From Phenylobacterium sp. (lineage in GTDB: Bacteria; Pseudomonadota; Alphaproteobacteria; Caulobacterales; Caulobacteraceae), in NCBI RefSeq assembly GCF_030679875.1, contig NZ_JAUXSP010000011.1, positions 1 to 64,000 of the forward strand: 64,000 nucleotides of DNA, in the 5' to 3' direction. The notes under the pieces are model-generated. The model saw only the letters and a program-made list of their open reading frames with translations. It made no database searches and was not told the origin of the DNA. This document shows, piece by piece, positions 1-64,000 of the stretch; position 1 is the stretch's first letter, and each line of letters opens with the position of its first letter. The translations under genes were made by a program, and so were the position numbers.

Positions 1-30
1 CTCGACATTGACCTTCACGCCGCCGCTCCA

Positions 31-46
31 TGTTTCACGTGAAACA
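31..46. other. parS: parS centromere site
   Basis: The sequence TGTTTCACGTGAAACA is a perfect 16-bp palindrome and matches the canonical bacterial parS site bound by ParB. It lies just downstream of rho. In Caulobacterales, parA/parB and the parS cluster sit on this side of the origin, about 8 kb away or less. Only one copy is inside the window; further copies would be expected left of position 1. The 30 bases before it contain no complete gene. Confidence 0.9.
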
Positions 47-67
47 CGACCTTCCGTACGCGGAAAG

Positions 68-1447
68 TCAGGTGTTCATCGACTGGAAGAAGTCCGCATT
101 GTTCTTCGACTGGCGCAGCTTGTCGATCAGGAACTCGATCGCGTCCTGCGGACCCATCGGGTTGAGAATCCGGCGCAGGACATAGGTCTTGGCCAGTTGA
201 TCCTTGGGCGTGGTGAGCTCTTCCTTGCGGGTGCCCGACTTGAGCACGTCGATGGCCGGGAAGATGCGTTTGTCGGCAACCTTGCGGTCCAGCACGATTT
301 CCGAGTTACCCGTGCCCTTGAACTCTTCGAAGATCACCTCGTCCATCCGCGAGCCCGTATCGATCAGGGCGGTGGCGATGATGGTCAGCGATCCGCCCTG
401 CTCCACATTCCGCGCCGCACCAAAGAAGCGTTTCGGCCGCTGCAGGGCGTTGGCGTCGACGCCGCCGGTCAGGACCTTGCCCGACGAGGGGACGGTGGCG
501 TTGTAGGCGCGGCCCAGGCGGGTGATGGAGTCTAGAAGGATGACGACGTCGTTCTTGTGCTCGACCAGGCGCTTGGCCTTTTCGATCACCATCTCGGCGA
601 CCTGCACGTGGCGGGTGGCCGGTTCGTCGAAGGTGGACGCAATGACCTCGCCGCGCACGGTGCGCTGCATGTCGGTCACTTCTTCCGGGCGCTCATCGAT
701 CAGCAGGACGATCAGATAGACCTCGGGGTGGTTGGCCTCGATGGACTTGGCGATGTTCTGGAGCATCACCGTCTTGCCGACCCGCGGCGGGGCGACGATC
801 AGACAGCGCTGGCCCTTGCCCAGGGGGGCGACGATGTCGATCACCCGGCCCGAACGGTCCTTCAGGGTCGGGTCATCGATCTCCATCCGCAGGCGCTCTT
901 CGGGATAGAGCGGGGTCAGGTTGTCGAAGTGGACCTTGTGGCGGACGTTCTCCGGGTCTTCGAAGTTGATCTGGTCGACCTTGACCAGGGCGAAATAGCG
1001 TTCGCCCTCCCGAGGGGCGCGGATGGCGCCGACCACGGAGTCGCCGGTGCGCAGGCCAAACTTCCGGATCTGGGAGGGGCTGACATAGATGTCGTCGGGG
1101 CCGGGCAGGTAGTTGGCCTCGGGGCTGCGCAGGAAGCCGAATCCGTCCGGCAAAACCTCCATGGTGCCCGACCCTGAGATCTCCACGCCTTCTTCGGCGA
1201 GGGTCTTCAGGATGCCGAACATCATGTCCTGCTTGCGCATCGAGTTGGCGTTCTCGATGTCCATCTGCTCGGCGAAGGTGAGCAGGTCGGAGGAGGATTT
1301 CTCCTTCAACTCCTGGAGCGACATCTTGGTCAGGCCCATGGCGGCGATCGCCTGGGAGGCCAGGGACGGCTCGTCCAGGTCGTTATCGCCCCCGCCGTCC
1401 TCGTCAGTCTGGCTCTCGAGGACTTGGGTTTCGGTGTCTTCGCTCAT
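68..1447 (-). CDS. rho: Transcription termination factor Rho
   Basis: Hexameric RNA-dependent ATPase that terminates transcription at unstructured, C-rich RNA. The protein has 459 residues. An acidic N-terminal extension (about 1-35, rich in D/E/G) precedes the Rho N domain. The cold-shock-like RNA-binding domain lies around 92-165 ([15 protein letters not shown] at its start). The ATPase core has Walker A APPRVGKT at 219-226, Walker B VVILLDS at 301-307, and the Q-loop near VLTGGVDAN. The ATG at 1445-1447 gives a full-length protein. It lies beside hemJ/hemH/hemE as in Caulobacter crescentus, on the parAB side of the origin. A short hairpin (51-67) follows its stop codon. Confidence 0.98.
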
Positions 1448-1689
1448 GGTCTTTGTAGGCTCTGATGGAGATTATTGGTCCGCGGGCCGGCCGGAGGGAG
1501 TCCGGGCGGGCGGGGACTTGAGGTGGGGCGTCGTCAAGAGCGGCGCCGGCTATGTTGTCTCGAGGACCGGGCCGTCGGCGGTAAACGCGCGGCGCCGGGA
1601 AAAGGCGGGGCGCGGGATGGCTCCCGCGTCCCTAGCCAAAACCACAGGCGAGGGCCTGCGGTCAATAGCCGTCTCTAGATCATGTGGGC

Positions 1690-2151
1690 TCAGCGGCCCC
1701 CAAATTCCAGGGTCACGGCCAGCACCGCGACGACGGCGATCAGGAAGGGGATCTCGTTGGTCGCCCGCCAGAACTTCGCCGAGCGGGGACGTTCGCCCGC
1801 CGCGATCTTCTTCCGCGCCCCAGCCAGCATGCCGTGCCAGCCCGAGAGGAAGGTCACCAGGGCGAGCTTGAGCATCATCCAGGGCTGCAGCAGGAAGCTC
1901 CAGCCCTGACCCATGGCGTGCACATGGTAGAGGATCAGGCTGAGGCCGAAGATCCAGGTGATCACCATCGAGGGGTTGATGATGATCCGCAGCAGCTTGG
2001 CCTCCCACACCTTGAAGTGGGCGTCGAACTCGCTGCCGGGCGGCGCGGTCTCGGTGTGATAGGCGTAGAGCCTGGGCAGGTACATCATCCCCGCCATCCA
2101 GGCGATCACCGCGATGATGTGCAGGCCCCGAAGCAGATCATACCAGTTCAT
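1690..2151 (-). CDS. hemJ: Protoporphyrinogen oxidase HemJ
   Basis: Small integral membrane protein of the HemJ (UPF0093) family, which oxidises protoporphyrinogen IX to protoporphyrin IX in many alphaproteobacteria that lack HemG and HemY. The start MNWYDLLRGLHIIAVIAWMA is typical, giving 153 residues. Four hydrophobic segments are visible, with the conserved His in the first helix (LHIIAVIAWMAGMMYLPRL) and the Trp-rich WEAKLLRIIINP and SGWHG motifs. Its ATG overlaps the hemH stop by 4 bp, so translation is probably coupled. A longer reading frame extends upstream, but it runs into hemH and the extension is low-complexity. The role as the missing oxidase fits its position in a hemE-hemH-hemJ block. 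Confidence 0.93.
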   Translation of the reverse strand: MNWYDLLRGLHIIAVIAWMAGMMYLPRLYAYHTETAPPGSEFDAHFKVWEAKLLRIIINPSMVITWIFGLSLILYHVHAMGQGWSFLLQPWMMLKLALVTFLSGWHGMLAGARKKIAAGERPRSAKFWRATNEIPFLIAVVAVLAVTLEFGGR

Positions 2152-3188
2152 GCCGCCCTCCCCGTCTTGCAGGCGCATTTTCCATAGGCCGCGGGACAGG
2201 TCCAGCCGCCGGCCGGCGCCACGGCGGCCCCGCTGTCCAGGGCGTCCAGCACCATGGCCTTCAGTCCGCCGATGAAGTCCGGCGTCACGCCGAGCGCTGG
2301 AACCCGCAGATAGGGCGAACACCCGATGGCCTCAGCGATTTCGGCATATTCGTGGTCCAGCTCCACCAGGGTCTCCACATGTTCGGAGACGAAGGCGATG
2401 GGGGTCAGCAGCACCCCACGATCATCGGCCTTGGCCTGGCGAATGGCGTCCTCGGTGGACGGCCCGATCCAGGCCAGGGGCCCGACCTTGCTCTGGTAGC
2501 AGACCTGCCAGTCGGGCAGGTCAGGCAGCAGGGCCGCCACGGCGCCGGCGGTGGCCTCCACCTGCGCCTGGTAGGGATCGCCGTCCTTGATCACCTTTTC
2601 CGGCAGGCCATGTGCGGAGAACAAAAGGCGTACATTGGCGGGCCGGCCGGCGGCCTCCCAGGTCTCGGCGATCTTGGCCGCATGGGCGGCGACCAGCCTG
2701 GCCTCGGTGGGATAGCAGCACACGGCCCGCGAAACGCCTGGACCGCGATAGATCTTGGCCCAGTCCTTCAGGGACGAGGCCGTGGTGGTGGTGGAAAACT
2801 GCGGATAGAGCGGCAGCAGCACGATTTCGTCCGGGGCGTACTCCGCCACCTCGGCTGCTGTCGCCTTGGCCCTGGGGTTCCAATAGCGCATGGCGATGAA
2901 GATCCGGGTCTCCAGCTCCGGCGCAGCGACCGACAGGGCGGTTTCCAGGGCGCGGGCCTGGGCTTGGGTCTCCGGCAACAGGGGCGAGCCGCCCCCCATG
3001 ATCGCGTAGTTGGCCTGGGCGCTCTTCTTGCGGGTGGTGGAGATCAGGGCCGCCAGGGCGTAGCGGGCCGGGGCCGGCAGCCCGATAATGGCCGGGTCAC
3101 GGAACAGGTTGAAGAGGAAGGGCTGGACGGACTCCGGGCCATCAGGGCCGCCCAGATTGAACAGGACGACCGCAAGCTTCTTCTTCAT
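2148..3188 (-). CDS. hemH: Ferrochelatase
   Basis: Inserts Fe2+ into protoporphyrin IX, the last step of protoheme synthesis. The protein has 346 residues, usual for the family. It opens with LAVVLFNLGGPDGPESVQPF, the typical N-terminal signature. The catalytic His is in LLFSAHGLPEKV, and the metal-handling Glu region is PIAFVSEHVETLVELDHEY. The C-terminus holds several Cys (CPAAYGKCACK), which may support the Fe-S type seen in some alphaproteobacterial ferrochelatases; that is an inference. The start codon abuts the hemE stop codon directly, and the end overlaps hemJ. Confidence 0.97.
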   Translation of the reverse strand: MKKKLAVVLFNLGGPDGPESVQPFLFNLFRDPAIIGLPAPARYALAALISTTRKKSAQANYAIMGGGSPLLPETQAQARALETALSVAAPELETRIFIAMRYWNPRAKATAAEVAEYAPDEIVLLPLYPQFSTTTTASSLKDWAKIYRGPGVSRAVCCYPTEARLVAAHAAKIAETWEAAGRPANVRLLFSAHGLPEKVIKDGDPYQAQVEATAGAVAALLPDLPDWQVCYQSKVGPLAWIGPSTEDAIRQAKADDRGVLLTPIAFVSEHVETLVELDHEYAEIAEAIGCSPYLRVPALGVTPDFIGGLKAMVLDALDSGAAVAPAGGWTCPAAYGKCACKTGRAA

Positions 3189-4220
3189 CTAGGTCCCCGT
3201 CACGCGGCGAACGGCGCGCTCGATATGTTCCACCGGGGTGTCTGGCAAAACCCCATGGCCGAGGTTGAAGATATAGGGACCCTTGCCCCACTGTTCGATC
3301 AGCGCGTCGATGCGGGCGTCCATGGCCGGGCCGCCGGCCCGCAGCAGAAGATTGTCCAAGGCCCCCTGGATCGCCTTGCCGCCGGCCTGGATCTTCTGGC
3401 CCTGGGCGGCGCTGGCCTGGGTGTCCAACGCGACCGCCTGCACAGGGACCCGGGCGGCGTAGTTGTCCACCAGGGCCCCGGCCCCCCGGGGAAAGCCGAT
3501 GAAGGGGGTGTCAACGCCGGCGGCGCGGACCTTCTCGATAATCGCCACATGCGGACGGATGACGATCCGCTCGAAGACGTCCTCGGCCAGGCCCTCGGCC
3601 CAGCTCTCGAACAGCTTCAGGGCCTGGGCGCCGGCCTTGGCCTGCATGACCAGGTAGCGGGCGGTGGACTCCACCAGGATGTCCAGCAGGCGGTCCAGAG
3701 CCTCAGGGTTCTGATAGGCGTAGGTCCGGGCCCCAGACCGGTCAGAGCCCCGGCCCTCGATCATATAGGTGGCCACCGTCCAGGGCGCGCCGGCGAACCC
3801 GATCAGGGCGCGCTCCGGCTCCAGTTCAGCCCGCACCCGGGTCAGGGTTTCGCCAATCTCGGAAAGCCTGCCGGTCGAGGCTTCAATCTGGGCCTCCATG
3901 GCCGAAAGCTCAGGCAGCTCGCCCAGCCTCGGGCCTTCCCCCGTCTCGAACCAGACCTTTTGGCCGAGCGCCTTGGGCAAGAGCAGGATGTCGGCGAAGA
4001 CGATGGCCGCATCAAAGGGAAAGCGCCGCATGGGCTGCAGGGTCGCCTCGGCGGCCATCTGCGGGTTGTGGCAGAAGGCGATGAAGTCCGGCGCCCGGGT
4101 GCGGAGCTCACGATACTCGGGCAGAGACCGTCCAGCCTGGCGCATGAACCAGACGGGGGGACGATCGAGGGTTTCGCCGGCCAGGGCGCGCAGGAGGCGG
4201 GGCTTTGCGGTGTCGCTCAT
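3189..4220 (-). CDS. hemE: Uroporphyrinogen decarboxylase
   Basis: Converts uroporphyrinogen III to coproporphyrinogen III. With the ATG at 4218-4220 (MSDTAKPRLLRALAGE) the protein has 343 residues, the usual family length; the frame stays open upstream but that part is not HemE-like. Signatures: PPVWFMRQAGRSLPEYR (about 20-37), with the Arg/Gln/Arg that bind the tetrapyrrole carboxylates, and GFAGAPWTVATYMIEG. It borders the origin, as hemE does in Caulobacter crescentus, and its promoter must lie inside the origin region. First gene of hemE-hemH-hemJ. Confidence 0.97.
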   Translation of the reverse strand: MSDTAKPRLLRALAGETLDRPPVWFMRQAGRSLPEYRELRTRAPDFIAFCHNPQMAAEATLQPMRRFPFDAAIVFADILLLPKALGQKVWFETGEGPRLGELPELSAMEAQIEASTGRLSEIGETLTRVRAELEPERALIGFAGAPWTVATYMIEGRGSDRSGARTYAYQNPEALDRLLDILVESTARYLVMQAKAGAQALKLFESWAEGLAEDVFERIVIRPHVAIIEKVRAAGVDTPFIGFPRGAGALVDNYAARVPVQAVALDTQASAAQGQKIQAGGKAIQGALDNLLLRAGGPAMDARIDALIEQWGKGPYIFNLGHGVLPDTPVEHIERAVRRVTGT

Positions 4221-4480
4221 GCCAAGCCTTAAAGCCGCTCTGATGGCCAGGCTCAAGCCTTCTGGTCGTGGGTCGCGGCGGCTTGTCCCAAGTCCCCGCC
4301 CTTCTTCCTGATAGAAAGAGATTGTTTGGGAAGATGAGGTGGTAGGGCCGGTCAGACCCGGGGATAAGCCCAATGAGGCCTCGCCATACCGACCCCGCCC
4401 ACAGTTCGCCCACCCTCTGTCCCAGCCTCGCGACCGATCCTGTGAGTCATGGGCATAAGCCTCCAGCCTCGCCACAATCC

Positions 4481-4495
4481 TTAACAAAACCTTAA
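4481..4495. promoter_or_regulatory. CtrA binding box 1
   Basis: TTAACAAAACCTTAA matches the TTAA-N7-TTAA consensus perfectly. CtrA is the cell-cycle response regulator that represses origin firing in Caulobacterales by binding inside the origin. A promoter role for hemE is also possible. Confidence 0.8.
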
Positions 4496-4548
4496 GGCGC
4501 ATCCGGGCCCAGGCTGAGGACGACCCTGTCTGCGAGCTCGCCCCTGTG

Positions 4549-4563
4549 TTTACCTTTCGTTAA
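4549..4563. promoter_or_regulatory. CtrA binding box 2
   Basis: TTTACCTTTCGTTAA has one mismatch to TTAA-N7-TTAA. It is 68 bp from box 1, about six and a half helical turns. Confidence 0.65.
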
Positions 4564-4750
4564 GGTTTTCCCCGGCGGGTGATCCTGTGCGTGAACACGC
4601 GCCCGGCGACGGGCTTGTCCCACGCTTGGTCTTAGGCGCCGACCTGGAGGGTATAAGTCTGCGCCTATCCCCAAGCTCGTGCGCCTCGGCTAAGAGACTT
4701 ATCGACTCTCTCGTCCCCAAGAGCATTTTGTCGCAGGCCGCCGCACCGGT

Positions 4751-5593
4751 ATGACCCTTCCGCGCATCGCCACCTATTTTCACCTGCACCTGGTCTCCGA
4801 CTCCACCGGCGAGACCCTGAACGCCATGGCGCGCGCGGTGTGCGCCCGGTTCGACGACGTCCTGCCCATCGAGCACATCTATGCCCTCGTGCGATCGCAA
4901 CGGCAGCTGGACCGGGCCCTGGCCGACATCGAGTCCGCGCCGGGCCTGGTCATTCACACCATTGTCGATGCAGAGCTGCGCGCGGCCCTGGAGGACGGAT
5001 GCCGCCGGCTGGAGATCGCCTGTATCGCGGCCCTCGATCCCCTGGTCTCAGCGGTGTCGCGCTATCTCGGCCTGGCCACCTCGACCCGTGTGGGCGCCCA
5101 GCACGCTCTGGATCACGAGTATTTCAACCGCATGGACGCCCTGAACTACGCCATCGGCCACGATGACGGCCAGGGCGGCCAGGACCTGGAGCAGGCCGAT
5201 GTGGTCCTGGTCGGGGTGTCGCGGACGTCCAAGACACCCACCTGCATTTATCTGGCCCATCGCGGGGTGCGGGCGGCCAATGTGCCCCTGGTCCCCACCC
5301 AGGCGATCCCCGACAAGCTGCTGCAGCTCAAGAACACCCTGGTGGTAGGGCTGACCATCTCGCCGGACCGGCTGATCCAGATCCGCCGCAACCGCCTGCT
5401 CAGCCTCAAGGAAAACCGCACCTCGGCCTATATTGACGTCGACAATGTCCGCGAGGAGATCGTCCAGGCCCGCCGGCTCTATGAACGCCAGGGCTGGCCA
5501 GTGATCGACGTCACCCGCCGCTCGGTGGAGGAGACGGCCGCGGCGGTGATGAACCTGCTCACCTCCGGCCGCCAGGTGGACATACTCGGATGA
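4751..5593 (+). CDS. ppsR: Pyruvate, phosphate dikinase regulatory protein (kinase/pyrophosphorylase, DUF299)
   Basis: Bifunctional serine/threonine kinase and Pi-dependent pyrophosphorylase family that switches pyruvate phosphate dikinase or PEP synthase off and on. The protein has 280 residues. It opens with YFHLHLVSDSTGETLNAMAR, the family N-terminal signature, and carries the P-loop-like GVSRTSKT at 154-161. Which target enzyme it controls cannot be told from this window. It is the first gene to the right of the origin, as in Caulobacter crescentus, and overlaps maf by 4 bp. Confidence 0.93.
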   Translation: MTLPRIATYFHLHLVSDSTGETLNAMARAVCARFDDVLPIEHIYALVRSQRQLDRALADIESAPGLVIHTIVDAELRAALEDGCRRLEIACIAALDPLVSAVSRYLGLATSTRVGAQHALDHEYFNRMDALNYAIGHDDGQGGQDLEQADVVLVGVSRTSKTPTCIYLAHRGVRAANVPLVPTQAIPDKLLQLKNTLVVGLTISPDRLIQIRRNRLLSLKENRTSAYIDVDNVREEIVQARRLYERQGWPVIDVTRRSVEETAAAVMNLLTSGRQVDILG

Positions 5594-6183
5594 CCCGGAT
5601 CATTCTCGCCTCACAGAGCCTCGCCCGCAGCCAGCTTCTCGCCGGGGCCGGCGTGATGTTCGACAAGATCGTGTCCGGGGTCGACGAGGACCTGATCAAG
5701 GCCCGCATCCAGGGCGAGGGCGGCAGCCCGCGGGCGGTCGCCCAGGCCCTGGCCGACGTCAAGGCGGTGACGGTCTCCCACCACCAGCCCGGTCTGGTCA
5801 TCGGGGCCGACCAGACCCTGGAGTTCGAAGGCGTCCTCTATGACAAGGCCCCCAGCCTGGAGGCGGCCCGGGCGCGCCTGCTGGCCCTGCGCGGCAAGCC
5901 CCATCATCTCCACTCGGCCGTGACCCTGGCCCAGGATGGGGAGGTGCTCTGGTCTGAGACGGCCAGCGCCACCCTGACCATGCGGGACTTCTCCGAGCCC
6001 TTCCTCGACGCCTACCTGGAAATGGAGGGCGAGGGCCTGTTGGGTTCGGTGGGCTGCTACCGGCTCGAAGGTCCAGGCGCCCAGCTGTTTGCTGATATCG
6101 AGGGGGACTACTTCGCCATACTTGGCCTGCCTCTGCTGGGCGTCCTCGACCAACTGCGTCAGCGCGGGGCCTTGACCCCATGA
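5590..6183 (+). CDS. maf: Maf-family nucleotide pyrophosphatase
   Basis: Hydrolyses non-canonical or modified nucleoside triphosphates to the monophosphate (house-cleaning), and Maf proteins also affect septation. The protein has 197 residues, standard length. The N-terminal [18 protein letters not shown] fits the family ASxSxxRxxLL motif, and [12 protein letters not shown] holds the catalytic Asp. Start and stop both overlap neighbours (ATGA with ppsR and aroE), so it is inside a coupled operon. Substrate subtype (dTTP/UTP versus m7GTP) cannot be assigned with certainty. Confidence 0.93.
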
Positions 6184-7046
6184 GCCGGTCGCTGACGGGC
6201 GCCGCCCGGGTCGCCGGCGTGGTGGGCGCGCCCGTCCGCCATTCCCTGAGCCCGCTGATCCACAACGCCTGGATCTCGGCGGCCGGTCTGGACGCCGCCT
6301 ATGTCCCGTTCAGCCCGCCTGAGTCCGGCTTTGCGGCTCTGATCGAAGGCCTGCGCGGCGGCGCGATCGTCGGCCTCAATGTCACCCTGCCCTTCAAGGA
6401 GCAGGCCCTGGCTCTGGCCGACGCCCGAAGTGCGGCGGCCGAAGCCGCGGGCGCAGCCAATCTGCTGCTCTTTGCGTCCGATGGGACCATTCGCGCCGAC
6501 AATACCGATGGGACGGGCCTGCTGGCCGCCTTCGCCGAACAGGCGCCGGGGTTTGACCCGCGCGCCGCGCCGGTGGTCATCCTGGGGGCCGGCGGCGCCG
6601 CCCGCGGCGCGGCCGCGGCCTTTGTGGCGGCCGGCGCCCCGGAGGTGCGGATCCTCAACCGCACCCTGGCCAGGGCTCAGAGCCTGGCCGACAGCCTCGG
6701 CGATCACGTCACGGCGCTGGGCCTCGACCAGGCGACCGGCGCCTTTGCGGACGCCGGGGCGGTGATCAACGCCACCTCGGCGGGGCTGTCGGGCCAGGGC
6801 GGCCTTGATGTTCCGATCAAGTCCGCCCCGACAGACTGCGTGGTCATGGACATGGTCTATAAGCCGCTCAACACGCCCTTCCTGGCCCAGGCGCAGGCCG
6901 AGGGCCGCCGCACCGTCGATGGCCTGGCCATGCTGATCGGCCAGGCGGTCCCGTCCTTCACCGCCTTCTTCGGGGTTTTGCCCCCTCCGGGGGTGGACGT
7001 TCGGGCCCTGGCCCTTGAGACTTTGGGGCTCAAAGAGAGGAGCTGA
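6180..7046 (+). CDS. aroE: Shikimate dehydrogenase (NADP+)
   Basis: Reduces 3-dehydroshikimate to shikimate in aromatic amino acid synthesis. The protein has 288 residues. The shikimate-binding motif [14 protein letters not shown] is near 16-29, and [13 protein letters not shown] carries the catalytic Lys. ADNTDGTG holds the catalytic Asp region, and the dinucleotide-binding loop is [14 protein letters not shown]. The C-terminal helix region ([15 protein letters not shown]) is complete. The ATG overlaps the maf stop by 4 bp. Confidence 0.96.
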
Positions 7047-7052
7047 GTCGAG

Positions 7053-7697
7053 ATGCTGCTTATTGGTCTGACCGGCTCCATCGGCATGGGCAAGTCCACC
7101 ACCGCGGCCATGTTCCGCGAGCATGGGACGCCGGTCTATGACGCCGACGCCGCGGTGCATGACCTCTATGACGTCGGCGGCGCCGCAGTGGGGCCGGTTG
7201 GCGAGGCCTTCCCCGGCGTGGTCCAGGGCGGCGCGGTGGACCGTGAACTGCTTCGCCAGCAGGTGCTCGGGGACCCCGAAGCGCTGAAGCGGCTGAACGC
7301 CATCGTCCATCCCCTGGTCGGTCTCGATCGCCAGGCCTTCTTCGCCGAGGCCCAGGCCAAGGGCGCCGACATGGTGGTCCTGGACATACCCCTGCTCTAC
7401 GAAACCGGCGGTGACGCCCGGATGGACGCCGTCGTGGTGGTCAGCGCCCCGGCCTCCATGCAGCGCGAGCGGGTCCTGGCCAGGCCTGGCATGACGCCGG
7501 ACCGGTTCGACGCGATCCTGGCCCAGCAGATGGCGGACGCCGAAAAGCGCGCCCGGGCCCACTACATTGTCGACACCGGCCGCGGTCTCGATCACGCCAG
7601 GCGCCAGGTCACGGAAATCGTGAACGCCCTGCGCGCCCGCACCGCCGGGTCGAGCGCACCTCCCCCGGTTGAAGCTCAAACCAAACCGGGCCATTGA
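7053..7697 (+). CDS. coaE: Dephospho-CoA kinase
   Basis: Phosphorylates the 3'-OH of dephospho-CoA, the last step of coenzyme A synthesis. The protein has 214 residues. Walker [10 protein letters not shown] is at 8-16; the acceptor-binding region follows ([12 protein letters not shown]), with the conserved [12 protein letters not shown] segment. It starts 6 bp after aroE and ends 6 bp before dnaQ, in the same operon. A short non-conserved Ala/Pro tail follows the kinase fold. Confidence 0.95.
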
Positions 7698-7703
7698 AGC
7701 CGC

Positions 7704-8408
7704 ATGGCCCGCGAAATCGTCCTCGACACGGAAACCACCGGCTTTGAGCCCCGCGAGGGCCACCGCCTGGTGGAGCTGGCCTGTCTGGAGATCGAGGACT
7801 TCGTCCCCACCGGCAAGACCTTCCACTGCTATATCGACCCCGAGCGGGACATGCCGCCGGAGGCCGAAAAGGTGCACGGCCTGTCGGCGGACTTTCTGCG
7901 CGGCAAGCCTAAGTTCCAGGCGCCAGAGGTGGTCGAGGCCTTCCTCGATTTCGTCGGGGACGCCCCGATCGTGGCCCACAATGCGGCCTTCGACCGGACC
8001 TTTGTGAACTTCGAGCTCGGCCTCTGCGGGCGTATCGAGATCATCGAGCACCGCTGGGTGGACACCCTGGTGCTGGCCCGGGCCCGCTTTCCCGGCATGG
8101 CCAATTCCCTGGACGCCCTGTGCCGACGCTTCAAGATTTCCCTGACCGACCGGGAAAAGCACGGGGCGCTGATCGACGCCCGGCTGCTGGCCGACGTCTA
8201 TCTGGAGCTGAAGGGCGGGCGCGAACGTCGGCTTGAACTGGCCCCGGCCATGGTCGCCCAGGCGGTCGGCGCGGCCCGCCAGGCGAGCTACGGCGCTCGG
8301 CCCAGGCCGCTCGCCGTGCGGGCCAGTGACATGGAACGCGAACGCCACGCGGCCTTTGTCCGCGACGTGGTCAAGTCGGACCTGCTCTGGAAGAAGCACG
8401 GGATCTAG
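7704..8408 (+). CDS. dnaQ: DNA polymerase III epsilon subunit (3'-5' proofreading exonuclease)
   Basis: Proofreading subunit of the replicative polymerase core. The protein has 234 residues. The DEDDh exonuclease motifs are present: Exo I VLDTETTGFEP (D8, E10), Exo II AHNAAFDRTFVNFEL, and Exo III HGALIDARLLADVY with the catalytic His and Asp. A C-terminal tail of about 50 residues probably includes the segment that contacts the alpha subunit. Last gene of the ppsR-maf-aroE-coaE-dnaQ block, convergent with secB. Confidence 0.96.
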   Translation: MAREIVLDTETTGFEPREGHRLVELACLEIEDFVPTGKTFHCYIDPERDMPPEAEKVHGLSADFLRGKPKFQAPEVVEAFLDFVGDAPIVAHNAAFDRTFVNFELGLCGRIEIIEHRWVDTLVLARARFPGMANSLDALCRRFKISLTDREKHGALIDARLLADVYLELKGGRERRLELAPAMVAQAVGAARQASYGARPRPLAVRASDMERERHAAFVRDVVKSDLLWKKHGI

Positions 8409-8417
8409 ATACGAAAA

Positions 8418-8436
8418 CGGCGCCCCAAGGGCGCCG
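8418..8436 (-). terminator. Rho-independent terminator of secB (possibly bidirectional)
   Basis: Perfect 8-bp stem CGGCGCCC/GGGCGCCG with a 3-nt loop. Read on the minus strand it is followed by a TTTT run, as expected for an intrinsic terminator of secB. It lies between the convergent genes dnaQ and secB. Confidence 0.75.
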
Positions 8437-8462
8437 CTGACGTCAGTCCGCCGGCCTGGCGA

Positions 8463-8969
8463 TCAGGCGTGGCCGATCTCGCCCATCTGGGACAGATCCC
8501 CCTGAGCCTTGCGGGCCGCATAGACCCCGGCGAAGTCGATGGGATCCAGCAGGAAGGGCGGGAAGCCCCCATCGGAGGTCACATCGGCGATCACCCGGCG
8601 GGCGAAGGGGAAGAGGAAGCGCGGGCAGTCCACCAGCAGCACCTGCTCCAGATCCTCTGGCGCGACGCCATTGATCCCGAACACGCCGCCATAGAGCAGC
8701 TCCACATGGAACACCGGGCCGTCTTCCCGCGCGGCCCGGGCCGAAAGCTTCAGATCCACCTCGAACAGACCATCCTCGCGGCCCCGGGCGTTCATCTCGA
8801 CCCCAAGATCGATCTGCGGCTGGGCGCCGGTTCCCCGCAGAGCGTCGGGCGCGCGGGGGTTTTCAAAGGACAGATCCCGGATGAACTGGGCCAGGATGCG
8901 CACGCCTGGGACAAAGGCCTCAGCGCCGTTCGGCAGGCCGCCGGGGGCGGCGGCGTCGGTGTCGGTCAT
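8463..8969 (-). CDS. secB: Protein-export chaperone SecB
   Basis: Tetrameric cytosolic chaperone that keeps preproteins unfolded and hands them to SecA. The protein has 168 residues. The core begins at [14 protein letters not shown] and continues through [21 protein letters not shown] and the [32 protein letters not shown] signature region. The first ~20 residues are Ala/Gly-rich and not conserved. Divergent from the Tim44-like gene, an arrangement common in alphaproteobacteria. Confidence 0.97.
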
Positions 8970-9195
8970 GCACGTCTGTCCGTTCTGGGAGGCCAGGCCG
9001 GCGACAGAGCCGGCCGCAATGTGGCGGGAAAACCCGCCCTTTCCTGGCGCGGGCTGCTAACATGGGCCCCTGCCTGATGCAACGTCGGTCCTGACGCCGG
9101 CGTTTCGAGGGACTATATAAGACCGACCGACTATAAAACCCCGCAAGGGCCGCGTTTCTGGCCCGCTCGCCCACTGAAGCTCACGAGAGACCCGC

Positions 9196-9816
9196 TTGCC
9201 CCTACTGGAGCTGATCATCTTCGCCGCCCTGGCGGCCGTTGTCCTCTACCAACTCTATGCGGTGCTGGGGCGGCGTGTCGGACGGCAACCGGAGGACAAG
9301 CCCGCGGCCGAGGGCGTCCCAAGCCCGGTGCGCCAGCCTGAGCGCGTGCTCGAGGCCTCCGAGGAGGCCGAGGGCGTCGCCCTGTCTGGGCTCGCCGCCA
9401 TCCGCGCCCGGGACCCGGCTTTCGACCTCAGCCATTTCCTTCAGGGCGCCAAGTCGGCCTATCAGATGATCGTGAACGCCTTCGCCGGCGGAGACCGCGA
9501 CGCCCTGCGCAACCTTTTGTCGGACGAGGTCTATTCGGCGTTCGAGTCGGCGATCTCGGCGCGCGAGGCCGAGGGCCGCACCGAGACCGTCGAATTCCTG
9601 CATCCCCCCCGGGCGGATATGGAAAAGGCTGAAATGGTTGAAGACGCCGCCCGGGTCACCGTCCGGTTCCTGGCCGAACTGCGCAGCCGCACCAAGGACG
9701 CCAGCGGCGAGGCGGTGGATGATCGCCGGACAGCCGAACTCTGGACCTTCGAGCGCAATCTCAAGAGCCGCGACCCAAACTGGACCCTGGTTCACGTCGA
9801 CGCCGCGGAGGCCTAG
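9196..9816 (+). CDS. Tim44-like inner-membrane-anchored protein
   Basis: Bacterial relative of the mitochondrial import motor subunit Tim44. The protein has 206 residues: one N-terminal membrane helix (LLELIIFAALAAVVLYQLYAVL), a charged linker, then the Tim44-like domain from about residue 75 to the end (FLQGAKSAYQMIVNAFAGGD, WTFERNLKSRDPNWTLVHVDA). It starts with TTG; no in-frame ATG fits the membrane helix. The neighbour secB hints at a role in export or membrane biogenesis, but the bacterial function is not firmly established. mltA follows 4 bp after its stop. Confidence 0.88.
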   Translation: MPLLELIIFAALAAVVLYQLYAVLGRRVGRQPEDKPAAEGVPSPVRQPERVLEASEEAEGVALSGLAAIRARDPAFDLSHFLQGAKSAYQMIVNAFAGGDRDALRNLLSDEVYSAFESAISAREAEGRTETVEFLHPPRADMEKAEMVEDAARVTVRFLAELRSRTKDASGEAVDDRRTAELWTFERNLKSRDPNWTLVHVDAAEA

Positions 9817-9820
9817 GTCC

Positions 9821-10906
9821 GTGCGTCAGCGTCTGGTCGGCGTCCTCGGCGGCGCCCTCCTCCTGAGCGCCTGCGCCACAGCGCGCGGGCCTGATGAGGC
9901 TCCAACTCCCGCACCGGCCCCTCCGGGGCCCGCCCAGCCGGGCGCTCCAGCCGCGCCCGCCAACTTCAGCAGCCTGACCGGCTGGGCCGAGGCCGATCAC
10001 GCCGAGGCCTTCGCGGCCTATCGCGCCACCTGCGGCGTGGCCAAGGCGCCGGCCGAGGCCGAGATCTGCCGCCGGGCCCGCGCTCACACGCGCCTGGAGT
10101 CCCCCGAGGCCCGCGCCTTCTTCGAAGACAATTTCCGCCTGGAGACGGTGCCTGGGGAAGGGGTGCTGACCGCCTATTACGCCCCGGAGTACACAGGCCG
10201 AAGAGCGCCGGACGCCGAATACAGCGCTCCGGTGCGGCCCAAGCCGGCCAATCACGCCGCCCTGTCTGGCCGCGCCGACCGGGCGGCCATCGAGGCGACG
10301 CCGCCTACCGAGGTCCTGGCCTGGATGCGTCCAGAGGAGCTGTTCTTCCTGCAGATACAGGGCTCCGGCGTCCTGACCTTTCCAGATGGCGAACGGGTCA
10401 AGGTGCTCTTCGCCGCTCACAATGACCTGCCCTTCTCCGGCATCGCCAATCCCATGCGCGACCGCGGGCTGCTGGCGGCCAACAACACCTCTGGCGAGGC
10501 GATCCGCGCCTGGCTGGCGGCGAGGCGGGGGCCAGAGGCTGACGCCATCATGCGGCTCAATCGCCGCTATGTCTGGTTCCGCCTGGAGCCCGATGACGGG
10601 CTTCACCCGGTCGGCGCGGCAGGCATCCCCCTGCCCCCGGACCACGCCATCGCCGTGGATCTGTCGCAACACCGGGTCGGCGAGCTGTTCTGGATCGATG
10701 CGGTGGCGCCCATCCTCACCGGCGCCTTTCCCACCTATCGCCGGCTCGCCATGGCCCTGGACACCGGTGGCGCCATCAAGGGCCAGGTGCGGGCTGACCT
10801 CTATCTGGGCTCCGGCCCCGAGGCCGGGGTGGAGGCGGGCCGCGTCCGCCATACCCTGCGCATGATCCGTCTCGCGCCCAGGGTCGGGCCAGACCCCAGC
10901 CGATGA
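9821..10906 (+). CDS. mltA: Membrane-bound lytic murein transglycosylase A
   Basis: Outer-membrane lipoprotein that cleaves peptidoglycan glycan strands to 1,6-anhydromuropeptides. The GTG start gives 361 residues with a lipoprotein signal and the lipobox LLSAC. A Pro/Ala-rich linker follows. The MltA domain includes LTAYYAPEYTGRRAP and LQIQGSGVLTFPDGE. The C-terminal 3D domain (ALDTGGAIKGQVRADLYLGS) has the catalytic-type Asp residues. The frame is open further upstream inside the Tim44-like gene, but only the GTG start creates the signal peptide. The stop overlaps the smr start by 4 bp. Confidence 0.95.
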   Translation: MRQRLVGVLGGALLLSACATARGPDEAPTPAPAPPGPAQPGAPAAPANFSSLTGWAEADHAEAFAAYRATCGVAKAPAEAEICRRARAHTRLESPEARAFFEDNFRLETVPGEGVLTAYYAPEYTGRRAPDAEYSAPVRPKPANHAALSGRADRAAIEATPPTEVLAWMRPEELFFLQIQGSGVLTFPDGERVKVLFAAHNDLPFSGIANPMRDRGLLAANNTSGEAIRAWLAARRGPEADAIMRLNRRYVWFRLEPDDGLHPVGAAGIPLPPDHAIAVDLSQHRVGELFWIDAVAPILTGAFPTYRRLAMALDTGGAIKGQVRADLYLGSGPEAGVEAGRVRHTLRMIRLAPRVGPDPSR

Positions 10907-11484
10907 AACGCCCGCTTCGGCCTGAGGAGCACAAGCTCTGGTCGGTCGTGGCGGCCACGCTCCATCCCCTGCCGGGACGCCATACGCCGACAGCGCCGAG
11001 TGAGCCCGATCCTGGCCCGCCCGCGGGGCCCCCCCACCCGGGCCAACACCCGCAGGTCAAACCGCCCCCGGGCAAACGGCCAAAGGCCGCGCCCAAGGGT
11101 CCCGCCCCCGCCCCGCCCCGGGCCCTGCCGCCGGCTCCCTGGCCCGGGCCGGAGTTCATTGAGCCCAATCGCCATCACCGGATCGTGCGCGAGCGCGACC
11201 CCATCGCCGCCCGGCTGGACCTGCACGGCCTGACCTATGACGCCGCGCGGGCGCGGCTGGACGCCTTCCTGCTCCAGGCCTGGCACGAGGGCCATCGGGC
11301 GGTGCTGGTGATCACCGGCAAGGGTTCCCGCGGGAGCGGTGACGGGACCCTGCGCCGGGCCGCCCCGGAATGGCTGGCCGCGGCCCATCTGCGCCCCATC
11401 GTGGCCGGGGTGTCGGAGGCGCACCGCCGGCACGGGGGCGGGGGCGCCCTCTATGTGGCCCTGAAGCGCAAACCCCGGGGGTGA
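10903..11484 (+). CDS. Smr domain protein
   Basis: C-terminal Smr domain (about residues 100-193), related to the nicking or ribosome-rescue endonuclease domain of MutS2. Motifs seen: LDLHGLTYDAAR, VLVITGKGSR and HGGGGALYVALKRK. The N-terminal half is Pro-rich and looks disordered, as in other alphaproteobacterial single-domain Smr proteins. The exact substrate is not known for this subfamily. Translationally coupled to mltA. Confidence 0.9.
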   Translation: MKRPLRPEEHKLWSVVAATLHPLPGRHTPTAPSEPDPGPPAGPPHPGQHPQVKPPPGKRPKAAPKGPAPAPPRALPPAPWPGPEFIEPNRHHRIVRERDPIAARLDLHGLTYDAARARLDAFLLQAWHEGHRAVLVITGKGSRGSGDGTLRRAAPEWLAAAHLRPIVAGVSEAHRRHGGGGALYVALKRKPRG

Positions 11485-11535
11485 GCCTGCGCCGGGTTTT
11501 CGCGCTAGACTGACTGAAGTTGAAAGAGGTCGCCG

Positions 11536-11862
11536 ATGAAGCCCGTCACCATCGATATCCCCCACACCCTGGGCGCAGCCGAGGCCCGCAAGCGTCTTGA
11601 GGAAGGGTTCGAAAAGATCCTCAGCCAGTTCGGCGAGAGCGCCAAGCTGACCCGCCAGTGGAGCGGCGACCAGATGGGTTTCTCGGCCACGGTGATCGGC
11701 CAGACCATCAGCGGCCATCTGGATGTCCTGCCCGACGCGGTGCGGATGGAGATCAACCTGCCCAATGTGCTGGCCATGATGGCCGGCAAGATCCGGGGCA
11801 AGGTCGAGAAACAGGGCCAGCTGCTGCTGGAGAGCAAGCCGACGCCACCGCCGAAGGGGTGA
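11536..11862 (+). CDS. Polyhydroxyalkanoic acid system family protein
   Basis: Small protein (108 residues) of the family annotated as putative polyhydroxyalkanoic acid system protein. It starts MKPVTIDIPHTLGAAEARKR and continues with a short beta-rich domain (FSATVIGQTISGHLDVLPD). The family is found near granule genes in some bacteria, but its biochemical role is unproven, and no PHA genes are near here. It is convergent with hisE, with a 2-bp gap. SD-like GAAAGAGG precedes the ATG. Confidence 0.8.
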   Translation: MKPVTIDIPHTLGAAEARKRLEEGFEKILSQFGESAKLTRQWSGDQMGFSATVIGQTISGHLDVLPDAVRMEINLPNVLAMMAGKIRGKVEKQGQLLLESKPTPPPKG

Positions 11863-11864
11863 AC

Positions 11865-12188
11865 TCAGCCCTTGCGGCCGGCCTTCTCGTCATGGCCGGA
11901 AACGCCCTCCCGGGCCTCCAGCCTGGCGGCCACCTCGTCCAGGGAAACGCCCGCGGCGGCCATGACCACCAGCCAGTGATAGAGGAGGTCGGCGCTCTCG
12001 CTAGCCAGGGCGTCCCGGTCGCTTTGCACGGCGGCGATCACCGTCTCGACCGCTTCTTCCCCGAGCTTCTTGGCCGCCAGGGCAGGATCGGCCAGCAGGC
12101 GAGCGGTATAGGAGGCGGTGGCGTCGCCGCCCTTGCGACTTTCGATCACGGCCGACAACCGGGTCAGAATTTCGGCGAGCCGGCTCAC
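11865..12188 (-). CDS. hisE: Phosphoribosyl-ATP pyrophosphatase
   Basis: Second step of histidine synthesis: hydrolyses PR-ATP to PR-AMP. The protein has 107 residues, the single-domain form not fused to HisI. The MazG-like fold shows in [16 protein letters not shown] and [15 protein letters not shown], with the metal-binding Glu/Asp residues. Last gene of hisB-H-A-F-E; its ATG overlaps the hisF stop by 4 bp. Confidence 0.96.
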
Positions 12189-13009
12189 GAGAAGGCCTCT
12201 GCCGCGTCGCGGCGCATCTCGGCCCCGGTCAGGCGGGCGGGCAGGCCAGCGGCGACCATGGCCTGCTTGACCTCGCCGATGGACACCTCGCCGAAATGGA
12301 AGATGGAGGCGGCCAGCACCGCATCAGCGCCCCCCTGGGTGGCGGCCTCGACCATGTGGGCCGCCGAGCCCGCGCCCCCCGAGGCGATCACCGGCACGCT
12401 GACCGCCGAGGTGATCGCCCGCAGCAGGGCGATGTCATAGCCGGTCTTGGCGCCGTCGCGGTCCATGGAGGTCAGCAGGATCTCGCCGGCCCCCTTCTCC
12501 ACCGCCAGGCGGGCATAGTCGATCACGTCCAGGCCGGTATCCTTGCGCCCACCATAGGTGAACACGCGCCAGCCGTCATTGCGTCCGCCCTGCCCTGAGA
12601 CGGCGGCGCCGTGCTTGGCGTCGATGGCGCAGACCACGGCCTGGGAGCCGAAGGCGTCGGCGCAGGCGCTGATCAGGTCGGGATTCTCCACCGCCGCGGT
12701 GTTGACCGAAATCTTGTCGGCCCCGGCCAGCAGCAGACGGCGGGCGTCCTCCACCGCGCGGATACCGCCGCCGACGCTGAGCGGCATGAAACAGACATCG
12801 GCGGTGCGGGCGATGACGTCGAGGATGGCCCCGCGGCCCTCGTGGCTGGCGGTGATGTCCAGGAACATCAGCTCATCGGCGCCGGCGGCGTCATAGGCGC
12901 TGGCCTGCTCCACCGGATCGCCGGCGTCGCGCAGGGAGAGGAACTGCACGCCCTTGACCACGCGGCCGTCCTTGACGTCCAGGCAGGGAATGACGCGCAG
13001 GTTCAGCAT
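12185..13009 (-). CDS. hisF: Imidazole glycerol phosphate synthase cyclase subunit
   Basis: With HisH, makes imidazole glycerol phosphate and AICAR from PRFAR and ammonia. The protein has 274 residues, a TIM barrel. The first catalytic Asp is in [15 protein letters not shown] and the second in CAIDAKHG. Phosphate-binding loops lie in [12 protein letters not shown] and [13 protein letters not shown]. It overlaps hisE by 4 bp and the hisA stop by 1 bp. Confidence 0.97.
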
Positions 13010-13731
13010 CAGGCCGCAGCCTTGATGGCTTCGGCCGCCTTGATGGCCCCGGTATAGAGCGCCCGGCCCAGGACCGCGCCGGCGATCGGCCGGCCCTTGC
13101 GGGCCCGCAGGCGGTGAATGTCCTCGACGCTGGCCAGGCCCCCCGCGGCGATCACAGGAATATCCACCGCGTCAGCCATGGCCCCGAACACGTCGACATT
13201 GAAGCCCGTCAGGGCGCCGTCGCGGTCGATGTCGGTGATGATCAGGGCGCTGACGCCCGCGTCCTCGAACCGCTTGGCCACGGTCACGGCGTCGAGGTCG
13301 GAATCCTCGGTCCAGCCCTGGACGGCGACCTTGCCGCCGCGGACATCGACGCTGACGGCGATCTGCTCGGGCCACAGGCGGGCGGCCTCGACCACCACAT
13401 GAGGCTCGCGCACGGCCAGGGTGCCGAGGATCACGCGGCTGACCCCGGCCTCGATCCAGCCCTCGATGTCGGCCAGGCTGCGGATGCCGCCGCCCAGCTG
13501 CACCGGCACCGACACGGCCTCCAGAATGGCCTCCACGGCCGAGGCGTTGACCGCCTTGCCTTCCACCGCCCCGTTCAGATCCACCACATGGATCCAGGGG
13601 AAGCCGGCATTGGCCCATTGCCGGGCCTGATCGGCGGGGGAGGTGTTGAACACCGTGGCGGTGTCGAGGACGCCGTGCAGCACGCGCACGCACTGGCCGT
13701 CCTTCAGATCAATGGCCGGGTAGAGGATCAA
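13009..13731 (-). CDS. hisA: ProFAR isomerase (1-(5-phosphoribosyl)-5-[(5-phosphoribosylamino)methylideneamino]imidazole-4-carboxamide isomerase)
   Basis: Fourth-step isomerase of histidine synthesis. With a TTG start at 13731 the protein begins [20 protein letters not shown], the exact family start, and has 240 residues. This TTG overlaps the hisH stop as TTGA, the same coupling seen elsewhere in this operon. A GTG at 13740 is an alternative, adding three residues. Half-barrel phosphate loops: [12 protein letters not shown] and [12 protein letters not shown]. Confidence 0.95.
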
Positions 13732-14372
13732 GGTCGCCACTCCAGAAAGCGCGCGAGGAGAGAAAGCCCGGCAGACTGCGACTTCTCCGGGTGGAATTGA
13801 ACCCCCGCCACATTGCCCCGCGCCACGGCGGCGGCGAACCGGCCCCCGTGATCGGTGAAGGCGGCCACGTCGGCCGGGTCGGCCGCGTGGAAGGCGAAGG
13901 AGTGGGTGAAATACATGGCGCCGTCGGGGGCGAGGCCGAGGGCCTGTCCCGCCGGGCTGATGTCGTCGAGGCTGTTCCAGCCCATGTGCGGCACCTTGCA
14001 GGTCGGGCTGGCGGGCGTCAGGCGACGGACCTCGCCGGGAATCCAGTCGAGACCCGGGGTCTCGCCGAACTCCAGGCCGCGGCTGGCCAGGAGCTGCATG
14101 CCGACGCAAACCCCCAGGAACGGGACGCCACGACCCTGCACCGCCTGGGTGATCGCCTCGACGAGGCCTGACCGGGCCGTCAGCGCTTCGCGGCAGGCGG
14201 CGAAGGCGCCGACGCCGGGCAGCACGATGCGGTCGGCGGCGGCCACCGTCTCCGGGTCAGAGGTGACGCAAATCTCCGCGCCCCCAGGCGCGGCGCCGGC
14301 GGCTTTCACAAGGGCGTTCTGCGCCGAACGGAGATTGCCCGACCCATAGTCGATCAGGGCGACGGTCTGCAT
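13728..14372 (-). CDS. hisH: Imidazole glycerol phosphate synthase glutamine amidotransferase subunit
   Basis: Class I glutaminase that feeds ammonia to HisF. The protein has 214 residues. The nucleophile Cys is in FLGVCVGMQLL, and the His/Glu of the triad are in VAGVQFHPEKSQ. The oxyanion and start region is IDYGSGNLRSAQNAL. It sits between hisB and hisA. Confidence 0.97.
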   Translation of the reverse strand: MQTVALIDYGSGNLRSAQNALVKAAGAAPGGAEICVTSDPETVAAADRIVLPGVGAFAACREALTARSGLVEAITQAVQGRGVPFLGVCVGMQLLASRGLEFGETPGLDWIPGEVRRLTPASPTCKVPHMGWNSLDDISPAGQALGLAPDGAMYFTHSFAFHAADPADVAAFTDHGGRFAAAVARGNVAGVQFHPEKSQSAGLSLLARFLEWRP

Positions 14373-14399
14373 AGCGGTTCCTTAGACCCTAGGGGCGCC

Positions 14400-14990
14400 C
14401 TAGAGCACGCCCTTTGTGGAGGGGGCCTGGCCGCCCGTCTTGGGGTCGATCTCAATGGCCGTGCGCAGGGCCCTCGCCAAGGCCTTGAATCCGCTTTCGG
14501 CGATATGGTGGCTGTTCTCCCCGTACAGGGTCTCCAGATGCACGCAGGCGCCGCAGTTCATGGCGAAGGCGTGGTGGAATTCCTTGAACAGCTCGGTGTC
14601 CATCTCGCCGATCTTCGGCGTGCGGAAGGCCACCTTCCAGATCAGATAGGGCCGGTTGGACAGGTCCAGGGCGCAGCGGGTCAGGGTCTCGTCCATGGGG
14701 ATATAGGCGTCGCCGAACCGGCGGATGCCCTTGAACCCGTCCAGGGCCTTGTGGATCGCCTGGCCCAGAACGATGCCTGTGTCCTCCACCGTGTGGTGGA
14801 AATCGATGTGCAGGTCGCCCTTGGTGCGGACCTTCAGGTCGATGCCCCCATGGCGGGCGAAGGCGTCAAGCATGTGGTCGAAGAAGCCGACGCCGGTCTC
14901 GACGTCGGACACACCGGTTCCATCCAGATCAACGCTGACGGTGATCTGGGTTTCCTTGGTGTTGCGGACCACCTCGGCCGTGCGCGCCAT
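14400..14990 (-). CDS. hisB: Imidazoleglycerol-phosphate dehydratase
   Basis: Mn-dependent dehydratase, single-function form (196 residues; no phosphatase domain). Metal-binding His motifs: [25 protein letters not shown] and [15 protein letters not shown], with NSHHIAES near the end. First gene of the his block. A PfkB kinase gene ends 5 bp upstream, so both may share one transcript. Confidence 0.97.
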
Positions 14991-14995
14991 GGGCT

Positions 14996-15985
14996 CTAAA
15001 GTCCTCTCGAAGCGGCCAGGGCCTTCAGCGAGGCCTGCGGCCGGGGGCCATAGTGGGAAATCACCTCGGCCGCCGCCAGGGCGCCCAGCTGGCCGCAGAC
15101 CGGAAGCGAACGATCATTCGCCAGTCCATATAGGAAGCCGGCGGCGTACTGGTCGCCGGCGCCGGTGGTGTCGACCACCTTGTCCACCGCCGCGGCCCAG
15201 ATTTCGTGGCGGGCCTCGCCAGCGGCGATCACCGAGCCCTGTTCGCTGCGGGTCACCGCAGCCATGGCTGTGCGCGACGCCAGGGCGTCGACGGCGGCGT
15301 AGAAGTTGGTGGTCTCGAACAGGGCGCAGACCTCGGCCTCATTGGCGAAGACGATGTCCACCTGGGTCTCGATGAATCCCATCAGGGCGTCGCGATGGCG
15401 CTCGACCACAAAGGCGTCCGACAGGGTCAGGGCGATCTGGCGGCCATTGGCCCTGGCCAGGCCGGCGGCCTTGGCGAAGGCCCGGCGGGCCTCGAAGGGG
15501 TCGAACAGATAGCCTTCCAGATAGACGATCTTCGAGGCCTCGACGATGGCCGGGTCGATATCGTCGGCGGTCAGCTCGGTGGAGGCACCCAGATAGGTGC
15601 ACATGGTGCGCTGGCCGTCGGGCGTCACATTGATCAGGCAACGGGCCGTGGCGGGGCCGGCCCCCAGGGGCGTGACGTCAAAGCGCACCCCTTGGGCGCG
15701 CAGGTCATGGATGAAGACGTCGCCCAGCTGGTCCTTGGCCACCTTGCCGAGATAGGCCGCCTTGCCGCCGAAGCTGGCGACCCCGGCCACCGTATTGCCG
15801 GCCGAGCCGCCGGAGGTCTCCACGCCCGGCGCCATGCGGCTGTAGAGATCAACCCCGCGCGCCTCGTCGATCAGCATCATCGCGCCCTTGGACAGGCCTT
15901 CGGACTCCAGGAAGGCTTCCGGCGCCGGGGCGATCACGTCGACGATGGCGTTGCCGATGGCGGTGACGTCGTAGAGCTCGGTCAT
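14996..15985 (-). CDS. PfkB-family carbohydrate/nucleoside kinase (adenosine kinase-like)
   Basis: Ribokinase-fold kinase of 329 residues. The second PfkB signature [16 protein letters not shown] contains the catalytic Asp and the anion hole. The glycine-rich [17 protein letters not shown] contributes to sugar binding. Closest in style to the alphaproteobacterial group annotated as adenosine kinase; fructokinase-like use cannot be ruled out. Its stop lies 5 bp before hisB on the same strand. Confidence 0.85.
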
Positions 15986-16201
15986 TGCGGGAGGTTTTCT
16001 CTTCTCATTGGGCGCCGGTGATCAGGCGGTGATCAGGGAACGGGCGCCGATTACAGGGAAAGCACAGTCGGGGCAATGTGAAGCAAGGCCGCGACCGGGC
16101 CAAACATGGCGGCGCCGCGGCCTTCGACAACGTACCCGGGACGACGGGCTTGAAATGGCCAGCCTTGCGGAGACCGTCATGATCGGGCGCTATCGAGCGC
16201 T

Positions 16202-16735
16202 ATGCAGCTCTACCACTTCAGCGACGATCCGGGCATCGCGGTTTTCGAGCCCCGCCCTGTCCGCGCGCCCTCAGAGCGGGGCCCGGGACGTGAATGGCTG
16301 AACGGTCCCCTGGTCTGGGCCATCGAAGCGGCCCGCCAGGCCATGTACCTGTTTCCCCGGGACTGCCCACGCATCCTGCTGTGGCCGACAGAGACGACGA
16401 GCGCCGCCGATCATGCGGCCTGGTTCGGGGCCAGCCCGGCGGCCGCCATCGCCTATGTCGAATGGGCCTGGCTGGAGCGGCTGCGCGCCGCCACCCTCTA
16501 TCGCTACGCCTTGCCGGCCGAGGCCTTCAAGAGCCTGGACGACGCGGGCATGTGGGTGGCGCGCGAAACGGTGACGCCCACCGGCTGCGAGGCGCTGAGC
16601 GACCTGCCCGCGGCCCTGCGCGAAGCCGGCGTCGAGCTTCGGCTCACCGAGACCCTGACCCATCTGCGGCCGGTCTGGGACACCACCCTGCACGCCAGCG
16701 GCATCCGCCTGCGCCACGCCAAGGACTGGACATGA
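16202..16735 (+). CDS. DUF6886 family protein
   Basis: Protein of unknown function, 177 residues, no signal peptide or membrane helix. Recognised by the N-terminal LYHFSDDPGIAVFEPRP and the PLVWAIEAARQAMYLFPRDCPRI segment. The family is widespread and uncharacterised; the compact domain with conserved His/Arg looks enzymatic, but no activity is known. It overlaps the following cyclophilin gene by 4 bp. Confidence 0.75.
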   Translation: MQLYHFSDDPGIAVFEPRPVRAPSERGPGREWLNGPLVWAIEAARQAMYLFPRDCPRILLWPTETTSAADHAAWFGASPAAAIAYVEWAWLERLRAATLYRYALPAEAFKSLDDAGMWVARETVTPTGCEALSDLPAALREAGVELRLTETLTHLRPVWDTTLHASGIRLRHAKDWT

Positions 16736-17541
16736 AGACAATCCTGCTCGCCGGCCTTGCGGCCGCGCTCCTGCCCTTCGCCGCCAGCGCCGCGGACTGG
16801 CGCACGCCCGACCCCGCCGAGACCCTGGTGATCGACACCACCAAGGGCCGCATCGTCGTGGAGCTGGCGCCCCTGGTCGCGCCGGCGGCCGTCGCCCGGG
16901 TCAAGCTGTTGGCCAAGGAAGGCGTCTATGACGGCCTCCAGTTCCACCGGGTGATTGCGGGCTTCGTCGCCCAGACCGGCAATCCGGGCGATCGCGACGG
17001 GGGGACCTCCGACCATCCTGATCTCGCCCCGGAATTCACCTTTCGCCTGACCCCGACGGTGTCAGCCGAAGTCGCCTTGGTCACCCAGGCCAGCGACGGG
17101 CGGACGGGCTTTCTGGGCGCCATGCCGATCGCGGCGGTCTCGGCTGGCGAACAGGCCCGGGCCCGCAACGGCCGGGTCCTGGCCTGGGGCGCCTATTGCC
17201 CGGGGGTGTTCGGCATGGGCCGCCAGGCTGATCCCGGCACCGCCAACAGCGAGATCTTCGTCATGCTCGACGCCGCCCGGCGCCTGGACCGGGACTACAC
17301 CCCGTTCGGCCGGGTGATCGCCGGGATGGACGTGGCCCAGGCCCTGGCGGTGGGCGAGCCGCCGGAGAGCCCCGACCGCATGGTCCGCGTGGCGCTCGCC
17401 GCCGACCTGCCGCAGGCCGAACGCCCGAGGCTTGAGGTGGCTGATCCTGCGGGCGGTCTCCTCCAGGCCCGCATCGCCGCCCTGCGCGCACAGAAGGGCG
17501 CCGACTTCACCGTCTGCGACGTGGAGATCCCGGTGCGCTGA
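16732..17541 (+). CDS. Periplasmic cyclophilin-type peptidyl-prolyl cis-trans isomerase
   Basis: The ATG at 16732 gives 269 residues with a Sec signal peptide (MKTILLAGLAAALLPFAASA). The cyclophilin domain covers about 25-215: FHRVIAGFVAQTGNPGD contains the catalytic Arg and substrate-binding Phe, and FGRVIAGMDVAQAL closes the fold. A C-terminal extension of about 50 residues beyond the usual domain contains one Cys (DFTVCDVEI). The frame stays open upstream through the DUF6886 gene, but that part is a shadow. Confidence 0.9.
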   Translation: MKTILLAGLAAALLPFAASAADWRTPDPAETLVIDTTKGRIVVELAPLVAPAAVARVKLLAKEGVYDGLQFHRVIAGFVAQTGNPGDRDGGTSDHPDLAPEFTFRLTPTVSAEVALVTQASDGRTGFLGAMPIAAVSAGEQARARNGRVLAWGAYCPGVFGMGRQADPGTANSEIFVMLDAARRLDRDYTPFGRVIAGMDVAQALAVGEPPESPDRMVRVALAADLPQAERPRLEVADPAGGLLQARIAALRAQKGADFTVCDVEIPVR

Positions 17542-17554
17542 GCCACCTCTCATC

Positions 17555-17643
17555 CCGTCACCCTCGGGCTTGTCCCGAGGGTCCCTCGTCGGGGCAGGCG
17601 CAAGCGTCGAGAGGGACCCTGGGCACAAGGCCCAGGGTGACGG
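17555..17643. repeat. Nested palindromic repeat, copy A
   Basis: An 89-bp element bounded by the perfect inverted ends CCGTCACCCT and AGGGTGACGG. Inside are two hairpins, CCCTCGGG/CCCGAGGG (loop CTTGT) and CCCTGGGC/GCCCAGGG (loop ACAAG), around a centre containing GCGCAAGC. It lies 34 bp upstream of the GIY-YIG gene start. Confidence 0.9.
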
Positions 17644-17677
17644 TTAGTATGTGGCGGCTAACGGGAGGGCGAGACCC

Positions 17678-17977
17678 ATGGTTGGGCGCGACGCCTACAT
17701 CGCAGTCTACATGATGAGCGACCGGCCCCGCGGGACGATCTATATCGGGGTGACAAGCCAAATCGCCCGCCGGATCTGGGAGCATCGAGAGGGCGTCGAG
17801 CCCGGCTTCACCCGCCGATATGGGCTCAAACGCCTGGTCTGGTACGAGCCCCAAGACGACATGGGCGTGGCGATCCAGCGGGAAAAGTCCCTCAAGCACT
17901 GGCCGCGACAATGGAAAATCAACCTGATCGAGGCGACGAACCCACATTGGGACGATCTCTATCCGGGCCTAACCTGA
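17678..17977 (+). CDS. Single-domain GIY-YIG nuclease
   Basis: Small protein (99 residues) consisting of one GIY-YIG endonuclease domain. Motifs: VYMMSD...GTIYIGVTSQIARRIWEHR (the degenerate GIY/YIG pair with the catalytic Tyr and Arg) and AIQREKSLKHW with the metal-binding Glu. The ATG at 17678 is preceded by GGGAGGG, which decides it over a GTG 27 bp upstream. The gene is bracketed by two directly oriented copies of a nested palindromic repeat (17555-17643 and 18001-18087). The function of this subgroup is unknown; a link to repeat mobility is inferred from context only. Confidence 0.9.
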   Translation: MVGRDAYIAVYMMSDRPRGTIYIGVTSQIARRIWEHREGVEPGFTRRYGLKRLVWYEPQDDMGVAIQREKSLKHWPRQWKINLIEATNPHWDDLYPGLT

Positions 17978-18000
17978 CGACGCCTCGCCACCGCCCGGCT

Positions 18001-18087
18001 CGTCACCCTCGGGCTTGTCCCGAGGGTCCCTGTCGAGGGCGGGCGCAAGCGGCGCGAGGAACCCTGGGCGCAAGGCCCAGGGTGACG
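18001..18087. repeat. Nested palindromic repeat, copy B
   Basis: An 87-bp element with ends CGTCACCCT and AGGGTGACG and the same two hairpins and GCGCAAGC centre as copy A, in the same orientation. It lies 23 bp downstream of the GIY-YIG stop codon, between it and the convergent nth gene. Confidence 0.9.
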
Positions 18088-18104
18088 GGATGGAGCTGAG
18101 GCCC

Positions 18105-18821
18105 CTACCCCGCAAACAGTCCGCGCGAGGGGCAGAGGTCTGAGACCGGGCATTCATCGCACTTGGGCTTGCGGGCCACGCACACATAGCGGCCGTGCAG
18201 GATCAGCCAGTGGTGGGCGCGCACCAGATAGGGCTGTGGGATCACCCCCATCAGTTCGGCCTCCACCTGGTCCGGGGTCTTGCCGAAGGCGAGCTTCAGC
18301 CGGTGGGCGACGCGGAAGACATGGGTGTCCACGGCGATGGCCGGCTCGACCCGCAGTTCGTTCAGCACCACGCTGGCGGTCTTGCGCCCGACGCCGGGCA
18401 GGGCCTGCAGGGCCTCGCGCTCCAGGGGCACCTCGCCCCCGTGCTGCTCGATCAGGATGCGGGCCGCGGCGATGACGTTCCTGGCCTTGGTGCGGAACAG
18501 GCCGATGGAGGCGATGAAGCCGATCAGCCCCTCTTCCCCCAGCGCCAGCATCTTCTCCGGCGTGTCAGCCACCGCAAACAGGCGGGTGGTGGCCTTGTTG
18601 ACCGAGACATCGGTGGCCTGGGCCGACAGGGCCACGGCGGTCACCAGGGTATAGGGGCTGTCATAGTTGAGCTCGGTGCGGGGGTCGGACTCCGCGTCCT
18701 CGAACCGTTCGAACAGGGTGGCGATGCGCGCCTGCTCGGCCGGGGGCAGGCGCCGGCGGGCGGGCGCCTTGCCAGCGGTCTTGCGGGGTTTGGCGGCGGG
18801 GGAGCGGGGAGGCGGGGCCAT
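18105..18821 (-). CDS. nth: Endonuclease III (DNA glycosylase/AP lyase)
   Basis: Base excision repair enzyme that removes oxidised pyrimidines. With the ATG at 18821 it has 238 residues; a TTG at 18842 would add seven. A basic Ala/Pro/Lys-rich N-terminal extension (about 30 residues) precedes the fold. The helix-hairpin-helix LPGVGRKTASVVLNE includes the catalytic Lys, and the catalytic Asp is in VDTHVFRVAHRL. The Fe-S cluster Cys are in CVARKPKCDECPVSDLC (C-X6-C-X2-C-X5-C). Divergent from the DUF2244 gene. Confidence 0.96.
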   Translation of the reverse strand: MAPPPRSPAAKPRKTAGKAPARRRLPPAEQARIATLFERFEDAESDPRTELNYDSPYTLVTAVALSAQATDVSVNKATTRLFAVADTPEKMLALGEEGLIGFIASIGLFRTKARNVIAAARILIEQHGGEVPLEREALQALPGVGRKTASVVLNELRVEPAIAVDTHVFRVAHRLKLAFGKTPDQVEAELMGVIPQPYLVRAHHWLILHGRYVCVARKPKCDECPVSDLCPSRGLFAG

Positions 18822-18885
18822 GGGGCTTGATGCCCTGCGCAAAGCCCCTCGCCAAGTCCGCCGGTGACGCTAATATCCGGTCACG

Positions 18886-19359
18886 ATGGACGGCCCCTAT
18901 TACATGGACGCGGTCATCTCCCCCAACCGCTCGCTGTCCCAGCGAGGGTTCGTGATCCTTATTTCCTGCATCACAGCGCTGAACTGCGTCTCGGCCCTGG
19001 TCTTCATGTCCATGGGAGCGACCCTGGTGCCGATCTTCCTGGCCCTGGACGTCGGCGCCATTGCGCTCGCCTTCCTGGTCAGCTTCCAGGCCGCCCGCCA
19101 GGTGGAGCGGGTGCAGGTCACCGCCCATGAGGTCCGCGTCCTGCGCCAGACCCCTCAGGCCCAGGCCCTGGTCTGGACCTCGCCCACGGCCTTTACCCGG
19201 GTCGATGTGGAGGTCGAGGACGACCGGACCGTCGGGGTCCGGCTGAGGCTCTCGGGAAAATTCGCTCAGGTGGCCGCGGCCCTGTCGCCTGGCGAACAGG
19301 CCGACTTCGCCAAGGCCCTGGAAACCGCCATCTGGAAGGCCCGGACGGGCCGGTTCTAG
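18886..19359 (+). CDS. DUF2244 domain integral membrane protein
   Basis: Protein of 157 residues with two membrane helices at about 22-44 and 48-67 (FVILISCITALNCVSALVF; LVPIFLALDVGAIALAFLVSF), followed by a cytoplasmic beta-rich domain. The opening DAVISPNRSLSQRGF is the DUF2244 signature. Function unknown. The gene often lies beside nth in alphaproteobacteria, as here. Confidence 0.88.
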   Translation: MDGPYYMDAVISPNRSLSQRGFVILISCITALNCVSALVFMSMGATLVPIFLALDVGAIALAFLVSFQAARQVERVQVTAHEVRVLRQTPQAQALVWTSPTAFTRVDVEVEDDRTVGVRLRLSGKFAQVAAALSPGEQADFAKALETAIWKARTGRF

Positions 19360-19700
19360 ACCCGAATATCCAGCAGAGAGCCTGGGCGCAGGATCTTCTT
19401 CGGCGGCTCATCGGTGGCGCGGACCTGCAGGGGAACCTCGCGGACCGGCGTGGCGCGGACCTGGACTTCAGCGGCCGGGGCGGCGGCCCTGGTCGGGACC
19501 CGCGGCGGAACAGAGGCGGCGTCCGGCGCCGCCCGGCCCAGGGCGGCCTCGAAAAACGCCTTCTGGGCGGCGTTGCGCTGCTGCGGGGCGACCCCTTGCG
19601 GAGCCGTCGGCAGGGCGTTCGGAAAGGGGGGTCGAATCGCGGTCAGGGCGAAAACCGGGGTCTGGAGCAGGAAATCAGGGCCAAAATGGCCGCTCTCCAC
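19356..19700 (-). CDS. Hypothetical protein with conserved-looking C-terminal tail
   Basis: A 114-residue frame, convergent with the DUF2244 gene with a 4-bp overlap. The N-terminal half is Pro/Ala-rich; the end, KKILRPGSLLDIRV, looks like a short linear motif. No signal peptide, membrane helix or known domain is recognised. The position between oriented genes and an ATG start support it, but coding potential is only moderate. Confidence 0.5.
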   Translation of the reverse strand: MESGHFGPDFLLQTPVFALTAIRPPFPNALPTAPQGVAPQQRNAAQKAFFEAALGRAAPDAASVPPRVPTRAAAPAAEVQVRATPVREVPLQVRATDEPPKKILRPGSLLDIRV

Positions 19701-19767
19701 TGAATTTATGGTTAACGGTCTCTGAAGGCCAGGGGTTCAGCCGAGGGGCCTTGGCGGGCGAAGAGAG

Positions 19768-19850
19768 CGGACACAAAGGACGCGAGGCCAGCCACGCCCA
19801 CGAAGGGTGAAGCGGCCCCATCTTTGTGCTCTTCGCGCCCCTTCGTGTCC
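19768..19850. repeat. Imperfect inverted repeat
   Basis: CGGACACAAAGGACGCGAGG (19768-19787) is the near-reverse complement of CTTCGCGCCCCTTCGTGTCC (19831-19850), with a few mismatches and 43 bp between. It lies in the gap between the hypothetical gene at 19356-19700 and the XRE gene. It could form a long hairpin or be a remnant of a non-coding repeat. Confidence 0.5.
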
Positions 19851-19865
19851 CCTCTGGGATCGCCC

Positions 19866-20066
19866 TCACCCCCGGTGGGGGTTTTCGAACACCGCCTCGA
19901 CGGCCAGATCGAACAGGGCGGCGATGCGGAAAGCGAGATCCAGGGAGGGGTCGTGCTTGCCGGTCTCCAGGGCGTTGACCGCCTGGCGCGACACGCCAAG
20001 CCGCTGGCCCAGCTCAGCCTGCGTCCAGCCCCGCTGCTGGCGCAGGTCGCGCAGCCGCCCGCTCAA
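19866..20066 (-). CDS. XRE-family transcriptional regulator
   Basis: A 66-residue stand-alone Cro/C1-type helix-turn-helix protein: LRDLRQQRGWTQAELGQRLG, VSRQAVNALETGKHDPS, then a short dimerisation tail. It starts with TTG, overlapping the stop of the membrane-protein gene as TTGA, so the two are co-translated. It most likely represses its own operon through the twin operators at 20472-20516. No toxin is evident; this resembles the small XRE plus membrane-protein cassettes common in alphaproteobacteria. Confidence 0.9.
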   Translation of the reverse strand: MSGRLRDLRQQRGWTQAELGQRLGVSRQAVNALETGKHDPSLDLAFRIAALFDLAVEAVFENPHRG

Positions 20067-20452
20067 ACGCGGCTGGTCCGCACCAGGGGGCTGACCAGGC
20101 CGTAGGCGGCCCAGAACAGGGGATAGATCAGCCAGCCGGGCGCGAGCGGCGCGCCGGCATAGGATTCCGAAAAGCCCCAGGCTGAAAAGATCGCGATGGC
20201 CGCGCCGGCGGCGATGATGAACCGCTTGGCCGCCAGGGCCCGGACGAACTCGTCGCTGCCCTTCATCCAGGCCAGCACCGCCCAGACCTGCCCGGCCACC
20301 GGGGCGGCCGCCGCCAGGGCCAGAACCCAGGCCGCCGCCCTCCCGATATCGTCAAACGCCCCGGTGATGGCGGCGAGGTTGATGGCGACATAGCCGCTCA
20401 TGAAGGCCGCGGTGCGCCGGATATAGCGCCGGCCGGCAGGGGTGGCGGACAT
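20063..20452 (-). CDS. Membrane protein of XRE-linked cassette
   Basis: A 129-residue protein with about four predicted membrane helices (AAFMSGYVAINLAAITGAF; AAWVLALAAAAPVAGQVWAVLAW; FIIAAGAAIAIFSAWGF; WLIYPLFWAAYGLVSPLV). No enzymatic motif is seen. First gene of a two-gene operon with the XRE regulator. The first residues after the start are basic (GRRYIRR). Confidence 0.8.
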   Translation of the reverse strand: MSATPAGRRYIRRTAAFMSGYVAINLAAITGAFDDIGRAAAWVLALAAAAPVAGQVWAVLAWMKGSDEFVRALAAKRFIIAAGAAIAIFSAWGFSESYAGAPLAPGWLIYPLFWAAYGLVSPLVRTSRV

Positions 20453-20471
20453 GGGCTCAGGCCTCCGTGAA

Positions 20472-20489
20472 TGTCAGGTCAGCCTGACA
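20472..20489. promoter_or_regulatory. Operator half 1 of XRE cassette
   Basis: TGTCAGGTCAGCCTGACA: an inverted repeat with 7-bp arms, 20 bp upstream of the membrane-protein start codon. It differs from the second site at three positions, two of them a compensating pair in the arms. Confidence 0.7.
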
Positions 20490-20498
20490 CGGGGGCGC

Positions 20499-20516
20499 TG
20501 TAAGGTCAACCTTACA
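20499..20516. promoter_or_regulatory. Operator half 2 of XRE cassette
   Basis: TGTAAGGTCAACCTTACA: an inverted repeat of the same form, 27 bp from site 1 (about 2.5 helical turns). Extended by one base on each side the palindrome stays perfect. A likely binding site for the XRE regulator. Confidence 0.72.
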
Positions 20517-20651
20517 GCAGGGCGGCCTTCGGTCGGGAGAAGCAACAAACGCCAATGCAGAACAAACCCTAAACAATTGACTCTGTTGATGGATTCCGTA
20601 TGATGCTGCTGTAGTCTGAAACTGGGCACATCCTAGAAGTAGGACCGCACC

Positions 20652-20675
20652 GGGGAGGGGCTAGCGCTCCTCCCC
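20652..20675 (+). terminator. GC-rich hairpin downstream of the DUF3800 gene
   Basis: GGGGAGG and CCTCCCC form a 7-bp stem between the XRE operators and the DUF3800 stop codon. On the plus strand it runs into CCTTCATTT; on the minus strand no U-run follows. It may end transcription, but the direction is uncertain. Confidence 0.4.
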
Positions 20676-20682
20676 CCTTCAT

Positions 20683-21444
20683 TTACAGAAGCACAATCCC
20701 GAAGCCGTTGGTTTGACTCGCCCTTTTGTTCAAAACGGGATCAAGCCTGTTTAGGTAGTGGGTGGCTCCCTGGCGCTTAATGAAGCTACACGGCGCATAC
20801 TTCTGGTAGAGAAAGTAGGCGCAGACGTCGCACGCCTGGATCATGTAGCTGTCGCGCGAATCCTTCGCGTAAGCATCTTCAACCAGCCTGACCATCGGCA
20901 GGTTTCGGTAACCTGGCCCAGCATGCAGTTGGTTGGGAACAGGATTGTATACACCGATCCGCCGAACGAGGCGACGAAGCTTCTCGCCCTCGGTGTTGTC
21001 CACCACCACAAGCCCGCGGTCATTTTGGTGGCCGCCGGGGAAGTTCCCGTACCCAATAGTGTTTTCGAAGCGCTGGAACAACGTCTTCCATGCGTTCTCG
21101 AACACGTCATAATTGGCGGGCTTCCCAGCCTTCCGCACGACAACATTAGTGATCGAGATGTAATCAAGCTTCGCAAGCTCATCGAGCTGGTTGCGTAGGA
21201 TTGCGAGCCGTTGGTTTTTCTTTATGCCCTCGACAGGTGGGCTCCGGATGTACTCTGACGAATGGATCTCGGTCCGCAGCGGAAGGCCATAGACGTTCTT
21301 CAGCGTCTTCCGGAATGCGACCAAATGATTGAGCAAATCCCGCCACCGGCTTTCATGGACGGTGATGCCGGACAGAGCAAAATGCGTTGTGGGTGAGTTC
21401 TCAAGCCCACTGTCGCCGCTTTCGTCTACGTACATTATATACAT
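20683..21444 (-). CDS. DUF3800 domain protein
   Basis: A 253-residue protein. The opening YIMYVDESGDSG, followed by FALSGITV, is the DUF3800 signature, an RNase H-like fold with an acidic active site (the DES Asp/Glu). The later DSRDSYMIQACDVCAYFLYQ supplies further conserved Asp residues. DUF3800 genes are typical of genomic islands and are often found beside defence genes; the activity is unproven. The surrounding DNA is clearly AT-richer than the rest of the window, which suggests acquisition by transfer. A second in-frame ATG lies three codons in. Confidence 0.88.
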   Translation of the reverse strand: MYIMYVDESGDSGLENSPTTHFALSGITVHESRWRDLLNHLVAFRKTLKNVYGLPLRTEIHSSEYIRSPPVEGIKKNQRLAILRNQLDELAKLDYISITNVVVRKAGKPANYDVFENAWKTLFQRFENTIGYGNFPGGHQNDRGLVVVDNTEGEKLRRLVRRIGVYNPVPNQLHAGPGYRNLPMVRLVEDAYAKDSRDSYMIQACDVCAYFLYQKYAPCSFIKRQGATHYLNRLDPVLNKRASQTNGFGIVLL

Positions 21445-21522
21445 GGTGTTTTGGTATCATGCGGAGATGATGCCAATCAACGGTGAAGCTTGGGTGCGCG
21501 ATTCTGACCAAGACAATCGCAA

Positions 21523-21638
21523 TCCGACAAGTTTAAAAACCTCGCCCTGGAACTGGAATGCGACGAGGGCGGTGCCGCATCGAAGAGACGGTGAGGAAGG
21601 TGGCGAGGAAGCCGCTCAAGCCTGAGCCTAGCGATTAG
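21523..21638 (+). pseudogene. Decayed small ORF (remnant)
   Basis: Two adjacent frames together read SDKFKNLALELECDEGGA, then IEETVRKVARKPLKPEPSD ending in TAG at 21636-21638. A single-base frameshift separates them (near 21585), and no start codon stands before SDKFK. I recall similar ~45-residue proteins of unknown function (MSDKF... K-rich tail) as common in alphaproteobacteria. The pattern therefore suggests a broken copy. It is convergent with the gene at 21635-22333. Confidence 0.4.
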
Positions 21639-22333
21639 CTGGGGCTGAGCTCGCACCGCTCAAGCCTCGCCCAAAGCATGTTGATATCTGCTATCTGACC
21701 AATAAAGTCGATAGAATCCCCAACCTGCAAGTGGTCGAGCCGGCGGTGCCAGTCGTCAGAGAAGACAAGCGGAAGACTTGAATTTATTGTCTCCGAAAAC
21801 TTGCCGTCATGAAAAATGTAGACGGTAACCCCACCTCCTGGCCTTTCACTCATGTCTGCAAACCTACCGACCCGCCTTACCCACTTGCCGAGGTAAGGCG
21901 TAATTATCGCCTTTGCTTGAGCCGTCGTTCTGCCTCGATAGAATTCGCTTAGCCCCTCAGGCTTAAAGCCCTCCGGAAGAAAAATGCGCTCTCCTTCCGG
22001 GGATGTTTCCACCGGGGCCGGGCCGCTAATCTGGGATTCCGAAGAAGTCCTCGGGCCGGTGCCGTTGTGAACGACAGCCGCCTCACTAAAATCCATCGTC
22101 GAGGCCGATCCAACGGCGGCACGCGCTTCGGCATGTTGGTGAAATCGGTAGAGCATCAGGAATACGCCGAAAAAGAATGTCGCCGCCCCGGCCGCCTGAA
22201 CCTGCCAAGCGTCAAGTCCCGCCGTCCAAACCTCATAAGCTTGGCTGACGTAGCCGTGGATTACGACGAGCCCGCCAATGGCCATCACAATGGACGAGAC
22301 CAAGTGCGCGCGGAGAAAGCCCCAAAACCCCAT
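21635..22333 (-). CDS. Membrane protein with C-terminal OB-fold-like domain
   Basis: A 232-residue protein with two N-terminal membrane helices (SSIVMAIGGLVVIHGYV; QVQAAGAATFFFGVFLMLYRF), a Ser/Pro-rich linker (about 68-110), then a soluble domain. The soluble part (LGKWVRRVGRFADMSE, VTVYIFHDG, LQVGDSIDFIGQIADINMLW) has the strand pattern of small OB-fold (tRNA_anti-like) domains. No function is known. It lies in the same AT-rich insert as the DUF3800 gene. Confidence 0.75.
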   Translation of the reverse strand: MGFWGFLRAHLVSSIVMAIGGLVVIHGYVSQAYEVWTAGLDAWQVQAAGAATFFFGVFLMLYRFHQHAEARAAVGSASTMDFSEAAVVHNGTGPRTSSESQISGPAPVETSPEGERIFLPEGFKPEGLSEFYRGRTTAQAKAIITPYLGKWVRRVGRFADMSERPGGGVTVYIFHDGKFSETINSSLPLVFSDDWHRRLDHLQVGDSIDFIGQIADINMLWARLERCELSPS

Positions 22334-22486
22334 AACCTCAGCATATCAGCGAGGCTCCGAGAGTCGAGAGTTTGCAAAGTATATAATCGCCAATCCTAGA
22401 CTAGGAAAACGACCATATAGCTCGTCAACTTTTGATGGCCTCACAGCCTCGCGGTCTATTGAGCCGAGGTCTAGAGTTCAGAAGCG

Positions 22487-23002
22487 CTACTCCCGCTTCC
22501 CCCACAACGCCGCCGCATCCTCCGCGCTCAACGGTCCGGCGTGCTTGGCGAGGATCGTTCCATCGGCGCCGACCAGGTAGGTCTCGGGCACGCCGGTGAC
22601 GCCGAACTCGACGCCGGCGCGGCCGTCGCGGTCCACGAGGTGGATCGAGAAGGGGTCGCCGAGGCGGGCGAGGAAGGCCTCGGTGTTGGGCGGGGCGTCC
22701 TTGTAGGCGACGCCGATGATCGGCACGCCCGCGGCGGCCAGATCCACCAGCACCGGATGCTCCACCTCGCAAGGCGGGCACCAGGAGGCGAAGAAGTTGA
22801 CCAGGGCCGGCTGGCCGTTCAGCGCCTCCGCCAGCGCCACGGGGCGGCCGTCCTCCAGATTGGGCAGGCTGAGGGCCGGGACCGGCTTGCCGACCATGGC
22901 CTGGGGCTGGACCTGGGGGTCGCGGTTCAGGGAGAAGAGGCCAAACAGCAGGGCGAGCGCGATGAGCACCGCCAGGGGGGCGAGCGCCAGCCAGCGGTTC
23001 AT
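22487..23002 (-). CDS. ccmG: Cytochrome c biogenesis thiol:disulfide oxidoreductase CcmG/DsbE
   Basis: Periplasmic membrane-anchored thioredoxin that reduces apocytochrome c for heme attachment. The protein has 171 residues: an N-terminal anchor helix (LALAPLAVLIALALLFGLF), then a thioredoxin fold with the active site FFASWCPPCEVEHP and the cis-Pro region GVTGVPETYLVGADG. It overlaps ccmD by 4 bp. The gene ends beside the AT-rich insert. Confidence 0.95.
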   Translation of the reverse strand: MNRWLALAPLAVLIALALLFGLFSLNRDPQVQPQAMVGKPVPALSLPNLEDGRPVALAEALNGQPALVNFFASWCPPCEVEHPVLVDLAAAGVPIIGVAYKDAPPNTEAFLARLGDPFSIHLVDRDGRAGVEFGVTGVPETYLVGADGTILAKHAGPLSAEDAAALWGKRE

Positions 23003-23217
23003 GGGGCGATGTCCTTGCCAAGATCCTGGGCGGGCGGGCGGCGGGCGGCCTCGGCGCCTTCAGCCGTCTTCCGCAGGGTCTCGGTGCGGGCCCGCCAGTG
23101 ACGGGCATGGGCCAGGGCGCCGGCGATCATGCCGATGAAGACGAGCGCCGTGATGGCGAAGGCTGGCCACACATAGGCGCCATAGGGGCTGGCGTCGAAA
23201 TCGAGCATGGCGAACAT
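22999..23217 (-). CDS. ccmD: Heme exporter protein CcmD
   Basis: Small single-helix protein (72 residues) that helps release holo-CcmE from CcmABC. The helix is YVWPAFAITALVFIGMIAGAL, followed by a basic segment (HARHWRARTETLRK). Its position between ccmC and ccmG, with a 4-bp overlap to ccmG, decides the call. The ATG at 23217 or the one three codons later could start it. Confidence 0.88.
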   Translation of the reverse strand: MFAMLDFDASPYGAYVWPAFAITALVFIGMIAGALAHARHWRARTETLRKTAEGAEAARRPPAQDLGKDIAP

Positions 23218-23219
23218 GG

Positions 23220-23948
23220 TCAGGCCCTCGCCGCGCGCAGGGCGAGCGCCTCGGCCCGGCGGCGCCACACCTCGCCGCGGATGCGCACCAGCCACAGGGA
23301 TCCGAAGGCCGACATATAGGCCAGGGCCATCAGCAGCAGGGGGTAGAGGAAGACGTCGGCCACGGTGGGGCCATCGGCCCGGAACACCGAGGCGCCCTGG
23401 TGCAGGCTGTTCCACCAGTCGACCGAGAACTTGACGATGGGCAGGTTGACCACGCCCACCAGGGCCAGAATCGCCCCGGCCCTTGCGGCCTTGGCCTCGT
23501 CATCCAGGGCCGCACGCAGGGCCATATAGGCGACGTAGAACAGGAACAGCACCAGCACCGAGGTCATGCGCGCGTCCCACACCCACCAGGCGCCCCACAT
23601 GGGCCGGCCCCAGAGGGATCCGGTGATCAGGGCCAGCGCGGTGAAGGCCGCGCCCAGCGGGGCTGCGGCCTGGGCTGCGGCGTCGGCCAGGGCGTGGCGG
23701 AAGACCAGAGACAGGAAGCTGGCGACGCCCAGGCAGGCATAGACGAACATGCTCATCCATGCGGCCGGCACATGGATGAACATGATCCGCACCGTGTCGC
23801 CCTGCTGGTAGTCCTCGGGCGCGGCGAAGCCGAGCCAGAGGCCGGCCAGGGCCAGGCCGACGGCCAGCGCGCCGAACATCGGCGCGGCCCAGCGCGAAAA
23901 CGCCATGAACCGTTCGGGATTGGACAGGAAGGCCGGGGCGGGGATCAT
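23220..23948 (-). CDS. ccmC: Heme exporter / heme handling protein CcmC
   Basis: Six-helix membrane protein that loads heme onto CcmE. The protein has 242 residues. The tryptophan-rich heme-handling motif is WGAWWVWDARMTS, with conserved periplasmic His in MFIHVPAAWMS and the later SVDWWNSLHQG. First gene of ccmC-ccmD-ccmG; ccmD starts 2 bp downstream. Confidence 0.96.
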   Translation of the reverse strand: MIPAPAFLSNPERFMAFSRWAAPMFGALAVGLALAGLWLGFAAPEDYQQGDTVRIMFIHVPAAWMSMFVYACLGVASFLSLVFRHALADAAAQAAAPLGAAFTALALITGSLWGRPMWGAWWVWDARMTSVLVLFLFYVAYMALRAALDDEAKAARAGAILALVGVVNLPIVKFSVDWWNSLHQGASVFRADGPTVADVFLYPLLLMALAYMSAFGSLWLVRIRGEVWRRRAEALALRAARA

Positions 23949-24017
23949 GCCCGCGCAATTAGCCCTTTGAGCCCGCGCCCCGCAAGGCGCTGCGACGTTT
24001 CGGCTGGACCCAGGCCG

Positions 24018-24049
24018 CCGTCACCCTGGGCGCAGGGCCTAGGGTGACG
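24018..24049. repeat. Half copy of the palindromic repeat (copy C)
   Basis: CCGTCACCCT and AGGGTGACG flank GGGCGCAGGGCCT, forming one hairpin of the same family as copies A and B. It lies between ccmC and the Spy-like gene. Confidence 0.75.
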
Positions 24050-24070
24050 TTGGAGAGGGCTGGCCCTGGC

Positions 24071-24595
24071 TTAGCGGCCGCCGGGACCGCCGTGGCTCAT
24101 GCCCCCGTGGCCCATGCCGCGATGGCCGCCCATGGACTTGCCGCCCATGCCCCGGCCGGCCGGACGCAGGGCGTCGAAGGCCTTTTGCTGGGCCGGCGTC
24201 AGCTGGGCGTAGAAGCGCTTGGTGGCCTCAGCCCGGGTGGCGAAGGCCCGCTGGCGCTCCGCCATATGGGCGGCCATGGCGTCCAGGCGCTGGGGGGTGG
24301 TCATGTCGCGCATGGCGCCACGATCGCCGCGACGGTCGGGACGCTCACCGGCCTTGGGCCCGATGGCGCTGACATAGGTGTTGAGCGCGGCCTCCTGCTG
24401 GCTGGTCAGCTGCAGGGTGGTGCGCAGGCGCTCGGCCATGTGGGTGCGCATCTGTTCCGGGCTCGGGCGCTCGCGGGCTTCCATACCGGGGCGCTGACCC
24501 TGGCCGGGCGCGGGCGGCTGTTGAGCGAAGCTGGTGGTGGCGAAGGCCAGGCTGGCCAGGGCGCCGCCGATGGCGATGGTCTTGAAGGTCTTCAT
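24071..24595 (-). CDS. Spy/CpxP-family periplasmic protein
   Basis: A 174-residue secreted protein with a Sec signal (MKTFKTIAIGGALASLAFATTSFA). Two LTxxQ motifs typical of Spy/CpxP chaperones are visible: LQLTSQQEAAL and AQLTPAQQKAF. The C-terminus is rich in Gly, Met and His (GMGGKSMGGHRGMGHGGM), which may bind copper or other metals; that is an inference. It lies between ccmB and ccmC on the same strand. Confidence 0.85.
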   Translation of the reverse strand: MKTFKTIAIGGALASLAFATTSFAQQPPAPGQGQRPGMEARERPSPEQMRTHMAERLRTTLQLTSQQEAALNTYVSAIGPKAGERPDRRGDRGAMRDMTTPQRLDAMAAHMAERQRAFATRAEATKRFYAQLTPAQQKAFDALRPAGRGMGGKSMGGHRGMGHGGMSHGGPGGR

Positions 24596-24691
24596 TTCAT
24601 GGTCTCCAGTCGTGCCCCTCTGAAGACTTCCACGCAGGTCGACCGCTGTTCCGTCGCAGATTCTTTGCGGCGCTCAGAACTGGGGCGGCGC

Positions 24692-25357
24692 TCAGGACAG
24701 GGCGTTGCGGCAGGCCGCGGCCATGGCGATGGGGCCGAGCGCCACGGCGGCGGCGCCATAGGCGCCCAGCAGGGCGAACCCGGCCTTCCACGGCAGGCCA
24801 GCCTCAAGGCTGGCCAGGGCGCCGCCGCCAAAGATCACCGGCGGTACAAACAGCGGCAGGACGATCACGGCGGTCAGCAGCCCGCCGCGCCGGGCGCCCA
24901 GGCTGAGGGCCGCGCCGATCCCGCCCATGAAGGAAAAGGCCAGGCCCCCTAAGAGCGCGCAGGCGATCACCAGCCCGCTGAGCTGTGGCGAGGCGCCGAG
25001 CGCGATGGCCGCCACCGGGGCCGCACAGGCCAGGGGCAGACCGGTGGCCAGCCATTGGGCCAGGCATTTGACCGCGCAGATGATCTCCAGGGGAACGGGC
25101 GACAGGGTCAGGAGGTCCAGCGCCCCGTCCTCATAGTCCCGCTCGAACAGGCGATCGAGGGACAGGAGCGCGGCCAGGGCCAGGGCCACCCAGGCTGCGC
25201 CGGGCGCGATCGCCGCCAGCCGTTCGGGCTCCGAGCCCACCGCCAGGGGGAGCAGGGTGGCGACCCCGGCATAGAAACCCACGGCCACCATGGGCCCGCC
25301 GCCCTTGCCCCAGGCGAGCGCCGTCTCCCGGGCCAGCAGGACTGAAACCGCGCTCAT
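24692..25357 (-). CDS. ccmB: Heme exporter protein CcmB
   Basis: Membrane subunit of the CcmAB ABC complex needed for release of heme-loaded CcmE. The ATG at 25357 gives 221 residues with six predicted membrane helices. The signature [19 protein letters not shown] near residue 60 is conserved in CcmB. It overlaps the ccmA stop by 4 bp. Confidence 0.95.
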
Positions 25358-25953
25358 CGGCCGATCTCCACCGTGCGGGCGGCCAGGGGCAGGGGATCGT
25401 GAACCGCCGCCAGGATCATGCCGCCAGTGGCCAGATGCTCCCCCATGATCTCTCCGAACCTCGTCCGCCATTCAGCGTCGAGCGGGCTGAGGGGCTCGTC
25501 CAGCAGCCACAGGGGCCGGGGCGCGGCCAGCAGGCGGGCCAGGGCCAGGCGCCGACGCTGGCCGGCCGAAAGCCGTCGCACCTCAAGCTCCAGCAGGGGC
25601 AGGAGCTCCAGGCGGGCGGCCGCAGCCTCGACCGCGCTGTCGGCCCCGCCGGCGAAACCGGTCCAGAAGGACAGTTCGTCGCGGGCCGTGCGCGAAGACT
25701 TCAGCCCGTCCAGATGACCGAGCAGATGCATGGCTTCGCGAGCCTCGGTGGGGTCAATGTCGCCAAAGGCGATCACCCCCTCATCGGGGGCGATCAGGCC
25801 CGCTATGGCCCTCAAAAGACTGGTCTTTCCCGCGCCGTTGCGACCCGTGAGAGCGACCGCCTCCCCCGCTCCCAACCTGAGAATAAGTCGCGAAAACAAC
25901 TGACGGCCCCCCCGGGACAGGGCCAGCGACTGGATTGAAACCTCTGAGATCAC
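25354..25953 (-). CDS. ccmA: Heme exporter ATP-binding protein CcmA
   Basis: ATPase of the CcmAB(C) complex. The protein has 199 residues and a GTG start. Walker [16 protein letters not shown] signature [15 protein letters not shown], and Walker [13 protein letters not shown]. Divergent from acnA, with 211 bp between them holding promoters for both. Confidence 0.96.
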
Positions 25954-26164
25954 GGGCGGGGCGCCAAAAACACTAGATCAGGACCCAAATTGTCCTCACG
26001 CCTCGCATGGACGAGTCCCGCGGCCGGGTCTATGACAGCCGCGGCCGTCGCCACCCGAGGGGGCGTACGCGGCGCGGGGTCGGACGCTGTGTGTCCGTCT
26101 CTTTGAGCGCGCGATCCCGGGGGCGGTAGATGAACGGCCTTGAACAGAGAGAGGATCCTTTAGG

Positions 26165-28855
<2,691 letters not shown>

Positions 28856-28881
28856 GACTGATCGCACGGACGGCAAGAGGA

Positions 28882-28907
28882 GGGGGTCGCGGGTCGCCGC
28901 GGCCCCC
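28882..28907 (+). terminator. Terminator of acnA
   Basis: GGGGGTCGCGG and CCGCGGCCCCC form an 11-bp stem (one G-U pair) with a GTCG loop, followed by TTCGCCGTTTT. Confidence 0.75.
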
Positions 28908-29017
28908 TTCGCCGTTTTATGAGGGACTGCTTTTTTGAGACGTCGAACCCAATGTCGACCTCTGCTCACACCTTGTTGAAACGCGCTGGCGCGACAACTC
29001 GGCTTTATTGCCCGCCC

Positions 29018-29746
29018 ATGATCAGAGCCCTGCTCGCTAGCCTGTGTCTCCTGGCGGTTCCCGCTGTCGCCGCCGCGGCCAAGCCCCCCGTGGTGGTGGA
29101 GTTCTATACCGCCCAGGGCTGTGCGGCCTGCGCGGAGGCGAACACCTTCGTCAACGGCCTGGCCGACCGGCCAGGGGTCGTGGCCCTGACCTTCGCCGTC
29201 GATTACTGGGACTATCTGGGCTGGGAAGACACCTTCGCCCTGCCGGAGTTCGCCGAGCGGCAGAAGGCCTATCTGGCGCCCCTGTCCCTGCGCGAGCCCT
29301 ACACCCCTCAGCTGGTGATCAATGGGGCCAGCGAAGTCTCCGCCGTCGAGCCTGAAAAGGTCGAGACCCTGCTGGACGCCGCCGCCCGCAGCCAGGCGCC
29401 GGCGCCGGACATCCAGTTCATCGGCCCGCGCCGGGTGGACGTCGGCTCTGGACCTGTCCCCAGGGGCGGGGCCGAGGTCTGGCTGATCCGCTATGATCCG
29501 AAGCCGCAGGAAGTGGTGGTGCGCAGGGGGGAAAACCGCGGCCAGACCCTGGAGCAACGCAATGTTGTCCGGGAGATCGTTCGCCTGGGCCAATGGCGGG
29601 GTCGCCCCACCGCCTATGCAGCGCCCGAAGCCAAGGAAGAGGGCCTTGAGACCCTGCTGATCGTCCAGACTCCGGAAGGTGGGCGCATCCTGGCGGCCAA
29701 ACCCAAGACGACGCAGCTCGCCAAGCCTCAGACCGCATCGCGCTAG
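29018..29746 (+). CDS. DUF1223 secreted thioredoxin-like protein
   Basis: A 242-residue protein with a Sec signal (MIRALLASLCLLAVPAVAAA). A thioredoxin-like domain follows: VVVEFYTAQGCAACAEANTF holds a CxxC pair, and YTPQLVINGASEV matches the cis-Pro region. DUF1223 proteins are uncharacterised. The signal peptide favours the ATG at 29018 over upstream in-frame starts. Confidence 0.88.
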   Translation: MIRALLASLCLLAVPAVAAAAKPPVVVEFYTAQGCAACAEANTFVNGLADRPGVVALTFAVDYWDYLGWEDTFALPEFAERQKAYLAPLSLREPYTPQLVINGASEVSAVEPEKVETLLDAAARSQAPAPDIQFIGPRRVDVGSGPVPRGGAEVWLIRYDPKPQEVVVRRGENRGQTLEQRNVVREIVRLGQWRGRPTAYAAPEAKEEGLETLLIVQTPEGGRILAAKPKTTQLAKPQTASR

Positions 29747-30081
29747 ATCTTCCGCACAGCGATAGATCGCGCCTGGGCCGGCCGGCTGGCTGGCGCCCAG
29801 GCGCAAAAAAGCCCGTGCGGGGGAGGGGGGCTACTCCGCACGGGCCTTCTTAGGGGAAGGGGATAGACGCCGGCTGATCGAGCTCCCGGGTCCCAGGGGG
29901 GCTGGGGGGGCTGTTCAGGGTCCGGAACCGCGAGGTGTCCCGATCAACCGACAATGCATTTATTGTCGACCAAACAGGCGGGGTCGGGACCGAAATAAGG
30001 TCTTTTCACGGCGTGAGGCTTTTCGCCCGCCGTGCGATGGCGGCTCGATTTTAGCCCGATATTGAGTCACCCTCGGCTGCA
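29747..30081. other. Intergenic region with terminator and inverted repeat
   Basis: A 335-bp stretch without a gene. It holds the terminator at 29811-29845, G-rich tracts around 29895-29911, and the inverted repeat CGACAAT-6-ATTGTCG at 29949-29968. The rest presumably carries the promoter of the DUF2794 gene; nothing else is recognised. Confidence 0.6.
29811..29845. terminator. Strong bidirectional-looking terminator
   Basis: GCCCGTGCGG and CCGCACGGGC form a perfect 10-bp stem with a 15-nt loop. It is preceded by AAAAAA and followed by CTTCTT, so it could act in both directions. It ends the DUF1223 transcript. Confidence 0.85.
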
Positions 30082-30432
30082 ATGGCTACTGATCCGTCCG
30101 CCAATGATTCCGCCGCCAGCGGCCGCAGGGCTGGTCCGGTCTTCTTTCATCGCCAGGAATTCCAGCGGCTGCTGAACCTCTATGGCCGGATGGTCGCGGC
30201 TGGCGAGTGGCGGGACTATTCCATCGAGCCAGGGACCGAGGCCTGCGCCTTTTCGGTCTTCCGCCGCGCCGCAGAGGCGCCCCTCTACCGGATCGAGAAG
30301 CGGCCGTCCCTGGCGCGGCGCCAGGGCGCCTGGGCGGTGATCGGCCACGGGGGCATGGTCCTGCGCCGGGGCCACGAGCTGGAACAGGTGCTCAGGTTTT
30401 TCGACAAGGGGCGCTTCAAAGTCATCGACTGA
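30082..30432 (+). CDS. DUF2794 family protein
   Basis: A 116-residue conserved alphaproteobacterial protein of unknown function. The signature region is FFHRQEFQRLLNLYGRMVAAGEWRDYSI, followed by AVFRR-type residues and LYRIEKRPSLARRQG. No signal or membrane segment. It is convergent with the YdcH-like gene; a hairpin GACGCC-TCAA-GGCGTC (30431-30446) overlaps its stop codon. Confidence 0.85.
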   Translation: MATDPSANDSAASGRRAGPVFFHRQEFQRLLNLYGRMVAAGEWRDYSIEPGTEACAFSVFRRAAEAPLYRIEKRPSLARRQGAWAVIGHGGMVLRRGHELEQVLRFFDKGRFKVID

Positions 30433-30459
30433 CGCCTCAAGGCGTCCCAGGGGATGATC

Positions 30460-30675
30460 TCAGGCGATGATGTCCGGGGTGATCTGATCTTCCAGGGCGG
30501 CGATCTCGTCCTTCAGGACCAGCTTTCGGCGCTTGAAACGCCCAAGAACCCCAAGGCTCGGGGTCGGCATGGCGCTGATCGCGTGGACGGCGACGTCCAG
30601 ATCGGCGTGTTCCTGCCGGGCCGCAGCCAGTCGCTCGCGCAGCTGCGCCTCCGGATCGGGCCCCAGATCGTTCAT
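30460..30675 (-). CDS. YdcH-family (DUF465) protein
   Basis: A 71-residue helical protein. The pattern LAAARQEHADLDVAV...LGRFKRRKLVLKDEIAALE is typical of DUF465: two helices forming a coiled coil, with the basic KRRKL motif. Function unknown. A second member lies at 31940-32113. Confidence 0.85.
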   Translation of the reverse strand: MNDLGPDPEAQLRERLAAARQEHADLDVAVHAISAMPTPSLGVLGRFKRRKLVLKDEIAALEDQITPDIIA

Positions 30676-30712
30676 GCCCCCCCCGCCATGGCGTTGTGTC
30701 TTCGCCTCATCA

Positions 30713-31183
30713 TCATCCTGGTTTGCCAGGATCGGGTAAAGACCCGCTTAGGGCTGCGGACAATTTGGTGAGGGCTGTGACGTCCGCCGGCCTGCCCCAG
30801 GCGGCCACGGCGGCGGTGAGCGCCGCGTCAAGACCGGCGCCTCCTGGCCCGCCGCAGGCCGACAGAGCCACCAGAAGCAGCCGTTCCGACTCAAGTTCTG
30901 CCGTCTTCACCTGGACCCGCAAGGCTTCCCGCGCGCCGGCCTCGACGCCGGGCAGGTCTGTCTTCAGGCCCCGGCGGGCCGAACGCAGGGGCAGGATGGC
31001 GCTGGCCTCCCAGGCCCTGGCCAGATCAGCGGCCTCTGCGATTACCCCAGGCTCGAGGGGCCGTGCGAAGGCCGCCCACAGCAGCAGGGGCACGCATTGC
31101 CCATGGTCATCCTGCAGGGCCAGAGCCGCCTCGGCGACGCCTGGACGCCCATAGGCCGCCACAGCCCAGGACCAGAGGTCCAC
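30713..31183 (-). CDS. TIGR02444 family protein
   Basis: A 156-residue, mostly helical protein, GTG start. The opening LWSWAVAAYGRPGVAEAAL and QDDHGQCVPLLLWAA are the family signature. Function unknown. It begins 3 bp after the ubiX stop codon, so it is probably co-transcribed with ubiX. Confidence 0.82.
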   Translation of the reverse strand: MDLWSWAVAAYGRPGVAEAALALQDDHGQCVPLLLWAAFARPLEPGVIAEAADLARAWEASAILPLRSARRGLKTDLPGVEAGAREALRVQVKTAELESERLLLVALSACGGPGGAGLDAALTAAVAAWGRPADVTALTKLSAALSGSLPDPGKPG

Positions 31184-31186
31184 GAT

Positions 31187-31810
31187 TCAGCCATCCGCCA
31201 GGGGCGGCATGGCCATGTCCTGGCCCCAGCGCTTCACCCTCGACCAGGACAGGCCGAACAGATCCAGCGCCCGGCCTACCGACTGGTCGACCATTTCCTC
31301 CAGGCTGACGGGCTTGGCGTAGAAGGCCGGCAGGGGCGGGGCGATCACTGCGCCCATCTCGGCCAGCTTCACCATGGTCCGCAGGTGGCCCAGGTGCAGG
31401 GGGGTCTCCCGCACCATCAGCACCAGGGGGCGGCGCTCCTTCAGGGCGACGTCGGCGGCCCGGGTCATCAGGGAGGAGGTCACCCCGGTGGCGATTTCGC
31501 TCATCGTCCGCACCGAACAGGGCGCGATCAGCATGCCAAGCATCGGATAGGAGCCGGAGGCGATGGCCGCGCCCACGTCGCCGGGCCGGTAGGCCACATC
31601 GGCCATGGCCTGGACCTCGGTCAGGGACAGCTCGGTCTCCTGGGCCAGGGTCAGGGCCGCGGCCCGGCTCATGATCAGATGACTCTCCACGCCCAGGTCG
31701 CGACAGGCGGCCAGGGCGCGCAAGCCATAGGCCACGCCGCTGGCCCCGGCGATCCCCACGGCCAGGCGAGACCGGGCGCCCTGAACGGCGGTTGGACCGA
31801 TTTGCGACAT
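31187..31810 (-). CDS. ubiX: Flavin prenyltransferase UbiX
   Basis: Makes the prenylated FMN cofactor for UbiD decarboxylases, needed in ubiquinone synthesis. The protein has 207 residues. Motifs: VGIAGASGVAYGLRAL (FMN binding), LIAPCSVRTMSEIATGV, and RRPLVLMVRETPLHLGHLRTM, with the Arg/Glu that bind the prenyl phosphate. ubiD is not in the window. Confidence 0.95.
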   Translation of the reverse strand: MSQIGPTAVQGARSRLAVGIAGASGVAYGLRALAACRDLGVESHLIMSRAAALTLAQETELSLTEVQAMADVAYRPGDVGAAIASGSYPMLGMLIAPCSVRTMSEIATGVTSSLMTRAADVALKERRPLVLMVRETPLHLGHLRTMVKLAEMGAVIAPPLPAFYAKPVSLEEMVDQSVGRALDLFGLSWSRVKRWGQDMAMPPLADG

Positions 31811-31875
31811 ACCGTCTCACCCTGCGCCAAAAAAGCCGGCCCTAATCCGAACTCAACCCTGCGCAATCATATTTG

Positions 31876-31906
31876 ATCTGACACCCCCGCGAAGGGGTGA
31901 TCAGAT
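31876..31906 (+). other. Hairpin in leader of YdcH-like gene
   Basis: ATCTGA-CACCCC pairs with GGGGTG-A-TCAGAT (12 bp, one bulged A, 6-nt loop), ending 33 bp before the ATG at 31940. It could be a transcription-terminating or stabilising 5' UTR structure. Confidence 0.5.
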
Positions 31907-31939
31907 GCCGTGTCGAAAAACCTTGAAGGAGGCGTACCT

Positions 31940-32113
31940 ATGGCCGTTGAAGCCCGCATCCGTGAGCTTGGATCTCGCCATCAAACCCTGGACAAGGCGA
32001 TCCAGGATGAAGTGCGAAGCCCCGCGGGAGACGACCTTCGCCTACAGGAACTCAAGCGACGAAAGCTCAAGCTGAAGGAAGAGATGCAGACCTTGCAGCG
32101 CAAGGCCCATTGA
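31940..32113 (+). CDS. YdcH-family (DUF465) protein
   Basis: A 57-residue protein, MAVEARIRELGSRHQTLDKAI...RLQELKRRKLKLKEEMQTLQ, two helices with the KRRKLKLKEE motif. The ATG at 31940 is chosen because GAAGGAGG precedes it; a GTG frame extends 10 codons upstream. Function unknown. It is followed by a strong terminator, so it is a single-gene transcript. Confidence 0.88.
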   Translation: MAVEARIRELGSRHQTLDKAIQDEVRSPAGDDLRLQELKRRKLKLKEEMQTLQRKAH

Positions 32114-32129
32114 TCCTCCAGAACGGAAA

Positions 32130-32154
32130 AAGGCCCGCGCATTGCGCGGGCCTT
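32130..32154 (+). terminator. Terminator of YdcH-like gene
   Basis: AAGGCCCGCGC and GCGCGGGCCTT form an 11-bp perfect stem with loop ATT, followed by TTGC; the preceding A-run makes it likely active in both directions (also for the convergent trcR-type gene). Confidence 0.9.
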
Positions 32155-32184
32155 TTGCATTTTCGAGGGTCGGGCGGACCGAAA

Positions 32185-32811
32185 TCAGTCCCGCTCAACC
32201 TCTTCAGGGACCGCGCCGGTCTCTGAGGCCGGACGAAGGGAGGGGCCGTCGGGATCAACGATGCCGGCCTTGGCGTCGTCCTTGGCCTTCTTGTCGGCGG
32301 CTTTGCGCACCACGGCGTCCAGCTCCATCTGAGTCGACAGGCCGAGCGTCACCGGGTCCACAGGCTTGATATTGGCCGAGTTCCAGTGGGTGCGATTACG
32401 GATCTGGTCGATGGTCGCCTTGGTGGTGCCCAGGATGCGGGAGATTTGCGCGTCCGGCACCTCGGGGTGGTTTCGCAGGAACCAGGCGATGGCGTCGGGG
32501 CGGTCCTGCCGACGGGACACCGGGGTGTAGCGCGGCGCCTTCTTGGTCGGCTTGAGCAGCTCGGCGTGGCGGCTCTTCTGAGCCTTCATCCGATAGGCCC
32601 CGTTGGCCTGGGCGGCGTCCAGCTCTTCGCGGGACAGCTGGCCGTTGCCGATCGGGTCGGCGCCGCGAATGTCGCGCGCCACTTCGCCATCGGCGATGCC
32701 GCGCACCTCAAGGGGGTGCAGGCCGCAGAAGTCCGCGATCTGGTCAAAGGTCAGAGAGGTGTTGTCGACCAGCCAGACGGCGGTCGCCTTGGGCATCAAA
32801 ATGTCGGTCAT
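32185..32811 (-). CDS. trcR: TrcR/DUF1013 family cell-cycle transcription-associated regulator
   Basis: A 208-residue conserved alphaproteobacterial protein, formerly DUF1013. It starts MTDILMPKATAVWLVDNTSL, then TFDQIADFCGLHPLEVRGIADGE (helix-turn-helix-like). A second DNA-binding-like segment is RPDAIAWFLRNHPEVPDAQI with SRILGTTKATIDQIRNRTHW. The C-terminus is charged and probably disordered. The family is named TrcR and linked to cell-cycle transcription in Caulobacter relatives; the name here is by family resemblance. Confidence 0.88.
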   Translation of the reverse strand: MTDILMPKATAVWLVDNTSLTFDQIADFCGLHPLEVRGIADGEVARDIRGADPIGNGQLSREELDAAQANGAYRMKAQKSRHAELLKPTKKAPRYTPVSRRQDRPDAIAWFLRNHPEVPDAQISRILGTTKATIDQIRNRTHWNSANIKPVDPVTLGLSTQMELDAVVRKAADKKAKDDAKAGIVDPDGPSLRPASETGAVPEEVERD

Positions 32812-32942
32812 GGCCGTACTCCAGAAACGACGGCGCCCGGCCTTTCGGCCGGGCGGTTGTCAATATTCCGTATAGGCCCGTTCCACGGGAAAGCAAATGC
32901 CCGCCCGGGGCCTTTCCCGAGAGCGTGATGACCCAGACGTCC

Positions 32943-33704
32943 TCAGGCGCTGGCTGCGGGCGCCAGCGGGGCGGGGGCCGGGGCGCCGACGGGACGGCCG
33001 ATCCAGATCTGGCCGCTCCTGGCGACGACGTCTCCGTCGGCGTCATAGAGGGCGACGCCGGCGAAGAACTTCCGGCCTTCAGACTCTCCTGCCGAGGCGA
33101 CAATCACATAGGTCTCTCCGGCCTTGGGCGCCTTGAGCACCTCTCCGGACATCGTGCCCAGGAGGCCGACGGGCGATCCGGTCTTGATCCACCAGGCCAT
33201 GGAGCCCGAGCAGTCGAGGGCGCCCCAGGTGATTTCGTCGGGCATGGTCCCGTCGGCCGCGGCGAAATTGGCGTGCGGAACCCACAGGCCAGCGCAGACG
33301 CCCGCTTCGGCGCCGGGAACCTGACCGACATGAACCCCCAGGCCTTCGCCGGCCTCGCGCTCGATGCAGCAGGAAAAGCAGCCCCGGTGCAGGGAGCGGG
33401 TGGCGAAGGGCGAGGCCGCCGCCGCCGCCCGGGCCACTCCAACGCCGGGCGAGGGGGGCGGGGGCGGAATCTGATCGTCGCGGGCCGGCTTGGCCACGCC
33501 CAGGACCTGACCCTCGGCGCCGAGGGCCGAGACCGCGCCATCCTCACCCGTGACCAGCTCCACCGGGGTGTCGAGGGGCACGCCGGCCCGCAGCATGGCG
33601 CTGCCCTTGCCGCCGACGGCCTTGGCCAGCAGGCCGCAGATATAGCCGCCATTGGCGGTGACGGGGGGGCCGCGGAACTGCCGCGGAACGACGATCTGGG
33701 TCAT
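32943..33704 (-). CDS. Hotdog-fold thioesterase-like protein (uncharacterised)
   Basis: A 253-residue protein with two half-domains. The N-terminal FRGPPVTANGGYICGLLAKAV resembles the first helix of hotdog acyl-CoA thioesterases. The centre holds a Cys-rich HRGCFSCCIEREAGEGLGVHVG, and DEITWGALDCSGSMAWW is typical of an uncharacterised hotdog family better known from actinobacteria. An acyl-thioester substrate is an inference. The ATG at 33704 is chosen over an upstream in-frame start. Confidence 0.65.
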   Translation of the reverse strand: MTQIVVPRQFRGPPVTANGGYICGLLAKAVGGKGSAMLRAGVPLDTPVELVTGEDGAVSALGAEGQVLGVAKPARDDQIPPPPPSPGVGVARAAAAASPFATRSLHRGCFSCCIEREAGEGLGVHVGQVPGAEAGVCAGLWVPHANFAAADGTMPDEITWGALDCSGSMAWWIKTGSPVGLLGTMSGEVLKAPKAGETYVIVASAGESEGRKFFAGVALYDADGDVVARSGQIWIGRPVGAPAPAPLAPAASA

Positions 33705-33927
33705 GGGGTGCACTCGGGAAATGGAACAGCTTGAAATCAACGGTCGGACGGCGGCGCCGTCGCGTGAGCGGGTTGGTCTGGCCAGCGTGAAAATCCGCGC
33801 CGGTGGGGCCTAGATTGGCGGAAAACCGGGGGCCTTGGCAATTCACAGCTGCGCCGGAGGCGGCGGCGCATCCAAATCCCCAGTGGCGGCGTTTGACGGC
33901 GAACACGCCAGACAACGGGAGACACCC

Positions 33928-34464
33928 ATGGCCAAGATTGACGCCATCAAGCTGCTGAAGGACGACCACCGGGAGGTGGAGGACCTGTTCGAACAGTTCG
34001 AAAAGGCCACAGCCAAGGACCGCAAGGCTAAGATCGTCGCGAAGATCTGCACCGAGCTGACCGTGCACAGCCTGATAGAGGAAGAGATCTTCTACCCCAC
34101 CTTCCGGGGCAAGATTGAAGACGACATCCTGGACGAGGGATATGTGGAGCACGACGGCGCCAAGGTGCTGATCGCCGAACTGATGGCCGGCTCCCCCGAC
34201 GACCCCTTCTATGACGCCAAGGTTTCGGTGCTGTCCGAAGAGATCGAGCACCACGTCAAGGAGGAGGAGCGCCCGTCTGAGGGCATGTTCGCCCAGTGCC
34301 GGCGCACCGATGTCGACCTGGTGGACCTGGCCGAGCGGATGCAGGCCCGCAAGGACGAGCTGATGGCCATGATCAAGGCCAATGGCCTGCCCGCGCCGGA
34401 AACCCGGTCCTTCAAGGGCGCCAAGCTGGTCTATGGCGAACCCCCAGCCACCCCGATCGCCTAA
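33928..34464 (+). CDS. Hemerythrin (HHE) domain protein
   Basis: A 178-residue four-helix bundle with di-iron ligands: KDDHREVEDLFEQFE (His), VHSLIEEEIFYPTF (His and Glu), VEHDGAKVLIAEL (His), and IEHHVKEEERP (His). HHE proteins sense or store O2/NO or protect against oxidative stress. The C-terminal tail after the bundle is short and unstructured. The ATG at 33928 is preceded by GGGAGA. Confidence 0.92.
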   Translation: MAKIDAIKLLKDDHREVEDLFEQFEKATAKDRKAKIVAKICTELTVHSLIEEEIFYPTFRGKIEDDILDEGYVEHDGAKVLIAELMAGSPDDPFYDAKVSVLSEEIEHHVKEEERPSEGMFAQCRRTDVDLVDLAERMQARKDELMAMIKANGLPAPETRSFKGAKLVYGEPPATPIA

Positions 34465-34488
34465 GGCCAGGTCGCCCTGGTCAGGCCG

Positions 34489-35616
34489 TCAGCCCAGCGG
34501 CTGGCGGCCGACGATCTTCAGGCCATAGCCGGCTGAGCCCGGCAGCACGGTGTCGGCGTTGCTGAGCAGCACCAGGTCGCGCACGCCCAGGTCCAGGAGG
34601 ATCTGAGCGCCCACCCCATAGTCCCGCAGGATATTGGCCGGGGCGGCGAGGGCGCCATCCTGACCATAGCGTTCTGAAAGCCAGGCGGGATTGGAGTCGC
34701 GGATGAAGACCGCGACGCCGGCGCCATCGTGCTCCGCCAGGGCCTTCAGCGCCCGGGGGACGTGGTCGCGCCGCGGCCCCGCGGCGCCCAGCAGGTCGGC
34801 GGCGAAATCGACCCTGTGCATGCGCACCAGGGTCGGCTTGTCCTGGGCGCCGCGGCCGCGGGTGAGCGCCACGTGCTCGGTGTGGTCGAGGATGTTGCGA
34901 TAGATCACCATCCGGAAGGCGCCATAGGCGCTCTCGAAGGGGGTCTCCAGCACCCGCTCCACCTGACGCTCGGTGCGGCGGCGGTAGGCGATCAGGTCGG
35001 CGATGGTCCCGATCTTCAGCCCATGCAGGCGGGCGAAATCGATCAGGTCGGGCAGGCGGGCCATGGTCCCGTCATCGCGCATGATCTCGCAGATGACGCC
35101 GGCCGGGTTGAGGCCCGCCAGGCGGGAGATGTCGACAGCGGCCTCGGTGTGGCCGGCGCGGACCAGCACGCCGCCGGGCCGGGCCACCAGAGGAAAGACG
35201 TGGCCGGGCGAGACGATGTCGTCAGGGCCCTTGGTGGGGTCCACCGCCACGGCGATGGTGTGGGCCCGGTCATGGGCGGAGATGCCGGTGGTCACCCCTT
35301 CCCGGGCCTCCACCGAAACCGTGAACGCCGTGCCGTGACCAGACCCGTTGTCGGCGGTCATCGGCGGCAGGCGCAGGGTCCGGGCCCGCTCGGCGGTGAT
35401 GGACAGGCAGATCAGCCCCCGGGCGTATCGGGCCATGAAGTTGATCTGGGCCGGCGTGGCGAACTGGGCGGGGATGATCACATCCCCCTCATTCTCCCGG
35501 TCTTCGGCGTCCACGAGGATGTAGGGTCGGCCATTGCGGGCCTCCTCGATAATCTCCTCGATAGGGCTGACCGCCCGCTCAGCGGCGGCGGCTTGGGTGT
35601 CCGGAGTCGTGGTCAT
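34489..35616 (-). CDS. ribB: 3,4-dihydroxy-2-butanone-4-phosphate synthase with degenerate GTP cyclohydrolase II domain
   Basis: 375 residues. The N-terminal RibB domain (about 18-220) is intact: [16 protein letters not shown] (Mg-binding Glu and Asp), [12 protein letters not shown], and [17 protein letters not shown]. The C-terminal half aligns by position with RibA but lacks the zinc Cys triplet and the conserved GTP-binding motifs; the matching region reads [21 protein letters not shown]. It resembles the RibBX type known in other proteobacteria, so riboflavin synthesis would need a separate RibA. The ATG at 35616 lies just after an upstream in-frame extension. Confidence 0.88.
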
Positions 35617-35686
35617 ATGCGCTCTCGTCGGCCGATCAGGGCCTCTGCTGGCCATTTAGGCGCCCTGGGGCCCCCCTCCAAGGTGT

Positions 35687-37444
35687 TCAGACCTCGACTT
35701 CGGCCGCAAAGGCGGCTTTCAGCTCGGGCTTGAGGATCTTGCCATTGGCGTTGCGCGGCAAGGTCTCGGGCCAGAAGGCGACCTTCACCGGGACCTTGAA
35801 GCTGGCCAGGCGGGCTCGGACAAAGGCGCGCAGCTCGTCCTCGGTGGCCTGGCCGCCGGGCTTCAGATGGACCACGGCGGCGGGCTCTTCGCCCAGTGTC
35901 CGGTGGGGCAGGCCGATGAGCGCGGCGTCCATCACATCGGGATGGTCGTAGAGAACATTCTCGACCTCCACGCAGTAGATATTCTCGCCGCCGCGGATCA
36001 GCATGTCCTTGGCCCGGTCGACGATGAAGCAGAATCCCTCCTCGTCCAGGCGGGCCAGATCACCGGTGCGCACCCAGCCGTCCACGAAGGTCTCGGCGGT
36101 CGCCTCGGGGCGGTTCCAGTAGCCTTTGACGATGTTGGGGCCCTTGGCCCACAGCTCGCCCACCCGGCCCACAGGCAGCTCGGTGACCCCGTCGGCGGGA
36201 TCGACGATCTTCAGCTCGCAGGGCGGCGGGGCCACGCCGCAGGAGTCGGGGCGGTGCTCATAGTCGCGGCCGATATTGGTGGTGCAGGTGGCCGAGGTTT
36301 CGGTCATGCCCCAGCCATTGGATGGGGCCGAGCCTGGGAAGGTCTCGACGATCTTTCGCACCAGGTCCGGCGCCGAGGGCGCGCCGCCATAGGCCACGGT
36401 GGTGAGCGAGGACAGGTCGAAGTCCTTGCGGGCCGGATGCTCGATCAGCTGCCAGGCGATGGTCGGAACGCCGCCGGTGTTGGTGACGCGCTCGCGCTCG
36501 ATCAGGCCCATGGCCTCCACCGGCTCCCACTTGCGCATCAGGACGAGCTTGGAGCCCGAATTGATGGCTGGCGACAGGGTCGCGTTGCAGCCGGTGACAT
36601 GGAACAGGGGGACCACCAGCAGATAGGCCCGCTGGGGCAGCTTGTGCGGATCCTGCTCGGGGATCGGCTCGCCTCGGCGCAGGAAGCCCCGGGCGCCGGC
36701 GCAGGCGCTGGCCAGGATGTTGGCCGTCAGGTTGCGATGGGTCCCCAGGGCGCCCTTGGGTTTTCCGGTGGTGCCGGAGGTGTAGAAGATCGTCGCGGCG
36801 TCGTCGGGCCCCAGGGCCACCTCCGGCAGCGGCCGGTCGGCGAGGGTCCCCCAGCTGTTCACCGGCCCGATCACGTCCTCCAGCCTGGCCAGGCGCGGAT
36901 CGGCGGGCAGGGCCCCGGCCCGGGTGACATAGATGCGAGCCAGGTCGGGACAGGCGTCCAGGTGTTCAAGGATGCGGTCTAGCCGCTCGTCATCCACCAG
37001 GGCGACCTTGGCGCCGGAATCGGCCAGGCCGAACTCCAGCTCGGCGCCCGTCCACCAGGCGTTCAGCGGGGTGACGATGGCCCCGACAAGGGCGCCGGCG
37101 AAAAACACCACCGGCCATTCAGGCAGGTTACGCATGACCAGCGCCACCCGGTCGCCGGGCTTCACCCCGTCGGCCTGCAGCTGGTGTGCGAGGGTGATGA
37201 CCGCCCGGGTGAAGGCCTCGAAGGTGGCGCGCTCGTCCTCATGGACCAGGAACTCGCGATCGCCAAAGGCCCGGCCGTTCAGCAGCACGTCGCGCAAGGT
37301 GGGCGGGGCGTTCTTCCAGACCTTGGTCGGAATCCCGTCGATCACCGCCTCGGAAAGCTCGAAGCGTTCGCCGGGCGCCGTCAGCCGGGCGTGGGCCTCG
37401 TCGATCGACATGACGGGCCAGGGTTTGGCGGCGGTCTCGGTCAT
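35687..37444 (-). CDS. Class I adenylate-forming acyl-CoA ligase
   Basis: 585 residues. AMP-binding signature TIFYTSGTTGKPKG at 218-231, adenylate motif GWGMTETSAT, hinge Asp in WVRTGDLARLDEEG, and catalytic Lys near PRNANGKILKPELK. This is the fatty-acid/aryl CoA synthetase group (FadD-like). Substrate unknown. The acyl-CoA dehydrogenase at 37691-39025 lies upstream on the same strand, with a palindromic repeat between. Confidence 0.9.
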   Translation of the reverse strand: MTETAAKPWPVMSIDEAHARLTAPGERFELSEAVIDGIPTKVWKNAPPTLRDVLLNGRAFGDREFLVHEDERATFEAFTRAVITLAHQLQADGVKPGDRVALVMRNLPEWPVVFFAGALVGAIVTPLNAWWTGAELEFGLADSGAKVALVDDERLDRILEHLDACPDLARIYVTRAGALPADPRLARLEDVIGPVNSWGTLADRPLPEVALGPDDAATIFYTSGTTGKPKGALGTHRNLTANILASACAGARGFLRRGEPIPEQDPHKLPQRAYLLVVPLFHVTGCNATLSPAINSGSKLVLMRKWEPVEAMGLIERERVTNTGGVPTIAWQLIEHPARKDFDLSSLTTVAYGGAPSAPDLVRKIVETFPGSAPSNGWGMTETSATCTTNIGRDYEHRPDSCGVAPPPCELKIVDPADGVTELPVGRVGELWAKGPNIVKGYWNRPEATAETFVDGWVRTGDLARLDEEGFCFIVDRAKDMLIRGGENIYCVEVENVLYDHPDVMDAALIGLPHRTLGEEPAAVVHLKPGGQATEDELRAFVRARLASFKVPVKVAFWPETLPRNANGKILKPELKAAFAAEVEV

Positions 37445-37577
37445 GGGGGTCCTGGTGTCCTCGGGGGCTTGGCCGTCTTGTCGCGACCTCTGCGCTCAGA
37501 AAGCCGAGCCGCGGGCGCGAGGCAAGTCCGCGCTGCTGACGCGTAGCGAACCGGAAGGCTCAAGCCTACCCCCTCCA

Positions 37578-37665
37578 CCGTCATCCTGGGCCTTGCGCCC
37601 AGGATCCCTCTCGAGGCTTGCGCCGGCCGCCGAGAGGGATGCTCGGCACACGGCCGAGCATGACG
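37578..37665. repeat. Nested palindromic repeat, copy D (inverted orientation)
   Basis: An 88-bp element with ends CCGTCATCCTGGG... and ...GAGCATGACG. Its centre matches the reverse complement of copy A (CCCTCTCGAGGCTTGCGCC). Hairpin 1 is ATCCTGGG/CCCAGGAT and hairpin 2 is ATGCTCGGC/GCCGAGCAT: the bases differ from A and B but both arms change together. Confidence 0.85.
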
Positions 37666-37690
37666 AAATTTGGGAGCGACGCGCGACCCA

Positions 37691-39025
37691 TCAGGCCGGG
37701 GCGTTTTCCCGTTCGGCCTTCAGCTTGGCGTAGCCTTCCTTCAGCTCGCCCAGCTCCTTGGCGTACTTCTCCTTGGCTTCCTCCTGCAGGCGCGGGATGT
37801 GATAGCTGGGGAAGAGGTCGTTCTCTGGCCGGTAGTCCTTCAGGATCTGCTTGGCGAGCGTCACCTTGTGCACCTCGGTGGGACCATCGGCGATGCCCAT
37901 GACCAGCGAGCTGGTCACCATCCGCATGAAGGGCATTTCGTTGGAGACGCCGAGCGCCCCGTGCAGGTGGGCGGCCTTGGTGGCCACGTCGTTATAGACC
38001 TTGGGCATGGCCACCTTGATGGCGGCGATGTCCTTGCGGACCTTGTTGTAGTCCTTGTGCTTGTCGATCAGCCAGGCGGTGCGCAGGACCAGCAGGCGGA
38101 ACTGCTCGACCGCGATCCAGGAGTCGGCGATCTGTTCCTGCACCATCTGCAGGTCCGACAGGCGGCCGTCCCGGGTGGTGCGCGACACCGCCCGCTGGCA
38201 CATCAGGTCCAGGGCGTGGCGGCAGGCGCCGACCGTGCGCATGGCGTGGTGGACCCGACCGCCGCCCAGGCGGACCTGGGCGATGACAAAGGCCGCGCCG
38301 CGATCGCCCAGCAGGGCCTCAGGCCCCACGCGGACGTCATTGTAGCGGATATAGCCCTCGGTGCCGCCGCCGATCTCGCCGCCGCCGCCGACCGCGACAT
38401 TACGGATGATCTCGACGCCAGGGGTGTCGGTGGGCACCAGGAAGATGGAGGTGCGCCGGTAGGGGTCCTTGGCGTCCGGATCGGTGATCGCATAGACCAC
38501 CAGCAGCTTGGAATAGCGGGCGTTGGTGGAGAACCACTTCTCCCCGTTGATGATCCAGTCCTTGCCGTCCTGCACCGCGCGGGTGGTGAAGGTCAGCGGG
38601 TCAGAGCCGCCGGTGGGCTCGGACATGGAGAAGGCCGAGCGAATCTCGCCGTTCAGCAGCGGCCACAGCCAGCGCTCCTTCTGGGCGTCGGTGCCGTAGT
38701 GGGCGATGATTTCGGCGTTGCCGGTGTCGGGCGCCTGGCAGCCGAAGATGGTGGGGGCCAGGGAATTGCGGCCCAGCTTTTCGTTCATCAGGCCGAGCTT
38801 GAGCTGGCCATAGCCCTGGCCGCCGAGCTCGGGGCCGAGGTGGCAGGCCCACAGGCCCTGGTCCTTCACCTGCTGCTGCAGCGGCTTGATGAACGTCTCG
38901 CGGCCCAGCGGGCCATGGGCGGCCATGCCCAGGTGGCTGAGAGGTTCGACCTCCTCGCGCATGAAGTCCTCGATCCAGTCGAGCTTCTTCTGGAATTCGG
39001 GATCGGTTTCAAAGTCCCAGGCCAT
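37691..39025 (-). CDS. Acyl-CoA dehydrogenase family protein
   Basis: 444 residues, FAD-dependent. Motifs: FSMSEPTGGSDPLTF (FAD/substrate loop), DWIINGEKWFSTNARYSKLLVV, the helical C-terminal domain (VRLGGGRVHHAMRTVGACRHAL), and HGALGVSNEMPFMRMV near the end. The style is that of long-chain or ACAD11-like dehydrogenases; exact chain length is not known. The ATG at 39025 gives the usual N-terminus. Likely partners the neighbouring acyl-CoA ligase. Confidence 0.92.
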   Translation of the reverse strand: MAWDFETDPEFQKKLDWIEDFMREEVEPLSHLGMAAHGPLGRETFIKPLQQQVKDQGLWACHLGPELGGQGYGQLKLGLMNEKLGRNSLAPTIFGCQAPDTGNAEIIAHYGTDAQKERWLWPLLNGEIRSAFSMSEPTGGSDPLTFTTRAVQDGKDWIINGEKWFSTNARYSKLLVVYAITDPDAKDPYRRTSIFLVPTDTPGVEIIRNVAVGGGGEIGGGTEGYIRYNDVRVGPEALLGDRGAAFVIAQVRLGGGRVHHAMRTVGACRHALDLMCQRAVSRTTRDGRLSDLQMVQEQIADSWIAVEQFRLLVLRTAWLIDKHKDYNKVRKDIAAIKVAMPKVYNDVATKAAHLHGALGVSNEMPFMRMVTSSLVMGIADGPTEVHKVTLAKQILKDYRPENDLFPSYHIPRLQEEAKEKYAKELGELKEGYAKLKAERENAPA

Positions 39026-39281
39026 GTCGTCCTCCTTGGCGCCCGACTGACCGGGCAATTCGTAGATGCGGTATGTTTCGGGGCGCCGAACATACTAGAT
39101 ATTCGAATTATGGCGGCCGGCTGCGGTCGCCTCCCGACATTATCAGGCGAGCAGGGGCGCGACGCAACTGGGGGCGACAAGATCGAATAACCTATTGATT
39201 TTCTGCGACTTTATGAGGAGCGAAAGCCGAAACCGACCTAATCCTACCCACGGCGCCCTTGCGCCATACGCCGCAGATCCC

Positions 39282-40772
39282 TCAGTCGCCGCGCGCCAAA
39301 GGCGCCATCGCTGGGGTGGCCTGGCCGGTGTCGGCGACCGCGCCCCGCGGCGGAGGGGCCAGGGTCGAGCCCCGCCAGCCGCCCCAGATGTAATAGCCCC
39401 CGGCCAGGATCACGGTGGTGATGCTGCCCAGCGGGAAACTCCACCAGATGGCGTCGGACCCGAGCACGGGGGTCATCAGCTGGACGAAGGGAATACGCAC
39501 CACCCAGAGCGAGACCACCATGGCCAGAAGGGGGGCGATCACCGCCCCGGTGGCCCGCACGACGCCGGCGAAGATGAAGGCCACCCCGAACGGAATGAAG
39601 CCCCACAGCGCGATGGAATTGATGTGGCGGGCGATGGGGATCGACGCGCTGCCCTCGGGCAGGAAGATCCGCAGGATCAGCGGCTCGGCCAGATAGATCA
39701 GACCGATGGGGAGGGCGGTCATGACCAGGGCGAAGAGGACGCCTGTGCGGGCCACATGCTCCACCCGGTCCATCCGGCCAGCCCCCACATTCTGGGCGGC
39801 CATGGATGACACCGCCGCCCCGAGCGCCATGGCCGGCATCTGGACATAGGTCCAGACCTGCATGGCCGCCGCATAGGCCGCCGCGGTCTGGGAGCCATAG
39901 GCGTTGACGAAGGCCAGCATGACCACAGCGGCGCCGGAGACCACCAGCATATGCATGGCCATGGGCAGACCCTTGAACACCAGGGTCTTGAGGATGGCGG
40001 GATCGGGCCGCAGCAGGCCCCATTCCCCCCGCCGCAGAACGAGCGGGCTGCCGGTCCGGTAGAGGAAGACGATCATGCCGGTGAGCGCGATGGTCTGGCT
40101 GAGCAGGGTGGCGGCGGCCGAGCCGCCGATGCCCAGCGTCGGGACCGGCCCCAGGCCCAGGATCAGGACCGGGTTGAGGATGATGTCGAGGGCGACGGCG
40201 GTCAGAGAGAAGTAGAAGGGCGTCCGGGAATCGCCGGTCCCGCGCATGGCCATCATCACGAACGAGAAGAAGTACATGAAGGGCAGGGCGGCGAAGATCA
40301 CCCGCAGATAGATGACGGCGTCCGCGCGAGCGTCGTCCGGGGTCCCCATGGCCGCCAGGATGGCCGGGGCGAGCGCCAGGCCCGCCAGGCCTACGGCCAG
40401 GGACAAAAGGGCGAAGAACAGCGTGCTGGCGCCGGCCACCCGCTTGATCTCGGCGGTGGCGCCGGCGCCGACGGCCTGGGCGATCAGCAGGTTGGCGGCC
40501 ATGGCCAGGCCGAACACCGCCCCCAGCAGCAGAAAGAGGATGTTGTTGGCGTTGGCCGTCGCCGTCAGGGCGGCCGGCCCCAGGATATGGCTGACCCAGG
40601 CGGCGTTGGCGGTGCCATTGAGGGACTGGAGGAGGTTGGCCCCCAGCATGGGCAGGGTGAAGACCAGCAGACCGCGGGGGATGGGCCCTGTGGTCAGGTC
40701 CGGCGGGCGCCTGCGGTTCTTCTCGTTTCCCGTTGGGGCGGGGTCGGGGGGCGCAGTGTCAGAGGGTTCCAA
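39282..40772 (-). CDS. MATE-family multidrug/polyspecific efflux protein
   Basis: 496 residues with twelve predicted membrane helices in two bundles, preceded by a cytoplasmic tail of about 30 residues. Typical MATE features: LPMLGANLLQSLNGTANAAWVS at helix 1, MAMRGTGDSRTPFY after helix 5-6, and QNVGAGRMDRV in the second half. Na+ or H+ coupling and substrate are not determined. It is divergent from rfbB, with 177 bp between. Confidence 0.9.
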   Translation of the reverse strand: MEPSDTAPPDPAPTGNEKNRRRPPDLTTGPIPRGLLVFTLPMLGANLLQSLNGTANAAWVSHILGPAALTATANANNILFLLLGAVFGLAMAANLLIAQAVGAGATAEIKRVAGASTLFFALLSLAVGLAGLALAPAILAAMGTPDDARADAVIYLRVIFAALPFMYFFSFVMMAMRGTGDSRTPFYFSLTAVALDIILNPVLILGLGPVPTLGIGGSAAATLLSQTIALTGMIVFLYRTGSPLVLRRGEWGLLRPDPAILKTLVFKGLPMAMHMLVVSGAAVVMLAFVNAYGSQTAAAYAAAMQVWTYVQMPAMALGAAVSSMAAQNVGAGRMDRVEHVARTGVLFALVMTALPIGLIYLAEPLILRIFLPEGSASIPIARHINSIALWGFIPFGVAFIFAGVVRATGAVIAPLLAMVVSLWVVRIPFVQLMTPVLGSDAIWWSFPLGSITTVILAGGYYIWGGWRGSTLAPPPRGAVADTGQATPAMAPLARGD

Positions 40773-40949
40773 GAGACGCTCCCGCCCGCGTCCATACGCG
40801 TATCTGGCTCAATCCTAGGCGGGGGCGTGAACACCCACAACCCGGCCGCGCAGGCCCCTTCGTCTTGAGCCCGCCGCATTTCGCTGTATGAGGCAGGGCT
40901 AACCATTTGATCGGGCGCGCCCCCAAGGGCCCCGCAGACAAAGTTCGGC

Positions 40950-41999
40950 ATGAAAATTCTGATCACCGGCGGGGCCGGATTCATCGGGTCGGCCGTGGTC
41001 CGCAGGGCGATCGCCCAGGGCCATGGGGTCGTCAATCTGGACGTACTGACCTATTCGGCCAACCTGGCCAATGTGGCGTCCGTGGCGAGCTCGCCCCTTT
41101 ACGCCTTTGAAGAAGCCGACATCTGCGACGCAGGCAGGATGGCTGACATCTTCGCCCGCCACCGACCGGACGCGGTCATGCACCTGGCGGCCGAGAGCCA
41201 CAATGACCGGGCGATCGACGGCCCGCTCGATTTCGTGCGGGCCAATGTCACTGGCACGGCGGTGCTGCTGGAAGCCGCCCGGGCCTATTGGAACAGCCTG
41301 GCCGGCGCGGCCAAGGCGGCCTTCCGCTTCCATCACGTCTCCACCGACGAGGTGTTCGGGGCGCTCGGCGAAGACGGGGCCTTCACCGAAGAGACGCCCT
41401 ACGATCCCAACTCCCCCTATTCGGCCAGCAAGGCCGGCGCCGACCATCTGGTGCGGGCCTGGGGGCGGACCTATGGTCTGCCGGTGGTGATCACCAACTG
41501 CGCCAACAATTACGGCCCCTTCCAGTTTCCCGAGAAGCTGATCCCCACGGTCGTGGTCCGGGCCATGGAGGGCAAGACCATCCCCGTCTATGGGGACGGC
41601 CGCCAGGTCCGCGACTGGCTGCATGTGGACGACCATGCGCAGGCCCTGCTGCTGGTGCTGCAGAAGGGGCGTCTGGGCGAGACCTATTGCATCGGCGGGG
41701 ACTCCACCCACCGCAACCTGGAGGTCATCCAGATGCTGTGCGCCGAGCTCGACCGGCTGGCGCCGGCCAATACGCCCCACGCCGAAAAGATCACCTTTGT
41801 CGCCGACCGGCCGGGCCACGATTTCCGCTACTCCATCGACGCCTCCAAGCTGAAGACTGAGCTTGGCTGGGAGCCTGCCACCCCCCTGAGCGAAGGCCTC
41901 GCCCAGACCGTGTCCTGGTACGTTGAAAACCGCGACTGGTGGCAGGCGATCCGCGACCAGGGCTTCCACTCCGAGCGGCTGGGCCTGGCCAAGGCATGA
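40950..41999 (+). CDS. rfbB: dTDP-glucose 4,6-dehydratase
   Basis: Second enzyme of dTDP-L-rhamnose synthesis. 349 residues, short-chain dehydrogenase fold: GGAGFIGSAVVRR (NAD binding), VMHLAAESHNDRAIDG, HVSTDEVFGALGE (catalytic Thr-Asp-Glu), and YSASKAGADHLVRAW (Tyr-x3-Lys). First gene of rfbB-rfbD-rfbA, overlapping rfbD by 4 bp. The C-terminal HSERLGL motif is typical. Confidence 0.96.
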   Translation: MKILITGGAGFIGSAVVRRAIAQGHGVVNLDVLTYSANLANVASVASSPLYAFEEADICDAGRMADIFARHRPDAVMHLAAESHNDRAIDGPLDFVRANVTGTAVLLEAARAYWNSLAGAAKAAFRFHHVSTDEVFGALGEDGAFTEETPYDPNSPYSASKAGADHLVRAWGRTYGLPVVITNCANNYGPFQFPEKLIPTVVVRAMEGKTIPVYGDGRQVRDWLHVDDHAQALLLVLQKGRLGETYCIGGDSTHRNLEVIQMLCAELDRLAPANTPHAEKITFVADRPGHDFRYSIDASKLKTELGWEPATPLSEGLAQTVSWYVENRDWWQAIRDQGFHSERLGLAKA

Positions 42000-42892
42000 G
42001 CCTGAAGATTCTGCAGTTCGGCGCCACCGGGCAACTGGCCCGGGAGATGCTCGACCGTGCTGGTCCAGGCGTCGAGATCACCGCCCTGTCGCGGGCTGAG
42101 GTTGATCTGACGAATCCCGAGGCCATCGCCCGCGCCATCGGCGAGGCCGGCGAGACCGACCTGGTGCTCAATGCGGCGGCCTATACGGCTGTCGACAAGG
42201 CCGAATCCGAGCCGGACCTGGCCTACGGCGTCAACGCCTGGGCCCCGGCCGCCATGGCCCGGGCCTGCCAGGCGCGGGGCCTGCCCCTGCTGCACATCTC
42301 CACCGATATGGTGTTTTCCGGCGACAAGGCCGGCGCCTATGTCGAGACCGACGCGCCGGCCCCGCTGCACGTCTATGGCGCCTCCAAGCTGGCCGGCGAG
42401 CAGGCGGTGCTGAACGCCTGCGACCGGGCCCTGGTGATGCGGGTCTCCTGGCTGTTCTCGGCCTATGGCCAGAACTTCCTGCAGATGATGCTGCGGCTGG
42501 CGCAGACCCAGCCGGTGCTCAAGGTGGTGGCCGACCAGCGGGCCTGCCCCACAGCCAGCGGCGATCTGGCCGCCTTCATCCTCAGCCAGGGGGACCGCCT
42601 GGCCAAGGCGCCGGCCGGGGCCCGGGAATGGGGCCTGCTGCATGTGGTCAACGCCGGCGCCGCCAGCCGCTATGACATGGCCCGGGCGATCTTCGCCCAG
42701 ACGCGCCCCGATGACCCGCCGGCCATGGAGGCCGTCCCCACCAGCGCCTTTCCGACGCCGGCCCGCCGGGCCCTGAACGCCGTGCTGGACACGGGCCGCA
42801 TGCAGGAGGTCTTCTCCCTGCAGCTGCGGCCCTGGCAGGAGGCGCTGGAGGACGTGGTGGGCGAGCTGATGGCCCAGAAGGAGACGGCGTGA
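41996..42892 (+). CDS. rfbD: dTDP-4-dehydrorhamnose reductase
   Basis: Last enzyme of dTDP-L-rhamnose synthesis. 298 residues: [14 protein letters not shown] (NADPH loop), [33 protein letters not shown], and [13 protein letters not shown] (Tyr-x3-Lys). The ATG is chosen because it overlaps the rfbB stop as ATGA; the frame opens further upstream in rfbB. Confidence 0.95.
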
Positions 42893-43785
42893 GACGCGGA
42901 ATCATCCTGGCAGGGGGCTCCGGCACCCGGCTGCATCCCCTGACCCTGGCGGTCTCCAAGCAGCTCCTGCCGATCTACGACAAGCCGATGATCTATTATC
43001 CCCTGTCGGTCCTGCTGCTGGCGGGGGTCCGCGAGATCCTGATCATCACCACGCCGGAGGACCAGGCCGGCTTTCAGCGCCTGCTCGGCGACGGCTCTCA
43101 GCTCGGCGTGCGGTTCGAATTCATCGTCCAGCCCAAGCCTGAGGGCCTGGCCCAGGCCTATCTGCTGGGTGAAGAGTTCGTCGGCGGCGAGCCCAGCATC
43201 ATGGTGCTCGGCGACAACATCTTCTTTGGCCAGAACTTCGGCCAGATGCTCCGGGCCGCCGACGAGCGGATGACAGGCGCCACGGTCTTCGGCTATCCGG
43301 TCAACGACCCCGAACGCTACGGCGTGGTCGAGCTGGGCGAGGGCGGCAAGGTGCTGGGCATCGAGGAAAAGCCCACCGCGCCCAAGTCCAACTATGCGGT
43401 CACCGGCCTCTATTTCTACGATGGTAGGGCGAGCGAGTACGCCAAGACGCTGAAACCCTCCCACCGGGGCGAGCTGGAGATCACCGCGCTGAACCAGGTC
43501 TATCTGGACGCCGGAGAACTGAATGTGGAGCTGCTCGGCCGGGGCTTCGCCTGGCTGGACACCGGCACCCATGACAGCCTGATCCAGGCCGGCGAACTGA
43601 TTCGCACCCTGGAGCTGCGCCAGGGCCTGCGCATCGGCTGTATCGAGGAAGTGGCCTATTCCAAGGGCTTCATCGACCGCCACCAGCTGGCCGATCTCGG
43701 CCGCGCCCAGGCCAAGGGCGAATACGGTCAATACCTGATCCGCCTGGCCGACCGCATCGCGACCGGCGCCGAACTCGCGGACTAA
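42889..43785 (+). CDS. rfbA: Glucose-1-phosphate thymidylyltransferase
   Basis: First enzyme of the dTDP-rhamnose pathway: makes dTDP-glucose. 298 residues with a GTG start overlapping the rfbD stop. Nucleotide-binding loop [20 protein letters not shown], catalytic Asp in VLGDNIFFG, and [14 protein letters not shown]. The epimerase rfbC is not in this operon or window. Confidence 0.96.
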
Positions 43786-43788
43786 CCC

Positions 43789-44424
43789 CTAGTCGACCCA
43801 GAGGTCCTGGGCCTCGCCCTTGCGGTTGAGGGCGCGGACGGCGCGTTTGACCACGGCGAGCAGGCGTTCGCGCCGGGCGATCTCGTCATAGGTGAGCGAG
43901 CCCCGCGCCAGGCCTTCCAGCAGGAAGCGGCCGAGGTCGCGGCTGGTCTGGAAGCGGGGATCGCTGCCGGCCTGGGTCAGGGCCAGGAAGCGTTCGCCGA
44001 CCTGGTTGCGGTCAAAGGCGCTCTGGGCGTTGGCCAGGCGAGCGCGCAGCATGGGGTCGGTGCGGGCGGCGGCCTCAAGCTCGGCGAAGGCCACGAAGGG
44101 CGTCTCGTGCAGCAGGGACCAGTAGGCGTCGATGGCGTGCTCGGCGGCGTCCACCCCGGGGCTGGCGGGGCTGGAGGCGGCCTGCTCGAACAGGCGGGCC
44201 CGCTCGACCTCGATATGGGCCACGGCGGCCTCCACCAGCTCTTCGCGGCTGGAGAAGTGGTAGAGCATGGCCCCACGGGTCAGGTTGGCCGCCTCAGCGA
44301 TCAGGGCGTTGGTGGCCGCGTGATAGCCGATCTCGGCGAACAGGCGCATGGCCGCGTCCAGGATGCGGGCGCGGGTCCGGCGAGACTTGGGAGTCTCCTT
44401 GGCGGGATAGGTTCGAGCGTCCAT
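43789..44424 (-). CDS. TetR/AcrR-family transcriptional regulator
   Basis: 211 residues. N-terminal TetR helix-turn-helix (about 16-62): ARILDAAMRLFAEIGYHAATNALIAEAANLTRGAMLYHFSSREELVEAA. The C-terminal ligand-binding domain is intact and not assigned. It is convergent with rfbA (3-bp gap) and divergent from the LpxH-like gene, which it may regulate. The ATG at 44424 is used; a GTG two codons earlier is possible. Confidence 0.92.
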   Translation of the reverse strand: MDARTYPAKETPKSRRTRARILDAAMRLFAEIGYHAATNALIAEAANLTRGAMLYHFSSREELVEAAVAHIEVERARLFEQAASSPASPGVDAAEHAIDAYWSLLHETPFVAFAELEAAARTDPMLRARLANAQSAFDRNQVGERFLALTQAGSDPRFQTSRDLGRFLLEGLARGSLTYDEIARRERLLAVVKRAVRALNRKGEAQDLWVD

Positions 44425-44564
44425 CTGCACGGGCTAGGCTTCAATCAGAGTGCGGCCGACATATGGCGAGCTATGCTGCGGCGCCAGTGTTGCAGTGCGG
44501 TTTCATCAAAGCGACACGCAATCAGCCTACCCGACGGTCAGATAGAGGCGCTTCGGAGGCGTTC

Positions 44565-45437
44565 GTGACCGATCTGGGAATCCGACGTTATCGGACCGTC
44601 TTCGTTTCCGATGTCCATCTGGGCACCCGCGGCTGCCAGGCCGAGATGCTGCTGGACTTCATCCGGCACATGGAGTGCGACACCCTGTATCTGGTCGGAG
44701 ACATCGTCGACGGCTGGAAGATGAAGAGCGGCTGGTACTGGCCCCAGTCCCACAACGACGTGGTGCAGAAGATCCTGCGCCTGGCCCGAAAGGGCGTGAA
44801 CGTCGTCTATATTCCCGGCAACCACGACGACCGTATCCGCGACTTCTGCGGCATTCATTTCGGCGGCGTCGTCGTGGCCCGGGACGCCATCCACGAGGGC
44901 GCCGATGGCCGCCGGTTCCTGGTCACCCATGGGGATGAGTTCGACGGGGTGGTGCAGCACGCCAAGTGGCTGGCCTTCCTGGGGGACTATTCCTATCGGG
45001 CGCTGCTGTCGGCCAACACCCTGTTCAACCGGGTGCGGCGGCGCATGGGTTTCGGCTATTGGAGCCTGTCGGCCTATCTGAAGACCAAGGTGAAGAACGC
45101 CCTGCACTTCATCGAGGATTTTGAGGGCGCGGTGGCCGAGGAGGCCCGGCGACGCGGCGTCGACGGGGTGATCTGCGGCCACATTCACAAGGCCGAGATG
45201 CGTCAGATCGAGGACATCCTCTACATCAACGACGGCGATTGGGTGGAGAGCTGCACCGCCCTGGTCGAGCATATGGACGGACGCATGGAGATCCTGGAGT
45301 GGGCCAAGCTGCGCAGCTGGTCGGCCGTGCGCGAGGCCTACGCCCTGCCCGAACCGCTCGAGCCCGCCGCCGGCCGCCAGCCCGAACCGCGGCCGGCCCC
45401 GGTCGCCACCCCCGTAGCCGCCACCGCCGCCGCCTGA
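44565..45437 (+). CDS. UDP-2,3-diacylglucosamine diphosphatase-like metallophosphoesterase
   Basis: 290 residues with a GTG start and GGAGG 5 nt upstream. Metallophosphoesterase motifs: VFVSDVHLG (D-x-H), YLVGDIVDGWKM (GD), YIPGNHDDRI (GNHD), VTHGDEFD (HGD), and ICGHIHKAEMRQ (GHIH). It could act on lipid A precursor (LpxH-type role) or on a related phospholipid. It sits 54 bp upstream of the glycosyltransferase gene, a pairing seen in glycolipid loci. The C-terminal 30 residues are Pro/Ala-rich. Confidence 0.86.
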   Translation: MTDLGIRRYRTVFVSDVHLGTRGCQAEMLLDFIRHMECDTLYLVGDIVDGWKMKSGWYWPQSHNDVVQKILRLARKGVNVVYIPGNHDDRIRDFCGIHFGGVVVARDAIHEGADGRRFLVTHGDEFDGVVQHAKWLAFLGDYSYRALLSANTLFNRVRRRMGFGYWSLSAYLKTKVKNALHFIEDFEGAVAEEARRRGVDGVICGHIHKAEMRQIEDILYINDGDWVESCTALVEHMDGRMEILEWAKLRSWSAVREAYALPEPLEPAAGRQPEPRPAPVATPVAATAAA

Positions 45438-45475
45438 GCCTCAGCGGCCCTTGCGTTGACACCTGGTTGGGCTCG

Positions 45476-45492
45476 TGACAGTGAGGCTGTCA
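45476..45492. promoter_or_regulatory. Inverted repeat at start of TetR-glycosyltransferase gene
   Basis: TGACAG-TGAGG-CTGTCA: 6-bp arms with a 5-bp spacer, whose last base is the A of the ATG. A TTGACA-like hexamer lies at 45456-45461. TetR proteins usually bind such palindromes; self-binding is an inference. Confidence 0.5.
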
Positions 45493-46949
45493 TGAGTGAC
45501 GATTCCCAGACCGCCGGCGACGCCCGCGACCGCCAGAAGGCCGCCACCCGCGACCAGATCCTGCGCGTGGTGGGCGCAAGGCTGGAGACCGGCCCCCTCG
45601 ACGAACTGTCCTTCGCCGACATCGCCAGGGACGCCGGCGTCGGCGAGCGCACCGTCTATCGCCACTTCCCCACCCGGGAAGCCCTGCTGGGCGCCTATTT
45701 CGCCTGGGTCCAGGCCCAGGCCACCCTGCCGCTGGCCCCGCCCCAGGCTGAGAGCCCGGCGCGCCCTGAGCCTGCGGCCCCGCCGCCCCCGGCCCGCTCA
45801 CCGGCCCAGCGCATGTGGCAGCCCCCCGCCCCGGCGGAGGATGTGCAGCGCCCCATGCGCATCCTGCTGGCCACCGACGCCTGGGAACCGCAGGTCAACG
45901 GCGTGGTCCGCACCCTGACCCGAGTGGTGCGCGAGCTGCGCGAGCTGGGCCATGAGGTCGAGGTGATCAGCCCCGACCAGTTCAAGACCCTGCCCCTGCC
46001 CACCTATCCGGAGATCAAGGTGGCCATCGGGGCCTATGAGCCGGTGCAGGAGCGGTTCAAGGCCTTCGAGCCCGAGGCCATCCACATCGCCACCGAAGGC
46101 CCGATCGGGCTCGCGGCCCGGCGCATCTGCGTGGAATGGAAGCTGCCCTTCACCACCAGCTATCACACCCGCTTCCCGGAATATGTCTCGGCCCGCCTGC
46201 CCCTGCCCCTGTCGGTGGGCTACACCTATATGCGCTGGTTCCACCGGCCTTCGGGGCGGCTGATGGTGGCGACGCCGACCATGCGCGACGAGCTGACCAG
46301 GCATGGTTTCCGCAACATCTCCTCCTGGTCGCGCGGTGTGGACACCGAGATGTTCCGTCCCCGCGCTGAGGACGAGCCCGATATCTTCGCCCACCTGCCC
46401 AAGCCGATCTTTCTTTATGTGGGCCGGGTGGCGGTGGAGAAGAACATTGAAGCCTTCCTCGGCCTCGACCTGCCCGGCACCAAGGTGGTGGTCGGCGATG
46501 GCCCGCAGAAGGACGAGCTGACCGAACGCTATCGGACGGCGGTGTTCACCGGATCCAAGTTCGGCGAGGAGCTGTCGGCCCACTTCGCCTGCGCCGACGT
46601 CTTCGTCTTCCCCTCGCTCACCGACACCTTCGGCCTGGTGATCCTGGAGGCCATGGCCTCAGGCACCCCGGTGGCGGCCTATCCGGCCCCTGGGCCCATC
46701 GACATCATCCCGGACTCCGGCGCCGGCGCGCTGGCGACCTCGGCCACCGAGGGCCTGAAGGAGGCCTGCATGGAGGCCCTGAGCCTGGACCGGAAGGCCG
46801 TGCGGGCCTTTGCGGAGACCTTCTCCTGGACGGCCTGCGCCGAGGACTTCGTGCGCAACCTGCAGCCCTATCCTGAGCCGGAAAAGACGAGATTCTGGCG
46901 CCGGCTCCGCCGCCTGGCCCGGGTGCGGCGGCGACCCAAGACGGTCTGA
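45492..46949 (+). CDS. TetR DNA-binding domain fused to GT4 glycosyltransferase
   Basis: One uninterrupted frame of 485 residues. Residues about 20-73 are a TetR-type helix-turn-helix (ATRDQILRVVGARLE, SFADIARDAGVGERTVYRHF, PTREALLGAYFAW). A Pro/Ala-rich linker (about 78-118) replaces the normal TetR ligand domain. From residue 122 (MRILLATDAWEPQVNGVVRT) a complete GT-B fold of family GT4 follows, with FLYVGRVAVEKNIEAFLGL and the E-x7-E region TDTFGLVILEAMASGTPVAA. GT4 homologues alone would start at the ATG of residue 122 (45855), so an internal start producing enzyme only is possible. Neighbour of the LpxH-like gene. Confidence 0.85.
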   Translation: MSDDSQTAGDARDRQKAATRDQILRVVGARLETGPLDELSFADIARDAGVGERTVYRHFPTREALLGAYFAWVQAQATLPLAPPQAESPARPEPAAPPPPARSPAQRMWQPPAPAEDVQRPMRILLATDAWEPQVNGVVRTLTRVVRELRELGHEVEVISPDQFKTLPLPTYPEIKVAIGAYEPVQERFKAFEPEAIHIATEGPIGLAARRICVEWKLPFTTSYHTRFPEYVSARLPLPLSVGYTYMRWFHRPSGRLMVATPTMRDELTRHGFRNISSWSRGVDTEMFRPRAEDEPDIFAHLPKPIFLYVGRVAVEKNIEAFLGLDLPGTKVVVGDGPQKDELTERYRTAVFTGSKFGEELSAHFACADVFVFPSLTDTFGLVILEAMASGTPVAAYPAPGPIDIIPDSGAGALATSATEGLKEACMEALSLDRKAVRAFAETFSWTACAEDFVRNLQPYPEPEKTRFWRRLRRLARVRRRPKTV

Positions 46950-46966
46950 ACCTCCCCCACTTTCCC

Positions 46967-47089
46967 GTCATGGTCGGGTCAAACCTGAGTGTGACGAGCC
47001 AGACAAAGGCTCGCGCTTGCCCGTGATGCGACCCTGGCCGACAGTGGCCTGCGCCCAAGGGTTCGGCGCGACCTGGGATGACTGTCATG
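46967..47089. repeat. Possible degenerate palindromic repeat remnant
   Basis: CCGTCATGGTCGGGTCA at the left and ACCTGGGATGAC at the right recall the ends of the nested repeat family, but the internal hairpins are lost. It overlaps the start of the DUF885 gene. Weak. Confidence 0.25.
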
Positions 47090-48883
47090 CCTCTCCTGCT
47101 CGACCGCCGCATGCTGATGGCCTTTGGGGCCGCTGCGGCCTTGCCGCTCCTGGCTCCCTTGTCGGCCGCCCGCGCCCAGACGCCGGCGCTGAGCCCGGCC
47201 GACGCAGCCTTCGACGCCCTGGCGGCGGCCTGGCTGGAGGCCAATCTGCGGCTCAGCCCGATCACCGCCACCCTCTGGGGGGATCACCGCTATGACGACC
47301 GCCTGGATGATCTGAGCCCCCAGGGTTGGGCGGCCCGGCGCGATAGCGCGTCAGCCTTTCTCGCCCAGTTGAGCGCTTTCAACACCGCCGACCTGAGCCG
47401 CGAGCGGCAGGTGGACGCCGCCATCCTGCGCAACAGCCTGGCCGGGGAGGTCTGGAGCCACGACACCCTGCAGGCGCACCTGTGGGATCCGCTGATCTAC
47501 CAGTCGTCGGTGGGCTCGGCCCTCTATGGCCTCGTCGCCCGGGACTTCGCCCCCCTGCCCACGCGACTGGCCTCGGCCACCGCGCGGATGAGCGGCTTTC
47601 CCGCCCTGCTGGGACAGGTCCGCGCCAGCCTCGACCCGGCCCGCACGCCAAAGATCCACGCCGAGACGGTCGCGGGCCAGAACGCCGGCCTGGTGAGCCT
47701 GGTGGATCTGCTGCTGGCCGAGGCCGGCGCGCTGGCCCCTGAGGCGCAGGCCGACCTCCGCGCCGCCGCCGCCGTCGCCAAGGCCGCCATCGCCGAGCAT
47801 CAGGCCTGGATCGACACCGTCCTGGTCTCCCAGGCCGCCGGTGAATGGCGCCTGGGCGCCGACCTCTATGACGCCAAGCTCGCCTTCGCCCTCGACAGCC
47901 CCCTGAGCCGGACCGAGATCAAGGCCGCCGCCGAGCAGGCCCTGGCCCAGGTGCGGGCCGAGATGTACGACATCGCCCGTCAGGTCCTGGCCGGCGCCGC
48001 CGTCCCGCCGACCCCGCCCAAACCGACCGCGGACCAGGAGCAGGCGGCCATCGCCGCGGCCCTGGAGCTGGTCTATGCCGACCGGGCGACGCCGGAGACC
48101 CTGATCGCGGTCGCCCAGGCCAAGCTGGACGCCGCCATCGCCTTCGTCGCGGCCAACCCCATCGTCACCCCGCCGACCGAGCCGGTGGAGCTGGTCCTGA
48201 CGCCTGAGTTCCAGCGCGGCGTGGCCGTGGCCTATTGCGATCCCCCTGGCCCGCTCGATCGGGAGCTGCCCACCTTCTACAAGCTCTCGCCGATCCCCGA
48301 GGACTGGACCCCGGAACAGGCCGAGTCCTTCCTGCGGGAATACAACAACTGGACCCTCGAGGGCCTGACCGTCCATGAGGGCACACCGGGTCATTACCTC
48401 CAGCTGGCCATCTCCAACCGCCATCCCTCGGTGCTGCGCTCGGTCCTCTGGTCGGGGAGCTTTGTCGAGGGCTGGGCCTGCTACGCCCAGGACGTGATGG
48501 TCGAGGCCGGCCACCGGGACGGCCATCCCCTCTACCGGCTGGCCAACCTCAAATTCCTGCTGCGGGTGATCACCAACGCCATCCTCGACATCGGCGTCCA
48601 TGTGGAGGGTTGGGACGAGGCCAAGGCCATGCATCTGATGACCCACGACGCCTTCCAGCAGGAGCGCGAGGCGGCCGGCAAGTGGACGCGGGCCCGGGTC
48701 TCCTCAGCCCAGCTGCCCACCTATTTCGTCGGCTGGCGCGAACACTGGTCCCTGCGCCGGGAAGCCGAGGCGAAGGCCGGCGCCGCGTTCGACATGAAGG
48801 CCTATCACGACACTCTTCTGGGCTACGGCTCGCCGCCCGTCCGGGTCTCGCGCCAGCTGATGTTCGATCTGCCCGTGGGGTGA
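47078..48883 (+). CDS. DUF885 family secreted metallopeptidase-like protein
   Basis: 601 residues with a twin-arginine-like signal (LDRRMLMAFGAAAALPLLAP, cut near ARAQ). Zinc-type motif VHEGTPGHYLQLA (H433 and H439 with E434), then FVEGWACYAQDVM downstream with a third conserved Glu. DUF885 proteins are related to metallocarboxypeptidases, but substrates are largely unknown. An alternative ATG three codons in is possible. Confidence 0.87.
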   Translation: MTVMPLLLDRRMLMAFGAAAALPLLAPLSAARAQTPALSPADAAFDALAAAWLEANLRLSPITATLWGDHRYDDRLDDLSPQGWAARRDSASAFLAQLSAFNTADLSRERQVDAAILRNSLAGEVWSHDTLQAHLWDPLIYQSSVGSALYGLVARDFAPLPTRLASATARMSGFPALLGQVRASLDPARTPKIHAETVAGQNAGLVSLVDLLLAEAGALAPEAQADLRAAAAVAKAAIAEHQAWIDTVLVSQAAGEWRLGADLYDAKLAFALDSPLSRTEIKAAAEQALAQVRAEMYDIARQVLAGAAVPPTPPKPTADQEQAAIAAALELVYADRATPETLIAVAQAKLDAAIAFVAANPIVTPPTEPVELVLTPEFQRGVAVAYCDPPGPLDRELPTFYKLSPIPEDWTPEQAESFLREYNNWTLEGLTVHEGTPGHYLQLAISNRHPSVLRSVLWSGSFVEGWACYAQDVMVEAGHRDGHPLYRLANLKFLLRVITNAILDIGVHVEGWDEAKAMHLMTHDAFQQEREAAGKWTRARVSSAQLPTYFVGWREHWSLRREAEAKAGAAFDMKAYHDTLLGYGSPPVRVSRQLMFDLPVG

Positions 48884-48898
48884 GGCGGGGGCCCGTCC

Positions 48899-49240
48899 CT
48901 AGCGTCCGTCCTGCGCCCTTAGCCACCGCGCCAGAAGATACAGGTGCAGGGCGTGGGCGACGATGAAGCCCAGGCAGACCAGGGCCAGCACGATCCTGAA
49001 GGTCAGGCGCTCATCGGGCTCCACCCAGAGGCTCGCCAGGGTGAAGGGTGTGAGGGTGAAGGCCGCCAGCAGGGGGGTGAAGGACAGGGCGATCTCGCGC
49101 GGGGCCGACCAGTTCGGCAGCCCTTTGAAGCCCCACTGCATGGGCAGCTTCGCGCCGGCCGGGACACGCCGGGCCAGGGCCAGGGACATGGCCGCCAACG
49201 CCAGGACGGTGATGCTCGAAACAAAGGGCGCGCTTAACAT
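48899..49240 (-). CDS. Small membrane protein with DUF1648/SdpI-like motif
   Basis: 113 residues with three predicted helices. The segment GAKLPMQWGFKGLPNWSAPRE resembles the DUF1648 motif of SdpI-type immunity/signalling proteins. Function unknown. It lies between the DUF885 gene and phnE. Confidence 0.7.
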   Translation of the reverse strand: MLSAPFVSSITVLALAAMSLALARRVPAGAKLPMQWGFKGLPNWSAPREIALSFTPLLAAFTLTPFTLASLWVEPDERLTFRIVLALVCLGFIVAHALHLYLLARWLRAQDGR

Positions 49241-49289
49241 CGGGCCAGCTTGGCAGGTTTGGCTTCCGACTCAAACCGGCCAAGCTGTT

Positions 49290-50114
49290 CTAGATCAACC
49301 GGGACCGGATCGCCTGGGACAGGATGTCGATGAGGGTCACGGCGACGACGATCACCAGGGCGATGGCGGCGACGCGGGAATAGTTGAAGCTGTTGAGGCT
49401 ATCGAACAGGATCTGGCCAATGCCGCCGGCGCCGATGAGGCCCAGGATGGTGGCCGCGCGGCTGTTGGATTCAAACCGGTAGAGGGCATATGACGTCCAG
49501 AGCGGGGCGACCTGCGGGACCACGCCCCAGGCGATCTCCTGCAGCTTGTGGGCGCCGGTGGCGCGCACGCCCTCGACCGGGCCCTTGTCGATGGACTCCA
49601 CCGCCTCAGAGAACAGCTTGCCCAGCACCCCGCCGGTGTTGAGCGCCAGCGCCATGACGCCGGCGAAGGGGCCCAGGCCGACGGCGACCACGAACACCAT
49701 GCCGATCACCAGGTCGGGCACTGAGCGCAAGATGTCCATGATCCGGCGCACCGGCCACTGGATGGCGGGCGGGGCGATGTTGCGGGCCCCCAGCAGGCCG
49801 AGCGGCACGGCCAGGAAGACGGCCAGCGCGGTGCCCCACATGGCCATCTGAATGGTCAGCCACATCTGGGCGATGAAGAAGGGCAGGAGTTCGAAGTCCG
49901 GGTTGATAAAGGCGCGGCCGAACTCGCGCATATTGTCCGAGCCGGTGAACAGCCGGGGGACCTTCTCGATCTCGGCCGGGCCGAAGCTGATGGCCAGGAC
50001 GACGAGGATCCCGCCCCACAGGAGGACGTCAAAGACCCACTGGCCGAGCGGGCGCCCCGGCGGCTTCAGGGCGGCGGCGCTGGGCGCGGTGGCGGTCACG
50101 GGCGTCTGGCTCAC
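49290..50114 (-). CDS. phnE: Phosphonate ABC transporter permease PhnE
   Basis: 274 residues with five to six membrane helices and the EAA-type loop EAVESIDKGPVEGVRATGAHK that contacts the ATPase. VRRIMDILRSVPDLVIGMVF is the PhnE-type core. Follows phnD on the same strand with a 28-bp gap. Forms a transporter with PhnC and PhnD; the substrate may be phosphonate or phosphite. Confidence 0.93.
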   Translation of the reverse strand: MSQTPVTATAPSAAALKPPGRPLGQWVFDVLLWGGILVVLAISFGPAEIEKVPRLFTGSDNMREFGRAFINPDFELLPFFIAQMWLTIQMAMWGTALAVFLAVPLGLLGARNIAPPAIQWPVRRIMDILRSVPDLVIGMVFVVAVGLGPFAGVMALALNTGGVLGKLFSEAVESIDKGPVEGVRATGAHKLQEIAWGVVPQVAPLWTSYALYRFESNSRAATILGLIGAGGIGQILFDSLNSFNYSRVAAIALVIVVAVTLIDILSQAIRSRLI

Positions 50115-50142
50115 TGACTAGAGACTCGGGGCGCGCTCAAGA

Positions 50143-51219
50143 CTACTCGGCCGCCGGTGCGGCGGCGGTCGCGGGCGCGGTGGCGGGCGCCTCGCCGGCC
50201 CGGGCGTCCAGGGCTTCCCGCTCGGTGCGGATGGCGTCGAGAGCACCCTGGGCCGTGGTGATGCGCGCCGGGTCGCGGCTGTTCTGGGCGGTGATCAGGG
50301 CCTCGGTGGCCTCCATCTCGCGCACCGGCAGCAGGTGGCTGGAATCGGCCGGCAGGAAGCCGCCGATGGAGATGGCCGCCAGCAGCGTGCGCTGGCGTTC
50401 GGCCTCGGGACCCTCGCCCTTGCCATAGGTCAGGAAGAATTGCCGGACCTTTTCCTTGACCGCCGGGTCGAGGTTCTTGCGCCAGACGATGGGGTCCTCC
50501 GGCAGCTTGGGCGACTCCCAGATCACATTGACCTTGTCGGTGACCGTGGGCTGGCCGTTGGCGCGGTTTTCCACATCCCGCGCGGCTTGCAGGCGAATGG
50601 CGGTGGAGTTGTTGGTGGCCACGTCGAGCACGCCATTGGAGACGGCGAACAGATTGGCCTGATGGTTGGCCGCCCGCACCTGCTTGAAGCAGCGTTCCGG
50701 CTCGATGTTCTCCGGGGCGAACAGATAGGTCATGGGCGCCAGGGTGCCGGAGGTGGACTTGGCGTCGCCGATGCCGAAATCCAGGGTGCGGTCGCACTTC
50801 AGCACGTCCTCGAGGGTCACGCCGCTGGCGGCGTTGGCGATCAGCACAGAGCGATAGCCGTCCTCGCCGGAAGGGTCGAAGGTGCGGGCGAAGATCTCGG
50901 CGTCAGCGCGGCGGACCGCTTCCAGACCCGACAGGTTGGAGAACCAGCCCACATCGGTCTGGCCAAACCGCAGGGCCTCGATCAGGGCGGTGTAGTTGGA
51001 GCCGTAGAAGGGTTTCACCGGAATGCCGATCTCAGCCTCCATGTCGGCCAGGATCGGCCGCCAGAAGGCGTCGAGGCTGGTGGAGTTCTCGGTCGCCAGG
51101 ATGGAAAAGTTCAACACCTCCGGCTGGTCGCCAGCCTGGGTCTTGCGTTCGGAGCAGGCCGAGACGCCCAGGGCGAGGGCGACCATCAGGCCGGCGGCGA
51201 TCAGGCTGCGGCGGATCAT
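50143..51219 (-). CDS. phnD: Phosphonate/phosphite ABC transporter substrate-binding lipoprotein PhnD
   Basis: 358 residues with a lipoprotein signal (LMVALALGVSAC). PhnD fold: LNFSILATENSTSLDAFWRPIL, KPFYGSNYTALIEALRFGQTDVGWF, and a ligand-pocket segment DFGIGDAKSTSGTLAPMTYLF. The C-terminus after about 320 is Ala-rich. It overlaps phnC by 4 bp. Confidence 0.92.
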   Translation of the reverse strand: MIRRSLIAAGLMVALALGVSACSERKTQAGDQPEVLNFSILATENSTSLDAFWRPILADMEAEIGIPVKPFYGSNYTALIEALRFGQTDVGWFSNLSGLEAVRRADAEIFARTFDPSGEDGYRSVLIANAASGVTLEDVLKCDRTLDFGIGDAKSTSGTLAPMTYLFAPENIEPERCFKQVRAANHQANLFAVSNGVLDVATNNSTAIRLQAARDVENRANGQPTVTDKVNVIWESPKLPEDPIVWRKNLDPAVKEKVRQFFLTYGKGEGPEAERQRTLLAAISIGGFLPADSSHLLPVREMEATEALITAQNSRDPARITTAQGALDAIRTEREALDARAGEAPATAPATAAAPAAE

Positions 51220-52010
51220 TGGGGAGCTCCTTCCCAGAAGACGTCTTCGAATTCCGGACCGTAGATGTCGATAAGCTGTTTGCGGGTCAGGCCGTTTGGA
51301 GGCCCATCATAGACCACCTTGCCGGCCTTGAGGGCGATGACGCGGTCGCAATAGCGCATGGCGTAGTCGACCTGATGCAGGGTGACGATCAGGGTCAGTC
51401 CGTCAGTCCGGTTCAGCTCGCGCAGGATCTCCATGACCTTGCGGGCCGCCACCGGGTCGAGGGAGGCCACCGGCTCATCGGCCAGGATGATCTTGGCCTT
51501 CTGAACCAGGGCCCGGGCGATGGCGGCGCGCTGCTGCTGGCCGCCGGACAGGGTGCCCGCCCGCTGGCCGGCATATTCGGCCACGCCCACCCGGGCCAGG
51601 GCCGCCATGGCCGCGCCCTTGGTTTCTTCGGGCCAGAAGCCCAGCAGCCCCCGCAGGAAGCCGATCCGCCCCAGGGAGCCCATGGCCACATTGGTGAACA
51701 GGGTCAGCCGGCCGACCAGGTTGAACTGCTGAAAGATCATGCCGATGCGGATGCGGGTCCGGCGCACGTCCCGGTCCACGCGCCCCTGGGCCTGGACGCT
51801 GCCGCCAAAGGCGTCGATGCGGCCCTGTCCCTTGTCGATGGGGGCCAGGCCGTTGATGGCTCGCAGAAGGGTGGACTTGCCCGACCCCGAGGGGCCGATC
51901 AGGGCGATCATCTCGCCCCGGGCCACGTCGAGGGAGACGGTGTCCAGCGCACGGCGGGACCCGAAGCTCTTCGACACTTGGCGCACCGATAGAACGGCTG
52001 CGTCAGACAT
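51216..52010 (-). CDS. phnC: Phosphonate ABC transporter ATP-binding protein PhnC
   Basis: 264 residues. Walker A GPSGSGKSTLLRAI, Q-loop GMIFQQFNL, signature LSGGQQQRAAIARAL, and Walker B KIILADEPVASLDP. First gene of phnCDE. No C-P lyase genes are nearby. Confidence 0.95.
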   Translation of the reverse strand: MSDAAVLSVRQVSKSFGSRRALDTVSLDVARGEMIALIGPSGSGKSTLLRAINGLAPIDKGQGRIDAFGGSVQAQGRVDRDVRRTRIRIGMIFQQFNLVGRLTLFTNVAMGSLGRIGFLRGLLGFWPEETKGAAMAALARVGVAEYAGQRAGTLSGGQQQRAAIARALVQKAKIILADEPVASLDPVAARKVMEILRELNRTDGLTLIVTLHQVDYAMRYCDRVIALKAGKVVYDGPPNGLTRKQLIDIYGPEFEDVFWEGAPQ

Positions 52011-52160
52011 GAATGGCGAATATCCCTTGGGCGTTTGGCGGCCGGACTCATAACCGGCGTGTGATCGCCGAGCCCCACGACGGTGTCATGACATGGGCGC
52101 CGGACCCGGTCCAGCAAACCCGCCTGCGAAGCGGGGTCGCAGGCGGGGCGAAAGGCCAGG

Positions 52161-52296
52161 CCCGGCAAGGTTCTTGGACCCTGCCCTTTACATCGGCGCC
52201 ATATGCCCCTATTTCCCACCGCTCCGGCGGACCCCGTTGTCCTATAGCGTTGCTAACGCCGGATTGGGTTCAACAATCTGTTGGGGGTTGCGTGAG
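52161..52296 (+). ncRNA. Structured leader before polyamine decarboxylase gene (speF-like candidate)
   Basis: Several short hairpins are visible upstream of the GTG start: CCGC-TCCG-GCGG (52219-52230 area), GCGTT-GCT-AACGC (52249-52261) and CAACA-ATC-TGTTG (52271-52283), the last followed by GGGGG. A conserved structured RNA (speF motif) is known upstream of alphaproteobacterial ornithine decarboxylase genes. The correspondence here is by position and structure only; I cannot align it to the published consensus. Confidence 0.4.
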
Positions 52297-53550
52297 GTGC
52301 ATAAGTACCATACGCCCCTGGACCTGGTCCGTGAGCGGTCACCGGAACGTCCTGTCGCCTTTGCGCGACCGGACGCCGTGGCCCTAGCGGCGCGCTGGTT
52401 CCAGGACAATTTTAAAGGCGACGTCTTCTACGCTGTGAAGGCCAACCCTTCGCCGTGGGTGCTTGAAACCCTTGCGGCGAATGGCGTGCGGGCGTTCGAC
52501 GTGGCGTCGGTTCCGGAAATCGAGCTGGTGGCCAAGCACGCCCCTGGCGCGCGCATGGCCTTCATGCACCCGGTCAAGAGCCGACGCTCCATTTCGACGG
52601 CCTATTTCGACCATGGGGTGCGGACCTTCGCGCTGGATACGCACGAGGAACTGGCCAAGATTCTCGACGCCACGGGCGGCGCGAAGGACCTGAACCTGAT
52701 GGTTCGCCTGGGCGTCGCCGCCGAGGGCGCGGCCTATTCCCTGTCGGGCAAGTTCGGCGTCGACATGTACGAGGCCCCCGAACTTCTGCTGGCCGCCCGC
52801 CGGGCGACCCAGGAGCTGATGGGCGTCTCCTTCCATGTGGGCAGCCAGTGCATGCGGCCGACCGCCTATCAGGCGGCCATGAGCCAGGCCTCCCGGGCGC
52901 TGGTCCGGGCCGGTGTCTTCGCTGATGTGGTGGATGTCGGCGGCGGTTTCCCGTCGGTCTATCCCGGCATGGTTCCTCCGGCGCTCGCCGACTACATGGA
53001 CTCCATCGACCGCGGCTTCGCCGAGATGATGGTCCACGAAACCACCGAGCTGTGGTGTGAGCCGGGCCGGGCCCTGGTGGCGGAAGCCTCCTCGGTGCTG
53101 ACCGCCGTCGAGCTGCGCAAGGGCGACGCCCTTTATCTGAACGACGGCTCCTATGGCAGCCTGTTCGACGCCACCCACACCAAGTGGCCCTTCCCGGTGA
53201 AGCTGATCCGGTGCGAGGACGGGGTGGCCCGTGAGGTCGAGGGGCCGCTGAAGCCCTATCGCTTCTATGGCCCGACCTGCGATTCCCTGGACCACATGCC
53301 GGGCCCCTTCTGGCTGCCCGAGGATGTGCGCGAGGGCGACTATGTCGAGATCGGCATGCTCGGCGCCTACGGGGTGGCGATGAACACCCGCTTCAACGGC
53401 TTCGGCGACACCGAGACCGTGGTGGTCAACGATCCGCCCATGGCCTCGATGTATGGCCTCGCGCCGCGCGCCATTCCGGTGCCGCGCAGCGAGAACCACA
53501 ATGTCGTCAAGCTGTCGCGGGCCCGGGGCAAGAAACGTCGTCGGCGCTAG
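52297..53550 (+). CDS. Type III PLP-dependent ornithine/lysine decarboxylase
   Basis: 417 residues with a GTG start (VHKYHTPLDL); a TTG nine bases earlier is possible. Alanine-racemase fold: FYAVKANPSPWVLETL holds the PLP Lys, then FHVGSQCMRPTAYQ, DVVDVGGGFPSVYPGM, and CEPGRALVAEAS, with the active Cys/Asp in FYGPTCDSLDHM. It makes putrescine (or cadaverine). The next gene encodes a homospermidine/deoxyhypusine-type synthase, so the pair probably makes polyamines. The C-terminus is very basic. Confidence 0.88.
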   Translation: MHKYHTPLDLVRERSPERPVAFARPDAVALAARWFQDNFKGDVFYAVKANPSPWVLETLAANGVRAFDVASVPEIELVAKHAPGARMAFMHPVKSRRSISTAYFDHGVRTFALDTHEELAKILDATGGAKDLNLMVRLGVAAEGAAYSLSGKFGVDMYEAPELLLAARRATQELMGVSFHVGSQCMRPTAYQAAMSQASRALVRAGVFADVVDVGGGFPSVYPGMVPPALADYMDSIDRGFAEMMVHETTELWCEPGRALVAEASSVLTAVELRKGDALYLNDGSYGSLFDATHTKWPFPVKLIRCEDGVAREVEGPLKPYRFYGPTCDSLDHMPGPFWLPEDVREGDYVEIGMLGAYGVAMNTRFNGFGDTETVVVNDPPMASMYGLAPRAIPVPRSENHNVVKLSRARGKKRRRR

Positions 53551-53580
53551 GGCGTTCAGCTCTTCGAACACCGCTTCAAG

Positions 53581-53610
53581 ACGCGACCGGTCGCTCCGTC
53601 CCGGTCGCGT
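53581..53610 (+). terminator. Terminator or attenuator between polyamine genes
   Basis: ACGCGACCGG and CCGGTCGCGT form a 10-bp perfect stem with a 10-nt loop, followed by CCTTTA. The following gene starts 44 bp later and may have its own promoter. Confidence 0.8.
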
Positions 53611-53654
53611 CCTTTATCCATGGACGGGCGCTCAAACTCTAGGACTCCAAGAGA

Positions 53655-54713
53655 ATGAACGCTGAGGTTCAGTCCAACCGCAAGGCCGAGCTGCTGTCGT
53701 CCACCGTCGAGCACGTGGCCATCGACCAGTACGATGCCCGCCCGATCATCGACGCCATGCGTCAGATGAGTTTCACCAGCCGCGACACCGCCCGGGCCGC
53801 CGACATCTTCTCCATGGCGCTTGAGGATCCCACCTGCTCGACCTGGCTGACCCTGGCCGGTTCGACCAGCGCTGGCGGCTGCATGCACATCTATCGCGAC
53901 ATGGTGAAGTACGGCCTGATCGACGCCGTGGTCGCCACTGGCGCCTCCATCGTCGATATGGATTTCTTTGAGGCCCTCGGCTTCAAGCACTACCAGGCCA
54001 AGGAGCCGGTGGACGATCGCGACCTTCGCGCCCTCTATATCGACCGGATCTACGACACCTATATCGACGAGGAAGAGCTGCAGACCTGCGACGCGGTGAT
54101 CAAGGACATCACCGACCAGCTGGAGCCGCGGCCCTATTCCTCGCGGGAATTCATCTGGGAGATGGGCAAGTGGCTGGCGGCGGGCAACGCCAAGAAGCCC
54201 GGCTCGCTGATCCAGACGGCCTATGAAGAAGGCGTGCCGATCTTCTGCCCGGCCTTCACCGATAGCTCGGCGGGCTTCGGCCTGGTCAAGCATCAGGTGG
54301 AGCGGATGAAGGCGGGCAAGCCCTATCTCACCATCGACTCCATCGCCGACTTCCGCGAGCTGACCGACGTTAAGATCGCGGCGGGCACCACGGGCCTGTT
54401 CATGGTGGGCGGCGGCGTGCCCAAGAACTTCGCCCAGGACACGGTGGTCTGCGCCGAAATCCTCGGCCAGGAAGTCGACATGCACAAATACGCCATCCAG
54501 CTGACGGTCGCCGATGTGCGCGACGGCGCCTGCTCGTCCTCGACGCTGCAGGAGGCCTGCTCCTGGGGCAAGGTCGACGTCACCTGGGAACAGATGGTCT
54601 TCGCCGAGGCCACCACCGTGGTCCCCCTGATCGCCTCGGACGCCTGGCATCGCGGCTCCTGGAAGACCCGCGAACGCCGCCGCTGGAACAAGCTGTTCGA
54701 AAAGGCGGCTTAG
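53655..54713 (+). CDS. Deoxyhypusine synthase-like enzyme (probable homospermidine synthase)
   Basis: 352 residues, NAD-dependent. DHS-fold motifs: [50 protein letters not shown] and [13 protein letters not shown], with the active-site Lys. Bacteria lack eIF5A, and related bacterial enzymes act as homospermidine synthases on putrescine/spermidine. The upstream decarboxylase gene supports that role. Confidence 0.88.
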
Positions 54714-54724
54714 AGATCCCCACG

Positions 54725-54748
54725 AAGGCCCCGCTCCGGCGGGGCCTT
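54725..54748 (+). terminator. Terminator of the deoxyhypusine synthase-like gene
   Basis: AAGGCCCCGC and GCGGGGCCTT form a 10-bp stem with loop TCCG, then TTT. Confidence 0.92.
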
Positions 54749-54774
54749 TTTCGTCGGGGACCCCAGCCTTGCCG

Positions 54775-54858
54775 CCGTCACCCTGGCCTCGTCCCCAAGG
54801 TCGCCCAAGCGGCCCCCGCCCGTCCTCGACAGGGACCCTCGGGACAGGCCGGTGGCCG
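54775..54858. repeat. Nested palindromic repeat, copy E (inverted, degenerate)
   Basis: Begins CCGTCACCCT; the right part (GACAGGGACCCTCGGGACA) matches the reverse complement of copy B. The outer right end is lost. Confidence 0.65.
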
Positions 54859-54945
54859 CCCGCACAAAAACCCCTCACACGCCCGGTTGCCACAGGCCCC
54901 CCACTCCGCATACTCCGCGCCGAAGTCGAAAGAGGGAGTTGCGCC

Positions 54946-56882
<1,937 letters not shown>

Positions 56883-56886
<4 letters not shown>

Positions 56887-57872
56887 GCCCCGACCTTCCC
56901 GGCCCCTTGCGGGCCGCCATCGCCGCCAGACTGGAAGGCGTCTCCCGCCGCGACCTGGCCGAACGGGCGGCTCGGGTCTCGGCCGCCTATCGCGGCGGCG
57001 CAGGCTCCGCGGGCGTGGTGCTGACGCCGGACGACGCCCTGGCCTACGCCCTGGCCCGCCTGCCGGCCACCTACGCCGCCGACATGGCCGCCTTTTCGGC
57101 CGTCGCCGAGGCCTGTCCCGATTTCGCCCCGGCCACCCTGCTGGACGCCGGCGCAGGTCCCGGCACGGCCTCCTGGGCGGCGCTGGAGGTCTGGCCACAG
57201 ATCGAGGCGGCCCTGCTGCTGGACGAGAGCGGGCCCTTCCTCGACCTCGCCCGGATTCTCGGGGAGGCCGGACCACCGGTGCTGGCGGGCGCCGAGCGGC
57301 GACGGGCCAACCTCACGGCGAACCAGGCCGAAGCCTGGCCCCGGGCCGAGCTGGTGGTCGCCTCCTATGTGCTGGCCGAGATCCCGGCGCCGGCGCAAAC
57401 CGCCCTGGTCACACGGCTCTGGGACGCCTGCGAGGGCGTGCTGATCCTGGTGGAGCCGGGCACGCCGGCCGGCTACCAGCGGATCCTTGGCGCCCGCACC
57501 CAGCTGATCGAGGCCGGCGCGCGGCTGGTCGGCCCATGCCCCCACGCCCAGGCCTGTCCGCTGAGCGCGCCCGACTGGTGCCACTTTGTCCAGCGCCTGC
57601 CCCGCTCCCGCGACCACCGGCTGGCCAAGGGGGCCGAGGTCCCCTTCGAGGACGAGAAGTTCATCTGGATCGCCGCGGCCCGGGAGAGCGTCACGGTGGA
57701 GCCCTTCGCCGCCCGGGTGCTCAGCCCGCCGCGCACGGCCAAGCCCGGCATCGACCTGAAGCTCTGCGTGGAGACCGGGACGCTGGAGCAACGCTTCGTG
57801 CCCCGTCGCGACAAGCCCGCCTATGCGGTGGCGCGGCGGCTCGACTGGGGTGATGTGATCGGAGGCGGCTGA
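56883..57872 (+). CDS. Rsm22-like methyltransferase domain protein
   Basis: 329 residues with a TTG start overlapping the acs stop. Family related to mitochondrial ribosomal Rsm22: SAM loop [45 protein letters not shown], and a Cys cluster [17 protein letters not shown]. Presumed role in small-subunit ribosome assembly or rRNA methylation; unproven in bacteria. Confidence 0.88.
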
Positions 57873-57901
57873 CCCGGCTCTTTCCCCCGGGCATATCCGC
57901 C

Positions 57902-58780
57902 CTAGATGACGCCCAGCCGCCTCAATACCCGTAGGTGCAGGTCGCGCTCGTGGGTGTGGACGCCCGGCGCGCCGGCCACGACGATCAGCGCCTTCCACAG
58001 GGCCCAGGCCTGGCCACGCAGCCAGCAGCGGTCGTCCAGGCCCAGGCGCTGGCGAAACACCTCGCCAGCGGCCTCACTCAGGAAGGTCCAGGCGAAGGCC
58101 AGGTCGCAGGCCGGATCGCCGACCCCGCAGGTCCCGAAGTCGATCACGGCGGCCAGCCGCCCATCCCGCACCAGCAGATTTCCCGGCGCCACGTCCCCAT
58201 GGATCCAGACCGGCGGGCGCTCCCAGCGGGTCGCCAAGGCCGACTCCCAGAGGGCCAGGGCCGCGCCGCCGTCGATCTGATCTCCGAGGTTTTCCACCGC
58301 CGCCCGGGTCTGGCCGTCATAGACCGCCGGGTCGCCGCCCCGGTGGAAGTTGTGTGCGCCCGCCGCCGGACCGCCTGAGGTGTCGATGGCGTGCAGGGCC
58401 AGCAGGAAATCGGCCAGATCTCGGGCCAGGGTCACATGGTCGAGGCCTTCGGCCGCAGCCACCGTCTGCCCCTCAATCCAGGCGCAGATCGACCAGGGGA
58501 AGGGATAGTCGCGCCCCGCCGCGCCCAGGGCCAGGGGCGCGGGAATCGGCAAGGGCAGCCCGGCGGCCAGGCGCGGCAGCCATCTCTGCTCCTTCTCCAC
58601 CTGGGCGACATAGTGGTCGGCGGCGGGTAGACGCGCCAGCAGATCAGGGCCAAGGCGGAAGGTGCGGTTGTCCCAGCCCCCGGGCATGACCCGGGCGACC
58701 GGCAGGCCCGCCCACTGGGGAAACTGGTCGGCGACCAGGGCGGCGACGGTCGCCTCGTCCACCTTTACGCGCACGGCCAT
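57902..58780 (-). CDS. Aminoglycoside phosphotransferase (APH)-family kinase
   Basis: 292 residues with protein-kinase-like motifs: VWIHGDVAPGNLLV (catalytic Asp and Asn) and AAVIDFGTCGVGDPACDLAF (metal-binding Asp). Such chromosomal APH-like proteins phosphorylate varied small molecules; a resistance role is not supported. Convergent with the Rsm22-like gene. Confidence 0.85.
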   Translation of the reverse strand: MAVRVKVDEATVAALVADQFPQWAGLPVARVMPGGWDNRTFRLGPDLLARLPAADHYVAQVEKEQRWLPRLAAGLPLPIPAPLALGAAGRDYPFPWSICAWIEGQTVAAAEGLDHVTLARDLADFLLALHAIDTSGGPAAGAHNFHRGGDPAVYDGQTRAAVENLGDQIDGGAALALWESALATRWERPPVWIHGDVAPGNLLVRDGRLAAVIDFGTCGVGDPACDLAFAWTFLSEAAGEVFRQRLGLDDRCWLRGQAWALWKALIVVAGAPGVHTHERDLHLRVLRRLGVI

Positions 58781-58883
58781 AGCCAGCCCCCTTCCCTTGC
58801 GTCAGGGTTGAAGCCCCTGATCGGTGCGGTCCATGGTCCGCCCCATTGTTTTCGCCCATTCAAGACCAATAAGGGAGGGCCAT

Positions 58884-59867
58884 ATGCCCATCAGCCGCGA
58901 AGTTCATCTCATCACCCGCCCCAACGGCATGCCGCAGGCGAGCGAGTTCGAGATCGTCGAGACCAATGTCCCTGACGCCGCCGACGGCCAGGTGCTGGTC
59001 CAGAACCTCTACATGTCGGTGGACCCGGCCATGCGCCCGCGGCTGACCGCCGGCCAGGCCCTGAACGAGGCCATGATGGGCGGGGCGCTGGGTCGCGTGG
59101 TCCAGTCCAAGAGCCCGGACTTCGCCGTCGGCGACCTGGTCAACAACCGCCTCGGCTTCCGCGAGTATTTTGTGTCCGACGCCAAGGGCCTGTCGAAGCT
59201 GGCGCCCGCCGAGGGCCTGCCGCTGACCGTGCATATGCATGCGCTGGGCATGACCGGCTTCACGGCCTATGGCGGCCTGCTGTTCATCGGCGCGATGAAG
59301 GAGGGCGAGCAGGTGTTCGTCTCCACCGCCGCCGGCGCGGTCGGCTCGATGGCCGCCCAGATCGCCAAGATCAAGAACGGCTATGTGGTCGGCTCCACCG
59401 GGTCTGACGACAAGGCCGCCTGGCTGCGCGACGAGGTCGGCCTGGACGCGGTGATCAACTACAAGACCCAGCCGATCCGCAAGGCCGTGGAAGAGGCCAC
59501 GCCCAAGGGGATCGACGTCTATTTCGACAATGTCGGCGGCGAGCACCTGGAAGCCGCGCTTCGCCGGATGAACACGCTGGGCCGTATCGCGGTCTGCGGC
59601 ATGATCTCGGGCTATAACGAAGGCCAGTCGCCGGTGCGCAATCTGTCCAACATCATCTATTCCCGGGTGATGCTGCGGGGCTTTGTGGGCACGGACTTCA
59701 TGCACCTGCAGCCCGACTTCCAGCGCGACATGGCCGCCTGGCTGCGTGAGGGCAAGATCAAGTACCAGGAGACGGTGATGGACGGGATCGCTGCTGCGCC
59801 CCAGGCCCTGATCGGCCTGCTGGAAGGCGCCAATTCCGGCAAGATGCTGGTCAAGCTGGCTGACTAG
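58884..59867 (+). CDS. NADP-dependent oxidoreductase (MDR, leukotriene B4 dehydrogenase-like)
   Basis: 327 residues, zinc-independent medium-chain dehydrogenase. N-terminal REVHLITRPNGMPQASEFE, coenzyme loop VSTAAGAVGSMAAQIAKI, and YFDNVGGEHLEAALRRMN. The ATG is preceded by AAGGGAGGG. Substrates of such enzymes include enones; the physiological one is unknown. Confidence 0.92.
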   Translation: MPISREVHLITRPNGMPQASEFEIVETNVPDAADGQVLVQNLYMSVDPAMRPRLTAGQALNEAMMGGALGRVVQSKSPDFAVGDLVNNRLGFREYFVSDAKGLSKLAPAEGLPLTVHMHALGMTGFTAYGGLLFIGAMKEGEQVFVSTAAGAVGSMAAQIAKIKNGYVVGSTGSDDKAAWLRDEVGLDAVINYKTQPIRKAVEEATPKGIDVYFDNVGGEHLEAALRRMNTLGRIAVCGMISGYNEGQSPVRNLSNIIYSRVMLRGFVGTDFMHLQPDFQRDMAAWLREGKIKYQETVMDGIAAAPQALIGLLEGANSGKMLVKLAD

Positions 59868-59884
59868 GGCGCCTTCGCCTCCGC

Positions 59885-59917
59885 CCGTCACCCTCGGGGC
59901 AAGCCCGAGGGTGACGG
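59885..59917. repeat. Half copy of the palindromic repeat (copy F)
   Basis: CCGTCACCCTCGGG-GCAAG-CCCGAGGGTGACGG: a single perfect 14-bp-arm hairpin of the family, 17 bp after the oxidoreductase stop. Confidence 0.85.
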
Positions 59918-60012
59918 TTGGGAGGGAGCGTCAGGGCGGCGTCTGACGCCCCGGCTTTCGCGGACCGCTCAGAATGCTATGGATTTGGCCTCGCCCTATC
60001 CCGGAGCCCGCC

Positions 60013-62826
60013 ATGTTTCGCGCCTTCACCCGCATCGCCCTCGCCGCCGTCCTGCTGGCCGCGCCGCTGGCCGTCCAGGCCGCCGACATTCCGCCGATCG
60101 AGTATCGCGAGCGGGTGCTGGACAATGGCCTGCGGGTGCTGAGCGGGGTCGACGCGACCACCCCGAACGTGACGGTCCAGGTCTGGTACGGGGTCGGCTC
60201 CAAGGACGACCCTCTGGGCCGCTCGGGCTTCGCCCATCTCTTTGAACACATGATGTTCAAGGCCACCCGCAACATGCCGTCCGAGACCCTGGACCGCATG
60301 ACCGAGGACGTCGGCGGCTTCAACAACGCCTCGACCTGGGACGACTTCACCAACTATTACGAAGTGGTCCCCGCCAATCACCTGGAACGCCTGCTCTGGG
60401 CCGAGGCCGAGCGGCTGGGCGCCCTGGTGGTGGACGCCGAGATCTTCAATTCCGAGCGGGATGTGGTGAAGGAGGAGCTGCGCCAGCGCATCCTGGCCGC
60501 CCCCTATGGCCGGTTGTTTGGCCTGATGATCCCCCAGGCGAGCTATCAGGAACATCCCTACAAGCGCCCCGGAATCGGCTCCATCGCCGAGCTGGACGCC
60601 GCCACCATCGACGATGTGCGCGCCTTCCACCGGGACTATTATCGCCCCGACAACGCCGTGCTGGTCGTGGTCGGCAACTTTCAGCCGGCCCAGCTCGACG
60701 CCTGGGTGGACAAGTATTTTGCGCCCCTGAAAACCCCCGAGGCGCCTCTCAAGCGGGTTGAAGCGGTTGAGCCGGCGCGCACCGGGCCGGGCGTCTATGA
60801 CGGCTATGGCCCCAACGTCCCCCTGCCCGCCGTGGTCCTGACCTGGCTGGGCGCCCAGGCCTCCAGCCCGGACGCCCCGGCGCTGAAGGTGCTCGACGCC
60901 ATCCTTTCAGGGGGCAAGTCCTCACGGCTCTACAATGGGCTGGTCTATGAGCAGCAGATCGCGGTGGAGGCCTTCTCCCAGGCCGATCTGCCGCAACAGC
61001 CCGGCCTGTTCGCCGTCGGCGCCATCCTGGCCAGCGGCCAGGAGGTGGACGCGGGCGAGACCGCCCTGCTGGCGGAGGTGGCCCGCCTGCGCGCCGCACC
61101 GCCGACGGCGGCCGAGTTGGATGAGGCCCGCAACGAATTGATCGCCAGCGCCCTGCGCGAGCGCGAGACCGTCGATGGTCGGGCCTTTGCGCTCGGCTAT
61201 GCCTGGGCGACACAAGGCGACCCGGCCAAGGCCAATACCGAACTGGCTGACCTCGCCGCCGTCACCGGCGCCGACGTGCAGCGGGTGGCGCAGACTTACC
61301 TGGCCGAAGATCGCCGGATGACCATCCGCTACCGCCCCGAGAGCGCCCGCCCGGCGGGATCGGTCGCGGCTGAACCTGCTCCGCCGCCAGCCCAGGCGGT
61401 GGTGTTCGACGGCGAGATCGTCACCCTGGCGCCGGAAGCCGAGCGCCAGGCCCCGCCGCCGGTGGCGGCGCCCGTCGATCCGGTCCTGCCCACGCCATCT
61501 GAGACCATGCTGGACAACGGTCTGCGGGTGATTGTCGCGCGCTCCAGCGACCTGCCGCTGATCTCGGCCGCCCTGATCGTCCGGGCCGGCGCGGGCGCCG
61601 ATCCGCAGGGTCAGGCCGGCGCCCTGTCCATGACCGCGACCATGCTTACCGAGGGCACCGCCACCCACACGGCGCCGGAGATCGCCCAGCAGATCGAAGC
61701 CTTGGGGGCCAGCCTGTCGTCCTCTGCGGGGCTGGAGTCGACCAGCGTCAGCCTCACGGTGATGTCCGACAAGGCCGCGCCAGCCTTCGCCATCCTGTCC
61801 GACGTGGTCCGCAACCCGGCCTTCGCCCCGGAGGAACTGGAGCGCCAGACCGCCCAGGCCCTGGACGGCATGGCGGTGGCCTATGAGGATCCCGGCCAGC
61901 TCTCGGCCATGGCCGTGGGCCCGGTGATCTTCGCCGGCACGGCCTTTGGCCATCCGGCCGACGGCACGCCAGCCTCCCTGCCCCGGCTGTCTTCGGAGGG
62001 GCTGAAGGCCCTGCACGACCGCCATTTCAGGCCCGACAACGCCGTACTGGTGCTCAGCGGGGACATTTCGCCGGAGGCCGGCCTCGCCCTGGCCCGGCAG
62101 GCGTTCGGCGACTGGGCGCGGCCCGCCACGCCCCTGCCGCCCCCACCGCAGGTGGCGCCCACCGCCCGCCGACAGGTGGTCGTGATCGATCTCCCAGGCG
62201 CCGGCCAGGCCGCCGTGCGCCTGGCCAAGCCGACCATCGCCCGCCGGGACGAGGCCTACTATCCGGCCATCGTCGCCAATTCGGTCCTCGGCGGCGGCTA
62301 TTCGGCCCGGTTGAACCAGGAGATCCGCATCAAGCGAGGTCTCTCCTACGGGGCGGGCTCGGGCCTGACCGCGCGGCGGACCACCGGCGCCTTCCAGGCC
62401 CAGGCCCAGACCAAGAACGAGTCCGCGCCTGAGGTCATGGACCTGATCGCTGCTGAACTGACCCGGCTGGCGGCTGAACCCGTGACAGCCGAGGAGCTGA
62501 CCGCCCGCAAGTCGGTGCTGATCGGCGCCTTTGGCCGGGCCCTGGGGACCGCGGGCGGGCTTGGCGGGGTGCTGGGGGAGCTGGCCCTGCAGGACATCCC
62601 CCTGGAGGAGATCAGCGCCTATACCGCCAAGGTGGAGGCGGTGAGCCCCGACCAGGTGCGGGCGTTCGCCGCCGAGCGGCTGTCGCCAGACGATGCTGCG
62701 GTGATCATCGCCGGGGACGCCGCACTGTTCATCGAGGACCTGACGGAAAAGGCGCCGGACGTGCGGCGGATACCAGCCAAGGCCCTGGACCTGGAGGCTG
62801 CGGATCTGGGCGTCCCGGGCGCCTGA
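60013..62826 (+). CDS. Secreted M16-family zinc peptidase (double module)
   Basis: 937 residues with a Sec signal (MFRAFTRIALAAVLLAAPLA). The first module holds the inverted zinc motif HLFEH at 75-79, with the downstream Glu in ERDVVKEELRQ. A Pro/Ala linker (about 455-500) joins a second module that lacks HxxEH (SMTATMLTEGTATHT at the matching place), as in bipartite pitrilysin-type pairs. Periplasmic peptide degradation is likely. Confidence 0.92.
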   Translation: MFRAFTRIALAAVLLAAPLAVQAADIPPIEYRERVLDNGLRVLSGVDATTPNVTVQVWYGVGSKDDPLGRSGFAHLFEHMMFKATRNMPSETLDRMTEDVGGFNNASTWDDFTNYYEVVPANHLERLLWAEAERLGALVVDAEIFNSERDVVKEELRQRILAAPYGRLFGLMIPQASYQEHPYKRPGIGSIAELDAATIDDVRAFHRDYYRPDNAVLVVVGNFQPAQLDAWVDKYFAPLKTPEAPLKRVEAVEPARTGPGVYDGYGPNVPLPAVVLTWLGAQASSPDAPALKVLDAILSGGKSSRLYNGLVYEQQIAVEAFSQADLPQQPGLFAVGAILASGQEVDAGETALLAEVARLRAAPPTAAELDEARNELIASALRERETVDGRAFALGYAWATQGDPAKANTELADLAAVTGADVQRVAQTYLAEDRRMTIRYRPESARPAGSVAAEPAPPPAQAVVFDGEIVTLAPEAERQAPPPVAAPVDPVLPTPSETMLDNGLRVIVARSSDLPLISAALIVRAGAGADPQGQAGALSMTATMLTEGTATHTAPEIAQQIEALGASLSSSAGLESTSVSLTVMSDKAAPAFAILSDVVRNPAFAPEELERQTAQALDGMAVAYEDPGQLSAMAVGPVIFAGTAFGHPADGTPASLPRLSSEGLKALHDRHFRPDNAVLVLSGDISPEAGLALARQAFGDWARPATPLPPPPQVAPTARRQVVVIDLPGAGQAAVRLAKPTIARRDEAYYPAIVANSVLGGGYSARLNQEIRIKRGLSYGAGSGLTARRTTGAFQAQAQTKNESAPEVMDLIAAELTRLAAEPVTAEELTARKSVLIGAFGRALGTAGGLGGVLGELALQDIPLEEISAYTAKVEAVSPDQVRAFAAERLSPDDAAVIIAGDAALFIEDLTEKAPDVRRIPAKALDLEAADLGVPGA

Positions 62827-62880
62827 GCCCATCGGAAGCCGGGGCTTGAACCTTGGCCTTAGAACCTGCCTAGATGACCT

Positions 62881-64000
62881 ATGCAGGACGAGTTTGATGT
62901 AGTTGTGATCGGGGCCGGCGCCGCCGGTCTGGCCGCCGCGGCGCGCCTTTCCCGGGCGGCGCTTTCGGTGGTGGTTCTGGAGGGGCAGGGCCGCATCGGC
63001 GGCCGCGCCCATACGCTCGCCGCGCGCAGCGACCTGCCCCTGGACCTGGGCTGCGGCTGGCTGCACAGCGCTGACCGCAACCCGCTGGCCGCCCTGTTCA
63101 GCCGCGCGGGTATAGCGCTGGACCGTACGCCCCCGGCCTGGTCACGGCCGGAAACCAATCAGAATCTTAGTCCTGACGAACGGGTCGCCTTCACCGCGGC
63201 CATGCGGGACTTTGAGGCGGCCCTGGACCAGGCCGCCCGCAGCGGTCAGGAGAGCCGCGCCGTCGCCCATCTGCCGCCCAGCGCCGGGCGCTGGACCCCG
63301 ATGCTGGAGGCGTTCAGCGCCTACTACAATGGCGCGCCCCTGTCGCAGGTCTCGGTGCAGGACTATGGGGCCTTCCAGGATACCGGCGTCGACTGGCGGG
63401 CCCTGGACGGCTACGGGGCGGCGATCTGCAGCCTGGCCCCCCGCGCATTGATCGTCCCGCACTGCGCGGTCCTGTCCATTGACCATGGGGGCCCGCGGCT
63501 GCGGCTGGAGACCGCGCGGGGCGCCATCACCGCCAAGGCCGCAGTCCTGACCGTGTCCAGCGCCCTGATCGCCCAGGAGGCTATCCGCATTCATCCCCGC
63601 CTGCCGGCCAAGGTGGACGCCGCCACGGGCCTGCCGCTCGGCCAGGCCGACAAGGTGTTCCTGCGCCCCTCCGCCCCGGAGGTCTTTCCCCGGGAGAGCC
63701 ACCTCTGGGGCGCCACCGACAAGGCCGCCACCGGCAGCTATTATCTGCGCCCCCTCGGGCGGCCGGTGATCGAGTGCTATTTCGGCGGCGATCACGCCCG
63801 GGCCCTGTCTGCGGAAGGTCCCGGGGCGGCCACCGCCTTGGCCATCGACGAGTTGGTCGCCCATTACGGCGCTGATGTGCGCGGCCAACTGCAGCCCCTG
63901 GCCGAGACCCGCTGGGGCGACGATCCGTGGGCGCTGGGGGCCTATTCCCACGCCTTGCCGGGCTGCGCGGCGGCCAGGCGCGCCCTGGCCGAACCGGTGG
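62881..64000 (+). CDS. Flavin-containing amine oxidase-like oxidoreductase (3' end cut by window)
   Basis: 373 codons are visible with no stop. FAD-binding VVVIGAGAAGLAAAARLS near the N-terminus, the adjacent LEGQGRIGGRAHT, and LDLGCGWLHSADRNP are typical of monoamine/polyamine oxidases. In the C-terminal part, WGDDPWALGAYSHALPG matches the family's FAD-contacting motif. Substrate unknown; truncated by the window end. Confidence 0.9.
   Translation, partial: MQDEFDVVVIGAGAAGLAAAARLSRAALSVVVLEGQGRIGGRAHTLAARSDLPLDLGCGWLHSADRNPLAALFSRAGIALDRTPPAWSRPETNQNLSPDERVAFTAAMRDFEAALDQAARSGQESRAVAHLPPSAGRWTPMLEAFSAYYNGAPLSQVSVQDYGAFQDTGVDWRALDGYGAAICSLAPRALIVPHCAVLSIDHGGPRLRLETARGAITAKAAVLTVSSALIAQEAIRIHPRLPAKVDAATGLPLGQADKVFLRPSAPEVFPRESHLWGATDKAATGSYYLRPLGRPVIECYFGGDHARALSAEGPGAATALAIDELVAHYGADVRGQLQPLAETRWGDDPWALGAYSHALPGCAAARRALAEPV

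Follow-up and report, generated by a model that had tools for sequence, protein, structure and literature searches.

A small GIY-YIG nuclease gene associated with CGTC REP hairpins as a probable mobile unit

Within a 64,000-nucleotide stretch of Phenylobacterium sp. contig NZ_JAUXSP010000011.1 (hereafter the window), a gene for a small GIY-YIG nuclease lies between hairpin dimers of the CGTC REP superfamily. The association of this gene with such repeats extends to many other genomes: the two ends of a locus match each other, repeat type follows the protein across unrelated genomic places, the gene is under purifying selection, and gene and repeats are present at some sites that hold neither of them in the examined relatives. 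Taken together, we consider it likely that the flanking hairpins and the gene between them constitute a single mobile unit, mostly 355–474 bp long, in which an Slx1-like nuclease acts on the hairpin ends, and that gene-less dimers are its offspring. That hairpins are cut, that such cutting causes movement, and that it produces the gene-less dimers are inferences drawn from how repeat type and protein vary together, from the empty sites and from the analogy to REP/RAYT systems.

The preliminary description of this locus had likened it to REP elements with their RAYT transposases, with a different nuclease, and had suggested a mobile or repeat-maintaining cassette, a suggestion that is supported by the flanking, the repeat abundance and the empty sites reported below. 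The identification of the repeats with a named superfamily, and the finding that repeat type tracks the protein, go beyond that description.

The locus in the window

Recomputed coordinates bear out the initial observation of a 99-residue GIY-YIG gene between two near-identical elements of the same orientation, separated from the gene by 34 bp on the upstream side and 23 bp on the downstream side. The related elements that had been noted elsewhere in the window are likewise present, namely one dispersed dimer and two "fused" palindromes, each consisting of the left half of one REP and the right half of an inverted REP. The features are as follows.

16735–17541, plus strand: cyclophilin-type peptidyl-prolyl isomerase gene (PF00160), a neighbour used in the empty-site comparison
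~17555–17643, no strand: upstream REP dimer, head-to-head, CGTC tags outward (repeat comparison, hairpin scan, folding)
17556–17582, plus strand: CGTC hairpin 1, stem 9 bp, loop 5 nt, 0 mismatches
17616–17642, minus strand: CGTC hairpin 2, stem 9 bp, loop 5 nt, 0 mismatches
17678–17977, plus strand: GIY-YIG nuclease gene, ATG at 17678 to TGA at 17977, 99 amino acids, lone catalytic domain (PF01541, 44 bits)
~18000–18088, no strand: downstream REP dimer, a direct repeat of the upstream dimer (repeat comparison, hairpin scan, folding)
18001–18027, plus strand: CGTC hairpin 3, stem 9 bp, loop 5 nt
18061–18087, minus strand: CGTC hairpin 4, stem 9 bp, loop 5 nt
18105–18842, minus strand: endonuclease III gene (nth), a neighbour convergent with the isomerase gene (TIGR01083, over cut-off)
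24019–24049, no strand: fused palindrome, CGTC-arm-loop-arm-GACG, one mismatch (hairpin scan of the window)
37579–37665, no strand: dispersed gene-less REP dimer (hairpin scan of the window)
59886–59916, no strand: fused palindrome, CGTC-arm-loop-arm-GACG (hairpin scan of the window)

In this dimer-gene-dimer layout both dimers, about 89 bp each, have the same orientation, and the direct repeat that they form around the gene extends over 102 nt with 85% identity and a start-to-start distance of 445. The outermost hairpins of the unit are inverted, and the innermost ones point in the opposite direction to those of the simple layout described below. When folded as single-stranded DNA, the two dimers reach −37.4 and −30.0 kcal/mol, values that were equalled or bettered by 0 of 200 and 2 of 200 shuffles, respectively. 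The source genome contains 13 matches to a degenerate REP pattern and none to the reversed pattern, and its two further PF01541 genes have no such hairpin within 1.5 kb. A search of Rfam over 17400–18300 gave four sub-threshold matches, none close to the gathering score, NCBIfam gave a single match far under its cut-off, and phage records yielded nothing by tblastn at 1e-5.

Identity of the repeats and relation to REP/RAYT

The window repeats agree with the CGTC REP superfamily in tag, 9-bp stem, 5-nt loop and the predominance of head-to-head dimers, as the superfamily is portrayed in the passages concerned of a survey which states that it "apparently lack[s] a dedicated transposase" and reports no association with transposase genes (Di Nocera et al., 2013, PMC3733652). 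All four hairpins of the window unit carry the CGTC/TGTC end tag, their stems and loops (9 and 5) fall within the 8–9 bp and 4–5 nt of the superfamily, and the repeat recurs in the genome mainly as head-to-head dimers (the 13 pattern matches; three dimers in the window). The same passages give complementary A-T at the first two stem positions and a CCA tail, whereas the window stems have A-T first and C-G second, with CCC or TCC tails (CCC(T) in the comparison); most other loci do show the AT stem start and the CCA tail.

Two of the carrier species named in the survey are represented here by strains in which repeats flank a GIY-YIG gene, namely Azospirillum lipoferum 4B (L151) and Novosphingobium aromaticivorans DSM 12444 (L152). 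Further, the gonococcal GIY-YIG homologue lies inside an array of hairpins of the dRS3/CGTC-1 type, the Neisseria repeat dRS3 being equated with CGTC-1 in the survey's passage on it (PMC3733652). GIY-YIG is not mentioned in the survey passages that we consulted (PMC3733652), nor in any retrieved passage of three other papers carrying the survey's title phrase (PMC12306157, PMC6006769, and PMC5896051). Within the open-licence part of PMC, we found no paper linking GIY-YIG to REPs.

In organization the system resembles REP/RAYT and its REPINs. REP/RAYT systems combine GTAG-tagged repeats with an HUH tyrosine transposase, and REPINs spread with the RAYTs. Both there and here, an enzyme gene is flanked by REPs, gene-less dimers are scattered, and the repeat type is lineage-specific. 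However, the tag here is CGTC rather than GTAG, and in place of the HUH tyrosine (IS200-like) transposase of a REPtron the product contains only PF01541, a GIY-YIG nuclease. If mobile as proposed, the system would act like REP/RAYT without being a member of it.

Association of the gene with the repeats

Homologues of the gene were found in 180 of 249 genomes of the window's order, and 227 of the 398 genomes in the phylum sample gave a match at E ≤ 1e-3, a count that includes the YhbQ type. Three sets of loci were compared: 110 loci from the order, among them the first 30 loci, which had been looked at earlier; 80 named loci; and 63 loci from the rest of the phylum, from which 7 loci of the window's order had been excluded before counting. 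These are the best-scoring matches of each search and not random draws, and five loci are shared by the order and named sets and one by the named and phylum sets. The hairpin detector was designed after the survey (PMC3733652) and the window had been inspected.

The test proposed in the preliminary description, whether genes of this subgroup are regularly flanked by the repeat, comes out positive in all three sets. Flanks matching each other up- and downstream of the gene were present at 81/110 order, 59/80 named and 53/63 phylum loci, compared with 1/187, 3/528, and 1/88 shifted windows, respectively. When either a flank match or any CGTC hairpin within 400 bp was accepted, the numbers rose to 97/110, 74/80, and 58/63, the corresponding shifted windows giving 22/187, 75/528, and 12/88; because of chance hairpins, this one-sided criterion is a loose one (12–14% of shifted windows). 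By the criteria used, 13/110 order, 6/80 named and 5/63 phylum loci have no repeat, and one-sided layouts are common. The strict hairpin test by itself is passed by 50 of the 110 order loci, and loci that fail it often carry other hairpins, including asymmetric CGTC types, CCTC-like tags and others. A gene in Sinorhizobium sp. C101 (L148) has a flanking palindrome whose tag is CCTC-like, and the detector does not count this palindrome.

In the named set, CGTC/TGTC hairpins lie within 400 bp of the gene at 62 of the 80 loci and on both sides at 44, and their density is 6.1 per kb at a distance of 1–100 bp vs. 0.15 per kb at 4–10 kb. Five other tags occur near the gene at 2–10 of these loci, two-sided at 0–1, and GTAG hairpins at 4. 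With crude ORF calling, intergenic DNA alone gives 5.10 vs. 0.43 hairpins per kb, and hairpins are borne by 42/65 gaps adjoining the gene vs. 42/455 elsewhere. At 30 loci of the YhbQ paralogue, located by querying the phylum sample with YhbQ of E. coli K-12, a hairpin is present in 2 cases, neither of them two-sided, and there are no flank matches.

The repeats are also not equally abundant in genomes lacking the gene. Among genomes of the order with at least three pattern matches, 38 of 40 have the gene; put differently, 38/180 genomes with the gene vs. 2/69 without it are repeat-rich (Fisher p = 1.8e-4, hand count from the listings). Two gene-free genomes are exceptions: G206, with 6 pattern matches, and G126, of the same genus as the window, with 40 pattern matches and no homologue at E ≤ 1e-3. 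The degenerate pattern is blind to the kinds of repeat found in families f2 and f3, and therefore its zeros do not prove absence; the tag-free flank comparison was added for this reason.

Anatomy of the unit and co-variation of repeat and protein

In 37 of 190 loci, the hairpins closest to the gene are inverted around it. Of these simple units, 31 span 355–474 bp and the others 541–707 bp, and the sequence just beyond both tags is G-poor. In Caulobacteraceae, a direct-orientation dimer on either side of the gene is frequent, as in the window. Like insertion sequences and MITEs, the system has inverted ends, a single gene (in the 37 simple loci the innermost hairpins serve as terminal inverted repeats around one enzyme gene), gene-less derivatives and insertion into an operon, but its ends are hairpins and no target-site duplication was seen. 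To our knowledge, units of 355–474 bp are shorter than the smallest insertion sequences.

Up- and downstream hairpins of the same locus have a mean similarity of 0.96 vs. 0.69 between loci (74 loci). Among the matches listed, related genes mostly occupy differing places in their genomes, and the repeat type nevertheless tracks the protein. Considering non-syntenic pairs among 111 loci, the repeat type is shared by 19 of 20 pairs at 80–98% protein identity, by 92% of 39 pairs at 75–80%, 66% of 38 at 70–75% and 46% of 145 at 65–70%, and by 4–7% below 55%. The rank correlation between protein and repeat over these loci is 0.29, equalled by 0 of 1000 label permutations; across different bacterial families it is weaker (0.154, 7 of 500 permutations). 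Thirteen pairs were available within the same genome: both pairs at ≥83% identity share a repeat type, while 9 of the 11 at ≤64% differ and 2 share, and a few hairpins in this pair list (L215 and part of L219) are probably due to chance. One genome (G164) has tandem GIY-YIG gene pairs at two places (L199, L229), with starts 637 and 556 bp apart.

The nuclease

The AlphaFold model of the 99-residue protein has a pLDDT of 93.4, and its nearest solved structures are the UPF0213 proteins 1zg2 and 1ywl, followed by Slx1 and UvrC domains, all with Foldseek E values above 0.001. It shares the lone fold of the Slx1-like prokaryotic GIY-YIG proteins and of UPF0213/YhbQ; YhbQ differs in not being flanked by repeats (2/30). 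Residues Y11, Y22, G24, R32, E69, and N88 are invariant among 30 proteins, and we take these conserved GIY-YIG residues to be the catalytic ones. No domain besides PF01541, and in particular no extra DNA-binding domain, was found in the product. The gene is under purifying selection, with pN/pS up to 0.40 in 20 pairs and dN/dS of 0.02–0.32 in the 18 of 20 with unsaturated dS.

A 2006 survey describes methyltransferase neighbours for Slx1-like prokaryotic GIY-YIG proteins, and its passages on these proteins do not mention repeats (PMC1564403). It also reports an HsdR protein that has recently acquired a GIY-YIG domain by insertion (PMC1564403), which would fit a mobile unit. Matches also occur in open frames of 447–1483 codons (G631:C133, G159:C18, G664:C108, G007:C6), which may be in-frame insertions or fusions, or mere long frames in GC-rich DNA.

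Occupied and empty sites

Empty sites in related strains, the comparison suggested at the outset, were found at several loci, and in three cases gene and repeats are both present where the examined relatives have neither. In Azospirillum lipoferum 4B, a dimer-gene-dimer unit lies inside the suf operon, between sufB and sufC, and gene and repeats are absent from the five other Azospirillum records examined, of 11 that are insert-free. G171 and G333 carry the unit at a site that is empty in 18 examined relatives (nearest 90%), and G121 at a site empty in 19 (nearest 94%); these two comparisons covered the best 20 loci of 75 and of 131 genomes, and 3/18 and 2/19 of the empty loci have a tagged hairpin of another type 210–840 bp past the compared flank. 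No target-site duplication was recognised in the DNA bordering the 37 simple units, and comparison with empty sites yielded no exact insertion boundaries.

In Sphingobium, three strains examined, of 7 records with the gene, have a hairpin-gene-hairpin arrangement. Among the four records without it, all examined, TomTYG64 and TomTYG74 have a single palindrome tagged at both ends, and TYG72 and TYG65 have none. Such a fused palindrome would be the expected leftover of a deletion between the two outer arms; six candidates were found among 595 hairpins from 190 loci. The window palindromes at 24019–24049 and 59886–59916 resemble the one at the empty Sphingobium site. Remnants of the gene were also seen (L150; L162): in Sinorhizobium medicae an intact hairpin is followed by the first 26–27 amino acids of the gene product, and the copy in Sphingobium TomTYG73 is frameshifted.

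At the window's own interval, G253 and G126 carry a single REP dimer but lack the gene, G249 has neither, and in G292 synteny is lost. The four genomes are nearly equidistant (86.8–90.6%), with G253 and G126 closest to each other. Since two relatives have a REP dimer without the gene there, the dimer may have preceded the gene at this place.

Proposed mechanism and alternatives

In its simplest layout, which is not that of the window, the unit would consist of an outward CGTC hairpin, about 30 nt, a gene of about 90–110 codons, about 20–40 nt, and an inverted hairpin ending in GACG. The Slx1-like nuclease might recognise the hairpin form of its own REP, whether extruded or single-stranded, and cut close to either the CGTC tag or the base of the hairpin, and the cut would initiate excision or copying of any DNA enclosed by two outward hairpins. 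A unit that encloses the gene would move itself, and head-to-head dimers lacking the gene would depend on it for their spread, in the way that REPINs depend on RAYTs. For the dimer-gene-dimer layout of the window, the direct repeats could also permit loss or gain of the gene through ordinary recombination. Against a mobile unit stand the repeat-free loci, the 50/110 yield of the strict hairpin test, the one-sided layouts, the failure to see a target duplication, the gene-free G126, the possibly older dimer at the window's own interval, and the two divergent paralogue pairs that share a repeat type.

Alternatively, though we regard this as unlikely, the protein could be a free-standing homing endonuclease targeting the REP. 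It would cut an empty REP, and repair of the break, guided by homology in the flanking REPs, would copy the gene in; on this view the REPs were present earlier and spread otherwise. GIY-YIG domains are known among homing endonucleases, the repeat type would track the protein as a target does, and the lone dimers of G253 and G126 opposite the dimer-gene-dimer of the window are what such a history would leave. However, the examined relatives are REP-free at the Azospirillum, G171/G333, and G121 sites, the simple layout puts the gene within an inverted pair instead of a split target, and a lone 99-residue domain has no extra part for binding DNA.

It is less probable still that the nuclease serves the host by trimming or resolving REP cruciforms, with nearby repeats as its substrate or regulators and the REPs moved otherwise. 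The Slx1-like fold, the purifying selection and the presence of the gene in 38 of 40 REP-rich genomes are compatible with such a role. A fixed housekeeping function is nonetheless disfavoured, because related genes with the same repeats are found at differing places, copy number ranges from 0 to 9 per genome, and broken copies exist in Sinorhizobium medicae and Sphingobium TomTYG73. Passive co-location, in which small dispensable genes and REPs both settle in permissive gaps or an unrelated transposase moves both, is the least credible explanation and already disfavoured, for although a passage of the survey places REPs in permissive intergenic gaps (PMC3733652) and the window unit does lie between convergent genes, the hairpin excess persists in the intergenic-only count, is specific to the CGTC/TGTC tag and absent at the YhbQ paralogue, and a co-variation of repeat and protein would not be expected.

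Implications

Returning to the mobile unit, the nuclease may be the partner enzyme that a widespread family of bacterial repeats has lacked, and it may perhaps move them. CGTC REPs are abundant in the intergenic DNA of many Alphaproteobacteria, and also occur in Neisseria and Rickettsia; with a specific partner enzyme, the question of how they spread, which dates from their naming, becomes testable at the bench. Should the nuclease be what moves the repeats, GIY-YIG chemistry, hitherto associated with homing, restriction and repair, would also serve DNA transposition, and hundreds of species would harbour a mobile element in the form of a short gene labelled "GIY-YIG nuclease family protein" or "excinuclease subunit C". 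We see roughly even chances for the wider proposition that this is a new class of autonomous transposable element, with a lone GIY-YIG nuclease of about 95 residues as a transposase acting on hairpin ends, and the source of the CGTC REPs across Proteobacteria and, to judge by single cases, beyond. Were this true, its length of about 360–470 bp would place it among the smallest self-moving elements known.

Additional loci

In Rhizobium sp. CIAT894 (L144), a stretch with REP hairpins (3308–3876) is repeated at 271-bp spacing downstream of the GIY-YIG gene, and an IS4-family transposase gene lies upstream of it. Single cases from Bacteroidota and Cyanobacteriota (L287, L288) have other TGTC-tagged repeats. 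On a Planktothrix agardhii plasmid (L287), the gene stands between a gene for an MmeI-like restriction enzyme and the DISARM gene drmA, and a repeated TGTCATTCTGAG-type sequence occurs near it.
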